Assembly: GCA_019750575.1 (NCBI GenBank)
Contig: JAIEOJ010000277.1
Coordinates: 1 to 57,335 of the forward strand
Reading direction: 5' to 3'
DNA length: 57,335 nt
DNA from: Rhodocyclaceae bacterium
GTDB taxonomy: Bacteria; Pseudomonadota; Gammaproteobacteria; Burkholderiales; Rhodocyclaceae
A model generated the notes under the pieces. It was not told the origin of the DNA. It did no database searches and was given only the letters and a program-made list of their open reading frames with translations. The translations under genes were made by a program, and so were the position numbers. Of the stretch, positions 1 through 57,335 are shown one piece after another; the stretch's first letter is position 1; each line of letters begins with the position of its first letter.

Positions 1-894
1 AATAACCAAGGACTCAATATCGCTGCCGTCGAGCGCGATACGGGACTCTCCAAAGATCTGCTCCGCATGTGGGAGCGGCGCTATGGATTTCCCGCGCCGG
101 AACGTGACCAGCACGGTGAGCGCGTTTACAGCGTGCCCGACCTGGAGCGTCTGCGCTGCGTCAAGCGATTGATTGACAAGGGATTCAGACCCGGAAAAAT
201 CCTCAAGCTGGATACCGGAGAACTGGAACAGCTGCTTCAGGATACGAGGCCAGCGGTGCGGGCGGAAGCACACATGGACTGGGAGCCCTACCTGGAGCAT
301 CTGCGTCAGGGCGATCTGGCCACCTTGCGCAACGCCCTGCAACAGCAGCTGATTTTGCAGGGTTTGCAAGGCTTTGTACTGGACACGGCCGCACCGTTGA
401 CTGTGGCGGTTGGCGAGGCCTGGATGCGCGGCAGCATCCGCGTACACGAGGAACATGCCTTCAGCGAAATCCTCACCACCCTGCTCAGACACGCCATTTC
501 CCTGTTCGGCGAGCGCGGCAGCCCGACCCTGCTCCTGACCACCTTGCCGGAAGAACAGCACGGGATCGGACTGCTCATGGCCGAAGCGCTGTTCATCATC
601 GCCGGTGCCCGCTGCATTTCGCTCGGCACCCGCACCCCCGTGCTTGAAATCGTTGATGCCGCCGCCCGCCACGAGGCGGACTGCGTCGCACTCTCCTTCT
701 CCGCCTCCTTCCCCGCCCGTTCGGCCAACCAGCAGGTAAAAGAACTGCGGCAGTTGCTGCCGGCAGGCACCGAAATCTGGATAGGCGGCGGGGGGGCTGC
801 CACGATGCAGCTGATACCGGGCGTGTTCAGCGCCATTGCACCGCACAGCCCCGCCGAACTCGTACATGACTGGCTGCGCCGGCACGCCAGCTAG
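1..894 (+). CDS. MerR-family transcriptional regulator with C-terminal cobalamin-binding-like domain (5' end outside window)
   Basis: Frame is open from base 1 (NNQGLNIAAVERDTGLSKDLLRMWERRYGFP), a MerR HTH; C-terminal half has W-x9-EH and ExH motifs of CarH/LitR-type B12 domains. Confidence 0.85.
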   Translation, partial: NNQGLNIAAVERDTGLSKDLLRMWERRYGFPAPERDQHGERVYSVPDLERLRCVKRLIDKGFRPGKILKLDTGELEQLLQDTRPAVRAEAHMDWEPYLEHLRQGDLATLRNALQQQLILQGLQGFVLDTAAPLTVAVGEAWMRGSIRVHEEHAFSEILTTLLRHAISLFGERGSPTLLLTTLPEEQHGIGLLMAEALFIIAGARCISLGTRTPVLEIVDAAARHEADCVALSFSASFPARSANQQVKELRQLLPAGTEIWIGGGGAATMQLIPGVFSAIAPHSPAELVHDWLRRHAS

Positions 895-1039
895 ACGCGC
901 AATGCGGCGCACATGAGCGCTGAAATAGTCACTTACAAAGACGCGGCAGGCCGCCAAGATCTTTCAGACGGATTTGCGCTCTAATCCTTGCGCCGGAAAA
1001 TGTTTTTCCTGCGCCCGCGCACGTCGCAAGGAGAATGCA

Positions 1040-1513
1040 ATGCCCCCGCTCAAAACCGTCGCCCTGCCAGTGTTTGCCATCGCCGCCTGCCTCGCCGGTG
1101 CGGGCAGCGCGTGGGCGGGCCACTCCCACATCAGCATCGGCATTGGTTTCGGCGTGCCAGTGCATGGTCATTACGGCCATCGTCATTTCTGGCCCAACCA
1201 TTACGCGCCCCACTATTACGCAGGCCCGCGCCATTACGCGCCTCGCTACTACGGACCGTCCTACTACGGATCGTCCTACTACGCCTACCCGACAGCGCCC
1301 GTCTATGCCATGCCGGTGGTCGTCAGCCAGCCTGTCATCCGCCAGGTCGAGCCACAGGTGTATATCGAGCAGCCGCGACAGAGCGGTGGCATCGAGCCAC
1401 AGGAAAACAGCCCCTACTGGTACTACTGTGCCGAGCGCAAGGCCTACTACCCTTACGTGAAAAGTTGTGCGGGCGGCTGGCAGCAGGTAAGCCCCACGCC
1501 GCAGGATCGGTAA
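1040..1513 (+). CDS. Secreted His/Tyr-rich hypothetical protein
   Basis: ATG at 1040 after AAGGAG-like RBS; signal peptide, then HGHYGHRHFWPNHYAPHYYAGPRHYAPRYY low-complexity region. Confidence 0.75.
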   Translation: MPPLKTVALPVFAIAACLAGAGSAWAGHSHISIGIGFGVPVHGHYGHRHFWPNHYAPHYYAGPRHYAPRYYGPSYYGSSYYAYPTAPVYAMPVVVSQPVIRQVEPQVYIEQPRQSGGIEPQENSPYWYYCAERKAYYPYVKSCAGGWQQVSPTPQDR

Positions 1514-1517
1514 AGCC

Positions 1518-2006
1518 ATGCAGAAGCCGGCCACCTCGGCCTTGTCTGCGCTCACGGTCCTGCTCGGCATCACGCTCGCTGGCTGTGCAACGGCGCCCAC
1601 CGGCCCGCGTGTCACCTCCTTGCCCGGTACCGGCATGAGCTTTGAACAGTTCCGCTACGACGACCAGCAGTGTCGTCAGTACGCGCATTCACGCATCCAT
1701 CCGAACGCGGCCAACAATACCGGGGTGCGGAATGCCGCCATTGGCACAGCCATCGGCACAGTCGCGGGCGCGGCCATCGGCGGACAGCATGGCGCGGGCG
1801 TCGGTGCCGGCGTCGGCCTGGTCGGCGGCAGCATGGCCGGCGCCAGTGAATCGCAGTACGTCGCTTATGACACCCAGCGCCAATACGACTCGGCCTATTT
1901 GCAATGCATGTATGGCAAGGGCCACAAGGTGCCGGTGCCAGCCGGCATGCAGCACGAAGGGGCACGTCCTGCACCGCCGCCGCCGCCGCCCGGCTGGCGT
2001 GGCTGA
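1518..2006 (+). CDS. Glycine-zipper lipoprotein-like protein
   Basis: Lipobox-like LAGCAT; Gly-zipper AIGTAIGTVAGAAIGGQHGAGVGAGVGLVGG. Confidence 0.75.
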   Translation: MQKPATSALSALTVLLGITLAGCATAPTGPRVTSLPGTGMSFEQFRYDDQQCRQYAHSRIHPNAANNTGVRNAAIGTAIGTVAGAAIGGQHGAGVGAGVGLVGGSMAGASESQYVAYDTQRQYDSAYLQCMYGKGHKVPVPAGMQHEGARPAPPPPPPGWRG

Positions 2007-2228
2007 AAACCCCGCCCCTGACACCGGCAGGCAACACCGTCTTACAAAGCCGATCTCACGCTGCCCTGAACAACTGGCAGGATATCGCCAGACCACAAGA
2101 ACACACGGGAGAAAAAGTGAATCGCACTGGCCTCAACATCCCTGCCCTGCAAGCCCTGCTGAATTCCAGCCGCGCCTATTTCCAGCTGGCGCGCAAGCCG
2201 GAGCCGCCCCTGGCAACTGCCGAGAGTG

Positions 2229-3803
2229 TCAGCGAACTTCCCGCGTTTCAAAAAACTGGATATCGGGGAAACGTTCCTGCGTGAGATTGAGGTTCACGCG
2301 GCTGGGGGCCAGATAAACATAATCGCCGGCGCCGTCCAGCGCCACATTGAGCGGATTCTTGTCGCCGAGCTTGCGCAGTTCATCCTCGCTGCCCTTGAGC
2401 CAGCGTGCCGTCGCCACGTTGTAGGGCTCGAAAATCGCATCCACGCCGTATTCGTGTTCAAGGCGATGCTTGACCACGTCGAACTGCAGCGTGCCCACCG
2501 CGCCCAGGACCATGTCGTTTGAACCGAGGGGACGGAACAGCTGGGTCGCGCCCTCCTCCGCCAGCTGCTGCAAGCCTTTCTGCAACTGCTTGAGCTTGAG
2601 CGGATTGCGCAGGATGGCGCGCTGGAAATACTCCGGCGCGAACGAGGGAATGCCGGTGAAGCGCAGATCCTCGCCTTCGGTGAAAGTCTCGCCGAGGCGG
2701 ATGGAACCGTGGTTGGGAATGCCGATGATGTCGCCGGCATAGGCTTCATCGGTGGTGTTGCGGTCGCGCGCCATGAAGGTGATGGCGTTGTTCACGGCCA
2801 TGACCTTGCCGCCTGCCACCTGCTTGATCTTCATGCCGCGCTCGAAGCGGCCCGAACACACGCGCAGGAAGGCGATGCGGTCGCGGTGCTTGGGGTCCAT
2901 ATTGGCCTGGATCTTGAAGATGAAGCCGGAGAACTTGGGCTCGGTCGGCTCCACCTCGCGCGTCTCGGTCGAACGGTGCTGCGGGCCGGGCGAAAGATCG
3001 ACGATGGCATCCAGCAGCGACTGCACGCCGAAGTTGTTCACGGCCGAGCCGAAGAACACCGGGCACTGCTTGCCGGCGAGGTAGGCTTCCTTGTCGAAGG
3101 TATGCGAGGCGCCGCGCACCAGCTCGATGTCCATGCGCAGTTCTTCGGCCTGCGAACCGATCAGCTCGTCCAGGCGCGGATTGTTGATGCCGTCGATGAT
3201 CTCGGACGTGCCCTTCTCCGCATGCGGATCGAAGAAGGCGATCTGGTCGGTGTAGAGGTTGTACACGCCGCGGAACAGTTTGCCCATGCCGATCGGCCAG
3301 GTCATGGGCGCGCACTGGATGTCGAGCACCGACTCGATTTCATCAAGCAGATCGACCGGATACTTGCCGTCGCGGTCCATCTTGTTGATGAAGGTGACGA
3401 TAGGCGTATCGCGCAGGCGGCAGACGTTGAGCAGCTTGATGGTCTGGGCTTCCACACCGTTGACCGAGTCGATCACCATCACGGCCGAGTCCACGGCGGT
3501 GAGTGTGCGGTAGGTGTCCTCCGAGAAGTCCTCGTGGCCCGGGGTATCGAGCAGGTTGATCATGCACTCGCGGTAGGGAAACTGCATGACCGACGAGGTC
3601 ACCGAGATGCCGCGCTGCTTTTCCAGCTCCATCCAGTCCGAGGTCGCATGACGCGAAGCCTTGCGCGCGCGCACTTCACCAGCGACCTGGATGGCGCCAC
3701 CAAACCACAGCAGCTTTTCGGTCAGCGTGGTCTTGCCCGCGTCAGGGTGGGAGATGATGGCAAAGGTGCGACGGCGCTGGATTTCTTCGATCAGGTTGCT
3801 CAC
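2229..3803 (-). CDS. prfC: Peptide chain release factor 3
   Basis: [23 protein letters not shown]1 motif and full-length translational GTPase architecture typical of RF3. Confidence 0.95.
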
Positions 3804-4115
3804 GGCGAGGGCTGCGCAGGGCAGATAAAAGCAAAGCCCGCGATTATACCGACCTGCACGGCCGGACCGGGCCTTCCCCGCGCTGACTCACATGTCGCAA
3901 GGCTGACCATGAACATGCAGAAAAGCATGGTCAGACAAAAGGCGAGAAGGTTTTCCAGAAACTCCCTCATGCTGCACACTCCCAGGCCCATGCTGCTCAC
4001 GGCCGGAGATTCAGTGTGGATCGCGTCAGCTCAAAAAACAAACCATAGATTTGTCAGTCACGCTTGCACGTCATTTCGAATTCCACATATGCGCGGACCG
4101 CCCGATGCCAGCGCA

Positions 4116-4991
4116 CTAGCCTGCAAACACCGGCCTGCGACCACCCAGCGCAGCAAAACTCACGGCGCCGATCACCAGCGCACCGCCAAACAACTGCACA
4201 TGCGTCGGCGGCTCTCCGCTGACGGCCGAGATCAGCATGGAGGCTACCGGCACGAGATTGAGGAAGACCGCCGCCCGCGCGGCACCCAGCCTGCCGATGC
4301 CGATATTCCAGAACAGATAGGCGAGCACGCCGCCGCCCACCGACATGGCGATCAGGGCGCTGCCCGCATGCAGGCTGGGCAGGCTGAAGGATGCGCCGGC
4401 AACCAGTGCCACCGCCGTCAGCGCCAGTGCGCCCACGCTCATGATGCCCGCGGTGCTGGCGACACTGCTGGTGTCTTGCGGCATCTGGCGCTTGACCAGC
4501 ACGTTGTAGAAGGCCCAGTTGATGTTGGCGATCATCAGGAACAGGTCGCCGATGGCCACATGCACCTGCGCGCCCGCGCCCAGCACCACGATGGCCACGC
4601 CGACAATGCCCACCGGGAAGGCCAGCAGCTGGCGCGGCGTCGGCTTGTCGCCGAGCATGGCCCAGGCAATCAGGCTGGTGGTGAGCGGGTTCAGCGCCAT
4701 GATCAGCGCCCCGTTTACCGGCGAAGTGCTGGCCATGCCGAGGAAGAAGAACAGGTTGAAGCCGAACACGCCGACGATGCCGAGAATCACATAGGTCCGG
4801 GCATGGCGCAGCGGCACGCGCTCGCCGCGGAAATACGTGAGGGCCAGCATGATCGCCGCCGCGATCAGGTAGCGGTCGGCACCGGCGACGAAGGGATGCA
4901 GCTCGGCCAGCACCGGCTTGGCGAGATTGAAGTTCGCGCCCCACATCACGGCGGTCAGCGCGACCAGAAGATAGGTTACAGGCAGGCTCAT
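4116..4991 (-). CDS. EamA/DMT-family transporter
   Basis: About ten hydrophobic helices, MSLPVTYLLVALTAVMWGANFNLAKP; start chosen at Met 4991. Confidence 0.85.
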   Translation of the reverse strand: MSLPVTYLLVALTAVMWGANFNLAKPVLAELHPFVAGADRYLIAAAIMLALTYFRGERVPLRHARTYVILGIVGVFGFNLFFFLGMASTSPVNGALIMALNPLTTSLIAWAMLGDKPTPRQLLAFPVGIVGVAIVVLGAGAQVHVAIGDLFLMIANINWAFYNVLVKRQMPQDTSSVASTAGIMSVGALALTAVALVAGASFSLPSLHAGSALIAMSVGGGVLAYLFWNIGIGRLGAARAAVFLNLVPVASMLISAVSGEPPTHVQLFGGALVIGAVSFAALGGRRPVFAG

Positions 4992-5137
4992 TCTGTTGCG
5001 GACAGGGCGGGCGCCCTGAAAAATCAATGAGCGACTCATCTTCACATGCAGGCGCAAGACGCGCAAACGAGTCTTTCTGAGGGCAACAGCAAAGATATTG
5101 ATCCTTGCGCCCGGCCCTGACGGCAAGGACGTTTGCG

Positions 5138-6016
5138 CTAGTGCGTCTTCTGCGTTGCGCCGAGCACGGCGCCGAAAGTGACCAAAGTCACACCGCAGAT
5201 CGCCAGCAGCGTCAGCGACTCGCCAAGCAGCGGCACCGCCGCAACGGCCGTGATGCCCGGCACCAGCGCCAGCATCAGGCTGGCCTTGTGCGGACCGATG
5301 GTGTGATTGGCGTGGTTGTAGAAAATGCCCGCCAGGGTCGCGGCGATGATGCCCTGATAGACGCCCTGCAAGAGCAGGACATCGAAGGACACATCACCCA
5401 GATGCTTGGGCAGCAGGAGGATGTAGATGGGCAAATAGACCGCCGCCGACAAGCCCACCATCATCGCTGTCGTATCAATGGGCTTGAGTTGCCAGCGCCG
5501 CATCAGCAGACCCGCATTCGCCCAGGACAGCGCACCGTACAGAAAGCACAGATCGCCGACCCACTGGCGGCTGCCCGTTTCCAGATGCGTGAAACTCTGC
5601 AGACCTATCATCACGATGCCCGCCAGCGCGATGGACAAGGCCAGCGCCGCCCGCCCCTGCGGCTTCTGCCCCAGCGCCAGCCAGGCAATGATCGCGGTAA
5701 GGAAGGGAATGCCGCCGTTCACCAGCACACCCGCATGCGCGGCCGGCGCCAGCGAAAAACCGGTATAGACCGGCAGCGCATAACCGAGGCTGCCGAAGAA
5801 GGCGATACAGGAATATTGAATCAGCTTGCTGCGGTCGATATCACGCAACACGCGGATGAAGAGCGGCAGCATCACCAGCCCCGCCACGCCGAAACGCAGC
5901 GCAGCCAGATCGTAAGGCGTCAGCGCACTCTTGCCGCCAAGACGGGAGACGATGTTAAAGCCGGACCAGCAGCAGACGACGATGAGGGCGGCAAGGTAGC
6001 CGCTACGGGCTTGCAC
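5138..6016 (-). CDS. EamA/DMT-family transporter (second copy)
   Basis: Multi-pass hydrophobic protein with EamA-like repeats (CCWSGFNIVSRLG). Confidence 0.85.
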   Translation of the reverse strand: MQARSGYLAALIVVCCWSGFNIVSRLGGKSALTPYDLAALRFGVAGLVMLPLFIRVLRDIDRSKLIQYSCIAFFGSLGYALPVYTGFSLAPAAHAGVLVNGGIPFLTAIIAWLALGQKPQGRAALALSIALAGIVMIGLQSFTHLETGSRQWVGDLCFLYGALSWANAGLLMRRWQLKPIDTTAMMVGLSAAVYLPIYILLLPKHLGDVSFDVLLLQGVYQGIIAATLAGIFYNHANHTIGPHKASLMLALVPGITAVAAVPLLGESLTLLAICGVTLVTFGAVLGATQKTH

Positions 6017-6096
6017 GACGATAACTTCAATTCGAGGATAATGGTCGAGCTGATACTAGCACTCAACATTTAACTCACATACGAAGATCAATCAAT

Positions 6097-6495
6097 ATGG
6101 CCTCCCCACTCGTCTCCGCCGTTATCGGCACCGTTCCCTACACCGTTACCCTCACCGATGGCGCCCACAAGTGGCTGGGTGATGCGACTGCCGAGCATGG
6201 CGGCGCCTATGCCGGACCGACGCCGCACAGCATTCTGCTGTCGGCCCTCGGCACCTGCACCGCCGTCACCCTGACCATGTATGCCGGCCGCAAGACGTGG
6301 GGTCTGGAAGGCGTGGAAGTGATCCTCGGTTACGCCAATGAAGCACCGGGCACGACGACGATCTCGCGCGAGATCAGGCTCAAGGGCAATCTGGACGAGG
6401 AACAGAAGGCGCGCATGCTGCAGATCGCCGATGCCTGCCCGATCCACAAGATCCTGACCGGCGAAATCAAGGTCGAATCGACCCTGGCTCAGTAA
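6097..6495 (+). CDS. OsmC-family protein
   Basis: GPTPHSILLSALGTCTAVTLTMYAGRKTW and DACPIHKILTG match the OsmC/Ohr fold with two Cys. Confidence 0.88.
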   Translation: MASPLVSAVIGTVPYTVTLTDGAHKWLGDATAEHGGAYAGPTPHSILLSALGTCTAVTLTMYAGRKTWGLEGVEVILGYANEAPGTTTISREIRLKGNLDEEQKARMLQIADACPIHKILTGEIKVESTLAQ

Positions 6496-6511
6496 GACCC
6501 GGGCGACCTGA

Positions 6512-7636
6512 TCAGGTCGCCATCACCACACAGTTGCGACCGGCGGCCTTGGCGGCATACATGGCGCGGTCGGCCTCGGCGATGAGGCTGTCGAGGCTTT
6601 CGCCGCGCGGTTCGCGACTGACAACACCCACACTTGCGGTTACTGCAAGGCCACCGCCCACCGGTGTGGCGGCGATGGCGGCGCGTACGCGTTCGCCCAG
6701 CACGCGCGCGCCCTCAGGCCCGGTTTCCGGTGCCAGGATGATGAATTCCTCGCCGCCGTAGCGGGCAAAGATGTCGTTCGTGCGCAGGCATTGCTCGGCC
6801 ATCATGCGCACGTGCCGCAGCACTGCATCGCCGGCCTGGTGGCCGAGGGTGTCGTTGATCTGCTTGAAGTAGTCCAGATCGAACACAATCAGTGAAAGCG
6901 GCTTGCCATAGCGCTGACAGCGTTGCAGTTCGCGTTCAGCCATCTCGATGAAGGTGCGGCGGTTGTAGGCCTCGGTCAGCGGGTCGAGCTGGGCCAGGCG
7001 GCTGATCACCTCGTGATGCCTGTCCTCGATGAGGAGCAGGAAGCCGAACATGAAGGCAAGCCGGAATACCAGGAAGCAGAGGAACATCAGCCCCTGCCGC
7101 TGGCTTTCCATGTCTGCGATGCAGACCGTGGTTTGCGTATGGTAGAGCTCGACCGCCCTTGCCATCAGCATGATCGCGGCGATGATGCCGCAGCCGCCGA
7201 TGACACTGCGCAAGGCAGTACGGCTGCCGCGCCAGGACAGGAAGACGATGCCCGTCATCAGCGTCTGCAAGGCAGAGATCAGATTACCTGCCATCTGACG
7301 CTGCCACATGAGCTCGGGCGCAAGGAGCAGCAAGAGCAGCGTCAGACCAAAGGGCCAGTAGGACCAGCGGTAGCGGTGAGATATACCGAAGTGCAGAACC
7401 AGCGCATGCAGCATCAGGCAGTGGCTGAAACTGACGATGGCGTAGCCGTACAGGCCCGTCGTTGTGGCGCAGTCGACCAGGACAATCCAGCCCAGCCCCT
7501 GGGTCAGCAGACTGGCAATCCAGATTCTGAGTACCGGCGTAAGACGCTTGCGGAAAGCCGCCAGCATGAGGGTGCCGATCAGCAGATTGCTGGCGACAAA
7601 GACGACGATCAGGGTGGCGACGTTGAGCTGGGGCAT
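6512..7636 (-). CDS. Membrane diguanylate cyclase (GGDEF domain)
   Basis: N-terminal TM helices; RYGGEEF active site and RTND inhibitory site. Confidence 0.9.
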   Translation of the reverse strand: MPQLNVATLIVVFVASNLLIGTLMLAAFRKRLTPVLRIWIASLLTQGLGWIVLVDCATTTGLYGYAIVSFSHCLMLHALVLHFGISHRYRWSYWPFGLTLLLLLLAPELMWQRQMAGNLISALQTLMTGIVFLSWRGSRTALRSVIGGCGIIAAIMLMARAVELYHTQTTVCIADMESQRQGLMFLCFLVFRLAFMFGFLLLIEDRHHEVISRLAQLDPLTEAYNRRTFIEMAERELQRCQRYGKPLSLIVFDLDYFKQINDTLGHQAGDAVLRHVRMMAEQCLRTNDIFARYGGEEFIILAPETGPEGARVLGERVRAAIAATPVGGGLAVTASVGVVSREPRGESLDSLIAEADRAMYAAKAAGRNCVVMAT

Positions 7637-7728
7637 TTAGTGTGAGGGTATCTCCATGCCGCAACCGGGAAGACAGCCAACGCGCAGGAACTGGCCGCGA
7701 TTATACCGTTGGCATTCTGTACTCACGC

Positions 7729-8535
7729 TTACAGCGCCAGCAGGGTACGCAGGCCCACGCCCAGGCCGACCACCAGCACCAGCAGGCCGAAGCTGCACTG
7801 CAGTGCGCGCGGGCTGAAGCGCTTGACGTAGTGGCGGCCGACCAGCATGCCGGCCATGGCGGCAATCACAAAGGGCGCGGCCAGGGCGACGGGGATGGCC
7901 ACGCCGTGCAGATGGGCGAGGATCAGGCTGCCGGTGGAGATCAGGGCCATCACCAGCAGCACGGTGGCGATCACCCCCTGCAGCGGGATATTGGTGAAAT
8001 GCGTGAGCATGGGCACCATGAAGAAGGCCCCGCCGACGCCGAGCAGGCCGGTGAGAAAGCCGGTGACGGCGCCGATACCGGCGATCACCACGGCCGTCAT
8101 CCAGTTCCAGCTGAGCTTGCCGGTCTCCCAGTTCATGTGGCAGAGCACCGCATCGTTGCCGCCCACGCTGGCCGCGCCACGGCGCAGGCAGCCGTGCAGC
8201 TGGCGCGCGGCGATATAGAGCAGGATCAGCGCAAACAGCCCGCTCAGCAGCACCGGCGCAAACCATTGCGCGAGCTGCAGGCCGAGCGAGGCAAACGGCA
8301 TGGCCACCACCGCCATGAGCATGGCCGCCTTGTAGCGCGCCAGCTTGTCGCGCAGTGCGCCCCAGGCACCGAGGCTGGCGCTGAGCATGACCGAGAGCAT
8401 GGCCAGCGGTGCCGCCTGTGCCACCTCCCAGTGCAGCACCAGCATCAGGCCGGGCACGGCGAGCACGCCGCCACCGGCGCCAGTCAGGCCCATCAGGATG
8501 CCGACCGCCAGACCGAGAATGGCAAGCTCGATCAC
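7729..8535 (-). CDS. Sulfite exporter TauE/SafE family protein
   Basis: LGLAVGILMGLTGAGGGVLAVPGL motif, multi-pass; GTG start overlapping upstream stop (GTGA). Confidence 0.88.
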   Translation of the reverse strand: MIELAILGLAVGILMGLTGAGGGVLAVPGLMLVLHWEVAQAAPLAMLSVMLSASLGAWGALRDKLARYKAAMLMAVVAMPFASLGLQLAQWFAPVLLSGLFALILLYIAARQLHGCLRRGAASVGGNDAVLCHMNWETGKLSWNWMTAVVIAGIGAVTGFLTGLLGVGGAFFMVPMLTHFTNIPLQGVIATVLLVMALISTGSLILAHLHGVAIPVALAAPFVIAAMAGMLVGRHYVKRFSPRALQCSFGLLVLVVGLGVGLRTLLAL

Positions 8536-8960
8536 TTCTTCTCTTCCGGCGGCTTGCCGGAGTAAGGGCCATCCGGACCGAACCACTTGAGGCTGTCGGC
8601 ACAGGCGCTCTGCAATTCGGGTTCGGACATGGCCATGCGCTTGTCGACGGCGACCTTGGTCACCTTTTCGATTTTTTCCTCCAGGGTGATCTCGTCCAGC
8701 CGCGCCTCGGTGCGAACAAAGGCATCACCGCTGCGCAGAATGGCCTCATTGCGTACCTTCCACTTGCGCAGCAGCGGCGCGAACTTCTCGCCGAAATCGG
8801 GCTGGCGCTGCAGGCAGACGCGGGCCTTGCCCTGCTCTTCCAGATATTCGAGATAGCGCACCCGGTCCTCCTCGGCCGAGGTCACGGGCGGATACGGAGC
8901 GGCATGGGCAAGTGCGGACAACAGCAACAGGCCGACCAGGGTGAAAGTCTTCATGATCAA
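8532..8960 (-). CDS. Secreted hypothetical protein
   Basis: Signal peptide MKTFTLVGLLLLSALAHA; translationally coupled to TauE gene. Confidence 0.7.
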   Translation of the reverse strand: MIMKTFTLVGLLLLSALAHAAPYPPVTSAEEDRVRYLEYLEEQGKARVCLQRQPDFGEKFAPLLRKWKVRNEAILRSGDAFVRTEARLDEITLEEKIEKVTKVAVDKRMAMSEPELQSACADSLKWFGPDGPYSGKPPEEKK

Positions 8961-9048
8961 AAGCAGAAAGTGGGCGCGTATAGCCTACTGGCGCAGGCGC
9001 CCCGGGTCAAAGCCGATCTGAGCTGCTTATCCATGCCAAACTACGCAT

Positions 9049-9450
9049 ATGCAATCACTCAAATCCATCTGGCAGGAGTGGCGCCACCTGATCGTGCTCG
9101 GCGGCGTCATCGTCGGTTTCTCGCTGCTGTTTCCGCTGTGGGCGCACTATCGCGCCGACCTGCCCGTCGTCCCGGAATACAGCCGCTACCTCGACTATCT
9201 GACCTCGCACTCGCCCAAGGCCCGAGGCTACGCCGAGGCCTATTATCGCGAACACAGCCGCGATACGGTGGCCTCGAAACATTTCGAGCATGTCTGCGCG
9301 GCCATGACCGGGCTTGCGGTGGAGGACGGCTTCACCCTCAAGGACTATCCGGACTTCCCGGCCGAATGGTGCCATGAGCGCTCGGCCTACTTCAGCGAAT
9401 TCCTGCAGCCGCAGGAAGCGACACAACTAAACAGGCAATTGCGCCGATAA
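9049..9450 (+). CDS. Single-TM hypothetical protein
   Basis: N-terminal TM helix and well-formed ORF. Confidence 0.65.
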   Translation: MQSLKSIWQEWRHLIVLGGVIVGFSLLFPLWAHYRADLPVVPEYSRYLDYLTSHSPKARGYAEAYYREHSRDTVASKHFEHVCAAMTGLAVEDGFTLKDYPDFPAEWCHERSAYFSEFLQPQEATQLNRQLRR

Positions 9451-9525
9451 TGTCCGGCACAACAACCCGTCCTGCACCGCCATTTGCAGCACGCACCTAA
9501 CTCAGTCATTACCAACGGAGTCACC

Positions 9526-10188
9526 ATGACGTTCAGCAAAGACGCCTGGGCGAAGAACGCCGCCCGCTACGAACAAATCCGCAGCATGCCCTTCAACGAG
9601 GCGCTCGCGAACGGCACACTCAGCCGCGAACGCTTCCAGCACTACATGATCCAGGATGCGCACTACCTGATCGCCTTCGGCCGCGCCCTCGCAGTCGCCG
9701 CCGCCAAGGCCGACGATGCCGACGGCCTGGTGCAGTTCTCGCACGCCGCCGAAGTGGCGGTGATCGTCGAGCGCAGCCTGCACAGCGACTTCATGCAGCA
9801 GTTCGGCGTCTCGCCCGAGAGCTTTGCCGCCACGCCGCTCTCGCCCGCCTGCGACCACTACAGCAGCTACCTGATCGCCACCGCCTGGAGTGCATCCTAT
9901 CCGGTTGCACTGGCCGCCCTGCTGCCCTGCTTCTGGATCTACGCCGAGATCGGCAAGGACATCCACGCGCGCGCCGCCAAACCCAACCCCTATCAGGCCT
10001 GGATCGATACCTATGCCGGCGAGGACTTCCATGCCGCCGTACGCGGCGTGATCGCCACCGTGGACAAGGTCGCGGCAACGGCCAGCGCACGCGAACTGGC
10101 CGAGATGCACAAGGCCTTCACGCGCGCCACGCAACTGGAATGGATCTTCTGGGATTCGGCCTGGCGCCTCGAGCAGTGGCCGCTCTGA
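9526..10188 (+). CDS. tenA: TenA-family protein (thiaminase II-like)
   Basis: FQHYMIQDAHYLIAFGRALA, conserved Cys in LLPCFWIYAEIG. Confidence 0.88.
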   Translation: MTFSKDAWAKNAARYEQIRSMPFNEALANGTLSRERFQHYMIQDAHYLIAFGRALAVAAAKADDADGLVQFSHAAEVAVIVERSLHSDFMQQFGVSPESFAATPLSPACDHYSSYLIATAWSASYPVALAALLPCFWIYAEIGKDIHARAAKPNPYQAWIDTYAGEDFHAAVRGVIATVDKVAATASARELAEMHKAFTRATQLEWIFWDSAWRLEQWPL

Positions 10189-10213
10189 GACATACGGCAA
10201 ACATGTGTTGTTA

Positions 10214-10238
10214 ATCGGCGGCCCCTGCGGCCGCCGAT
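10214..10238 (+). terminator. Stem-loop after tenA
   Basis: ATCGGCGGCC-CCTGC-GGCCGCCGAT perfect 10-bp stem, no strong U-tract. Confidence 0.5.
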
Positions 10239-10355
10239 CCTGCTATGTGCGTTTTCGCACAGACCAGAATTCATTACGCACCCACACTGGGGATGATCAC
10301 CGGCCTGCTGTATGCGGTCGGCGTCGATCACCACCAACCCCAAAGGATGCGCCAC

Positions 10356-10715
10356 ATGAACCAGCGATTTTCCCGACTTGCACTGAATCTTGTACTGGCC
10401 GGCACCCTGTCTGCAGCGCTACTCGGCTGCGGCAAGGAAGAGAACATTACTCCCGTCGTCGAAGACAGCGTACTGACCAGCAATGTGAAGGCTGCAATCG
10501 CTGCCGATCCGGAGCTCAAGGGCCTGGATATCCAGGTTGCAGCCAATGCCGGTGTGGTCGAACTCAGCGGCGCCTTCGACAGCTATCCCAAGCTTGATCG
10601 CGCCCTGTCCGTGGTGCGTGGCGTCACCGGCGTGAAGAGTGTTGACGACAAGACCATCAAGCGCGAGGAAGCGGCGGCAGCGCCTGCTACCGCTGCGGCA
10701 CCTGCCCCGCAATAA
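10356..10715 (+). CDS. BON-domain lipoprotein
   Basis: LLGCGKEE lipobox; BON pattern VKAAIAADPELKGLDIQVAANAGVVELSGAFDS. Confidence 0.85.
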   Translation: MNQRFSRLALNLVLAGTLSAALLGCGKEENITPVVEDSVLTSNVKAAIAADPELKGLDIQVAANAGVVELSGAFDSYPKLDRALSVVRGVTGVKSVDDKTIKREEAAAAPATAAAPAPQ

Positions 10716-10819
10716 ACCTGGTCGCCTGCATTCGCCTTGCCGCTGTGGCGGGCGAGTGTTAAGGTGGCCATCGGGCATGGCTCCATGCCTGCCACGGACC
10801 CTGCGGGGAAAGGCCAGAC

Positions 10820-11521
10820 TTGCCCTCCCCGCTGCCATCTACCCGTCATAACCACATACTTTCAGCCCTGCCTGCGGCTGAACACGCACGCCTGCGCACC
10901 CACCTCGAACTGGTGGACCTGCCTCGCGGCTGGATGCTGTGCGAAGCCGGTGCCGCGTTCGAATGGCTGTACTTCCCCATCACCGGCATCGTGTCGCTGC
11001 TGCATGTCATGGCGGATGGCACGGCCGCCGAAGCCGCGATTACCGGCAATGACGGCATGGTCGGCATCTCCCTGCTCATGGGTGGAGGCCATTCTCCGTG
11101 CCGTGCCATCGTCGAGCAGGCCGGACAGGCTTATCGCATACGCGCAAAGTCACTCCGGCTGCACCTCACTGCGGATGGCAAATTGCAGCACCTGGCACAG
11201 CAATACGCGCAAAGCCTGCTCGCGCAGATGGCGCAAACCATCGTGTGCAATCGCCACCACAGCCTTGAACAACAGCTGTGTCGCTGGCTGCTGCTGCGCC
11301 TTGATCTGCTGTGCGGCAATGCACTGATGATGACCCAGGAACAGATCGCCCATACGCTCGGCGTACGCAGGGAAGGCGTGACCGAGGCCGCCGGACGCCT
11401 GCAGGCACGCGGCCTGATTCAATACAACCGTGGCCACATCACCCTGCTGGATCGACGCGGCCTTGAGGCAAGCGCATGTGAGTGCCATGCCAGCACATGC
11501 GCCGATAGCCGTCCCGCCTGA
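10820..11521 (+). CDS. Crp/Fnr-family transcriptional regulator
   Basis: cNMP-like N-domain plus HTH MTQEQIAHTLGVRREGVTEAAGRLQARGLI. Confidence 0.88.
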   Translation: MPSPLPSTRHNHILSALPAAEHARLRTHLELVDLPRGWMLCEAGAAFEWLYFPITGIVSLLHVMADGTAAEAAITGNDGMVGISLLMGGGHSPCRAIVEQAGQAYRIRAKSLRLHLTADGKLQHLAQQYAQSLLAQMAQTIVCNRHHSLEQQLCRWLLLRLDLLCGNALMMTQEQIAHTLGVRREGVTEAAGRLQARGLIQYNRGHITLLDRRGLEASACECHASTCADSRPA

Positions 11522-11607
11522 GCGAACTGCAGGTGCAAGTGGGCAGTGCAATCGACACATTCAGCGCAGCCCTTCATAATGTGCGGACTACGCCTGCCGG
11601 AGCACCA

Positions 11608-12534
11608 ATGAATTTCCCGCTGCAAAGACTCGAAGCCCGTTCCAGCATGCTGGGCGAAGGCATGCTGATCCGCCGCGCACTGCCGCATCGCGAGCGGCGC
11701 ATGATCGGCGCCTGGTGCTTTCTCGACCATGCCGGACCGGTGGATGTCAGTCACGGCCAGGGCATGCGCGTCGGACCGCACCCGCACATCGGCCTGCAAA
11801 CTTTTTCCTGGCTGATCGAAGGTGAAGTGCTGCACCGCGACAGCCTGGGCTATGAGCAGATGCTGCTGCCCGGCCAGGTCAACCTGATGACGGCGGGTCG
11901 CGGCATTTCGCATTCCGAGGAATCCCCGGCGCAACGCTCGCCCAATCTGCAACTGGCGCAATTGTGGATCGCCCTGCCCGAGAGTCATCGCCACATGGCG
12001 CCGGCCTTCGAGCACTACCCGGTGCTGCCGCGCTGCGGTGTCGGCGGCTTTGAAACCACCCTGCTGGTCGGCGAGTTCGGACCGCAGCGCTCGCCCGTGC
12101 AGGTCTTCACGCCGCTGCTGGCCATCGACCTCGCCTGCAGCGACGCAGCCCAGGGCACGTTGCCGCTGCGCGCCGATTTCGAACACGGCCTGCTGGTGCT
12201 CGAAGGCAGCGTGCAAGTGGGCGTGCCCGGCCTGCCCGCGCAGGATCTGCAAGCCGGTACCCTCATCTACATGGCTCCTGACACCACGGAACTGACCATC
12301 AGCAGTACGGCCGCCGCACGCGTATTGCTGATCGGCGGCGAACCGTTCAGAGAAAATGTGGTGCTGTGGTGGAACTTCGTCGCGCGCAACCGCGCTGAAA
12401 TCGCTGCCGCCACCGAGGCATGGAATGCACGCACGGATTTCGGCGAGGTCAGCGGCTATATCGGCGAGGCCCTGAACGCGCCGCCGGTGCCGGCCGAGCT
12501 CAAGGGCTCGCTGGCAGGCGCAGCCGCGGACTGA
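11608..12534 (+). CDS. Pirin-family protein
   Basis: GPHPHIGLQTFSWLIEGEVLHRDSLG cupin motif. Confidence 0.9.
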   Translation: MNFPLQRLEARSSMLGEGMLIRRALPHRERRMIGAWCFLDHAGPVDVSHGQGMRVGPHPHIGLQTFSWLIEGEVLHRDSLGYEQMLLPGQVNLMTAGRGISHSEESPAQRSPNLQLAQLWIALPESHRHMAPAFEHYPVLPRCGVGGFETTLLVGEFGPQRSPVQVFTPLLAIDLACSDAAQGTLPLRADFEHGLLVLEGSVQVGVPGLPAQDLQAGTLIYMAPDTTELTISSTAAARVLLIGGEPFRENVVLWWNFVARNRAEIAAATEAWNARTDFGEVSGYIGEALNAPPVPAELKGSLAGAAAD

Positions 12535-12543
12535 CGTCGTCCG

Positions 12544-12792
12544 CTACTCGCCGGCCGCCTCGGCCTCGCGATACAGGCGCGCCCACTCGTCGGGCAGAGG
12601 ATTTGTGGTGAGCTTGCTGCCGCCGCGTCCATACCAGTAGCTCGCGTTGCCGAGGTCGCCCTCGACCCGATGCAGATAGCCGTGGATCAGGCAGGACAGG
12701 CTGTCCGAATGTACCTGCACCATCGCATGCGCGCCTTCCCAGTCGCCCGCCTGCGCCAGTTCCAGCACGCGCTTGTGATTGCATTTCGCCAT
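12544..12792 (-). CDS. Hypothetical protein
   Basis: MAKCNHKRVLELAQAGDWEGAHAMVQ; start overlaps stop of the mutarotase gene by 1 nt. Confidence 0.65.
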   Translation of the reverse strand: MAKCNHKRVLELAQAGDWEGAHAMVQVHSDSLSCLIHGYLHRVEGDLGNASYWYGRGGSKLTTNPLPDEWARLYREAEAAGE

Positions 12793-13745
12793 TACAAAGT
12801 CTCCACTGCATATTCGACGCTGAGCGCATGGGTTTCGCCCGCTGCCAGCGTCAGTGTGTTGTCCCAGGCATTCGCCGATTCGACGCAGACAAAGCTGCGC
12901 CAACCGTCGGGCTGCCCCAGATCGCCCATGCGCAGGGCCTTGTCCGTCCAGGGGCTCCACACCACGGTGCTGAGGCTGCCCTGCTTGCGGATATGGATGC
13001 GCCGCGAAAACGCCAGATCCTCGATCACGCAGGCCTGCGGCGAGTTGATGTAGACGCGATCGGTCTCCTGCTTGAAGGCAATCGGGCCACTTTGGCGCTT
13101 CTTCTCCACCTGTCCGACCGTATCCCAGTAGTCGACGCCATGCAGGCCGGCAACGCTGATGCCGCCGATGTCGCTGACATGGAAATAGGTATGCAGGGCC
13201 TCGCCCAGCACAAACGCTTCAGTACCGGTATTGCGAGTGGTCAGGCTCAGTTGCAGGGTGGCACCGAGGCTGACCCGCAAGGCCAGCGTGCTGGCATGCG
13301 GCCACATGGAGGCGGGCATGGCGCTCGAATCCAGCGTCAGTAGCAGCCATGTCCGACCGTCCGCATCCTGTCCGCTCTCGCTCACCTGCCACAGGGCGGT
13401 GCGTGCAAAGCCGTGGGCGGGATAAGTGGGCGCCTCCGCACCAGCACGGGGCACCCCATCTGGTGCGGCGCCCTGTTGCGGGGCATAAGGACCGAACCAG
13501 GGCCAGCACACAGGAATCCCGCCGCGGATGGACTTGCCCGGCGCAAAGCGCGCATCGCGCGACAGCCATAGCAGCGGCTGCGTCTGCCCGCGGCATTGCC
13601 AGTCGATCACATGCCCGCCCTGCAGGCATACCGTGGCCTCGCCATCGGCGCTGGCAAGCTTCGCCTGCACCAGCCCCTCCGGCCGTACTTCAAAAACCAG
13701 GGCACCGGCAATGCCGAAGCCGTGATTCAGATCCGCTGCGTTCAT
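12792..13745 (-). CDS. D-hexose-6-phosphate mutarotase
   Basis: SIRGGIPVCWPWFGPY and HTYFHVSDI motifs. Confidence 0.9.
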   Translation of the reverse strand: MNAADLNHGFGIAGALVFEVRPEGLVQAKLASADGEATVCLQGGHVIDWQCRGQTQPLLWLSRDARFAPGKSIRGGIPVCWPWFGPYAPQQGAAPDGVPRAGAEAPTYPAHGFARTALWQVSESGQDADGRTWLLLTLDSSAMPASMWPHASTLALRVSLGATLQLSLTTRNTGTEAFVLGEALHTYFHVSDIGGISVAGLHGVDYWDTVGQVEKKRQSGPIAFKQETDRVYINSPQACVIEDLAFSRRIHIRKQGSLSTVVWSPWTDKALRMGDLGQPDGWRSFVCVESANAWDNTLTLAAGETHALSVEYAVETL

Positions 13746-13849
13746 GAACTCCCCTGCTGATTGCTGCTGATTGCCGCCGCCAGCGACGCTGACGGCCATG
13801 CCTGCATTTTATCGGCGAACGCCGGAATGAAGCTTGCTAGATCATCCGC

Positions 13850-15070
13850 ATGTGCACCGCACCTGCCCAGTCCTCCGTCCCATCCACAGCCGATCCCGCG
13901 CCCAGCCCGCGCGGCGCGCAGCTGTGGCGCGAGCGTCTGGACCTGATCGTCGAATCCACCGGTGAAGGCATGTTCGGCGTGGACATGCAGGGCAACTGCA
14001 TCTTCATCAATCGTGCCGCAGCACAGATGACCGGCTACACGCAGGATGAGGCGCTGCATCGCAACATGCACCAGCTCATCCACCACACGCACAAGGACGG
14101 CCGCCACTATCCGGTCGAGGAATGCCCGATCTTCCACGCCTTCAGCCACGGCCTGCCCTGCCATATCGAGGACGAGGTGCTGTGGCGCAAGGACGGCACC
14201 TCCTTCCAGGCCGAATACACCTCGCACCCCATCATCGAGCGCCTGCCGGACGGCCAGGAGCTGATTCTCGGCGCAGTGGCGACGATCAAGGACATCACCG
14301 AGCGCAAGCAGGCCGAGGCCATGCTCAAGCGGGCGCGGGATGAGCTGGAGCTGCGCGTCAAAGAGCGCACCACCGAACTGAGCAGCGCACTGGCCGACCT
14401 GCGCCAGCTCACCGCCTATCTCGAAACCGTGCGCGAAAGCGAACGCACCCGGATTGCGCGCGAGATCCATGACGAACTCGGCTCGCTGCTGGTCGCCCTC
14501 AAGATGGATGTGAACTGGCTGGGCAAGCGTCTGGAGGACCGCGCAGCGCTGGCCGACAAATGCCAGGGCATGGGCAAGCTCATCGACACCGCGGTGGACA
14601 ATGTCGGCCGCATCATCACCGACCTGCGCCCCAGCATCCTCGACCATCAGGGATTGTGGGCGGCGCTGTCCTGGCAGGCGCAGGAAATCATCAAGAGCGC
14701 CGAACTGCAATCCGACATCCAGATGCATATCGCCGCCGGCGTGGAAACGCCGGAGCGCAGCCAGGCCACGGCGGTGTTCCGCATCTTTCAGGAAATCCTC
14801 AGCAATGTCGCGCGTCATGCCCGGGCGCGCAGCATCCACATCCGGGTTCTCGTCGATCCGCCGCCGAATCCCGTGCTCTATATCGAGGTACGCGACGACG
14901 GTGTCGGCGCCACGCGCGAGGAACTCAACAGCCCGCAAAGCTACGGCGTGGCCGGCATGCGCGAACGCGCCGCCCATTTCGGCGGCAAGCTCAGCATCGA
15001 CGGCCTGCCCGGCCAGGGCACCAGCGTCAAGCTGGTGATGCCGCTGCTGACCGAGGTGCATGCGCTGTGA
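13850..15070 (+). CDS. PAS-domain sensor histidine kinase (NarL-type HisKA_3)
   Basis: PAS/PAC region then RTRIAREIHDELGSLLVALKMD H-box and HATPase; no TM helix. Confidence 0.92.
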   Translation: MCTAPAQSSVPSTADPAPSPRGAQLWRERLDLIVESTGEGMFGVDMQGNCIFINRAAAQMTGYTQDEALHRNMHQLIHHTHKDGRHYPVEECPIFHAFSHGLPCHIEDEVLWRKDGTSFQAEYTSHPIIERLPDGQELILGAVATIKDITERKQAEAMLKRARDELELRVKERTTELSSALADLRQLTAYLETVRESERTRIAREIHDELGSLLVALKMDVNWLGKRLEDRAALADKCQGMGKLIDTAVDNVGRIITDLRPSILDHQGLWAALSWQAQEIIKSAELQSDIQMHIAAGVETPERSQATAVFRIFQEILSNVARHARARSIHIRVLVDPPPNPVLYIEVRDDGVGATREELNSPQSYGVAGMRERAAHFGGKLSIDGLPGQGTSVKLVMPLLTEVHAL

Positions 15071-15729
15071 GCAGGAAGCCCATACGCGTACTGGTCTGCG
15101 ACGATCACCTGATCGTGCGTCAGGGCATCAAGCAGATCCTTGCCGACGCCGACGACATCGCCGTCGCCTGCGAAGCGGCCAACGGGCCGGAGGCCATCCG
15201 CCTGGTACGCGACACCAGTAACGCCATCGATGTGGTCCTGCTCGACATCGCCATGCCGCAGCGCGACGGGCTGGACATGCTGAAGCAGTTCAAGAGCGAG
15301 TTTCCCAAACTGCCCGTCCTCATTCTCAGCACCTATTCCGACAAGCAGTACGCGGTCTTCAGCCTCAAGCTCGGCGCGGCCGGCTATCTCAACAAGAGCG
15401 CCGATTCGGAGCAGATGATTGCGGCCATCCGCAAGGTCGCCGGCGGCGGCGTCTTCATCACGCCCTCGGTCGCGGAACTGCTGGCCACCTCGGTCGGTGC
15501 CCGGCCGGACGACGCCGGCAAGCCGATAGAGGAAGTGCTCTCGCAGCGCGAGCACCAAGTCTATCGCCTGCTCTCGCAAGGCATGAGCGTAGGCGAGATC
15601 GCCAGCGAACTGGCACTCGCGCCCAATACGGTCAGCACCTACCGTTCGCGCATCCTCGAAAAGACCGGCGTCCGCAACGACGTCGAGCTGGCGCTTTATG
15701 CAGTACGACGGGAGGCGGGCAGCCAGTAG
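15067..15729 (+). CDS. LuxR/NarL-family response regulator
   Basis: RVLVCDDHLIVRQG receiver, LDIAMPQRDG phospho-Asp, C-terminal LuxR HTH; GTG start overlapping kinase stop. Confidence 0.92.
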   Translation: MSRKPIRVLVCDDHLIVRQGIKQILADADDIAVACEAANGPEAIRLVRDTSNAIDVVLLDIAMPQRDGLDMLKQFKSEFPKLPVLILSTYSDKQYAVFSLKLGAAGYLNKSADSEQMIAAIRKVAGGGVFITPSVAELLATSVGARPDDAGKPIEEVLSQREHQVYRLLSQGMSVGEIASELALAPNTVSTYRSRILEKTGVRNDVELALYAVRREAGSQ

Positions 15730-15738
15730 CCAGCGCAG

Positions 15739-15760
15739 CATGTAGTGGCAGCACTACATG
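15739..15760. promoter_or_regulatory. Perfect inverted repeat upstream of cyanate transporter operon (candidate operator)
   Basis: CATGTAGTG-GCAG-CACTACATG. Confidence 0.55.
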
Positions 15761-15836
15761 AATTCGGTTCCTGGCCCGATAGTGTCGCGGCCGGCGTCTC
15801 CCTAAGATGAACCTGACCAATCACAGGGAGACCGCC

Positions 15837-17240
15837 ATGACCCGCTTCTTCGATCCGTACAACGCCGACAAGTCGCTGCTCACCGGTTGCAATTGCGGCC
15901 GCCACGGCAGCCAGGCCGAACACGACGCCGTGACCGAAACGCAGGCTGCCGTGGACGCATTGCGTGCACGCAGCGAGACCGACGAGTTTCAGCAGTACTC
16001 GAACGAGTTCATCGAGGCCACGCTGATCAAGGCCATCTTCCCGCACGACCAGACGCGCCGCAACTTCCTCTCTGCGGTCGGCAAGAGCACCGCCATGGCG
16101 GCCATCGCCAGCGTCTTCCCGCTCGCCAGCCTGCAGGCCATGGCACAGGAGAAGGTCGGCCCGCTGGAGAAGAAGAGCCTCAAGATCGGCTTCATCCCCA
16201 TCACCTGTGCCACGCCGCTGATCATGGCCCACCCGCTGGGCTTCTACAAGCAGCAGGGCCTGGATGTGCAGGTCATCAAGACCGCCGGCTGGGCGCTGAT
16301 CCGCGACAAAATGCTGAACAAGGAATACGACGCCACCCACTTCCTCAGCCCCATGCCGCTGGCGATCTCCATGGGCGCCGGCGCACAGGCCACCCCGATG
16401 AACGTGGCGACGATCCAGAACACCAACGGCCAGGCCATCACCCTGGCACTAAAGCACAAGGACAAGCGCGATCCGAAGATGTGGAAGGGCTTCAAGTTCG
16501 CCGTGCCCTTCGAGTATTCGATGCACAACTTCCTGCTGCGCTACTACGTGGCGGAGGCCGGTCTCGATCCGGACAAGGACATCCAGATCCGCGTGGTGCC
16601 GCCGCCCGAGATGGTCGCCAATCTGCGCGCCGGCAATATCGATGGTTACCTCGGTCCCGACCCCTTCAACCAGCGCGCCGTGTTCGAGGAAGTCGGCTTC
16701 ATCCACATCCTCACCAAGGAACTGTGGAACGGCCACCCCTGCTGCGCCTTCGGCACCTCGACCGAGTTCATCCAGCAGAACCCGAACACCTTCGCCGCGC
16801 TCTACCGCGCCGTGCTCACCGCCGCCGCGATGGCGCGCAAGGCCGAGAACAAGGAGCTGATCGCCAAGGTGATCGCGCCGCAGGCCTATCTCAACCAGCC
16901 CGAGGAAGTCATCGCCCAGGTCCTCACCGGCCGCTTTGCCGACGGGCTGGGCAATATCCAGAACGTGCCCGACCGCGCCGACTTCGATCCGATTCCCTGG
17001 CAGAGCATGGCGGTGTGGATCCTGTCGCAGATGAAGCGCTGGGGCTACATCAAGGGCGAGGTGAACTACAAGCAGATCGCCGAGAAGGTCTTCCTGCTCA
17101 CCGATGCCAAGAAGTACATGAAGGAACTGGGCATGCCGGTACCGGCCGGTGCGTACCAGAAGTTTTCCGTCATGGGCAAGGCCTTCGATCCCGACAAGGC
17201 CGAGGCGTATCTGAACAGTTTCGCAATCAAGCGCACGTAA
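15837..17240 (+). CDS. NrtA/CmpA-like ABC transporter substrate-binding protein (probable cyanate transport)
   Basis: Tat-like RRNFLSAVG signal, KIGFIPITCATPLIMAHPLGFYKQQGL; precedes permease, ATPase and cyanase. Confidence 0.88.
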   Translation: MTRFFDPYNADKSLLTGCNCGRHGSQAEHDAVTETQAAVDALRARSETDEFQQYSNEFIEATLIKAIFPHDQTRRNFLSAVGKSTAMAAIASVFPLASLQAMAQEKVGPLEKKSLKIGFIPITCATPLIMAHPLGFYKQQGLDVQVIKTAGWALIRDKMLNKEYDATHFLSPMPLAISMGAGAQATPMNVATIQNTNGQAITLALKHKDKRDPKMWKGFKFAVPFEYSMHNFLLRYYVAEAGLDPDKDIQIRVVPPPEMVANLRAGNIDGYLGPDPFNQRAVFEEVGFIHILTKELWNGHPCCAFGTSTEFIQQNPNTFAALYRAVLTAAAMARKAENKELIAKVIAPQAYLNQPEEVIAQVLTGRFADGLGNIQNVPDRADFDPIPWQSMAVWILSQMKRWGYIKGEVNYKQIAEKVFLLTDAKKYMKELGMPVPAGAYQKFSVMGKAFDPDKAEAYLNSFAIKRT

Positions 17241-17292
17241 ACCCGCCTGCCTCTTGACCGGGGCCGACCTCGCCTGCCAACGGCAGGCATCG

Positions 17293-17322
17293 CAGATAAG
17301 CCTGTCATCACAGGCTTATCTG
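17293..17322 (+). promoter_or_regulatory. Intra-operon RNA hairpin between SBP and permease genes
   Basis: CAGATAAGCCTGT-CATC-ACAGGCTTATCTG, perfect 13-bp stem, 14 nt before permease ATG. Confidence 0.7.
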
Positions 17323-17336
17323 AAAAGGATACTGAG

Positions 17337-18200
17337 ATGAAAAATCTTTCTTTACGCGCCAAGGCCGGCATCCTGTCAGTGCTGCTGTTTGCGCTGATCC
17401 TTGCAGTGTGGCAATTCGCCACATTGCAGAAGTCCTCGGTGACGACAGCGCAATACACGCCCGAGCAGATCGAATACATGAAGCTCATGGGCAAGGACCC
17501 GGGCAAGCAGAGCGAGAAGTCAGGCTTCCCCACCCCCGTGCAGATGGGTTCGGCTGCCTTCAAGCACCTCTCCGACCCCTTCTTCGACAACGGTCCCAAT
17601 GACAAGGGCATCGGCCTGCAACTCGCCTACTCGCTCGGTCGCGTCGGCATCGGCTATCTGCTCGCCGCGCTGGTGGCGATTCCCTTCGGCTTCCTGATCG
17701 GCATGTCTCCATTGATTTACAAAGCATTGGATCCCTTCATCCAGGTACTCAAGCCGATCTCGCCACTGGCCTGGATGCCGATTGCGCTGTACACGATCAA
17801 GGACTCGACCATCTCCGGCATCTTCGTGATCTTCATCTGCTCGGTGTGGCCGATGCTGATCAATACCGCCTTCGGTGTCGCCAGCGTGCGCCGCGACTGG
17901 CTGAATGTGGCGCGCACCCTGGAAGTACCGCCGCTGCGCCGCGCCTTTGAAGTGATCCTGCCGGCGGCCGCACCGACCATCCTCACCGGCATGCGCATCA
18001 GCATGGGCATCGCCTGGCTGGTCATCGTCGCCGCCGAAATGCTGGTCGGCGGCACCGGCATCGGCTACTTCGTGTGGAACGAGTGGAACAACCTCTCGCT
18101 GCCCAACGTCATCTTCGCCATCCTCGTCATCGGCCTGACCGGCATGGCCCTCGACGCCATCTTCGGCCGACTGCAGAAAGCGGTGACCTATGTTGAATAA
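17337..18200 (+). CDS. ABC transporter permease (NrtB-like)
   Basis: BPD permease motif; MGIAWLVIVAAEMLVGGTGIGYFVWNEWN. Confidence 0.9.
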   Translation: MKNLSLRAKAGILSVLLFALILAVWQFATLQKSSVTTAQYTPEQIEYMKLMGKDPGKQSEKSGFPTPVQMGSAAFKHLSDPFFDNGPNDKGIGLQLAYSLGRVGIGYLLAALVAIPFGFLIGMSPLIYKALDPFIQVLKPISPLAWMPIALYTIKDSTISGIFVIFICSVWPMLINTAFGVASVRRDWLNVARTLEVPPLRRAFEVILPAAAPTILTGMRISMGIAWLVIVAAEMLVGGTGIGYFVWNEWNNLSLPNVIFAILVIGLTGMALDAIFGRLQKAVTYVE

Positions 18201-19089
18201 AGCCATCCCGGAAGACGCCTTCCTGCGCGTCGAGAACCTCGGCAAGACCTATCCGGGCAGCGAGGAAGCCGTCTTCGAGAACGTCAACTTCGGCATCGAG
18301 CGCGGCCAGTTCGTCTGCATCATCGGCCACAGCGGTTGCGGCAAGACCACCATCCTGAATGCCCTGGCCGGCCTCGAAACCGCCTCCGCCGGCCACGTCA
18401 TCATGGCCGGCCGCGAGGTGGTCGGCCCCAGTCTCGAACGCGGCGTGGTGTTTCAGGGGCATGCCCTGATGCCCTGGCTGTCGGTGCGCAAGAACATCGC
18501 CTTCGCCGTGCGCTCCAAGTGGCCGGACTGGAGCAAGGCCCAGGTCGATGCCCATGTCGAAAAGTACGTCGCCATGGTCGGTCTGAGCCACGCCATCGAC
18601 AAGAAGCCCTCGGCCCTGTCCGGCGGCATGAAGCAGCGCGTCGGCATTGCCCGCGCCTTCGCCATCGAACCCAAGATGCTGCTGCTCGACGAGCCTTTCG
18701 GCGCACTCGATGCGCTGACGCGCGGCACCATCCAGGACGAGCTGCTGCGCATCTGCCGCGAAACGCAGCAGACCGTGTTCATGATCACCCACGATGTGGA
18801 CGAGGCCATCCTGCTCGCCGACCGCATCCTGCTCATGAGCAACGGCCCGCGCGCCCGCGTCGCCGAAATCGTGGTGAACACCCTGCCCGCCAGCCGTACC
18901 CGCAGCGGCATGCATCACGACCCGCAGTTCTACCGCATCCGCAACCACCTCGTCGATTTCCTCGTGCAGCGTGCCGCCAAGCTCTCGCACGGGCAGGCGC
19001 CGAGCAGCCCGCATTTCGTCTACCCCGGTCTCGAATCCGCCGAGACCGATTCCCCGCCCCACCTTGTCAAACAGAAGGAGTCAGCATGA
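18190..19089 (+). CDS. ABC transporter ATP-binding protein (NrtD-like)
   Basis: Walker A GHSGCGKTT, signature LSGGMKQR, Walker B LLLDEPFGALD. Confidence 0.92.
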   Translation: MLNKAIPEDAFLRVENLGKTYPGSEEAVFENVNFGIERGQFVCIIGHSGCGKTTILNALAGLETASAGHVIMAGREVVGPSLERGVVFQGHALMPWLSVRKNIAFAVRSKWPDWSKAQVDAHVEKYVAMVGLSHAIDKKPSALSGGMKQRVGIARAFAIEPKMLLLDEPFGALDALTRGTIQDELLRICRETQQTVFMITHDVDEAILLADRILLMSNGPRARVAEIVVNTLPASRTRSGMHHDPQFYRIRNHLVDFLVQRAAKLSHGQAPSSPHFVYPGLESAETDSPPHLVKQKESA

Positions 19090-19550
19090 AGCGCATGGAA
19101 CTCACCCTCAACCGGATGGACATCACCGAAATGATCGTCGAGGCCAAGATCCGCAAGGGCCTCAAGTGGAAGGACGTGGCCGCCCAGGTCGGCCTGTCCA
19201 AGGAATGGGTCACCGCCGGCTGCCTCGGCCAGATGACCTTCACTGAAGAACAAGCCAAGAAGATCGTCGAGATCTTCGACCTGCCCACCGAAGCCCTGCC
19301 GCACCTGCAGGTCGTCCCCTACAAGGGTTCGCTGCCCACCCAGGTACCGACCGACCCGCTGATCTATCGCTTCTACGAGATCGTCAGCGTGTACGGCACC
19401 ACCTTCAAGGAACTGATCCACGAAGAGTTCGGCGACGGCATCATGAGCGCCATCGACTACAAGATGGACATCAGCCGCCTGCCCGACCCGAATGGCGACC
19501 GCGTGCAGATCGTGCTGTCCGGCAAGTACCTGGCCTACAAGACCTACTGA
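19086..19550 (+). CDS. cynS: Cyanate hydratase (cyanase)
   Basis: RFYEIVSVYGTTFKELIHEEFGDGIMSAIDY contains the conserved Arg/Glu/Ser catalytic residues. Confidence 0.96.
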   Translation: MKRMELTLNRMDITEMIVEAKIRKGLKWKDVAAQVGLSKEWVTAGCLGQMTFTEEQAKKIVEIFDLPTEALPHLQVVPYKGSLPTQVPTDPLIYRFYEIVSVYGTTFKELIHEEFGDGIMSAIDYKMDISRLPDPNGDRVQIVLSGKYLAYKTY

Positions 19551-19561
19551 GCCCCCGGCGA

Positions 19562-19587
19562 CGCTCCGGCATGCCCATGCCGGAGCG
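19562..19587 (+). terminator. Stem-loop downstream of cynS
   Basis: CGCTCCGGCATG-CC-CATGCCGGAGCG. Confidence 0.6.
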
Positions 19588-19644
19588 CAATAAAATCAAT
19601 AAGCAGCCAAAAAATGCGAATCCGCAACCAGAAAACGGTGCCGA

Positions 19645-19666
19645 TTTCATTTTTAAAACAATGAAA
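19645..19666. promoter_or_regulatory. Upstream repeat copy 1 (candidate enhancer-binding-protein site)
   Basis: TTTCATTTTTAAAACAATGAAA; 18/22 identical to copy 2. Confidence 0.5.
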
Positions 19667-19705
19667 TGTCGTGCTTTTTTACAGTTCGCCGCCCACCGGT
19701 TTCTG

Positions 19706-19727
19706 TTTCATTTTTAATGTATTGAAA
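19706..19727. promoter_or_regulatory. Upstream repeat copy 2 (candidate enhancer-binding-protein site)
   Basis: TTTCATTTTTAATGTATTGAAA; starts 61 bp after copy 1. Confidence 0.5.
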
Positions 19728-19746
19728 AGCAAGCGCTTAGCGTTGA

Positions 19747-19762
19747 TGGCACGAGATATGCT
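19747..19762 (+). promoter_or_regulatory. Sigma54 (-24/-12) promoter
   Basis: TGGCACGAGATATGCT vs consensus TGGCACG-N4-TTGCW; GG and GC correctly spaced. Confidence 0.75.
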
Positions 19763-19799
19763 GTTGTGAGCACATAGCAACTCACGACTGAGGTCCATC

Positions 19800-20459
19800 A
19801 TGGCCAAGCTCACACACACCCTCCGCAGTTTTCTGCTGGCCGCCGTCCTCGGGCTGAGCACCCAGGCCCATGCCGGCCTGAGCTACAGCACCTGGACCAG
19901 CAACGATCCGCTCACCGGCAACTACATCCTGAATGTTGATCATGTCGGCAGCGACTTCATCTACAACCTGACCATCAATCCCTGGAATGCCGAAGCCCTG
20001 GGCATCTTCTTCGATCTCGACAACGTCAGCATCGGCAGCAGCGGCTTCAGCAACCTGAGCCCGGCCGCGCCCATGCAGCTCTTCGCCACCGACACCAGCA
20101 GCAGCACCTGCGGATCGGGTTGCAACCTGAACGGCCTGACCCTGCCGACACTCGTCGGCGGCGACTGGGAGCTGGTGTTCCGCCTCGGCGGCAGCGGCTT
20201 TGATGGCCTGCAGAGCTTTGCGTGGAAGACCAGTGATTTCGGCCTCGACCTCTCCGCTTTCGGCCTGGTCGGCATTCGTGCCCAGCAGCTGTGCAGCGAA
20301 GGAAACCTGCTGAGTAATGGCGACAGCGGCTGTACCGGCAGCGACAAGGCCTATGGCTATGCCACGCCTTCCCTGGAAGTGCCGGAACCCGGCATTCTCG
20401 CCCTGGTGGCCGCAGCACTGCTGGGTCTGGGTCTGGCACGCCGCAAGCAGATGCGCTGA
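19800..20459 (+). CDS. PEP-CTERM sorting domain protein
   Basis: Signal peptide and C-terminal VPEPGILALVAAALLGLGLARRKQMR. Confidence 0.92.
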   Translation: MAKLTHTLRSFLLAAVLGLSTQAHAGLSYSTWTSNDPLTGNYILNVDHVGSDFIYNLTINPWNAEALGIFFDLDNVSIGSSGFSNLSPAAPMQLFATDTSSSTCGSGCNLNGLTLPTLVGGDWELVFRLGGSGFDGLQSFAWKTSDFGLDLSAFGLVGIRAQQLCSEGNLLSNGDSGCTGSDKAYGYATPSLEVPEPGILALVAAALLGLGLARRKQMR

Positions 20460-20481
20460 TCAGGACCGGCTTCAATCCTGA

Positions 20482-20505
20482 AAATGGCGCCTGCGGGCGC
20501 CATTT
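20482..20505 (+). terminator. Rho-independent terminator
   Basis: AAATGGCGCC-TGCG-GGCGCCATTT followed by TT. Confidence 0.8.
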
Positions 20506-20558
20506 TTCATGGGCACGGAAATACCAGATTGACAGTCTACTTTGCTCGCAGGCTTAAT

Positions 20559-20574
20559 TAGAACAATCGTTCTA
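20559..20574. promoter_or_regulatory. Candidate TetR operator
   Basis: TAGAAC-AATC-GTTCTA, 13 nt before the regulator ATG. Confidence 0.6.
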
Positions 20575-20587
20575 GTTGGAGCCCGCG

Positions 20588-21181
20588 ATGCGCCCCACCC
20601 CTGCCAAAGACGCCCTGCTCGAAGCCGCCTGCCAGCTCTTCTACACGCAGGGCATACGCGGCACCAGCGTCGAAGCCATTCTCGAACGCGCCGGCGTCGC
20701 GCGGCAGAGCCTCTACCAGCACTTCGAGTCCAAGGACGGTCTGGTCGCCGCCTTCCTCAAGCTGCGCGACGAGCGCTGGTGCGGCTGGATGAACGACTAT
20801 GTCGAAGCGGCCAGCGACGATCCGCTGGAACGCATCTACGCTATCTACGACTTCCTCGCCGACTGGTTTGCCCAGTCCGACTTCAGCGGCTGCGCCTTCA
20901 TCAATACCGCCGCCGAATATGGCAATCCCGAACATCCCTTCCATGTGCTGTCGGCGCGCCACAAGGCACGCGTGCTGGCCGATATCGAACGCCTGTGCCG
21001 CGCTGCCGCCCTGCCCGACCACCAGACCTTGGCACGCCAGCTGGCCCTGCTGATGGAGGGCGCCATCGTCACCGAGCAGGTCACACCGGGCAGCCATGCC
21101 GCCGCCGAGGCGAAGCACATCGCCCGTATCCTGATTCAGTTCCGCACCACCCCCAACCCCAAACCCTGGAGCAAGCAATGA
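20588..21181 (+). CDS. TetR/AcrR-family transcriptional regulator
   Basis: [38 protein letters not shown]. Confidence 0.92.
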
Positions 21182-21657
21182 GCACAGCACCCAACATCCG
21201 TCCCCCGCTGCCGCCCTTCACCGCCGAAACCGCCGACCAGAAAGCGCGCGCCGCCGAGGATGGCTGGAATTCGCGCGATGCCGTCAAGGTGTCCATGGCC
21301 TATACGGAAAACAGCAAGTGGCGCAACCGCGCCGAGATCTTTGAGGGCCGCGACAAGATCGTGGAATTCCTCAAGCGCAAATGGGCGCGGGAAATCGAAT
21401 ACCGCCTGATCAAGGAAGTCTGGGCGTATACCGACAACCGCATCGCCGTGCGTTTTGCCTATGAATGGAAGGACGACTCCGGTCAGTGGTACCGCTCCTA
21501 CGGCAACGAGAACTGGGAGTTCGACGCCAACGGCCTGATGCAGGCGCGCCACGCCAGCATCAACGACCTGCCGATCAAGGAGGAAGAGCGCAAGTTCCGC
21601 TGGCCGCAAGGGCGCCGCCCCGACGATCACCCGGGGCTCAGCGAACTGGGGCTTTGA
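21178..21657 (+). CDS. DUF1348 / NTF2-like protein
   Basis: [44 protein letters not shown]. Confidence 0.82.
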
Positions 21658-21686
21658 GAGGAAGCAAGGGCCTCTCGCGCTGGCAA

Positions 21687-21732
21687 AAAGCAGTGCAATC
21701 GGCGACAATTGCACGCTTTATTGCACTGCTTT
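21687..21732. promoter_or_regulatory. Inverted repeat in lysS leader region
   Basis: AAAGCAGTGCAAT-N20-ATTGCACTGCTTT, perfect 13-bp arms. Confidence 0.55.
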
Positions 21733-21745
21733 CCCGAATTCCGCC

Positions 21746-23256
<1,511 letters not shown>

Positions 23257-23260
<4 letters not shown>

Positions 23261-24090
23261 GCGACGCGCATTTCGGCGCGCCCGACCAGGACGCGCTGGT
23301 CAGCGCAGCAGAAGCTGCGCTGACCGAAAAACCCCAGCATCGCACCCTGCTCATCGAGCACGGCGGCCGCCGCTACATCGCCAAGCGCCTGGCCGAACGG
23401 CCGCGGCGCCTGATGCAAACCCTGTTCATGCGCTGGCTGGTGAACAGGATTACCGGCCAGCCGCTGCCCATGCGTACGCTGGCGCTGTCCGAATCCGCCA
23501 GCAGCATGGATTACGAAGCGCAGCGGATTGCCACGCTGGCAGCTGCCGGCGCGCGCGTACCGCGCATCGCGCACCGCACCAACGAGTACCTCCTGCTCGA
23601 ACACTGCGGCACGGTCGTCGCCAGCCTGCTCGAAAAATGGGCACCCGACACCTGGCGCAGCGAGCTGCCGCGCATGGCCCGCGAGCTCGGTGAATTCCAC
23701 GCCGCCGGCCTGTGGCACGGTGGCGCGCAGATCAAGAACGTGACGCTGCAGGACGGCAGCTTCACGCGCATCGACTTCGAGGAAAACTTCGGCGAGTTTC
23801 TGCCGCTGCCGGTGACGCAGACGGCCGACCTGCTGCTCTTCCTCAACTCCGTCTCGCTGGCCGGCCCCATCGACGAAGCCGAATCGCGCCGCATCCTGCC
23901 GCTGCTGCTCAAGGAATATCTGGACGCCCATGCCGACCCGGCCGGCATCCTCGACACGCTGAATCGCGCACGGCCCCTGCTCGGCCACATCGTCGGCGCT
24001 GCCAGGCCCTTCCGCCGCTACACACGCAAGAGTTACCGGCGCATGGTCATCATCATCGACACACTGGACCAGCAGCTGTCGGCAGCATGA
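23257..24090 (+). CDS. Bud32/KdkA-like kinase-fold protein
   Basis: [35 protein letters not shown] kinase-like catalytic loop and DFE; GTG start overlapping lysS stop. Confidence 0.7.
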
Positions 24091-25985
24091 TCGAAGCGGC
24101 CCGGCTTGAATGGGCCGCCGACGGCACGCCCATCTCCTCCAGCTACGACGACGTCTACCACTCCACCGAAGGCGGGCTGGCGCAGACGCGTCATGTCTTC
24201 ATCGCCGGCAACGCCCTGCCGCAACGCTGGCAGGGCCGCAAGCACTTTTGCATCCTCGAGACCGGCTTCGGCCTGGGCCTGAACTTTCTCGCCACCTGGC
24301 AAGCCTGGCGCAATGATCCGGCGCGCTGCGAAGGTCTGCACTTCATCAGCACCGAGTTGCATCCCTTCAGACGCGAGGATCTGGCGCGCCTGCATGCACG
24401 CTGGCCCGAGCTCGCCGACATGGCCGCCCAGCTGCAGGCGGCCTGGCCACCGCTGACGGCCGGCTTTCATCACCTGCTGCTCGATGGAGGCAGGGTAACG
24501 CTAACCCTGCTGTTCGGCGATGCCAACAGCACGCTGCCCCAGCTTGTGGGTAGCGCAGACGCCTTCTATCTCGACGGCTTCGCACCGCAGAAGAATCCAC
24601 GCCTCTGGTCACCGGCGCTCCTGCAGACGCTCAGTCAGCACGCCGCCCCCGGCGCCACGCTGGCCAGCTGGTGCGTCGCCGGCGAAGTGCGCACTGCCCT
24701 GCGCGAACAGGGCTGGACGCTGCGCAAGCGACCGGGCTACGCGCACAAATGGCAGATGCTCACGGCACGCCGCGCTGAAGCCATTGCGGACGGGCCGCCC
24801 CATGCTGCGGCAATCGCGCCCACCGATGCCATCATCATCGGCGCCGGCATCGCCGGTTGCAGCCTGGCCGAGGCACTCGCGCGGCGCGGCTGGCAGATCA
24901 CCCTGCTTGAACAGAACGCAGCGGCGGCGCAGGCGGCCTCCGGCAACCCGGCCGGCCTGCTGCACCCCATGCTGGCGAAGGACGACAATCTGGCGGCGCG
25001 CTTTTCCCGCGCCGCCTATCTCTACAGCCTGCGCCTGCTGAGCCGTCTCGACCCGGAAGCCGGTTTCTGGCAGGCCGGCGGCATGCTGCAACTGGCCGAG
25101 GATGTCGCCGATGCCGACAAGCTGCGCAGCAGTTGCAGCAGGCTGCCGGCCGACTACGCCGCCTGGGTGGAACAGGCCGAGGCCAGCCGCCTCGCCGGGC
25201 TGCCGGTGGCGGCCGGCGGCGTATGGTTTGCACACGGCGCCTGGGTCAAACCGCCGGCCTTGTGCATGGCGCTGCTGCAGGCCGCCGGCGCCCGGGTGCA
25301 CACGCGCTACGGCTGCACGGTGCACGCCCTGCGCCATCAGGACGGTAACTGGCTGGCCCTCGATACCGCGGGCCGCGTGCTCGCCCGCGCCCGCCACCTC
25401 ATCCTTGCCAATGCGGCCGCAGCCAATCAACTGCTGCCGGAACTCACGCTGACCCTGCGCGGCATACGCGGCCAGCTCAGCTATCTGCCGGATGCGGCCC
25501 TCGCCGGACTCGACACGGCACTGTGCGGGGCCGGCTACGCGATACGCAACGGGAGCGCGCAGGCCATCATCGGGGCCAGCTTTGTCGAGGACGACAGCGA
25601 TACCGCCTTGCGCGCAACAGAACACGCCGACAATCTGCGCAAGCTGCGGCAGCTCCTGCCCGGCTTCGCGCATCAGCCCGATCCCGCCACCCTGCCCGGC
25701 CGCGTGAGCTTCCGCGCCGCCAGTCACGACCGCCTGCCCCTGGTCGGCACCCTGCCGCAAGTCCAGCTCCGCGAACAGGACACCCTCGCCGGCCTGCCGC
25801 GTCAGGCCGGACTGCACATCCTCGCCGGCTTTGGCGCCCGCGGCCTCAGCTGGGCCCCCCTGGCCGCCGAAGTGCTGGCCGCACAACTGGCCGCCGAGTG
25901 CCTGCCCCTGGAACAGCCCCTGGTACGCGCGCTGGATCCGGCACGGTTTCATTTACGCACAATCCGGCGGATGGCCAACCGTTAA
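24087..25985 (+). CDS. mnmC: Bifunctional tRNA mnm5s2U biosynthesis protein MnmC
   Basis: Methyltransferase domain FCILETGFGLGLNFLATWQAW plus FAD domain AIIIGAGIAGCSLAEALARRGW. Confidence 0.93.
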   Translation: MIEAARLEWAADGTPISSSYDDVYHSTEGGLAQTRHVFIAGNALPQRWQGRKHFCILETGFGLGLNFLATWQAWRNDPARCEGLHFISTELHPFRREDLARLHARWPELADMAAQLQAAWPPLTAGFHHLLLDGGRVTLTLLFGDANSTLPQLVGSADAFYLDGFAPQKNPRLWSPALLQTLSQHAAPGATLASWCVAGEVRTALREQGWTLRKRPGYAHKWQMLTARRAEAIADGPPHAAAIAPTDAIIIGAGIAGCSLAEALARRGWQITLLEQNAAAAQAASGNPAGLLHPMLAKDDNLAARFSRAAYLYSLRLLSRLDPEAGFWQAGGMLQLAEDVADADKLRSSCSRLPADYAAWVEQAEASRLAGLPVAAGGVWFAHGAWVKPPALCMALLQAAGARVHTRYGCTVHALRHQDGNWLALDTAGRVLARARHLILANAAAANQLLPELTLTLRGIRGQLSYLPDAALAGLDTALCGAGYAIRNGSAQAIIGASFVEDDSDTALRATEHADNLRKLRQLLPGFAHQPDPATLPGRVSFRAASHDRLPLVGTLPQVQLREQDTLAGLPRQAGLHILAGFGARGLSWAPLAAEVLAAQLAAECLPLEQPLVRALDPARFHLRTIRRMANR

Positions 25986-26003
25986 TGCTTGCTAAAATAA
26001 CAA

Positions 26004-26029
26004 GAAATATGCAACATTCTGCATATTTC
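26004..26029. promoter_or_regulatory. Inverted repeat upstream of porin/PBP/DGC operon
   Basis: GAAATATGCA-ACATTC-TGCATATTTC perfect 10-bp arms, 17 nt before ATG. Confidence 0.55.
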
Positions 26030-26046
26030 AGAAGCAGCGGCTCGTC

Positions 26047-27324
26047 ATGGCGAAATTCAAGGGAGGCCTTAGATCAGCAGCAGTGGGCGTTTTCGCCTGC
26101 CTGCTCCTCAATGGCATGGCGGCACACGCCGACGAGGGTTTCACTTTCAGCGGATTTGGCTCGCTCGGTGGCGTGCATGAAAATGCCCCGAATGCCGGCT
26201 TCACCCGCTACCCCACCCAGCCGCAAGCCGAAAACAACAATACCTCCCTGCTGACCGACAGCCTGCTCGGGCTGCAGGCGAATTACGCGATCACGCCGCA
26301 ATGGGAGGCCGTCGCCCAGCTGGTCGTGCGCGACCAGAAGCACACCAGCGTCAATCGCTCGCTCGAATGGGCCTATCTCAAGTGGCGGCCCGACACCAAT
26401 GTCGACCTGCGCTTCGGCCGGGTGGGCGCCGATGCCTTCATGCTCTCGGACTACCGCCATGTCGGCTTCGCCCAGCTCTGGGCACGCCCACCGGGCGAGT
26501 TCTACGGCTGGATCCCGGTCTTCTCCATCAACGGCGGCGATGCCAGCTACCGTTTCCGCAGCGGCGATACCTACTGGCAGCTCAAGGGCCAGCTCGGCAC
26601 CAGCAAGAGCCAGCTGCCGACCGGCCCTGACACCACCTACGCCTTCGAGGCAGACCGCTTCCGCAACCTCAGCCTGCGGGCGGAACAGGGACCGTGGCAG
26701 TTCATGACTGCCATCACCATGCTACGCGTGGGTTCCGAAGCCGTGCCTGGCACGCTCAACACCAATCTGAACCAGATCGCGGGCTCGCCCTTCGCCCCGG
26801 CGGCGATCCGCAACGAGGCCCGCCAGCTGAACCAGGGCTTGTGGATAAAGGGCGCCGATGTGCGCTACCTCACCCTCGGCGGAGCCTACCAGGATGGCAC
26901 CTGGCAGATACAGGGCGAGATCGCGAAGATCACCAGCGACAGCAAGCTGACGCCTACCGGCTTGAGCGGCTACATTTCCGCCGGTCGCCGCTTCGGCAGC
27001 ATCACGCCCTATGCGGTCCTGTCGGCATTCCGCAGCGACCGCTCGGAAACGCTGGCCGGCAACAACTGGTCCGCCCTCGGCGCCAGCGCCGTCACCGTGC
27101 AGACCGCAGCCGTCGCCGCCTACAACAGCTACCGCATCGACCAGACCGGGCTGGCGCTGGGCGTGCGCTGGGACATCAACAGCCGCACGGCCCTCAAGCT
27201 GCAGTGGGATCGCAAGGACATCAACGCACGCGGCTACGGCCTGTGGCAGATGGACAATACCCGTTACGGTAGCAGCGACAGCACCGTGAACATCTTCAGC
27301 GCAGTACTCGACTTCACCTTCTGA
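26047..27324 (+). CDS. Outer-membrane porin-like beta-barrel protein
   Basis: Signal peptide, alternating beta-strand pattern, C-terminal VNIFSAVLDFTF. Confidence 0.8.
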   Translation: MAKFKGGLRSAAVGVFACLLLNGMAAHADEGFTFSGFGSLGGVHENAPNAGFTRYPTQPQAENNNTSLLTDSLLGLQANYAITPQWEAVAQLVVRDQKHTSVNRSLEWAYLKWRPDTNVDLRFGRVGADAFMLSDYRHVGFAQLWARPPGEFYGWIPVFSINGGDASYRFRSGDTYWQLKGQLGTSKSQLPTGPDTTYAFEADRFRNLSLRAEQGPWQFMTAITMLRVGSEAVPGTLNTNLNQIAGSPFAPAAIRNEARQLNQGLWIKGADVRYLTLGGAYQDGTWQIQGEIAKITSDSKLTPTGLSGYISAGRRFGSITPYAVLSAFRSDRSETLAGNNWSALGASAVTVQTAAVAAYNSYRIDQTGLALGVRWDINSRTALKLQWDRKDINARGYGLWQMDNTRYGSSDSTVNIFSAVLDFTF

Positions 27325-27326
27325 GT

Positions 27327-27800
27327 ATGCGCGCCCCTCACCGCCCCCCTCCGCACCGCCCTCCTCCGCACCGACTCCTGCGCGCCTGCCTGGCGCTGTG
27401 CTGCGCCCTGGCCTGGGGGGTGGCGCAGGCCGACATCTTCGTCATCGTGAATAACGCCAACCCGGTGCGCCAGCTCAGCAATCAGGAAGTTGCCGATCTC
27501 TATCTCGGCCGCGCCCGCAACTATCCGAACGGCGCGCCGGTGCAGATCCTCGACCAGGCGAACTCGCGCAGCGAGCGCGAACAGTTCTTCCGCCTCCTGC
27601 TCAACATGCCGCTGGCCCAGGTCAATGCCTACTGGGCCCGCCTCACCTTCACCGGGCGCCAGTCGCCGCCGGAAGTACGCAACGACGACCAGGCTGTCGT
27701 GGCCAGCGTCAGCCGCTCGGTCCAGGCCATCGGCTACGTCGGTAGCCGGCCGCAGCATCCCGACGTTCATGTCATCCTGCAGCTGCACGACTCGCCATGA
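27327..27800 (+). CDS. Small phosphate-binding (PstS)-like periplasmic protein
   Basis: IFVIVNNANPVRQLSNQEVADLYLGRARNYPNGAPVQILDQANSRSEREQFFRLLL. Confidence 0.75.
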   Translation: MRAPHRPPPHRPPPHRLLRACLALCCALAWGVAQADIFVIVNNANPVRQLSNQEVADLYLGRARNYPNGAPVQILDQANSRSEREQFFRLLLNMPLAQVNAYWARLTFTGRQSPPEVRNDDQAVVASVSRSVQAIGYVGSRPQHPDVHVILQLHDSP

Positions 27801-29401
27801 AGCCCGCGCCGCCACTCATCTCGCTGGAACGTAAGCTGATTGCGGCGCTTGGTTTTGCCGCCCTGCTGTTCAGCCTGATCGCCGGTGGCGCCGATTACCT
27901 GCATACCTATCGCAACGAGCTCGACCGCAGCCGCGCCAGCTTCGACAATCTCGCCGCCACCGTGCAGTCATCGGCCGCGATTGCCGCCTTCGTCGGCAAC
28001 GCCACCATCGCCGATGACATCGCCGAAGGACTGCTCAAGAATCAGGAAATCCTCGGCGTCCAGATCCAGGGCGGCAGGAACTTCTCCTTCCGGCAGGCCA
28101 AGATCGTGGATACCGAGGAATGGCCGGAGCACGCCACGCTCTCCTACCCGCTGTATTCGCCCACCCTGCTTGATGAAAACATCGGCCAGCTGAGCATCCT
28201 CACCGACGCCAGGCTGCTCGAGGCGCGCGCCCGCGCAGCGGCCTTCAACCAGCTCCTGTTCCTTATCGGGCAGACCCTGCTGCTGGCGGCCATACTCGCC
28301 TTCACCTACCGCCAGCTGGTCGGCCGCCCCTTGCTGCGCCTGACCCAGACGCTGGTTGCGATCGAACCGGGCAGCGACCAGCGCATTCCGATCGCCGACA
28401 ACGACCGCGACAATGAAATCGGCCATGTCGCCAGCAGCGTCAACCACTATCTGGAAATCAGCGAACGCGCGCTGATGATCGAGCGCGAGCTGCTGGCGCG
28501 GGTGCAGAAGCTCGAAAGCCATTACCGGCGCATCTTCGAATCGGCCAAGGTCGGCATCATGGTGCTGGAGATGGACGGCAGCCTGATCAACTGCAATACG
28601 GCCGTCAGCAACCGTGCCGAGCAGGCCGGGCCGCCCTCCGGCGAGGACAGCGACTACCTGGCACGCATCTTCAAGCAGCCGGCCAAGGCCTGGACGCTGA
28701 TCGAGCAGGCGCGCAGCAGCGGTCTGGTCGTCAACGGCGACCTCGAACTTCTCAACAACGAAGGCGAATCGCGCTGGGCGCATTGCCTGTTCTCCATCGG
28801 GCGCTTTCCCGAAGAGGACCAGCACTACATCGAGGCAGTGTTCTACGACGTGACATCGCGCCGTATGCGTGAGGAAAAGGCGCTGCGCTCGGCCGAGCGC
28901 GATGTGCTCACCGACCTCATCAATCGCCGCGGTGCGCTCGCCTACCTTGAACAGGCGCTGGTCGATGCACGCCTCGAAGGCAAGGGCGTGACCCTGTTCT
29001 TCTTCGATCTTGACGGCTTCAAGTCGATCAACGACACCTACGGCCACGCCGCCGGTGACATCGTGCTGGTCGAGGTTGCGCGTCGTCTGCGCGGCGTGCG
29101 CAAGCGCTCTTCCGACCTGCTCGCCCGCCTCGGCGGTGACGAGTTCGTACTCGCCGCCTACGGCATGCACAAGACCGATGATGGCGCCCATCAGCTTGCC
29201 CAGGCCCTGCTGACCACCATGCAGACACCGATCGCGCTGGACCAGGGCCAGACCGCCTGTATCGGCGTCAGCATCGGCATTGCCGGCTACCCCGAAAACG
29301 CCGACAACGTGGCCGCGCTGCTGGAGACCGCCGACCAGGCCATGTATAGTGCAAAGAAGCGCGGCAAGAACCGCTACCAGGTAGCGGCGTCGAAAATGTA
29401 A
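27797..29401 (+). CDS. Membrane diguanylate cyclase with CHASE8-like, HAMP, PAS and GGDEF domains
   Basis: Two TM helices flanking a periplasmic domain; RLGGDEF active site with RSSD I-site. Confidence 0.9.
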   Translation: MKPAPPLISLERKLIAALGFAALLFSLIAGGADYLHTYRNELDRSRASFDNLAATVQSSAAIAAFVGNATIADDIAEGLLKNQEILGVQIQGGRNFSFRQAKIVDTEEWPEHATLSYPLYSPTLLDENIGQLSILTDARLLEARARAAAFNQLLFLIGQTLLLAAILAFTYRQLVGRPLLRLTQTLVAIEPGSDQRIPIADNDRDNEIGHVASSVNHYLEISERALMIERELLARVQKLESHYRRIFESAKVGIMVLEMDGSLINCNTAVSNRAEQAGPPSGEDSDYLARIFKQPAKAWTLIEQARSSGLVVNGDLELLNNEGESRWAHCLFSIGRFPEEDQHYIEAVFYDVTSRRMREEKALRSAERDVLTDLINRRGALAYLEQALVDARLEGKGVTLFFFDLDGFKSINDTYGHAAGDIVLVEVARRLRGVRKRSSDLLARLGGDEFVLAAYGMHKTDDGAHQLAQALLTTMQTPIALDQGQTACIGVSIGIAGYPENADNVAALLETADQAMYSAKKRGKNRYQVAASKM

Positions 29402-29473
29402 GACTTCATGAAAATCCTGCTCCTGCGCGGCAATTGACCCTTAAATTGGATCACACAGCACAAGGAGAACAAT

Positions 29474-30181
29474 ATGTCTGCCATCCCTCCCGTACCAGCG
29501 GCCAAATCCGGTTTGCATCCGGTGATCTGGATTGCCGCGATTGCGGTGATCCTCTTCAGCGTGGTCGGCATTGCCGCCATGACCGGGCTCCTGCCCGGCA
29601 AGAGCGCCGCGCCCGAGGCCCCGGCCAAAGAAGCCAGCGCCAGCCCCGAAGTCGCACCCGCGACGCCAGCCCCGGTGGCCGTGGCAACGCCGGCCCCGGC
29701 GCCAAGCGCACCGGCCAGCCAGCCGGTTGAAAAGAAGGTCGCCAAGCCGGTCGTCAAGCAGGCCAGCACCACCTCCAGCAAGCCGGCCAGCAGCAGCGAC
29801 GATCAGCGCGTCACCTACAGTTCCAAGCCGGCGCCGCCGCCGCCCTGCCCCGACTGCGCCGTGATCTCGAGTATTGAGCCGGTTGCCGTCGAAGGCGAAG
29901 GCAGCGGCCTCGGTGCGATTGCCGGCGGCGTGCTCGGGGCCGTCATCGGTAACCAGATCGGCGGCGGCTCCGGTCGTGATGTCGCGCGCATTGCCGGCAT
30001 CGCCGGTGGCGCCTACGCCGGCCATCAGATCGAGAAGTCGCAGCGCGCCGGTACCGCCTACGACATCGTGGTGCGCTTCGTCGAGGACGGCAGCACCCAG
30101 CGTTTCCGCGAAAACGCCGCGCCGGTGTGGCAGGTGGGTGACAAGGTGCGCGTTGAAAACGGCCGCCTGGTACCGCGCTGA
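29474..30181 (+). CDS. Glycine-zipper 2TM-domain protein
   Basis: IAGGVLGAVIGNQIGGGSGRDVARIAGIAGGAYAGHQIE. Confidence 0.85.
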   Translation: MSAIPPVPAAKSGLHPVIWIAAIAVILFSVVGIAAMTGLLPGKSAAPEAPAKEASASPEVAPATPAPVAVATPAPAPSAPASQPVEKKVAKPVVKQASTTSSKPASSSDDQRVTYSSKPAPPPPCPDCAVISSIEPVAVEGEGSGLGAIAGGVLGAVIGNQIGGGSGRDVARIAGIAGGAYAGHQIEKSQRAGTAYDIVVRFVEDGSTQRFRENAAPVWQVGDKVRVENGRLVPR

Positions 30182-30200
30182 ACCAGACTGATCACCTGAA

Positions 30201-30226
30201 AAACGGCCGTCTTCGGACGGCCGTTT
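30201..30226 (+). terminator. Rho-independent terminator
   Basis: AAACGGCCGT-CTTCGG-ACGGCCGTTT. Confidence 0.8.
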
Positions 30227-30263
30227 GCTTTTGCGGCGCTGCCGCCTGGCTTAGAATGCGCGC

Positions 30264-30467
30264 ATGGACTACAAGAATCCGAAATTCACCAAACCCTACC
30301 CCGACTCGCCCTGCGTGGCCGTCTGCTCGACCACCTTCGACGATATCTGCCGTGGCTGCGGCCGCAGTGTCACCGAAGTCGCCAACTGGGTCTTCCTCAC
30401 CCAGGAGGAAAAGGACGTGATCTGGGAACGCATCATCGCCGACGGCTACCCGCGCCGTAACGGCTGA
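30264..30467 (+). CDS. DUF1289-family protein
   Basis: DSPCVAVCSTTFDDICRGCGRSVTEVANW Cys pattern. Confidence 0.88.
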   Translation: MDYKNPKFTKPYPDSPCVAVCSTTFDDICRGCGRSVTEVANWVFLTQEEKDVIWERIIADGYPRRNG

Positions 30468-30474
30468 GGTCAGG

Positions 30475-30577
30475 AACCTTCACCACGCAGAACACAAAGC
30501 GCACGAAAAAACTCAAAACCCGAATTCGGGTCTCTTGGTGAAACTTTGTGTCCTTGGTGTCTTGGTGGTTCGCTTTT
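30475..30577. repeat. MITE-like interrupted inverted repeat (CACCAC..ACACAAAG family)
   Basis: TTCACCACGCAGAACACAAAG ... ACCCGAATTCGGGT ... CTTTGTGTCCTTGGTGTCTTGGTGGTT. Confidence 0.65.
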
Positions 30578-30590
30578 GATGCGTCTCAGC

Positions 30591-31265
30591 TCACCACTGA
30601 ATTTCCTTCCGTCCCTGCGTCTTCAGAAACTCATTCGCCCTTGAAAACGGCCGGCTGCCGAAAAAGCCGCGATGGGCGGACAGCGGGCTGGGATGTACCG
30701 ACTCGATCACGCAGTGCTGCGCCCCGATCAGAGCCCGCTTGGCCTGCGCATGCGCGCCCCACAGAATGAAGACGCGCGGCAGCTCTGATGCGCCCAGCGC
30801 CGCAATGATGTGGTCCGTGACCGCATGCCAGCCGAACTTCTTGTGCGAACCCGCTTCGCCCTGCCTCACGGTCAGGCCGGTGTTCAGCAGCAGCACACCC
30901 TGCGCCGCCCAGTGCGACAGATCGCCGCTTTCCAGTCGCGCACCAAGGTCGCTCTCCAGCTCCCTGGCGATGTTCTTCAGCGAGGGCGGCGCCCGCATGC
31001 CTTCCGGCACCGAAAAGGACAGGCCCATGGCCTGCGGTAGCAGGCTGCCGTGACAGGCATCCTCGCCGTGATACGGGTCCTGTCCCAGGATCACCACGGC
31101 GACTGCATCGGGCCGCATGGCCAGCGCACGGTAGCGCAAGGCACGCGGCGGATAGATGATTTCGCTGGTCTCGACGGCGGCAACGCGTGCCTCGGCCTGC
31201 GCTAGCGCATCCTTCAGATCGGCACCGCAGAAGTCCAGCCAGTGCCGCGGAAAATCACTCATCAC
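30591..31265 (-). CDS. ung: Uracil-DNA glycosylase
   Basis: VVILGQDPYHGEDACHG and SVHPSPLSAHRGFFGSRPF. Confidence 0.95.
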   Translation of the reverse strand: MMSDFPRHWLDFCGADLKDALAQAEARVAAVETSEIIYPPRALRYRALAMRPDAVAVVILGQDPYHGEDACHGSLLPQAMGLSFSVPEGMRAPPSLKNIARELESDLGARLESGDLSHWAAQGVLLLNTGLTVRQGEAGSHKKFGWHAVTDHIIAALGASELPRVFILWGAHAQAKRALIGAQHCVIESVHPSPLSAHRGFFGSRPFSRANEFLKTQGRKEIQW

Positions 31266-31863
31266 TTTTCTTCAGGGTCTGCAACGCCATATGCACGCGC
31301 ATCGCCGCATAGGCATCGTTGGCGGCGTACAGCTGCTGTTGTTCATTGAGTTGCGGCAGCGACCAGTTCGAGGTCGACAGACGCTTGGACTTGAGGAAGC
31401 GCTGGCCGAACAGGATGGCGATCGCGCCCTTGGCCCCGACCGAGTTCTTGTAGCCCATCTGGCGGAACACGCGATCCAGGTCGATCAGGTTCTGCGGGTG
31501 GATGGCGAACTTGTGCGCCAGCTGGCTCATGTCGTTGGACAGCCCGAAGCCGACCTTGGCAATGCCCGCATCGTGCAGCAGCTCGGCCACCGCCGCCTGC
31601 GCTGCGGCGGTACGCGTCTGGAACAGCCAGGCGCGCTCGGCGCTGGCGAACTGCACCAGATGCGGCCCGTCCGAGGTCTGGCCCTTGTGGAAGGTCGGGC
31701 GTGACTCGGTATCGAAGCCCAGGCAGGGATGACGACGGATCTCCGCCAGCGCAGCCGCCTCCTGCCCGGCGCCCACCAGATGGATCTGGGCCAGCGTCAG
31801 CGAGGGGAACAGCGGCATCGCGGCAATGGCTTCCTTGCCGGGCGCGTACAGTGGGGTGCTCAT
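31255..31863 (-). CDS. 3'-5' exonuclease, RNase D-like
   Basis: LGFDTESRPTFHKGQ (DxE), NDMSQLAHKF, YAANDAYAAMRVH motifs. Confidence 0.85.
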   Translation of the reverse strand: MSTPLYAPGKEAIAAMPLFPSLTLAQIHLVGAGQEAAALAEIRRHPCLGFDTESRPTFHKGQTSDGPHLVQFASAERAWLFQTRTAAAQAAVAELLHDAGIAKVGFGLSNDMSQLAHKFAIHPQNLIDLDRVFRQMGYKNSVGAKGAIAILFGQRFLKSKRLSTSNWSLPQLNEQQQLYAANDAYAAMRVHMALQTLKKSDE

Positions 31864-32072
31864 GCGCCTACTGTGCCACAGCGCCGCCCCGCCTTATCTG
31901 CGTTTAAGACGCCCAGAATCCGGCCCTTTCCGGCAATCGCAGCCGCGGCCCCCAGACACCGTGCGCAGGCCCGCATCCCCCGCCAAACAGCCCCAAGCCG
32001 CCTGTGCTGTCAAGTCTTGCCAGGCCTGCGGCCCTCCGGTAGGGTGCGTGCCTCACTGTTTCGGACCGACCC

Positions 32073-34400
32073 ATGCTGCCGCCCATCGAACACCGCATTG
32101 CCGCCGATATCGGCGCCAAGCCCGCGCAAGTCATCGCCGCCGTTCAACTGCTCGACGAAGGCGCCACCGTGCCCTTCATCTCGCGCTACCGCAAGGAAGT
32201 CACGGGCGGCCTCGATGACACCCAGCTGCGCTTGCTGGAAGAGCGTCTCGGTTATCTGCGCGAACTCGAGGAGCGCCGCCTCGCGGTGATCGCCAGCGTG
32301 GAAGAGCAAGGCAAGATGACGCCGGCCCTGCTGCTCGAATTCCAGGATGCCGAAACCAAGCAGCGCCTCGAAGACCTTTACCTGCCGTATAAACAAAAGC
32401 GACGGACCAAGGCGCAGATCGCCAAGGAGTCCGGCCTCGAACCGCTGGCCGACGCGCTGCTCAACGACCCGACCCTGAAGCCCGAAGACGAAGCCGCCAA
32501 GTACGTCGCCGCCGACCGCGCCGAAAACCCGGTCGCCGACGTCAAGGCTGCCCTCGACGGCGCGCGCCAGATTTTGATGGAGCGCTTTGCCGAAGACGCC
32601 GAGCTGCTCGGCAAGCTGCGCGAGCAACTGCAGGAAAACGGCATCCTCACCTCGGTCATGGCAGAAGGCAAGGAGGTAGAAGGCGCCAAGTTCCGCGACT
32701 ACTTCGCCTACTCCGAAAACATCTCCGAGATTCCCTCGCACCGCGCCCTGGCCCTGTTCCGCGGCCGCAACGAAGACATCCTGCGTCTGGCGCTGAAAAT
32801 GCCGGAAGAGTTGCAGGATCCGCCGCTGTCCTCGCCGTGCGAGCGCCGCGTCGCCGCACACTTCGGCATCAAGGACGAAGGTCGCGCCGCCGACCGCTGG
32901 CTGCTTGAAACCGCGCGCTGGGCCTGGATGATCAAGATTTCCCTGCACCTCGAACTCGAACTCATGAACGCCCTGCGCGAACGCTCGGAAGAAGAAGCCA
33001 TCCGCATCTTCGCCCGCAACCTCAAGGATCTGCTGCTGGCCGCACCGGCCGGCCCGCGCGTGACCATGGGCCTGGACCCCGGCATCCGCACCGGCGTCAA
33101 GGTGGCCGTGGTGGACAGCACCGGCAAGGTGGTGGATACCGCCACCGTCTATCCGCACGAGCCGCGCAATGACTGGCATGGCGCGCTGCACACGCTGGGT
33201 CTGCTCTGCGTCAAGCACAAGGTGAATCTGATCTCCATCGGCAACGGCACCGCCTCGCGCGAAACCGACAAGCTGGCCGCCGACCTGATCAAGGGCCTGC
33301 CCGAGCTCAAGATGAACAAGATCGTGGTGTCGGAAGCCGGTGCCTCGGTGTACTCCGCCTCCGAACTAGCTGCGCGCGAATTCCCCGATCTCGACGTTTC
33401 CCTGCGCGGCGCCGTGTCGATTGCGCGCCGCCTGCAGGACCCGCTGGCCGAACTCGTCAAGATCGAACCCAAGGCCATCGGCGTCGGCCAGTACCAGCAC
33501 GACGTGTCGCAGACCAAGCTGGCCCGCTCGCTCGACGCCGTGGTCGAGGACTGCGTGAACGCCGTCGGTGTGGACGTGAACACCGCCAGCGCACCCCTGC
33601 TCGCGCGCATCTCGGGCTTGAACAGCACGCTGGCCGCCAACATCGTGTCGCACCGCGACGCCAACGGCCGCTTCGCCAGCCGCGACGCGCTAAAGTCGGT
33701 ACCCCGCCTCGGCGACAAGACCTTCGAGCAGGCCGCCGGTTTCCTGCGCGTGAACGACGGCGACAACCCGCTCGACGCCTCCGCGGTTCACCCGGAAGCC
33801 TACCCGGTGGTCGAGAAGATCCTCGCCGACATCAGGAAGGGCGTGAAGGAAGTGATCGGCGACAGCAGCACCGTGCGCGCGCTCAAGGCCGAGAAGTACA
33901 CCGACGAAAAGTTCGGCCTGCCCACCGTGCAGGACATTCTCAAGGAACTCGAAAAACCCGGCCGCGACCCGCGTCCTGAGTTCAAGAGCGCCACCTTCAA
34001 GGAAGGCGTCGAAGACCTCAAGGACCTGCTGCCCGGCATGCAGCTCGAAGGCGTGGTCACCAACGTCGCCGCCTTCGGTGCTTTTGTCGATATCGGCGTG
34101 CACCAGGACGGCCTGGTCCATGTCTCCGCGCTGTCCAACAAGTTCGTCAAGGACCCGCACGAAGTCGTCAAGGCCGGCGACGTGGTCAAGGTCAAGGTGC
34201 TGGAAGTGGATATCCCGCGCAAGCGCATCGCCCTGACCATGCGTCTGACCGATGAGGTCAGCACAAAGCGTGCGGAAGGCAACGGCCAGCGCAACGACCG
34301 CAGCGCCTCGCCCCGCGACGTGCAGCGCCACAGCAGCAACCGCAGCGCACCGCAGCAGGAAAATGCGATGGCGGCGGCGTTTGCCAAGCTGAAGCGCTGA
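32073..34400 (+). CDS. tex: RNA-binding transcriptional accessory protein Tex
   Basis: Full-length Tex with YqgF-like core and C-terminal S1 domain ([24 protein letters not shown]). Confidence 0.95.
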
Positions 34401-34415
34401 GTTACTCCGGCTTCA

Positions 34416-34447
34416 ACACAAAGGGCTCCTTGCGGAGCCCTTTGTGT
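34416..34447. terminator. Terminator between convergent tex and higA
   Basis: ACACAAAGGGCTCC-TTGC-GGAGCCCTTTGTGT. Confidence 0.85.
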
Positions 34448-34469
34448 TTGTGGAATACACAACTACGAC

Positions 34470-34763
34470 TCAAGCTACCGCCAACTTGAGCTTTCCAACC
34501 CGGCCCAGATCAATCTGCTGCCGAGCAATCCAGAGGTCATGGGCATCCTGCATCGCCAGCCAGCTTTCGGGTGTGCGTCCCAGGGCCTTGGACAGGCGCA
34601 AGGCCATCTCAGGCGAAACACGGTTGCTGCCATTGAGGATCCGGCTCAGGGTGGACGGCGCCACATCCAGATTGAGCGCAAGTTCGCGCCCGCTGATGCC
34701 ATTGGGCTCAAGATATACCTCGGTGATGAATTCGCCGGGATGTGGTGGGTTGTGCATGGCCAT
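34470..34763 (-). CDS. higA: HigA-family antitoxin (XRE HTH)
   Basis: [38 protein letters not shown]. Confidence 0.92.
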
Positions 34764-35041
34764 CAGTGATAATCCTCATAGTCCAGAATATAGGCATTGC
34801 CGTCGACAAACTCGAAGGTCAGCCGCCAGTTGCCATTGACCGTAATCGCCCAGCGACCGCGCATCTCGCCCTTGAGCGCATGCAGCCGAAAGCCGGGGAT
34901 ATCCATGTCCTCAATCGTCTGAGCGGTATCGAGCGCTGCAAGCTGCATACGCAGCCGGCGTGCATGACTAACCTGCACACCTGATGCGTTGCCGGTTTCA
35001 AAAAACCTGCGCAAGCCCTTGTGCCGAAATGACTTGATCAT
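34763..35041 (-). CDS. higB: HigB/RelE-family toxin
   Basis: [17 protein letters not shown] ... [26 protein letters not shown]; overlaps antitoxin start. Confidence 0.93.
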
Positions 35042-35056
35042 GGCGCACTATAGCAT

Positions 35057-35073
35057 GTTGCGCACTACGCAAC
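35057..35073. promoter_or_regulatory. Candidate HigA operator
   Basis: GTTGCG-CACTA-CGCAAC inverted repeat 15 bp upstream of higB start. Confidence 0.5.
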
Positions 35074-35170
35074 AAAAACAATTCCAGAAACCCGATCCGG
35101 GAAAATCGACAGCACGGCTTTGCTGCTAGCATGCAACACTGATCAGGCACAATTTGAACAACTCGCGTAC

Positions 35171-35389
35171 ATGACTGACCCGCAAGCCAACAACCCCCTG
35201 CACGGCATCACCCTCGAGCAAATCGTCACAAGACTGGTCGATCACTACGGCTGGGAGGCCCTCGCCCGCAGGATCAATATCAACTGCTTCAAGAGCGATC
35301 CCTCGGTGAAGTCCAGCCTCAAGTTCCTGCGCAAGACGCCCTGGGCGCGGGAGCAGGTTGAGCAGCTGTATATCTCGACGTTTTTCTGA
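35171..35389 (+). CDS. VF530-family (DUF2132) DNA-binding protein
   Basis: [57 protein letters not shown]. Confidence 0.88.
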
Positions 35390-35443
35390 TTCGCCTCGTC
35401 GAACGCTTTTTCGGTAGAAAACCGAATCCACAGTACCCCTGAA

Positions 35444-35549
35444 ACCGTTCGGGCTGAGCTTGTCGAAGCCGCAATGGTTTTTGTGTTTGTCGTATAAACC
35501 TGCTTGTCATGACCGCTTTGGCGGCTTCGACAAGCTCAGCCCGAACGGT
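35444..35549. repeat. REPIN-like inverted repeat, copy A
   Basis: ACCGTTCGGGCTGAGCTTGTCGAAGCCGC and its perfect 29-nt reverse complement separated by 48 nt. Confidence 0.85.
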
Positions 35550-35644
35550 CATTGCTTCACTAGCCCCATAAAGGCCAACAGCCGCACTTAAGCCCCACTG
35601 CCAGCGCAGTTTTTTGCCGGATGCTCGCGTGAGACAATCTGGGC

Positions 35645-37120
35645 ATGAAACTGCCGCCCCTGAATCCCCGCTACGCCCTGCTGGACCAACCCTTTCATCA
35701 GCCGATTCCGACCACGCCGCTGCCCGAGGTCGAGCTGCTGCATGTATCGTCCGCGCTTGCCGATGAACTAGGCTTTGATGCCGATACCCTTAACAGCAGC
35801 GAATTCCGTGAGCTCATGGCTGGCAACCGTCCCTGGCCGGATTACGCGAGCCGCGCCTCGGTGTATTCGGGCCACCAGTTCGGCGTGTATGTACCGCAGC
35901 TCGGCGACGGGCGCGCACTGATGATTGCGGAGATCGCCGATGCGCAGGGCCGGCGCATGGAGCTGCAGTTGAAGGGCGCCGGCCTCACGCCCTACTCGCG
36001 CCATGCCGACGGCCGCGCCGTGCTGCGTTCATCGATCCGCGAATACCTGTGCTCGGAAGCCATGCATGCGCTGGGCATTCCGACCACGCGCGCGCTGTCG
36101 CTGGTCGGTTCCCCGCAGCCCGTCTATCGCGAGCGGGTCGAGACCGCCGCCGTGGTGTGCCGCGTGGCGCCGAGCTTCGTGCGTTTCGGGCATTTCGAAT
36201 TCTTCTATCACACGGGCCAGCACGAGGCGCTGCCCAAGCTGGCCGACCATGTGATCGCCGAGCAATTTCCGGACCTGGCAGACCGCCCCGACCGATATGT
36301 GCTGTGGCTGATCGAGGTGGTCGAACGCACCGCGCGCCTGATCGCGCAATGGCAGGCCGTCGGCTTCTGCCATGGCGTGATGAACACCGACAACATGTCC
36401 GTCCTCGGCCTGACGCTGGACTACGGCCCCTTCGGTTTTCTGGACGCCTTCGATTTCAACCACATCTGCAACCACTCCGACGAGCAGGGGCGCTATGCCT
36501 ACGGCATGCAGCCCGAAATCGCGCAGTGGAACCTCTCGCGCCTGCTGCAGGCCTGCTTCCCCCTGCTTTCGGACAACGACGACGAGGCGCTGGATATCGC
36601 CCGCAACATCTACGACAAGTACGCACCAGCCTACGGCAATGCGGCGCGCCGGCGCTGGGCCGACAAGCTCGGCTTCGCCGAGGTGCGCGAGGGCGACGAT
36701 GCGATCATCAACGAGCTGCTCTCCATCATGCACCGGAGCAAGAGCGACTTCACCCTGACCTTCCGTCGGTTGGCGCTGATCAAAAGCGCCGGCGAACAGC
36801 CGGCGGCCGGCGTGCGCGAGCACATCATGGATATCGCCGCCTTCGATGCCTGGGTGCCGAAATACCGCGCCCGCCTGCTGGCGGAAAACAGCGTTGACGC
36901 AGAACGTGCCGCGCGCATGAATGCCGTGAATCCGCTCTATGTGTTGCGCAACCACCTGGCGCAAACCGCCATCGAAAAGGCCGAGCGCGGCAGCATGGAA
37001 GAGCTCGACCGTCTGGCGCAGGTACTGAGCGCGCCCTACACGGAACAGCCGGGCATGGAAGCCTACGCCGCCGAACCGCCGGCGCATTTGCGCCATATCG
37101 AAGTCAGCTGTTCTTCATAA
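35645..37120 (+). CDS. selO: SelO/YdiU-family protein adenylyltransferase
   Basis: YSGHQFGVYVPQLGDGRALMIAEI, LQLKGAGLTPYSRHADGRAVLRSSIREYL, C-terminal EVSCSS. Confidence 0.95.
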   Translation: MKLPPLNPRYALLDQPFHQPIPTTPLPEVELLHVSSALADELGFDADTLNSSEFRELMAGNRPWPDYASRASVYSGHQFGVYVPQLGDGRALMIAEIADAQGRRMELQLKGAGLTPYSRHADGRAVLRSSIREYLCSEAMHALGIPTTRALSLVGSPQPVYRERVETAAVVCRVAPSFVRFGHFEFFYHTGQHEALPKLADHVIAEQFPDLADRPDRYVLWLIEVVERTARLIAQWQAVGFCHGVMNTDNMSVLGLTLDYGPFGFLDAFDFNHICNHSDEQGRYAYGMQPEIAQWNLSRLLQACFPLLSDNDDEALDIARNIYDKYAPAYGNAARRRWADKLGFAEVREGDDAIINELLSIMHRSKSDFTLTFRRLALIKSAGEQPAAGVREHIMDIAAFDAWVPKYRARLLAENSVDAERAARMNAVNPLYVLRNHLAQTAIEKAERGSMEELDRLAQVLSAPYTEQPGMEAYAAEPPAHLRHIEVSCSS

Positions 37121-37123
37121 ACA

Positions 37124-37149
37124 AAAAGCCCCGCAGATGCGGGGCTTTT
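37124..37149. terminator. Bidirectional terminator
   Basis: AAAAGCCCCGC-AGAT-GCGGGGCTTTT. Confidence 0.88.
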
Positions 37150-37167
37150 GCTTGGGGATGGAAAGCG

Positions 37168-37524
37168 TCAGGCCGCCTTCTTCTGCGGACCGATGCCCGT
37201 GCCTTCGCACTGGAAGCCGGGCACGCGACCGAAGCGGAAATACGGGCCGAGGCCGATGGCCTGGTGAGCGGCATAGACTGCATCGAGGTCGGACACCACC
37301 TTGCCGTCCGCATCACGCACAAAGATATGCATCTTGAGGGCCTCGGCCGTCACGCCCTCGCCCAGCTTGGCGCCGGGCTCGGCGGCATTGACGAAAATCA
37401 GCTTGTTGGTGCTGTCGCGTGACTCGATGAAGTGCACTTCTTCATCCCAGCGCTTGTTGTGACTGTCGTAAATCACGGTCAAGGGCCCCTTGAGGCTGGT
37501 CGGATCGAACTTGTAAATGCTCAT
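37168..37524 (-). CDS. DUF393 (DCC)-like protein lacking the CxxC motif
   Basis: PLTVIYDSHNKRWDEEVHFIESRDSTNKLIFVNA resembles DCC fold without Cys; my alignment by eye. Confidence 0.55.
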   Translation of the reverse strand: MSIYKFDPTSLKGPLTVIYDSHNKRWDEEVHFIESRDSTNKLIFVNAAEPGAKLGEGVTAEALKMHIFVRDADGKVVSDLDAVYAAHQAIGLGPYFRFGRVPGFQCEGTGIGPQKKAA

Positions 37525-37698
37525 CTTGTATCTCCATCTTTTAACAGGTAAAGAAAAGAAAGCGTTACGTCTGAACGACGGTTAATTGTATATCCGTGCG
37601 CCGGGATTTTTTTCAAGTCTGAATATGCGCTTCCAGACTGGCCCAGCCCCTGACTTAGGCCTTAAAATTCGACTTTGGCTATAAAAACGGCACCAACC

Positions 37699-38055
37699 AT
37701 GAGCACCGAACCGGTACACCTCTACGGCATCAAGAACTGCGACACCATGAAGAAGGCCCTCAACTGGGTGGCCGAGCGCGAGATCGCGCATGTTTTCCAC
37801 GACTACAAGAAGGAAGGCGTGGATCGCAGCAAGCTGGTGGAATGGTGCAAGATCGTCGGCTGGAAAACCCTGGTGAATACCAAGGGCACCACCTGGAAAA
37901 AGCTGACACCCGAGCAGCAGGCCGTCACGGCCCAGGGCCAGGCCGTGGCGCTGATGATGGAAAACCCGAGCCTGATCCGCCGGCCGGTGGTCGAGATCAA
38001 TGGTCAGTTACTGGTGGGCTTCGATCCCACGATGTTCGAAAGTTTCGTGCGATGA
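37699..38055 (+). CDS. ArsC/Spx-family reductase (YffB-like)
   Basis: LYGIKNCDTMKKALNWV and IRRPVVEINGQLLVGF. Confidence 0.9.
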   Translation: MSTEPVHLYGIKNCDTMKKALNWVAEREIAHVFHDYKKEGVDRSKLVEWCKIVGWKTLVNTKGTTWKKLTPEQQAVTAQGQAVALMMENPSLIRRPVVEINGQLLVGFDPTMFESFVR

Positions 38056-38912
38056 GCGACACGTTTCAGCGCTTCATTTTTGAAAAGCTGGACATTCGCG
38101 GCGCCATCGTCCAGCTCGAAACGAGCTGGCAAGGCATGCAGCATGGCCGCGCCTATGCGCTCCCGGTGCTGGAACTGCTGGGCCAGACCACGGCCGTCAC
38201 CACGCTGATCGGCTCACAGCTCAAGACGCCGGGGCGGCTGACTTTTCAACTGCAAGGTGAAGGCCCCGTTTCCCTGCTGGTCGTCGATTGCGACGAGCAA
38301 TTGCGTTTGCGTGGCATGGCCAAGGCCGATCCGATCCTTACCCAGACCTCGGCACCCGAGCTTATCGGTGACGGTCGCCTGCTGCTGACCCTGCAGACCA
38401 ACGACAGCCGCAAGCCCTACCAGAGTTTTGTGCCGATCGAGGGCGACAGCATCTCGGCCATCTTCGAGAACTATCTGGCGATGTCGGAACAGCAGCCGAC
38501 GCGTCTGTTCCTGTTCGCCGACGGCGACCGCGCCTGTGGCTTGTTCCTGCAGAAGCTGCCGGAAACACCGGGCAATCACGAGCGGGACGAAGACGGCTGG
38601 AACCGCGTGCAACAACTCGCCGCCACCATGCGTCCAGACGAGTTCTACCTCCCCGCCGAAGAGTTGCTGCATCGTCTCTTCGCCGAGGAAGATGTGCGCC
38701 TGTTCGAAGCCCACCCGGTCGTCTACCATTGCCCGCGCGACGAGGAAAAGGTACGCGGCGCCCTGCTCTCCCTCGGCCGCGACGAAGTGCAGGCCATCCT
38801 CGACGAGCACGGCGAGATCCGCGTGCACGATGACATCTGCAATCACGAGTATGTCTTCGGCGAGGAAGTGCTCGATGAGCTGTTTCCAGCAACGCCACGC
38901 CGCCTGCACTGA
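38052..38912 (+). CDS. hslO: Hsp33-family redox chaperone (variant zinc site)
   Basis: RFIFEKLDIRGAIVQLETSW and C-terminal HCPRDEEKVRGALLSLGRDEVQAIL. Confidence 0.92.
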   Translation: MSDTFQRFIFEKLDIRGAIVQLETSWQGMQHGRAYALPVLELLGQTTAVTTLIGSQLKTPGRLTFQLQGEGPVSLLVVDCDEQLRLRGMAKADPILTQTSAPELIGDGRLLLTLQTNDSRKPYQSFVPIEGDSISAIFENYLAMSEQQPTRLFLFADGDRACGLFLQKLPETPGNHERDEDGWNRVQQLAATMRPDEFYLPAEELLHRLFAEEDVRLFEAHPVVYHCPRDEEKVRGALLSLGRDEVQAILDEHGEIRVHDDICNHEYVFGEEVLDELFPATPRRLH

Positions 38913-38925
38913 GACGAAAAACTCC

Positions 38926-39003
38926 GTTCGTCCTGAGCTTGTCGAAGGACGATACGAAAACTCACCCTTTACTGTCTTGCCCTTCGACAAGCTCAGGGCG
39001 AAC
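38926..39003. repeat. REPIN-like inverted repeat, copy B
   Basis: GTTCGTCCTGAGCTTGTCGAAGGAC ... GCCCTTCGACAAGCTCAGGGCGAAC (23/25 complementary). Confidence 0.82.
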
Positions 39004-39030
39004 GCACTTTAAGCATCATTCTCTAGAATC

Positions 39031-39780
39031 TTGAGCATAGACATTAGCGAAGAAGCCGGCGTGCGCTACCTGCACTTCGGTTCGGACTGGGTACAGGGTG
39101 CCATGCGCATTGCGCGCCCGTGGGCCCTGGAGCTCGACTACACGCGCGAGATGATGGCGGCCCTGCTGCTCCGTCCTGATGCGGCCTGGCCGCGCAAGGT
39201 GCTGCAGATCGGGCTGGGCGCGGCGTCGGTGACCAAGTTCCTCTACCGCCACCGGCCAGATTGCAAGATCACCGTGGTCGAGATCGATCCGGCCGTGGTG
39301 CCCATGGCGTATCAGTATTTCAAGCTGCCGGACGATCCGCAGCGCATCCACATCGAAATCGCCGACGGCGCCGATTTCGTGATCGGCCACAAGGGCAAGT
39401 ATGACCTGATCCTGGTCGATGGCTTCGACTCGAATGCGCGCGCCGGGCGGCTGGACAGCCTGCCCTTCTACCTGGACTGCAAGGCGCGCCTCTCGCGCGA
39501 CGGCATCATGGTGGTCAACCTACTGTCCCGCAGCCGCAATTTCAAGGCCAGCGTGCAGCGTCTGGGCGAGGCCTTCGACGGCCGTGCACTGGCCTTTCCT
39601 TCATGCGACAGCGGCAATGCGATCGCCTTCGGCGCAACGGGCCACGCCGTGGAACAGACACTGGATGAGCTGAAGGCGCATGCGCGCGAACTCAAGGCGG
39701 CCAGCGGCCTCAACCTCCTGCCCACCATTGCGCGCATCGAACGCACCAGCTACTGTGCCGGCGGCGTCTTCAGCCTGTAG
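39031..39780 (+). CDS. Spermidine synthase-like methyltransferase-fold protein
   Basis: VLQIGLGAASVTKFLYRHRPDCKITVVEIDPAVV; TTG start. Confidence 0.8.
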   Translation: MSIDISEEAGVRYLHFGSDWVQGAMRIARPWALELDYTREMMAALLLRPDAAWPRKVLQIGLGAASVTKFLYRHRPDCKITVVEIDPAVVPMAYQYFKLPDDPQRIHIEIADGADFVIGHKGKYDLILVDGFDSNARAGRLDSLPFYLDCKARLSRDGIMVVNLLSRSRNFKASVQRLGEAFDGRALAFPSCDSGNAIAFGATGHAVEQTLDELKAHARELKAASGLNLLPTIARIERTSYCAGGVFSL

Positions 39781-39782
39781 GC

Positions 39783-41018
39783 CTACTTTGCCGCTTTATC
39801 CGCAGCCGGCTTGTCGGCTGCGGGCGGATCGATAACCACGCGCACACGGTCGCCCTCTGCCAGTGCATCCGGCGGATTGATGATGATCTGCTGATTCGCA
39901 GCAAGACCACCGACCTCGACCCGCGCACCCAGCTCACGCACGATTTTCACCGGCAGCAGACGCGCCCGGCCCTCGCCATCGACGGTGGCGACATGGATGC
40001 CGTTGGGCCGGAACAGCAGCGTATTGCCGGGCAGGGTCAACCCCTCCGCAGCTGCTCCCTGCGACTGGATCGCAACCTGCACGAAGGCGCCCGGCAGCAG
40101 GCGGCCCTCGGGATTGGGCAGATTCACCTCGACCTGCAGGGTGCGTGTCTGCGTGTCGATGGCACCCGCACTGCGCACGATCTTGCCGGTGAACTCCTCA
40201 CCCGGCATCTCGCGCAGCGAGACCACCGCTGCATCGCCGGGGCGTATGCGCGCTGCATAGCTTTGCGGTACGTAGATATAGACGCGCAGCGGATCATTCT
40301 TCGCCAGCATGAAAAGAAGCCGGTTGTTGCCGCCCGCATCGACAAGGCTGCCGATGTCGATATTGCGACGAGTGACCACGCCGGAGAAAGGCGCAATGAT
40401 GCGGCTGTAGCCGAGTTGTTCCTGCAGGCGGCGCACAGCGGCCGAAGCCGCCGCCTCGGCGGCGGTCGCCACGGCCAGCGCATTGCGGCGCTCATCCAGC
40501 TCCTGCTGCGAAACCGCATTGCTCTTGCGCAGCGCCTCCCAGCGCTCGAAGGAGCTGCGTGCAAGTTGCAGATTGTTGGCAGCTTGCACCTGCACCGCTT
40601 TGGCTTCCTGCACCTGCTGGGCCAGCTCCGGCGTGTCGATCACAGCCAGCAGTTCACCCTGCTTGACGGTGTCGCCGATGTCCTTGAGCCAGCGTGACAC
40701 ATAGCCATTGGTGCGCGCATAGATCGGCGCTTCGGTAAAGCCCTGCAGCGTACCCGGCAGGCGCGTCTCGCTGTCGCCACTGGCCGGCTTGGGCAACACC
40801 ACCTTGACGTGACGCACGCCCTGCTCGCGCGCCGTTTCCGCCAGCGCCGCAGCCTGGCTCATGCGCACGCCGATCACGACCAGGGAGGCCATGCCCAGTG
40901 CGCCCAGCCCGATCAGGGCGGCCTTGCGCGCACGCTTCAGCATGCGCACGCGCTGCACGCCGGGTGGCAGGCTGTGGATACCCAGCGATGCATGACGCTG
41001 ATTCGACTTCTCGGACAT
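39783..41018 (-). CDS. RND efflux periplasmic adaptor (MFP)
   Basis: Lipoyl-like APIYARTNGYVSRWLKDIGDTVKQGELLAVIDTPEL and GVVTRRNIDIGSLVD. Confidence 0.92.
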   Translation of the reverse strand: MSEKSNQRHASLGIHSLPPGVQRVRMLKRARKAALIGLGALGMASLVVIGVRMSQAAALAETAREQGVRHVKVVLPKPASGDSETRLPGTLQGFTEAPIYARTNGYVSRWLKDIGDTVKQGELLAVIDTPELAQQVQEAKAVQVQAANNLQLARSSFERWEALRKSNAVSQQELDERRNALAVATAAEAAASAAVRRLQEQLGYSRIIAPFSGVVTRRNIDIGSLVDAGGNNRLLFMLAKNDPLRVYIYVPQSYAARIRPGDAAVVSLREMPGEEFTGKIVRSAGAIDTQTRTLQVEVNLPNPEGRLLPGAFVQVAIQSQGAAAEGLTLPGNTLLFRPNGIHVATVDGEGRARLLPVKIVRELGARVEVGGLAANQQIIINPPDALAEGDRVRVVIDPPAADKPAADKAAK

Positions 41019-41019
41019 G

Positions 41020-44000
41020 TCAGGAATTTCCTTCCGGATGAGGACGCGCCGGCGGCAGCGTGGCTGCGCGGCGCTGCAGGCGCTGGTGCACTTCGGCAAA
41101 GACCAGCGGCACAAAGATCAGCGTCGACAGGGTGGCGAACAACAAACCGCCAATCGCGGCGCGGCCGAGCGGCGCATTCTGCTCACCGCCATCACCCAGC
41201 CCAAGCGCCATCGGCAGCATGCCGAGGATCATGGCCAGCGCCGTCATCAGCACCGGACGCAAACGGGTGGCACCGGCCTCCAACGCTGCGGACAGAGGCG
41301 GCTCGCCCTCGGCCAGGCGCTTGCGCGCAAAGGACACCATCAGGATGCTGTTCGCGGTCGCCACGCCCATGGTCATGATCGCGCCGGTCATGGCCGGCAC
41401 GCTGAGCGTGGTGCCGGTCAGGAACAGCATCCAGGCAATGCCGGCAAGCGCCGCCGGCAGCGCGGTGATGATGATGAAGGGATCAACCCAGGACTGGAAG
41501 TTGACCACGATGAGCAGGTACACCAGCACGATGGCGCATGCCAGACCGAGACCGAGACCGACGAAGGAGCTCTTCATGGTCTCCACCTGACCACGCATGG
41601 CGATGCTGGAGCCCTTGGCCAGCCTGGGTTGCAGCTCGGCAATCGCCTTTTCCACCTCTGCCGCCACCGAACCCAGATCGCGGCCGCTGACGCTGACATA
41701 GAGATCGATCACCGGCGTGATGTTGTAACGCGACACGATTGCCTGTTCGCGATCGCTCTCGGTCTGCACCAAATTGCCAAGCAGCTGCGTCGGCGTGGCC
41801 GGATTGCTGCTGCCCACCGGAATCTGGAGCAGCGAATCGAGCGAGTCGAAGCGATACTGCGGTGTCTGCACCTGAATCTGGTAGGACACCCCGTTCTTGG
41901 GATCGAGCCAGTAAGCGGGCGCCGTCTGGAAACTGCCGGACAGCGGCACCAGCACATTCTGCGCCACATTGGCGGCCGACAGCCCCATCTGCTGCAGCTG
42001 GGTGCGCTCCATGTTGAAACGCATCACCGGCTGATCGATGCGCTGGTGGATATGCACATCCACCGCGCCCGGAATCTGCTGCACCTTGCGCTGCAGCTCT
42101 GCCGCCAGTGCATGGTTCTCGCGCACGTTGTTGCCGCTGAACTGCACGTCGATCGCCGCCGGCAGGCCGAAGTTGAGGATCTGCGTCACCACGTCGGCCG
42201 GCTGGAAGAAGAATTCAATGCCGGGGAAGCGCTGCGGCAATTCGCGACGCAGCATGTTCACATACGTCTCGCTGGGCGCATGGCCGGGCTTCAGGGCAAT
42301 CAGCGTCTCGCCATCCAGCGTGCCGATGGTGCCGGCATTGCTGTAGGAAAGATTGATGCCGCTGTAGGGCAAACCCAGATTGTCGAGCAGGGTGCCGAGT
42401 TCGGCGGGCGGAATGATCTCGCGGATGGCGGCATTGATGAGGTCGGCATGACGCGCCGTCTCCTCGATGCGCGTACCGGTCGGCATGCGGAAATGCAGGC
42501 GGATCTGGCCGGCATCGACGCTGGGGAAGAAATCGCGGCCGAGCTGAGTGTACAAGCCCGTCGACAGCACGCAGAAGCCGAGGAAGAGTGGCGCGAAGAC
42601 ACGGCGGCGCGGCAGCAGCGCGCTGAGCAGATTGAGATAGCCGCCGCGCATCTGCTCGAAGCGCGCATCGAAGCTGCGATACACGCGTTGTAGCAGGCTG
42701 GGCCTGGCGTCCGCCGGCGGCGCGGCATGATTGCGCATGAACAGCATCACCAGCGTCGGGATCAGCGTACGCGAAAGCAGATAGGACGCCAGCATGGCGA
42801 ACATCACCGCCTCCGCGAGCGGCACGAACAGGTAGCGCGCCACGCCGGTGAGGAAGAACATGGGCACGAACACGATGCAGATGCTCAGCGTGGATACCAG
42901 GGTCGGGATGGCGATCTCGCCCGCACCTTCGCGCACCGCGGTTTCGAGGTCGTGGCCGAGATGCAGGTAACGTTCGATGTTCTCGATGGTGACGGTGGCG
43001 TCATCGACCAGGATGCCCACCGCCAGCGCCAGTCCACCCAGCGTCATGATATTGATGGTTTCGCCGAGCGCATAAAGCGCAAGGATCGAGCACAGCACGG
43101 ACAGCGGAATCGAGATGGCGATGATGCAGGTGCTGCGCCAGTTGCCGAGGAAGACCAGGATCATGATCGCGGTCAGGCAGGCGGCGATCACGCCTTCATG
43201 CACCACGCTGCTGATGGCGGCCTCGACGAACACCGACTGATCGAACAGCGGCGTCACCGTGATGTCGTCGGGCAGCGTCGGAATCACTTCCTCCAGCTTG
43301 GCGCGCAGCGAGCTGACGATATCCAGGGTCGAGGCGCTGCCGTTCTTCAGTATCGAGAGCAGGACACCGCGCTCGCCGTCCTTGCGGATGATGTTGGTCT
43401 GGTTGACGAAGCCGTCGCGTACGCGCGCCACTTCGCCGAGATAGGTGGTGGCGCCATTGACGGTGCGCACCGGCAGATCGTTGAGCTCCTCGATCACCTG
43501 CGGCGAACCGTTCATCTTGACCGTGTATTCGGTCTCGCCGACCTTGGCCGTACCGCCCGGCAGGATCAGGTTCTGCACGCTGATGGCATTGACCACATCC
43601 GTGGCGGAGAGGCCCTTGGACTGCAGCGCCTGCGGATCAAGATCCACCGAAACGACGCGATTCTTACCCCCGTAGGGGAAGGGAATGGCCACGCCGGGAA
43701 TGGTCACCAGCCGCGGGCGCAGGAAGTTCACAGCGGTGTCAAAGACGCGCTGCTCGGGCATGGAAACACTGGAAAGACCGAGCTGGATGACAGGTACGCT
43801 GGACGCCGAGTACTTGATGATCAGTGGCGGCGTTGCCCCCGCCGGTAGCTGGCGCAACATGGTCTGCACTACAGAGGTGACCTGGGCCAGCGCGGTCTGG
43901 ATATTCGCCCCGGGCTGAAAGAAGACCTTGATGACAGCGACGCCGGCCAGCGACTGTGACTCGATGTGCTCGATGTCATTGACCGTGGTGGTGAGCAAGC

Positions 44001-44205
44001 GCTCGTTGATGGCCGTGATGCGCTGCCCCATCTCCTGCGCCGACAGACCGTTGTAATTCCAGATGATGCTGATGACCGGAATGTCGATTTCCGGAAAGAT
44101 GTCGGTCGACATGCGCTTCAGCGCAAGCGGGGCCGACAGCAGGATCAGCAGCGCCATCACCAGAAAGGTGTAGGGACGCCGCAGGGCGATATCAACTATC
44201 CACAT
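41020..44205 (-). CDS. RND efflux permease (AcrB/HAE1-like)
   Basis: 1061 aa, GGLALAVGILVDDATVTIENI (TM4 DD). Confidence 0.93.
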   Translation of the reverse strand: MWIVDIALRRPYTFLVMALLILLSAPLALKRMSTDIFPEIDIPVISIIWNYNGLSAQEMGQRITAINERLLTTTVNDIEHIESQSLAGVAVIKVFFQPGANIQTALAQVTSVVQTMLRQLPAGATPPLIIKYSASSVPVIQLGLSSVSMPEQRVFDTAVNFLRPRLVTIPGVAIPFPYGGKNRVVSVDLDPQALQSKGLSATDVVNAISVQNLILPGGTAKVGETEYTVKMNGSPQVIEELNDLPVRTVNGATTYLGEVARVRDGFVNQTNIIRKDGERGVLLSILKNGSASTLDIVSSLRAKLEEVIPTLPDDITVTPLFDQSVFVEAAISSVVHEGVIAACLTAIMILVFLGNWRSTCIIAISIPLSVLCSILALYALGETINIMTLGGLALAVGILVDDATVTIENIERYLHLGHDLETAVREGAGEIAIPTLVSTLSICIVFVPMFFLTGVARYLFVPLAEAVMFAMLASYLLSRTLIPTLVMLFMRNHAAPPADARPSLLQRVYRSFDARFEQMRGGYLNLLSALLPRRRVFAPLFLGFCVLSTGLYTQLGRDFFPSVDAGQIRLHFRMPTGTRIEETARHADLINAAIREIIPPAELGTLLDNLGLPYSGINLSYSNAGTIGTLDGETLIALKPGHAPSETYVNMLRRELPQRFPGIEFFFQPADVVTQILNFGLPAAIDVQFSGNNVRENHALAAELQRKVQQIPGAVDVHIHQRIDQPVMRFNMERTQLQQMGLSAANVAQNVLVPLSGSFQTAPAYWLDPKNGVSYQIQVQTPQYRFDSLDSLLQIPVGSSNPATPTQLLGNLVQTESDREQAIVSRYNITPVIDLYVSVSGRDLGSVAAEVEKAIAELQPRLAKGSSIAMRGQVETMKSSFVGLGLGLACAIVLVYLLIVVNFQSWVDPFIIITALPAALAGIAWMLFLTGTTLSVPAMTGAIMTMGVATANSILMVSFARKRLAEGEPPLSAALEAGATRLRPVLMTALAMILGMLPMALGLGDGGEQNAPLGRAAIGGLLFATLSTLIFVPLVFAEVHQRLQRRAATLPPARPHPEGNS

Positions 44206-44405
44206 CCGGGCGGGTTTTCTGTTCGGTCAGGAGGATGTTTCGGAGAAGGAACCTCACCGCCTTGCGGCAGCCTCATAATGATAGATGCATTAGGCCTCGT
44301 CGCGCATGCGAAACTTCTGCTTTTGCCCCGGCATCGTTGCATGCATGCGGGTCGGTCTGCACTTTTGGCGCAAGCGCTTTCATTTTCACTCACCGGAGAC
44401 AGCTC

Positions 44406-45014
44406 ATGAAACTCTATTACACCCCCGGCACCTGCTCCACCGTGCCGCGCATCCTGCTGGCGGAAGCCGGCATCGCCTGCGAACAGGAAGCCGTGAGTTT
44501 CAAGACCCGGCAGACCGCCGGCGGCGCCGACTATCTGCAGATCAACCCGAACGGCTATGTACCGGCGCTGCAGCTCGACGACGGCACCATCCTGACTGAA
44601 GGCCCGGCCATCGACCAGTATCTGGCTGATCTGGCGCCGGAGAAGAAGCTGGCCCCGGCCAACGGCACGCCGGAACGCTATCGCATGCAGTCATGGCTGA
44701 ACTACATCGCCACCGAGCTGCACAAGGGCGGCTACAGCATCCTGTTCGACCGCGGCGCGGCCGAGGAATGGAAGGACGCGGCACGGACCAAGCTGGCCAA
44801 GCGTCTCGCCCATGCCGATGCCGCACTCGCCGGCAAGTCGTATCTGCTCGGCGACGACTTCGGCTGCGCCGATGCCTACCTCTTCGTGGTGCTCGGCTGG
44901 AGCGAATTCGCCCATGTCGACCTCAGTCCCTACGCCAACCTCAGGGCCTTCATGGAACGCATCGCGGCCCGTCCCTCGGTGCAGGCGATCAAGACGATGG
45001 ACGCAAAGAAGTAA
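44406..45014 (+). CDS. Glutathione S-transferase
   Basis: MKLYYTPGTCSTVPRILLAEAGI, INPNGYVPALQLDDGTILTEGPAIDQYLAD. Confidence 0.92.
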   Translation: MKLYYTPGTCSTVPRILLAEAGIACEQEAVSFKTRQTAGGADYLQINPNGYVPALQLDDGTILTEGPAIDQYLADLAPEKKLAPANGTPERYRMQSWLNYIATELHKGGYSILFDRGAAEEWKDAARTKLAKRLAHADAALAGKSYLLGDDFGCADAYLFVVLGWSEFAHVDLSPYANLRAFMERIAARPSVQAIKTMDAKK

Positions 45015-45024
45015 AAGCAGCAAA

Positions 45025-45060
45025 ACGCAAAAAGCCCGGCCGAAGCCGGGCTTTTTGCGT
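45025..45060. terminator. Bidirectional terminator
   Basis: ACGCAAAAAGCCCGGC-CGAA-GCCGGGCTTTTTGCGT, perfect 16-bp stem. Confidence 0.9.
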
Positions 45061-45073
45061 TTACGGGCACAGT

Positions 45074-46156
45074 CTAGGCGGCGAGGCGCGGATAGTCGGT
45101 ATAACCCTTTTCTTCACCCGCGTAGAGCGTGCCTTCATCGAGCGGATTGAGCGCCGCGCCGAGGCGGAAGCGCTCGACCAGATCCGGATTCGAGATCAGC
45201 AGACGGCCGAAGGCAATCGCATCGGCGTGACCGGCCTGCAGATCTGCCTGCGCACTGGCGAAATCGTAGCCGTTGTTGAGGATGAGGTTGCCGGTGTAGA
45301 TCGCCCGCGTATGGCGGTAGTCGAAGGGCAGCCAAGTGTCGCGCGGTGCGCCGCCCGTGCCCTGCAGGATGTCGAGAAAGGCGAGACGACGCGAATTGAG
45401 CTCGGTCACGACATGGTCGAAGGTCGCCTGCGGGTTCTCGTCGCTGATATCGCCGAAGGTGGTCACCGGCGACAGGCGCAGGCCGGTGCGATCATTGCCG
45501 ATCGCATGACACACGGCGTCCATCACCTCGAGCAGCAGGCGCGCCCGCTTTTCCTTGCTGCCGCCATAGGCGTCATCGCGCTGATTGGTGGATGAGCGCA
45601 GGAACTGGTCGAGCAGATAGCCGTTGCCGGCATGCACTTCGACGCCGTCGAAGCCGGCGTCCATGGCATTCTTCGCCGCCTGCGCATAGGCGGCCACGAG
45701 TGCCGGCAGTTCGCCTGCCTCCAGCGCGCGCGGCGTGACGTAATCACTCATGGTCTTGCCGTCATACACCTTCCCTGCCGGCTTGATGGCAGACGGTGCA
45801 ACCGGCAGCTTGCCGGCCGGCTGCAGGGCAGGATGCGAGATGCGGCCGACATGCCAGAGCTGCAGTGCAATCTTGCCACCGGCTGCATGCACGGCGCTGG
45901 TCACCTTCTGCCAGCCGGCGATCTGCGCATCGGTATGGATGCCGGGCGTGCGCACATAGCCGTGCCCTTCGGCGCAGACCGGTGCGGCCTCGGTCAGGAT
46001 CAGGCCGCAAGACGCGCGCTGGCGGTAATACTCGGCGATCAGGTCGGTGGGCACATTGCCCTCGCCGGCGCGGCAGCGCGTGAGCGAGGACATCACCACG
46101 CGGTTGCCGAGCGAGATCGCGCCGAATTGGGCCGGGGTAAACAGGTCAGTCATCAT
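45074..46156 (-). CDS. Old yellow enzyme-family alkene reductase
   Basis: LFTPAQFGAISLGNRVVMSSLTRCRA, HAGNGYLLDQFLRSSTNQRDDAYGG. Confidence 0.93.
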   Translation of the reverse strand: MMTDLFTPAQFGAISLGNRVVMSSLTRCRAGEGNVPTDLIAEYYRQRASCGLILTEAAPVCAEGHGYVRTPGIHTDAQIAGWQKVTSAVHAAGGKIALQLWHVGRISHPALQPAGKLPVAPSAIKPAGKVYDGKTMSDYVTPRALEAGELPALVAAYAQAAKNAMDAGFDGVEVHAGNGYLLDQFLRSSTNQRDDAYGGSKEKRARLLLEVMDAVCHAIGNDRTGLRLSPVTTFGDISDENPQATFDHVVTELNSRRLAFLDILQGTGGAPRDTWLPFDYRHTRAIYTGNLILNNGYDFASAQADLQAGHADAIAFGRLLISNPDLVERFRLGAALNPLDEGTLYAGEEKGYTDYPRLAA

Positions 46157-47328
46157 CCATCCTTCCTTGCAAGTACAGTTTCGGCGAGGGTCACCCAGTA
46201 GCGGATGCCGGTGGGAATCACCTCGTCGTTGAAATCGTAATGCGGGCTGTGCAGCATGCAGCCGCCCTCGCCCATGCCGTTGCCCAGCCACACATAGCAG
46301 CCGGGCTTGACCGCCGCCATGTAGGCAAAGTCCTCGGCGCCCATGCTGGCCTTCAGATGGGTGACCAGATTCGGCTTGCCCACCACCTGCGCGGCGACGG
46401 CGCGCGCATGGTCGGTGGCAACCTTGGCATTCACGGTCGGCGGGTAGCCGTAGGAATACACAAGATTCACCTCCACGCCGAACATCGCTTCGACGCCGGT
46501 GCAGATGCGCCGCACACCGGCCTCCATCATGTCCTTGAGCTCGGGCTTGAGGGTGCGCACGGTGCCGCCCATGACCACCGAATTCGGCAGGATGTTGTCG
46601 GCATGGCCGGCATGAATGCGCGTGACGCTGACCACCGTGGCTTCCTGCGGATCGGTATTGCGCGACACCAGTGTCTGCAGATTGGTGATCAGCGCGGCCG
46701 AGGCAATGACGGCATCATTGGCCTGATGCGGCATGGCGGCATGACCACCGCGGCCGGTGACGGTGATCTCGAAACGATCGGTGCCGGCCATGACCGGGCC
46801 TTCGATCACGCTGATCTTGCCCGCCTCCAGCCCCGGCCAGTTGTGCAGGCCGAACACCATGTCCATGGGGAAACGATCGAACAGACCTTCCTCAACCATG
46901 ACGCGACCGCCGCCTTCATGCTCCTCGGCCGGCTGGAAGATCAGATACACGGTGCCGTCGAAATTGCGCGTCTTCGCCAGCGCCTCGGCCGCGCCAAGCA
47001 GCATGGCGGTGTGGCCGTCATGGCCGCAGGCATGCATGTGGCCGTCGATCCTGGAGTGATGCGGAAAGGTGTTCAGCTCCTTGAGCGGCAGCGCATCCAT
47101 GTCGGCGCGCAGACCGATGGCGCGTGAGCTGCTGCCCGCCGATATCTTTGCCACCACGCCGGTGCCGGCGAGACCGCGATGGACCTCGATCCCCAGATTC
47201 TCCAGGTAATCGGCGACCACATCGGCGGTGCGGTTTTCCTTGAAGGCCAGTTCGGGATGGGCGTGAATGTCGCGGCGCACGGCGGCAATGCGCGCCGCCA
47301 GATCGGGAAGCAGGGTGTCCAGGCTCAT
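46153..47328 (-). CDS. M20-family amidohydrolase (hippurate hydrolase-like)
   Basis: RRDIHAHPELAFKENRTADVV, HMHACGHDGHTAMLLG, FQPAEEHEGGG. Confidence 0.92.
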   Translation of the reverse strand: MSLDTLLPDLAARIAAVRRDIHAHPELAFKENRTADVVADYLENLGIEVHRGLAGTGVVAKISAGSSSRAIGLRADMDALPLKELNTFPHHSRIDGHMHACGHDGHTAMLLGAAEALAKTRNFDGTVYLIFQPAEEHEGGGRVMVEEGLFDRFPMDMVFGLHNWPGLEAGKISVIEGPVMAGTDRFEITVTGRGGHAAMPHQANDAVIASAALITNLQTLVSRNTDPQEATVVSVTRIHAGHADNILPNSVVMGGTVRTLKPELKDMMEAGVRRICTGVEAMFGVEVNLVYSYGYPPTVNAKVATDHARAVAAQVVGKPNLVTHLKASMGAEDFAYMAAVKPGCYVWLGNGMGEGGCMLHSPHYDFNDEVIPTGIRYWVTLAETVLARKDG

Positions 47329-47433
47329 GGCAGATACAGGCTGTGATTCAAACGACGATCTTACCCGAAGGCAGCGGGAGGCCCGGGAAGACGACTGATA
47401 AAATAGCGACTCCGCGTCGAAATTCAAGCCCCC

Positions 47434-48771
47434 ATGTCCGCCAGTTCCTCATTGCAGCAGCGCAGCCTGAAGGCCGTCTGGCATCCCTGCACGCAGATGA
47501 AGCGGCACGAGTCGCTGCCGCCGCTGGCGATCGGCCGCGCCCAGGGCGCCTGGCTGTACGACCTGGACGGCAGGCGCTATCTGGATGGCATCAGTTCCTG
47601 GTGGGTGAATCTCTTCGGCCACGCCCATCCGGCCATCAATGCCGCGCTCAAGGACCAGCTCGACACGCTCGCGCATGTCATGCTGTCCGGCTGCACGCAT
47701 GCGCCGGTGGTCGAGCTGTCGGAACGCCTCTCCGCCCTCACCGGCCATGCACTCGGCCACTGCTTCTACGCCTCGGACGGCGCTTCGGCGGTGGAGATTG
47801 CGCTCAAGATGAGCTTCCACTACTGGCAGAACAGCGGCCGGCCGCAAAAGCGCGAGTTCATCTGCCTGCAGCACAGTTATCACGGCGAAACACTGGGCGC
47901 CCTCAACGTCACCGACGTCGATCTCTTCCGCGACGCCTACGATCCGCTGCTGCGTCATGCACACCGCGTGCCCACGCCGGATGCGCGCAATGCCGAGACA
48001 CCGGAACAGGCGGCCCGCACCGCCCTGCAGGCACTGGAAACCTTGCTCGCCGAAAAGCACGCGACGATTGCCGCCTTCATCGTCGAGCCCCTGGTTCAGT
48101 GCGCGACCGGCATGGCCATGTACGATCCCCTCTATCTCAAGGAAGCCCGCCGGCTCTGCGACCAGTACGAGGTCCATCTGATCGCCGACGAAATCGCCGT
48201 CGGTTGCGGCCGCACCGGAACCTTCTTTGCCTGGGAACAAGCGGCTCAGTTGGGTAACTGGTGGCCCGACTTCCTCTGCCTTTCGAAAGGCATCAGCGCG
48301 GGCTACCTGCCGCTGTCGCTGGTCATGAGCACGGACAAGGTCTATGCCGCCTTCTACGACGAGGATGTGACGCGCGGCTTCCTGCATTCGCACTCCTACA
48401 CCGGCAACCCCATGGCCTGCCGCGCCGCCCTGGCCATGCTCGACCTGTTCGCGTCGGAAAACGCGCTGGCCGGCAACCGCCTGCGCGCCGCCCGCCTCAA
48501 TGAGTTGCTGCAGCCCATCGCGGCTGACCGCCGCATTCGTCATTACCGCAACCGCGGCATGATCTGGGCCTTCGATGTCCACATCGACGATGCGGAAAAG
48601 GCGGCGAGCTTCTCACGCCGCTTCCACGAGGCCGCACTCAGGCACGAACTGCTGCTGCGTCCCATCGGCACCACCGTCTATCTGATGCCGCCTTATGTGC
48701 TGGACGACGATGAACTCGTGCATCTGGCGAGAAGCACGCAGGCGGCACTCAACGAGGTCTTGAGCGCATGA
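47434..48771 (+). CDS. bioA: Adenosylmethionine-8-amino-7-oxononanoate aminotransferase
   Basis: [11 protein letters not shown] start, [36 protein letters not shown] Lys. Confidence 0.95.
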
Positions 48772-49979
48772 AGCTGCTCGACGACATCCACCACAAACTC
48801 ACGGCGCTGGAGCGCCAGCATCTGCGCCGTCAGATACGCACCCTCGATACGCCGTGCTCGCCCCACATCCGCATCGGCGAGCGCGAGCTGCTGGCCTTCT
48901 GCAGCAACGACTATCTCGGTCTCGCCAACCATCCCGCCCTGGTTGAGGCGATGGCGGAAGGCGCAAGGACATACGGAGTCGGCAGCGGCGCCGCGCATCT
49001 GGTCAGCGGCCACAGTCGCGCCCATGCGCTGCTGGAAGAACAGCTGGCGGCGATGCTGTCACCCTGGATTCCACAGGCACGCGCCCTCTTCTTCTGCACC
49101 GGCTACATGGCCAATCTGGCCGTCACGCCGGCACTGGTCGAGGCCGGCGACACTGCCAGCAAGACCAGCGGTCGCGCCATCTTCGCCGATGCGCTCAACC
49201 ATGCCTCGCTGATTGATGCCACACGGCTGGCCCGCGATGCCGACGTCATAGAGTACGCACATGCCGATGTAGCCGCACTGGGAGCTGCACTGGCGGGATC
49301 GGCCGCCGGCCACAAGCTCATCGTGACCGATGCGGTATTTTCCATGGACGGCGATATCGCCCCCCTGCCCGCACTGGCGCAACTCGCCGAACAGCACGAT
49401 GCCTGGCTGGTCGTCGATGATGCGCACGGCTTTGGCGTGCTCGGCGAGCACGGCTGCGGCGCCCTCGAACACTTCAAGCTGCGTTCGGAACACATTGTCT
49501 ATACCGGCACCCTGGGCAAGGCCGCCGGCGCGGCCGGCGCCTTTGTCGTCGCGCATGCAAGCGTGATCGAATGGCTGCTGCAACGAGCACGCACCTATCT
49601 GTTCACCACGGCCTCGCCGCCAGCAGTCGCGCACACGGTCAGCCGCAGCCTGGCCCTGATTGCCGGCAGCGAAGGGCAGCAGCGCCGCGCCGCGCTGCAA
49701 GACAATATCGAACACTTCAAATCCCGCCTGCAGACACAACAGTGGCGCCTGCTGCCCTCATCCACCGCCATCCAGCCGCTGCTGATCGGCAGCAATGGTG
49801 CTGCGCTGGCTGCCGCCAGCGCACTGGACCGCGCCGGCCTGTGGGTGCCTGCCATCCGCCCCCCCACCGTGCCCAGCGGTACGGCGCGCCTGCGCATCGC
49901 CCTGTCGGCAGCGCATACGCACCATGACATCGACACACTCTGTGATGCACTCGCAGGCGCAGAACAGGAAACGCAATGA
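48768..49979 (+). CDS. bioF: 8-amino-7-oxononanoate synthase
   Basis: [43 protein letters not shown]. Confidence 0.95.
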
Positions 49980-50650
49980 GCGCATTTTTTGTCGCCGGTA
50001 CCGACACCGAAATCGGCAAGTCCCTGTGCACCGCCACCCTGCTGCATGCCTTTGCTGCACAGGGCAAACGCGTCGCCGGCATGAAGCCGATTGCAGCCGG
50101 TGCGGTCCGCATCGGTGATCACTGGCATAACGATGATGTGGCGCTGATCACGGCGGCCAGCAATGTCGCCATCGCACCCGAGCTGGTCTGCCCCTATCTG
50201 CTGGAGGAAGCCGTCGCGCCGCATATCGCGGCAGCCGCTGAGGGCATTGCATTCGATCTCGCACATATCGCGGCCTGTCTTGCACAGATACGCCGCAACA
50301 GTGATGTCACCCTTGTCGAGGGCGTCGGCGGTTTCCGCGTGCCCCTCAACGACACGCAGGATACGGCCGACCTCGCCGTAGCATTGGGCCTGCCGCTCAT
50401 CTTTGTCGTCGGCATGCGCCTGGGCTGCATCAACCACGCCCTGCTGAGTATCGAGGCCATGCAGGCACGCGGTCTGCGCCTGGCCGGCTGGATCGCCAAC
50501 CAGATCGATCCCGACATGCGTCGGGTCGATGCCAATCTTGCCGCACTCAAGGCCCGCATTCCCGCCCCGCTGCTTGGCCATATCCCTCATCTCGTCCCGG
50601 CCGACCCGCGCATGGCGGTCAGCTACCTGAACCTGGAACTGCTCAAGTGA
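49976..50650 (+). CDS. bioD: Dethiobiotin synthase
   Basis: [23 protein letters not shown]-loop, GMKPIAAGA. Confidence 0.95.
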
Positions 50651-51144
50651 ATTTCGAACACCTGATCGAGATCAACGACCCCGCCAACCCCCTGCTGGAG
50701 CCGCTGTCGCGCAATCAGCTGTGGCATGGGCTGGTACTGCGTGCAGAACAACCCGAACTGTCGGTGATCGGACTCGATGCCTGCGTCATGCTGGATCGCA
50801 GGGAGGGCTATTTGCGGCGTGAACTGCGCTTCGGCGATCTGCGCGTCAAGGATGAAGTCTTCCTCACCTCCATGCAGGAGGTGCGCTACGAGGTCATGGC
50901 CAGCGAGCACTACCCCTCCAGCCGCCTCATCATGCGCATCGAAGAACCCCATCCGGGCCGGCTTTTCATGCGCTTCATCTACAGCAGCGAACACGCGCAG
51001 GCAGACAGCGACGAGATGCTGCGCGGCCATGTGGAACAGGCGTATGTGCAATCCGACATCAATACGGTGGCCGTGATCCGGGAGTTGGGAAAACGCGGCA
51101 CCCTCGGCCCCTACATGGACGCCGACGCGGCGGGGCCGCATTGA
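50647..51144 (+). CDS. SRPBCC/AtaL-like (DUF1857) protein
   Basis: FEHLIEINDPANPLLEPLSRNQLWHGLVLRAEQPE; GTG start overlapping bioD stop. Confidence 0.75.
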   Translation: MNFEHLIEINDPANPLLEPLSRNQLWHGLVLRAEQPELSVIGLDACVMLDRREGYLRRELRFGDLRVKDEVFLTSMQEVRYEVMASEHYPSSRLIMRIEEPHPGRLFMRFIYSSEHAQADSDEMLRGHVEQAYVQSDINTVAVIRELGKRGTLGPYMDADAAGPH

Positions 51145-51219
51145 GCCATGCTAGAATCCCTCACAACGCAGCACGAGTTTCAGTAATACCCATTCAAACC
51201 GCACCGACTCCGGGGACAT

Positions 51220-51357
51220 ATGCTCTTCCTGATCTATTACGTCGTCGCAATCACTGTTCTGGTGCTGCACTTTACCGGCTGGCTGAGTCGCCACAATCTT
51301 GAATGGCTGGTCCTTGTACTTGCCGTCACCGTATTCCCCGCCGTCATCTATCTCTGA
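51220..51357 (+). CDS. 45-aa predicted membrane protein (not in ORF track)
   Basis: GGGGAC RBS-like then MLFLIYYVVAITVLVLHFTGWLSRHNLEWLVLVLAVTVFPAVIYL*; own terminator. Confidence 0.65.
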   Translation: MLFLIYYVVAITVLVLHFTGWLSRHNLEWLVLVLAVTVFPAVIYL

Positions 51358-51372
51358 CCGGATGCGCAGACA

Positions 51373-51400
51373 AAAAAGCCAGTCCTCAGACTGGCTTTTT
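51373..51400. terminator. Terminator after small membrane protein gene (convergent with thrC)
   Basis: AAAAAGCCAGTC-CTCA-GACTGGCTTTTT. Confidence 0.88.
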
Positions 51401-51429
51401 TACTTTGCTCACTACGGCAGCACCGGCAC

Positions 51430-52857
51430 TCAGCAACGGGCCCGGATATAGGCCTTGACCGCGTCCGTGTCCGGATCCATGACCTCGACGCGTTGCGGCA
51501 GCTTCTCTATACCTTCCAGTTCGGCCGGACGCGGTGCCTGCAGGTCCAATGCCTCCTGTATGGTCTCGGCAAACTTGACCGCCTGCGCCGTCTCCAGCAC
51601 CAGCATGGGCACGGCCTCATCACGCACTTCCAGCGCCACCTTGAGGCCGTCAGCCGTATGCGTGTCGATCAGGGTGCGGTAGCGGTCCCAACAGTAGCGT
51701 ATGGTCGCCAGACGGTCACCATGCGAGCTGCTGCCGGACAGGAAGCCGAACTCAGGCAGACGCGCAAAGAACGGCGTCTGGCTCAGATCGAAGCTGCCAC
51801 CGGCATCGACCTTGCTCCACAGCTCGCGCACCTTGGCTGAATCGCGGCCGACCAGATCAAAGACAAAGCGCTCGAAATTCGAGGCCTTGGAAATGTCCAT
51901 CGAAGGGCTGGAGGTCACATAGGTTTCGGCGGTCTGGCGCGGGCGATAAACGCCGGTACGGAAGAATTCGTCCAGCACGTCATTCTCGTTTGTGGCACAC
52001 ACCAGTCGGGCGATCGGCAATCCCATCATGCGCGCCACATGGCCGGCGCAGATATTGCCGAAGTTGCCCGAAGGCACGCAGAAGCTGACCTGCTCGTCCT
52101 CCGATACCGTCGCCTCGAAATAACCCTTGAAGTAATACACCACCTGGGCCATCACGCGCGCCCAGTTGATCGAATTGACGGCGCCGATCTTGTACTCGGC
52201 CTTGAAGCCCGCATCGTTGGAAACCGCCTTGACGATGTCCTGGGCATCATCGAACATGCCGCGAATGGCGATGTTGTAGATGTTCTCGTCCTGCAGCGAA
52301 TACATCTGGGCACGCTGGAAGGCGCTCATCTTGCCGTCCGGCGAAAGCATGAACACACGCACGCCGGCCTTGCCGCGCATCGCGTACTCGGCCGCCGAAC
52401 CGGTGTCACCGGAAGTCGCACCGAGGATGTTGATCTGCTGACCGCGTCTGGCCAGCACATACTCGAACAGATTGCCGAGCAACTGCATGGCCATGTCCTT
52501 GAAGGCCAGCGTCGGGCCGTTGGACAGTTCCAGCAGATGCAGGCCCGGCTCCAGCATGGTCAGCGGCGTGATATCGCCTGCCTTGGCCGGATCGCGCGAG
52601 AAATGGTAGGTCTGCGCCGTATAGGTCTTCGCTACCAGCGCCTTCAGGTCGGCAGCAGGAATGTCATCGACATACAGACTGAAAATTTCGTAGGCCAGCT
52701 CGGCATACGACAACTTGCGCCACTGGGCCAGCGTGGCCTTGCTGACCTGCGGATAAGTCTCGGGCAAGTAGAGGCCGCCATCGGGCGCCAGACCGCCAAG
52801 GAGAATGTCGCTGAAGGAAAGTGCCGGCGCATTGCCGCGCGTGCTGATGTATTTCAT
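51430..52857 (-). CDS. thrC: Threonine synthase
   Basis: MKYISTRGNAPALSFSDILLGGLAPDGGLYLPE, SNGPTLAFKDMAMQ. Confidence 0.96.
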   Translation of the reverse strand: MKYISTRGNAPALSFSDILLGGLAPDGGLYLPETYPQVSKATLAQWRKLSYAELAYEIFSLYVDDIPAADLKALVAKTYTAQTYHFSRDPAKAGDITPLTMLEPGLHLLELSNGPTLAFKDMAMQLLGNLFEYVLARRGQQINILGATSGDTGSAAEYAMRGKAGVRVFMLSPDGKMSAFQRAQMYSLQDENIYNIAIRGMFDDAQDIVKAVSNDAGFKAEYKIGAVNSINWARVMAQVVYYFKGYFEATVSEDEQVSFCVPSGNFGNICAGHVARMMGLPIARLVCATNENDVLDEFFRTGVYRPRQTAETYVTSSPSMDISKASNFERFVFDLVGRDSAKVRELWSKVDAGGSFDLSQTPFFARLPEFGFLSGSSSHGDRLATIRYCWDRYRTLIDTHTADGLKVALEVRDEAVPMLVLETAQAVKFAETIQEALDLQAPRPAELEGIEKLPQRVEVMDPDTDAVKAYIRARC

Positions 52858-53096
52858 AAACGCTCAGGAAGCTCAAAAGAAAGAGCCTTATCCGCTTGCG
52901 CGTACAAGGCTTCGGCGTATTTTACCTGTTCTCTCTGTCACAGACTCGCGCGATTGCAGCGCGTGCTGCGGGCATGCGTCCATGGGAAAAGACGAAGCTC
53001 GCAGGAGTATCCACTGCAACCTCTCTGCTGAAATACCTCGGGTAGATACAACAGGCTTGCCGAATACCGGAATTGATCGCTACAAAACAAAACAAA

Positions 53097-53128
53097 ACAG
53101 CCCCGCTCGTTTTCACGAACGGGGCTGT
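53097..53128 (-). terminator. Terminator of tct operon (minus strand)
   Basis: ACAGCCCCGcTCGT-TTTC-ACGAaCGGGGCTGT followed on minus strand by (TTTTG)3. Confidence 0.82.
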
Positions 53129-53178
53129 CTAGCCCTTGATCACCGGTCTTGCGACCGGGAATCCTGGAAATTTACTGC

Positions 53179-54684
53179 TTAGGCAGCTGCCTTCTTGCCG
53201 GAGACCATACCCCACAGCTTGCTGAGGATCGGCGAGAACAGCATGATCAGTGCCAGAGCGGTGATGCCGCCGACCAGGCCGTTCGCGAAGAACACGCCCA
53301 TGTCGCCTTGCGAGGTCAGCAGAGCCTGACGGAACGCGCCTTCAGCGGTATCGCCCAGCACCAGTGCCAGAACCATGGGCGCCAGCGGGTAGGACAGCTT
53401 CTTGAACACATAGCCGATGATGCCGAAGACAACCATCAGATACACGTCAAACATCGCGTTACCGACGGTGTAGGAACCGATGGCGCAGATCACGAGGATC
53501 ACCGGAGCGATGATCGAGAACGGGATCTTCAGGATGGCTGCGAAGTACGGAACGGTGGTCAGAACCACGATCAGACCGGCGATGTTACCGAGGTACATCG
53601 AAGCGATCAGACCCCACACGAAGTCGGCCTTCTCAACGAACAGCAGCGGACCCGGTTGCAGACCCCAGATCAGCAGGCCGCCCAGCAGCACCGCAGCGGT
53701 CGGCGAACCCGGGATACCCAGGGTCAGCATCGGCAGAAGTGCGGAGGTACCGGCAGCGTGAGCAGCGGTTTCCGGAGCAACGATACCTTCCATTTCACCC
53801 TTGCCGAAACCGGCCGGGTTCTTGGCGAACTTCTTGGCGATACCGTAGGACATGAACGAAGCCGGGGTAGCACCGCCCGGGGTCACGCCCATCCAGCAGC
53901 CGATCAGCGAGCCGCGGATGAAGGTAGCCCAGTAAGCCGGCAGCTTCTTCCAGGTCTGCCACACGACCTTGGCGTCGATCTTGGCTTCGGTACCCTTGAA
54001 GGCCAGACCTTCTTCCATTGTCAGCAGGATTTCGCCCAGACCGAACAAACCGATAACGGCGATCAGGAAGTCGAAACCGCGCATCAGTTCTTCTTCACCG
54101 AAGGTCAGACGCAGCTGGCCGGTGATGGTGTCCATACCGACGGCAGCCAGTGCAAAACCGATCATCATGGCGGCGATGGTCTTGAACGGCGGCTCCTTGG
54201 ACATACCCACGAAGGAACAGAAGGTCAGCAGCTGCACGGCGAAGAACTCGGCGGGGCCGAACTTCAGTGCGAACTTGGCAACCATCGGAGCCAGGAAGGT
54301 GATCATCAGAACAGCGACGAAAGCGCCAACGAACGACGAGGTGAAAGCGGTCGTCAGTGCGGTGCCCGGATCGCCCTTCTGTGCCATCGGGTAACCGTCG
54401 AAGGTCGTTGCAACAGACCAGGGTTCGCCCGGGATGTTGAACAGGATCGAGGTGATGGCACCACCGAACAGTGCGCCCCAGTAGATACAGGACAGCATGA
54501 TGATCGCCGAGGTCGGCTCCATCGAGAACGTCAGCGGCAGCAGAATGGCCACGCCGTTGGCACCGCCGAGACCCGGCAGGGTACCAATCAGCACACCCAG
54601 AATGGTGCCGATAAACATGTACATGACGTTTTGCCACGTCAGTGCGACGGCAAAGCCGCCCATCAATGCATTAATTTCTTCCAC
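53179..54684 (-). CDS. tctA: Tripartite tricarboxylate transporter large permease (TctA)
   Basis: GTILGVLIGTLPGLGGANGVAILLPLTF, ITSILFNIPGEPWSVATTFDGYPMAQ. Confidence 0.93.
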   Translation of the reverse strand: MEEINALMGGFAVALTWQNVMYMFIGTILGVLIGTLPGLGGANGVAILLPLTFSMEPTSAIIMLSCIYWGALFGGAITSILFNIPGEPWSVATTFDGYPMAQKGDPGTALTTAFTSSFVGAFVAVLMITFLAPMVAKFALKFGPAEFFAVQLLTFCSFVGMSKEPPFKTIAAMMIGFALAAVGMDTITGQLRLTFGEEELMRGFDFLIAVIGLFGLGEILLTMEEGLAFKGTEAKIDAKVVWQTWKKLPAYWATFIRGSLIGCWMGVTPGGATPASFMSYGIAKKFAKNPAGFGKGEMEGIVAPETAAHAAGTSALLPMLTLGIPGSPTAAVLLGGLLIWGLQPGPLLFVEKADFVWGLIASMYLGNIAGLIVVLTTVPYFAAILKIPFSIIAPVILVICAIGSYTVGNAMFDVYLMVVFGIIGYVFKKLSYPLAPMVLALVLGDTAEGAFRQALLTSQGDMGVFFANGLVGGITALALIMLFSPILSKLWGMVSGKKAAA

Positions 54685-54716
54685 AACCTTCTCCTAATAC
54701 TTTTTCTAAGGTCGAT

Positions 54717-55223
54717 TTAGTAACCGAACATGGCTTCCAGCGGACCCTTAGGCAGCGGAATCGTGAACCACACTTCAAACATGAAGAACAAGAAAACGTT
54801 CACCGGCACAGCGACCAGGATGGACTTGATGGCGCTGAACTTGCCCTGCCACATCATGAAGGCGATGATGAAGATGGCAGATGCCACGTAGATGCCAGTA
54901 AAGCCGATCACGGCAACGTAGACGATGCTCGGGATGAGCACGGCCATGACCATGCGAAGTTGTTCGTGTTCGACGAAGTCGCCAAGTTCCTTGCTATCGG
55001 CACGGAAAGCACTGATGGTCGTGACAATACCGCTGATAACAATCAGAAGGCCAACGTAGAAGGGGAACGAGCCCGACTCCGGACCGTCCGAACCCCAGCC
55101 GGCGCCGATGCGGTTACTGTCCCACATGACGATTGCGCCGAAGAGAGTGATGATGATGGCAGTGACGATTTCCGCCGACTTCTGGCTAATCGCGCCACCC
55201 TCGTTGTTGTGATTATCCTGCAT
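54717..55223 (-). CDS. tctB: Tripartite tricarboxylate transporter small permease (TctB)
   Basis: Four-TM protein between tctA and tctC; GPESGSFPFYVGLLIVISG. Confidence 0.85.
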   Translation of the reverse strand: MQDNHNNEGGAISQKSAEIVTAIIITLFGAIVMWDSNRIGAGWGSDGPESGSFPFYVGLLIVISGIVTTISAFRADSKELGDFVEHEQLRMVMAVLIPSIVYVAVIGFTGIYVASAIFIIAFMMWQGKFSAIKSILVAVPVNVFLFFMFEVWFTIPLPKGPLEAMFGY

Positions 55224-55306
55224 ATAAACTGCCCCGCGTTGAGGTTGATACAAAGACTGGCTAAACCGCGAGCGATTTAGCCAGTCAGTTTTTTACTACA
55301 AAACGA

Positions 55307-56326
55307 TTACTTGGCCAGGAAGCCAGCTTCTTGCATCAGCTGCTTGTGGTCGGCTTCTGCCTTGGTCAGCCAATCGGCAAATTCCTTGCCGGTCAGCACG
55401 GTCTGGCTGAAAGCACCCTTTTCCATGTATTCCTTCCACTCCGGCGTAGCCATCATCTTCTTGAAGACTTCGTTGAAGTAGGCGATCTGGTCAGCGGTCA
55501 CGCCCGGAGCCATGAAGATGCCGCGAAGCATCTGATAGTCGGTCGGGACACCAGCTTCCTTACAGGTCGGAATGTCGTTCCAGGACTGGGTGGCGGTCAC
55601 CTTGGTCTTGTACGGCAGGCGGACGTCGTCGAACACGCACTGGGCGGTCAGCGAGCCAGCACGCCATTGGGCGACAGCTTCAGCCGGGTTGTTCACGGTG
55701 GAGTCAACGTGGTTACCCACCAGTTGAACGGCCACTTCGCCACCGCCCTTGTAGGGGATGTAGCTGAACTTGGCGCCGGTAGCCTTTTCAAGACCCACGG
55801 TGATGATCTGGTCTTCCTGCTTGGAGCCGGTACCACCCATCTTGAACTTGCCCGGGCCAGCGGCCTTGGCAGCTTCAATGTAGTCCTTGGCGGACTTGTA
55901 GCCCTTTTCGGTGTTGGTCCACAGGATGAACTGGTCCAGTGCCAGCATGGCAACCGGGGTCATGTCCTTCCAGTTGAACGGAACACCAGTGGCCAGCGGC
56001 GTGGTGAACAGGTTCGACAGGGTGATGATGATCTTGTAGGGATCGCCCTTGCTGTTCTTGACCGACAGGAAGCCTTCGGCGCCAGCGCCGCCAGACTTGT
56101 TCACGACGACCAGGGGCTGCTTCATCAGGTTGTGCTTGACGATGATGCCTTGCATCAGACGAGCCATCTGGTCAGCGCCACCGCCGGTACCGGCCGGGAC
56201 GACGAACTCAACCTGCTTATCGGGTTCCCAGGCGGCCAGGGCCGACGTGGAAACGGAAGCAACCAGGCCAGCGCCCATCACGCCAACGAGAGCCTTGCCG
56301 AATGCGGATTTCATGGAAATTGCCAT
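55307..56326 (-). CDS. tctC: Tripartite tricarboxylate transporter substrate-binding protein (Bug/TctC)
   Basis: Signal peptide, VEFVVPAGTGGGADQMARLMQ, VVVNKSGGAGAEGFL. Confidence 0.93.
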   Translation of the reverse strand: MAISMKSAFGKALVGVMGAGLVASVSTSALAAWEPDKQVEFVVPAGTGGGADQMARLMQGIIVKHNLMKQPLVVVNKSGGAGAEGFLSVKNSKGDPYKIIITLSNLFTTPLATGVPFNWKDMTPVAMLALDQFILWTNTEKGYKSAKDYIEAAKAAGPGKFKMGGTGSKQEDQIITVGLEKATGAKFSYIPYKGGGEVAVQLVGNHVDSTVNNPAEAVAQWRAGSLTAQCVFDDVRLPYKTKVTATQSWNDIPTCKEAGVPTDYQMLRGIFMAPGVTADQIAYFNEVFKKMMATPEWKEYMEKGAFSQTVLTGKEFADWLTKAEADHKQLMQEAGFLAK

Positions 56327-56862
56327 AGTGCGGTTCTCCTCTAACTACATTGAAAGAATACAGCCACCATTTACTGCTGTTGCCGCCTGCTTCTGCCAAG
56401 CTGACCGGCAACTACCCAGAACTCTCTCGCGAAGAACCTGAGGCTCCGCCAGAAAGAACTGAATCCGGGCAGTTGATTAACGATCATCAGGACTGAAGGG
56501 ATGACCGACATCAACTGCTTAAAACTTTTCGGGTAGATGCGCTGCCTGAACGGCGCGCCTGTACCTCCCCTGTGCAACTCAATACCATGCGTGAAAACGA
56601 ACTGCCATTCACTTTTCCGCACTCGTGATCACTGCCATGACCACATCAACAAACCGGCTTCTTGCCCGATTAGCTGGGCGAATATACCACATCAATTCCG
56701 CAATAAGCGCGTTACGGAAAATTTCTCAAAACACCGAGCAGCCAAAAAAATCTCAACAAAAACAACAATATAAAAACACAACTTAACAACACATCAATTG
56801 CATGCCGGGATTAGGCTGAATGATCCCGCTCTTTTCTCCAGCATTGCAACGGTAATTCCGGA

Positions 56863-56894
56863 AAAAACGGATGCCCTTTCGGGCATCCGTTTTT
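56863..56894 (-). terminator. Terminator downstream of terC-like gene
   Basis: AAAAACGGATGCCC-TTTC-GGGCATCCGTTTTT. Confidence 0.88.
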
Positions 56895-56909
56895 CGTACA
56901 GGGTACTGC

Positions 56910-57335
56910 TTAGTGAGCAGCCTCGCCAGCCGGCTTCTTCGAAGCCAGGTACTTGCCGAGGGCAACCACAAACGCGGCGCCAATGAAAGGAGCAGCGGTT
57001 TCCAGCCAGGCGGCGTTCGCATGCAGCCAATCCTTGATGGCGCCATCATGCACAGCCATGTCGCCCGCCACATAACCCAGCAGTGCACCACCGATGGTGA
57101 TGATGATGGGGAAGCGGTCCATGACCTTCAGCAGCACTGCGCTACCGAAGATGATCAGCGGGATCGAGACGCCCAGACCGATGATCAGGAGCAGCAGGCT
57201 GCCCTTGGCAGCGGCGGCCACGGCGATCACGTTGTCGAGGGACATGACGAAGTCGGCGATCAGGATGGTCTTGACTGCGCCCATCATGTTGGATGCGCCT
57301 TCAAGGTCACCGTGTCCGTCTTCCGGCACCAGCAG
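56910..57335 (-). CDS. TerC-family membrane protein (5' end outside window)
   Basis: TILIADFVMSLDNVIAVAAAAKG, LIIGLGVSIPLIIFGSAVLLKVMDRFPIIITIGGALLGYVAGDM. Confidence 0.92.
   Translation of the reverse strand: MLVPEDGHGDLEGASNMMGAVKTILIADFVMSLDNVIAVAAAAKGSLLLLIIGLGVSIPLIIFGSAVLLKVMDRFPIIITIGGALLGYVAGDMAVHDGAIKDWLHANAAWLETAAPFIGAAFVVALGKYLASKKPAGEAAH

Follow-up and report, generated by a model that had tools for sequence, protein, structure and literature searches.

A probable VpvABC-type c-di-GMP signalling operon in a Rhodocyclaceae bacterium and the varied output genes that adjoin VpvA-VpvB pairs

Introduction

VpvABC of Vibrio cholerae consists of the porin VpvA, the periplasmic binding protein VpvB and the membrane diguanylate cyclase VpvC (PMC12456836). 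VpvA and VpvB were reported to contribute to the c-di-GMP output of V. cholerae, and VpsT/RpoS activation of vpvABC, together with its effects on c-di-GMP and rugosity, has been described (PMC12456836). Deletion of the whole of vpvABC in V. cholerae E7946 left c-di-GMP unchanged (PMC8754643). Operons of vpvAB without vpvC also exist and have been proposed to form a conserved sensing unit (PMC12456836). In V. cholerae, VpvA, VpvB and VpvC are encoded by VC2456, VC2455 and VC2454; vpvC (VC2454) adjoins varS (VC2453), and VpvC has a tryptophan at position 240 (W240). In the V. cholerae NspS-MbaA system, the complete periplasmic binding protein NspS feeds an inner-membrane c-di-GMP enzyme and is not known to have a porin partner.

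Here we describe a three-gene operon in a stretch of 57,335 nucleotides from a Rhodocyclaceae bacterium (GCA_019750575.1, contig JAIEOJ010000277.1, positions 1 to 57,335), referred to below as the window, and compare it with these and related systems.

Results

A three-gene operon homologous to vpvABC

Three open reading frames lie on the + strand of the window, with the lengths and spacing given by an earlier sequence-only reading of this DNA. The first (26047-27324) encodes a VpvA-like outer-membrane β-barrel of 425 aa with a signal peptide and a C-terminal F, assigned from the open reading frame, Porin_4 and its match to the reference locus L169 described below. The second (27327-27800) encodes a VpvB-like periplasmic protein of 157 aa with a predicted single-lobe PstS fold, the lobe spanning approximately residues 36-155. 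The third (27797-29401) encodes a VpvC-like diguanylate cyclase of 534 aa, arranged as a transmembrane (TM) segment, a CHASE8-like periplasmic domain, a second TM segment, HAMP, PAS and GGDEF. The barrel and small-protein genes are separated by a 2-bp gap, and the small-protein and cyclase genes overlap by 4 bp.

The operon is preceded by a gene with the domain matches of an mnmC-like bifunctional tRNA-modification gene, with 61 bp from its end to the barrel gene. A near-perfect AT-rich palindrome with arms of 10-11 bp (GAAATATGCA-acattc-TGCATATTTC; 26004-26029, unstranded) is located 17 bp before the vpvA-like start and, judged by its sequence, could be an operator or a 5'-leader hairpin. No second exact copy of it was found across the genome, and a shared operator was hence rejected. 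On the other side, 72 bp after the cyclase gene, a co-directional gene (29474-30181) encodes a 235-aa glycine-zipper 2TM (Rick_17kDa_Anti) protein.

The reference locus L169 was found by searching Vibrio-genus genomes with a profile of the small protein, and was read as vpvABC on synteny. In L169, the genes for the barrel, the small protein and the cyclase are followed by a convergent gene for a 928-aa VarS/BarA-like kinase, and W237 of the cyclase is close to the position of VpvC W240. We took L169 to be vpvABC because of its Vibrio-genus origin, this convergent neighbour and this tryptophan. The window barrel is 32% identical to L169 VpvA over its full length of 425 aa (E 7e-66), and the window small protein is 36% identical to L169 VpvB (E 4e-30). 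The window cyclase aligns with L169 VpvC in two blocks, with 37% identity over GGDEF and 28% over the TM-sensor-TM-HAMP region (E 2e-28 and 5e-27), which are parted only by the window PAS domain. As in VpvABC, the VpvA-like protein is encoded first, the VpvB-like protein second and a two-TM/HAMP/GGDEF cyclase third. At the level of sequence, it is thus shown that each window protein is homologous to its counterpart among VpvA, VpvB and VpvC and that the gene order is conserved.

Given this gene-by-gene homology, novelty of the triad is not supported; the model offered in the sequence-only reading, in which a porin and a binding protein feed the cyclase, was already published for VpvABC (PMC12456836). 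Both the homology to VpvABC and the conserved neighbourhood described below support the underlying idea of three genes forming a c-di-GMP module that spans the envelope. Collectively, these results suggest that the operon is probably a VpvABC-type signalling module, in which the VpvA barrel is joined by VpvB as an adaptor to the CHASE8-like domain of VpvC with c-di-GMP as the output, and in which VpvA-VpvB is portable.

The match of the window barrel to Porin_4 is weak (21 bits, under the cut-off). Among 59 homologous neighbours of the barrel type, 25 matched Porin_4 (E up to 0.01), the best at 3e-15. A sequence search of solved structures with the barrel alignment gave no match.

A cyclase sensor with a probable distant link to YfiN

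The periplasmic sensor of the window cyclase, placed by hhalign and by its predicted fold, spans approximately residues 36-151 (27902-28249, + strand) and is CHASE8-like/sCache-like. It is followed on the same strand by HAMP (residues 175-218; 28319-28450), which was just sub-threshold (E 2e-4) and was matched in 13 of 17 relatives, and by PAS (approximately residues 242-355; 28520-28861), also just sub-threshold and missing from the compact L169 VpvC. Most homologous cyclases resemble that of the window in bearing a PAS domain, with approximately 235-245 residues between HAMP and GGDEF, compared to 119 in L169. The GGDEF domain (residues 367-526; 28895-29374, + strand) scored 141 bits. Its RSSD I-site (residues 437-440), which the sequence-only reading had called intact, is confirmed in the sequence, and the RSSD, LLARL and GGDEF (residues 446-450) motifs retain the I-site (RxxD) and active-site residues.

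The CHASE8 label given earlier to the sensor has support as distant kinship but not as a Pfam family match. The Pfam CHASE8 threshold was reached neither by the window cyclase nor by any other protein of its genome, and by one of 17 close relatives. When the family alignment was compared by profile-profile alignment (hhalign) with one of E. coli YfiN together with CHASE8 proteins of related genomes, the probability was 98.4% over the TM-sensor-TM-HAMP region; the periplasmic part alone (approximately 115 aa) gave 84.7% against the YfiN/CHASE8 set (E 7e-6, for a single comparison). A long helix opens the predicted sensor fold, a short helix and four strands follow, and another long helix closes it. 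The matches from a fold search with it were limited to generic folds of extracytoplasmic sensors, WalK being one, and a LapD-type output domain. The sequence comparisons support a distant relationship to CHASE8/YfiN, and we term the domain CHASE8-like. Two genus mates (G001 and G002) are without the small protein and have one true CHASE8 protein each, while the VpvABC operon is present in the window genome (G000), in which nothing matched CHASE8.

In a YfiBNR-like arrangement, the small periplasmic protein would inhibit the cyclase through the CHASE8-like domain, and the outer-membrane protein would sequester the inhibitor under stress. The probable distant relationship of the sensor to that of YfiN fits such repression, as do the corresponding cell compartments, the part of the YfiBNR likeness proposed earlier that still stands. 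As the nearest relative, however, YfiBNR does not hold: the small protein is PstS-like and not YfiR-like, no member of Pfam YfiR (DUF4154) was found across the window genome, and the small-protein family had no match to Pfam YfiR. Moreover, YfiB is an OmpA-like outer-membrane lipoprotein whereas the partner in the window is a porin-type barrel, and VpvA and VpvB reportedly contribute to c-di-GMP with no repression. We therefore consider YfiBNR-like repression unlikely, although it is the best placed of the alternatives to a VpvABC-type module.

VpvAB pairs adjoin four classes of signalling output

Homologues of the small protein were gathered irrespective of their neighbours for a survey of conservation. 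They were present in 58 of 150 related genomes, in 63 of 399 genomes sampled across the phylum and, at E up to 1e-30, in 9 of 148 Vibrio-genus genomes. The survey set comprised 184 VpvB homologues from 175 stretches, including 14 contigs recovered with window-protein patterns and thereby biased to cyclases. Genes were called with a simple home-made caller, and small profiles built in-house supplied the domain labels (E up to 1e-5). For the output domains, these labels agreed with Pfam scans of a subset.

A co-directional VpvA-like gene was found within 250 bp of 174 of the 184 VpvB homologues, and a signalling gene within 300 bp of 129 (70%), compared to 16 of 501 background genes more than 3 kb away (3.2%); these counts include related genomes and same-genome copies and are not independent. 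The signalling genes occur on either side of VpvAB and fall into four output classes: GGDEF (35), chemoreceptor (MCP; 33), GGDEF+EAL (32) and histidine kinase (HK; 29). The phylum sample alone gave 21 MCP, 20 HK, 12 GGDEF and 12 GGDEF+EAL neighbours, with none in 31 cases. Neighbourhood co-occurrence, the check suggested with the sequence-only reading, thus reveals a triad that is widely conserved and not confined to one strain.

The distances between VpvA proteins and between VpvB proteins correlate (r 0.69). On a VpvA+VpvB tree estimated with FastTree, output class required at least 18 changes, whereas shuffling the labels gave 69 on average and never fewer than 60. Locally supported swaps were observed between GGDEF and GGDEF+EAL (support 100) and between HK and GGDEF (support 99). 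Together, these results suggest that the partners are co-inherited and occasionally exchanged. The periplasmic regions of the cyclase, HK and some GGDEF-EAL outputs are mutually related. In contrast, the MCP outputs have a longer periplasmic segment of approximately 155 aa, and their alignment to the cyclase group is confined to the HAMP region. Since the MCP periplasmic domain differs from the CHASE8-like one, a single shared docking mode is doubtful.

In 47 of the 184 cases, the barrel was present and no signalling gene adjoined the pair; VpvAB may therefore act with distant partners or otherwise. No other gene family recurred beside these pairs, whose neighbours were heterogeneous. These pairs, about a quarter of the total, and their mixed neighbours speak for an unrelated role of the barrel and the small protein, such as solute uptake or outer-membrane maintenance, with the cyclase as a co-transcribed passenger. 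However, the excess of adjoining signalling genes over background, their position on both sides of VpvAB, their four classes and the way output class tracks VpvAB phylogeny all argue against a passenger, which we regard as improbable. The balance of evidence leans towards VpvA and the one-lobe VpvB being a general outer-membrane-to-periplasm sensory front end. It would have been coupled on many occasions to each of the four major classes of transmembrane output, namely cyclases, cyclase/phosphodiesterases, histidine kinases and chemoreceptors, including receptors with unrelated periplasmic domains. In the openly accessible literature, we found no mention of MCP, HK or GGDEF-EAL versions of VpvAB, and a literature search found no paper on a PstS-like protein paired with a diguanylate cyclase.

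Some loci had further features. In four Vibrio-genus loci (L170, L171, L172 and L173) the VpvAB pair is beside an MCP gene, and L170 has an adjoining second barrel gene. Three loci (L056, L232 and L236) have tandem VpvB-like genes approximately 1.5-2 kb apart with no adjoining signalling gene; in L056, each tandem gene is preceded by its own barrel gene.

The VpvB-like protein is predicted to correspond to one PstS lobe

The NCBIfam PstS model TIGR02136 matched the small protein with one half only (model positions 116-218 of 295), scoring 32 bits where the cut-off is 207 bits. An AlphaFold model of the small protein, built from 15 homologues, had a mean pLDDT of 91.6. Its best 18 Foldseek hits among solved structures were all phosphate-binding PstS proteins (top E 1.6e-5, probability 1.00), with alignments of approximately 122 columns to targets of 240-260 residues. 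PstS has a two-lobe fold, of which the first lobe is missing from the small protein. From the partial TIGR02136 match and the length of the modelled PstS alignment, the predicted structure is therefore that of a single type-II binding-protein lobe and not of a Venus flytrap.

The core motif of the family is AQVNAYWAR-LFTGR--PP. W103 is invariant in 172 homologues, and F87, F108, G110 and P115 are each conserved in more than 90%. Residue counts in the alignment of these 172 homologues showed no conservation at the positions of the lobe-2 phosphate contacts of PstS (Arg and Ser-Gly-Thr). With only one lobe as well, the sequences make canonical PstS-style phosphate binding, and hence a Venus-flytrap phosphate sensor, unlikely. 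A sensor in which the small protein binds phosphate or another anion like PstS and signals its occupancy, as the sequence-only reading had envisaged, has the PstS-family fold and sequence in its favour but is very improbable given the missing lobe, the unconserved Arg and Ser-Gly-Thr positions, and barrels that are Porin_4-like, with a phosphate-selective porin model matched by just 1 of 59. Phosphate bound as by a canonical PstS is probably not the ligand of the system.

No natural fusion of VpvB to an output domain was seen among the 184 homologues, none of which had more than 60 residues beyond the lobe. The window protein has an odd N-terminus (27327-27374), MRAPHRPPPHRPPPHR, encoded by a short C-rich DNA repeat before a normal signal-peptide core; its homologues begin approximately 14 residues further on.

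Discussion

We propose that the VpvA barrel would either admit a small solute to the periplasm or report the state of the outer membrane. In this reading, VpvB would be a solitary PstS-type lobe, the second of the two, and may serve as an adaptor that hands this cue on to VpvC at its CHASE8-like periplasmic domain. From there, the signal would pass through HAMP and PAS to GGDEF and change c-di-GMP, most likely upward. As a portable front end, VpvA-VpvB would also have been wired by evolution to cyclase/phosphodiesterases, histidine kinases and chemoreceptors. Counting against this reading are the unchanged c-di-GMP after vpvABC deletion in V. cholerae E7946 (PMC8754643), the 47 barrel-bearing pairs that adjoin no signalling gene, and the differing periplasmic domain of the MCP outputs.

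The VpvABC triad and its model are already known, and the interest of the present findings is in the swappable outputs. The window homologue and its family point to the VpvAB pair as a unit conserved in its own right, apart from the cyclase. Many VpvAB relatives adjoin kinase or chemoreceptor genes, and the outputs of these proteins lend themselves more readily to assay. Such pairs should help in practice to find the ligand and to learn how a barrel in the outer membrane can feed a sensor in the inner membrane.

The window operon shares with VpvABC its gene order, all three protein families, the tight spacing and, in the cyclase, the periplasmic sensor and the HAMP domain. Its cyclase differs in having a PAS domain and in keeping the RxxD I-site intact, both of which are missing from the compact L169 VpvC, and the identity of the window proteins to those of L169 is just 28-37%. 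Compared to the described vpvAB operons without vpvC (PMC12456836), the pairs surveyed here have the same barrel and one-lobe protein, and many of them adjoin MCP, HK or GGDEF-EAL genes. YfiBNR likewise connects the outer membrane and periplasm to an inner-membrane cyclase, with a CHASE8 sensor that is probably related at a distance. However, VpvA and VpvB belong to other families than YfiB and YfiR, the gene order in E. coli is yfiR-dgcN-yfiB, and YfiR is a repressor whereas VpvB reportedly contributes to output. YfiBNR is therefore an analogy in layout only, because YfiR is missing from the genome, VpvB does not resemble it and the effect on output seems to run the other way. With PstS, the small protein has the fold of one lobe in common; it is half the size, has no first lobe and no SGT motif, and adjoins signalling rather than ABC transporter genes. 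By description, NspS-MbaA and VpvABC both lead from a binding protein to an inner-membrane c-di-GMP enzyme, with a complete binding protein in NspS and one lobe in VpvB.
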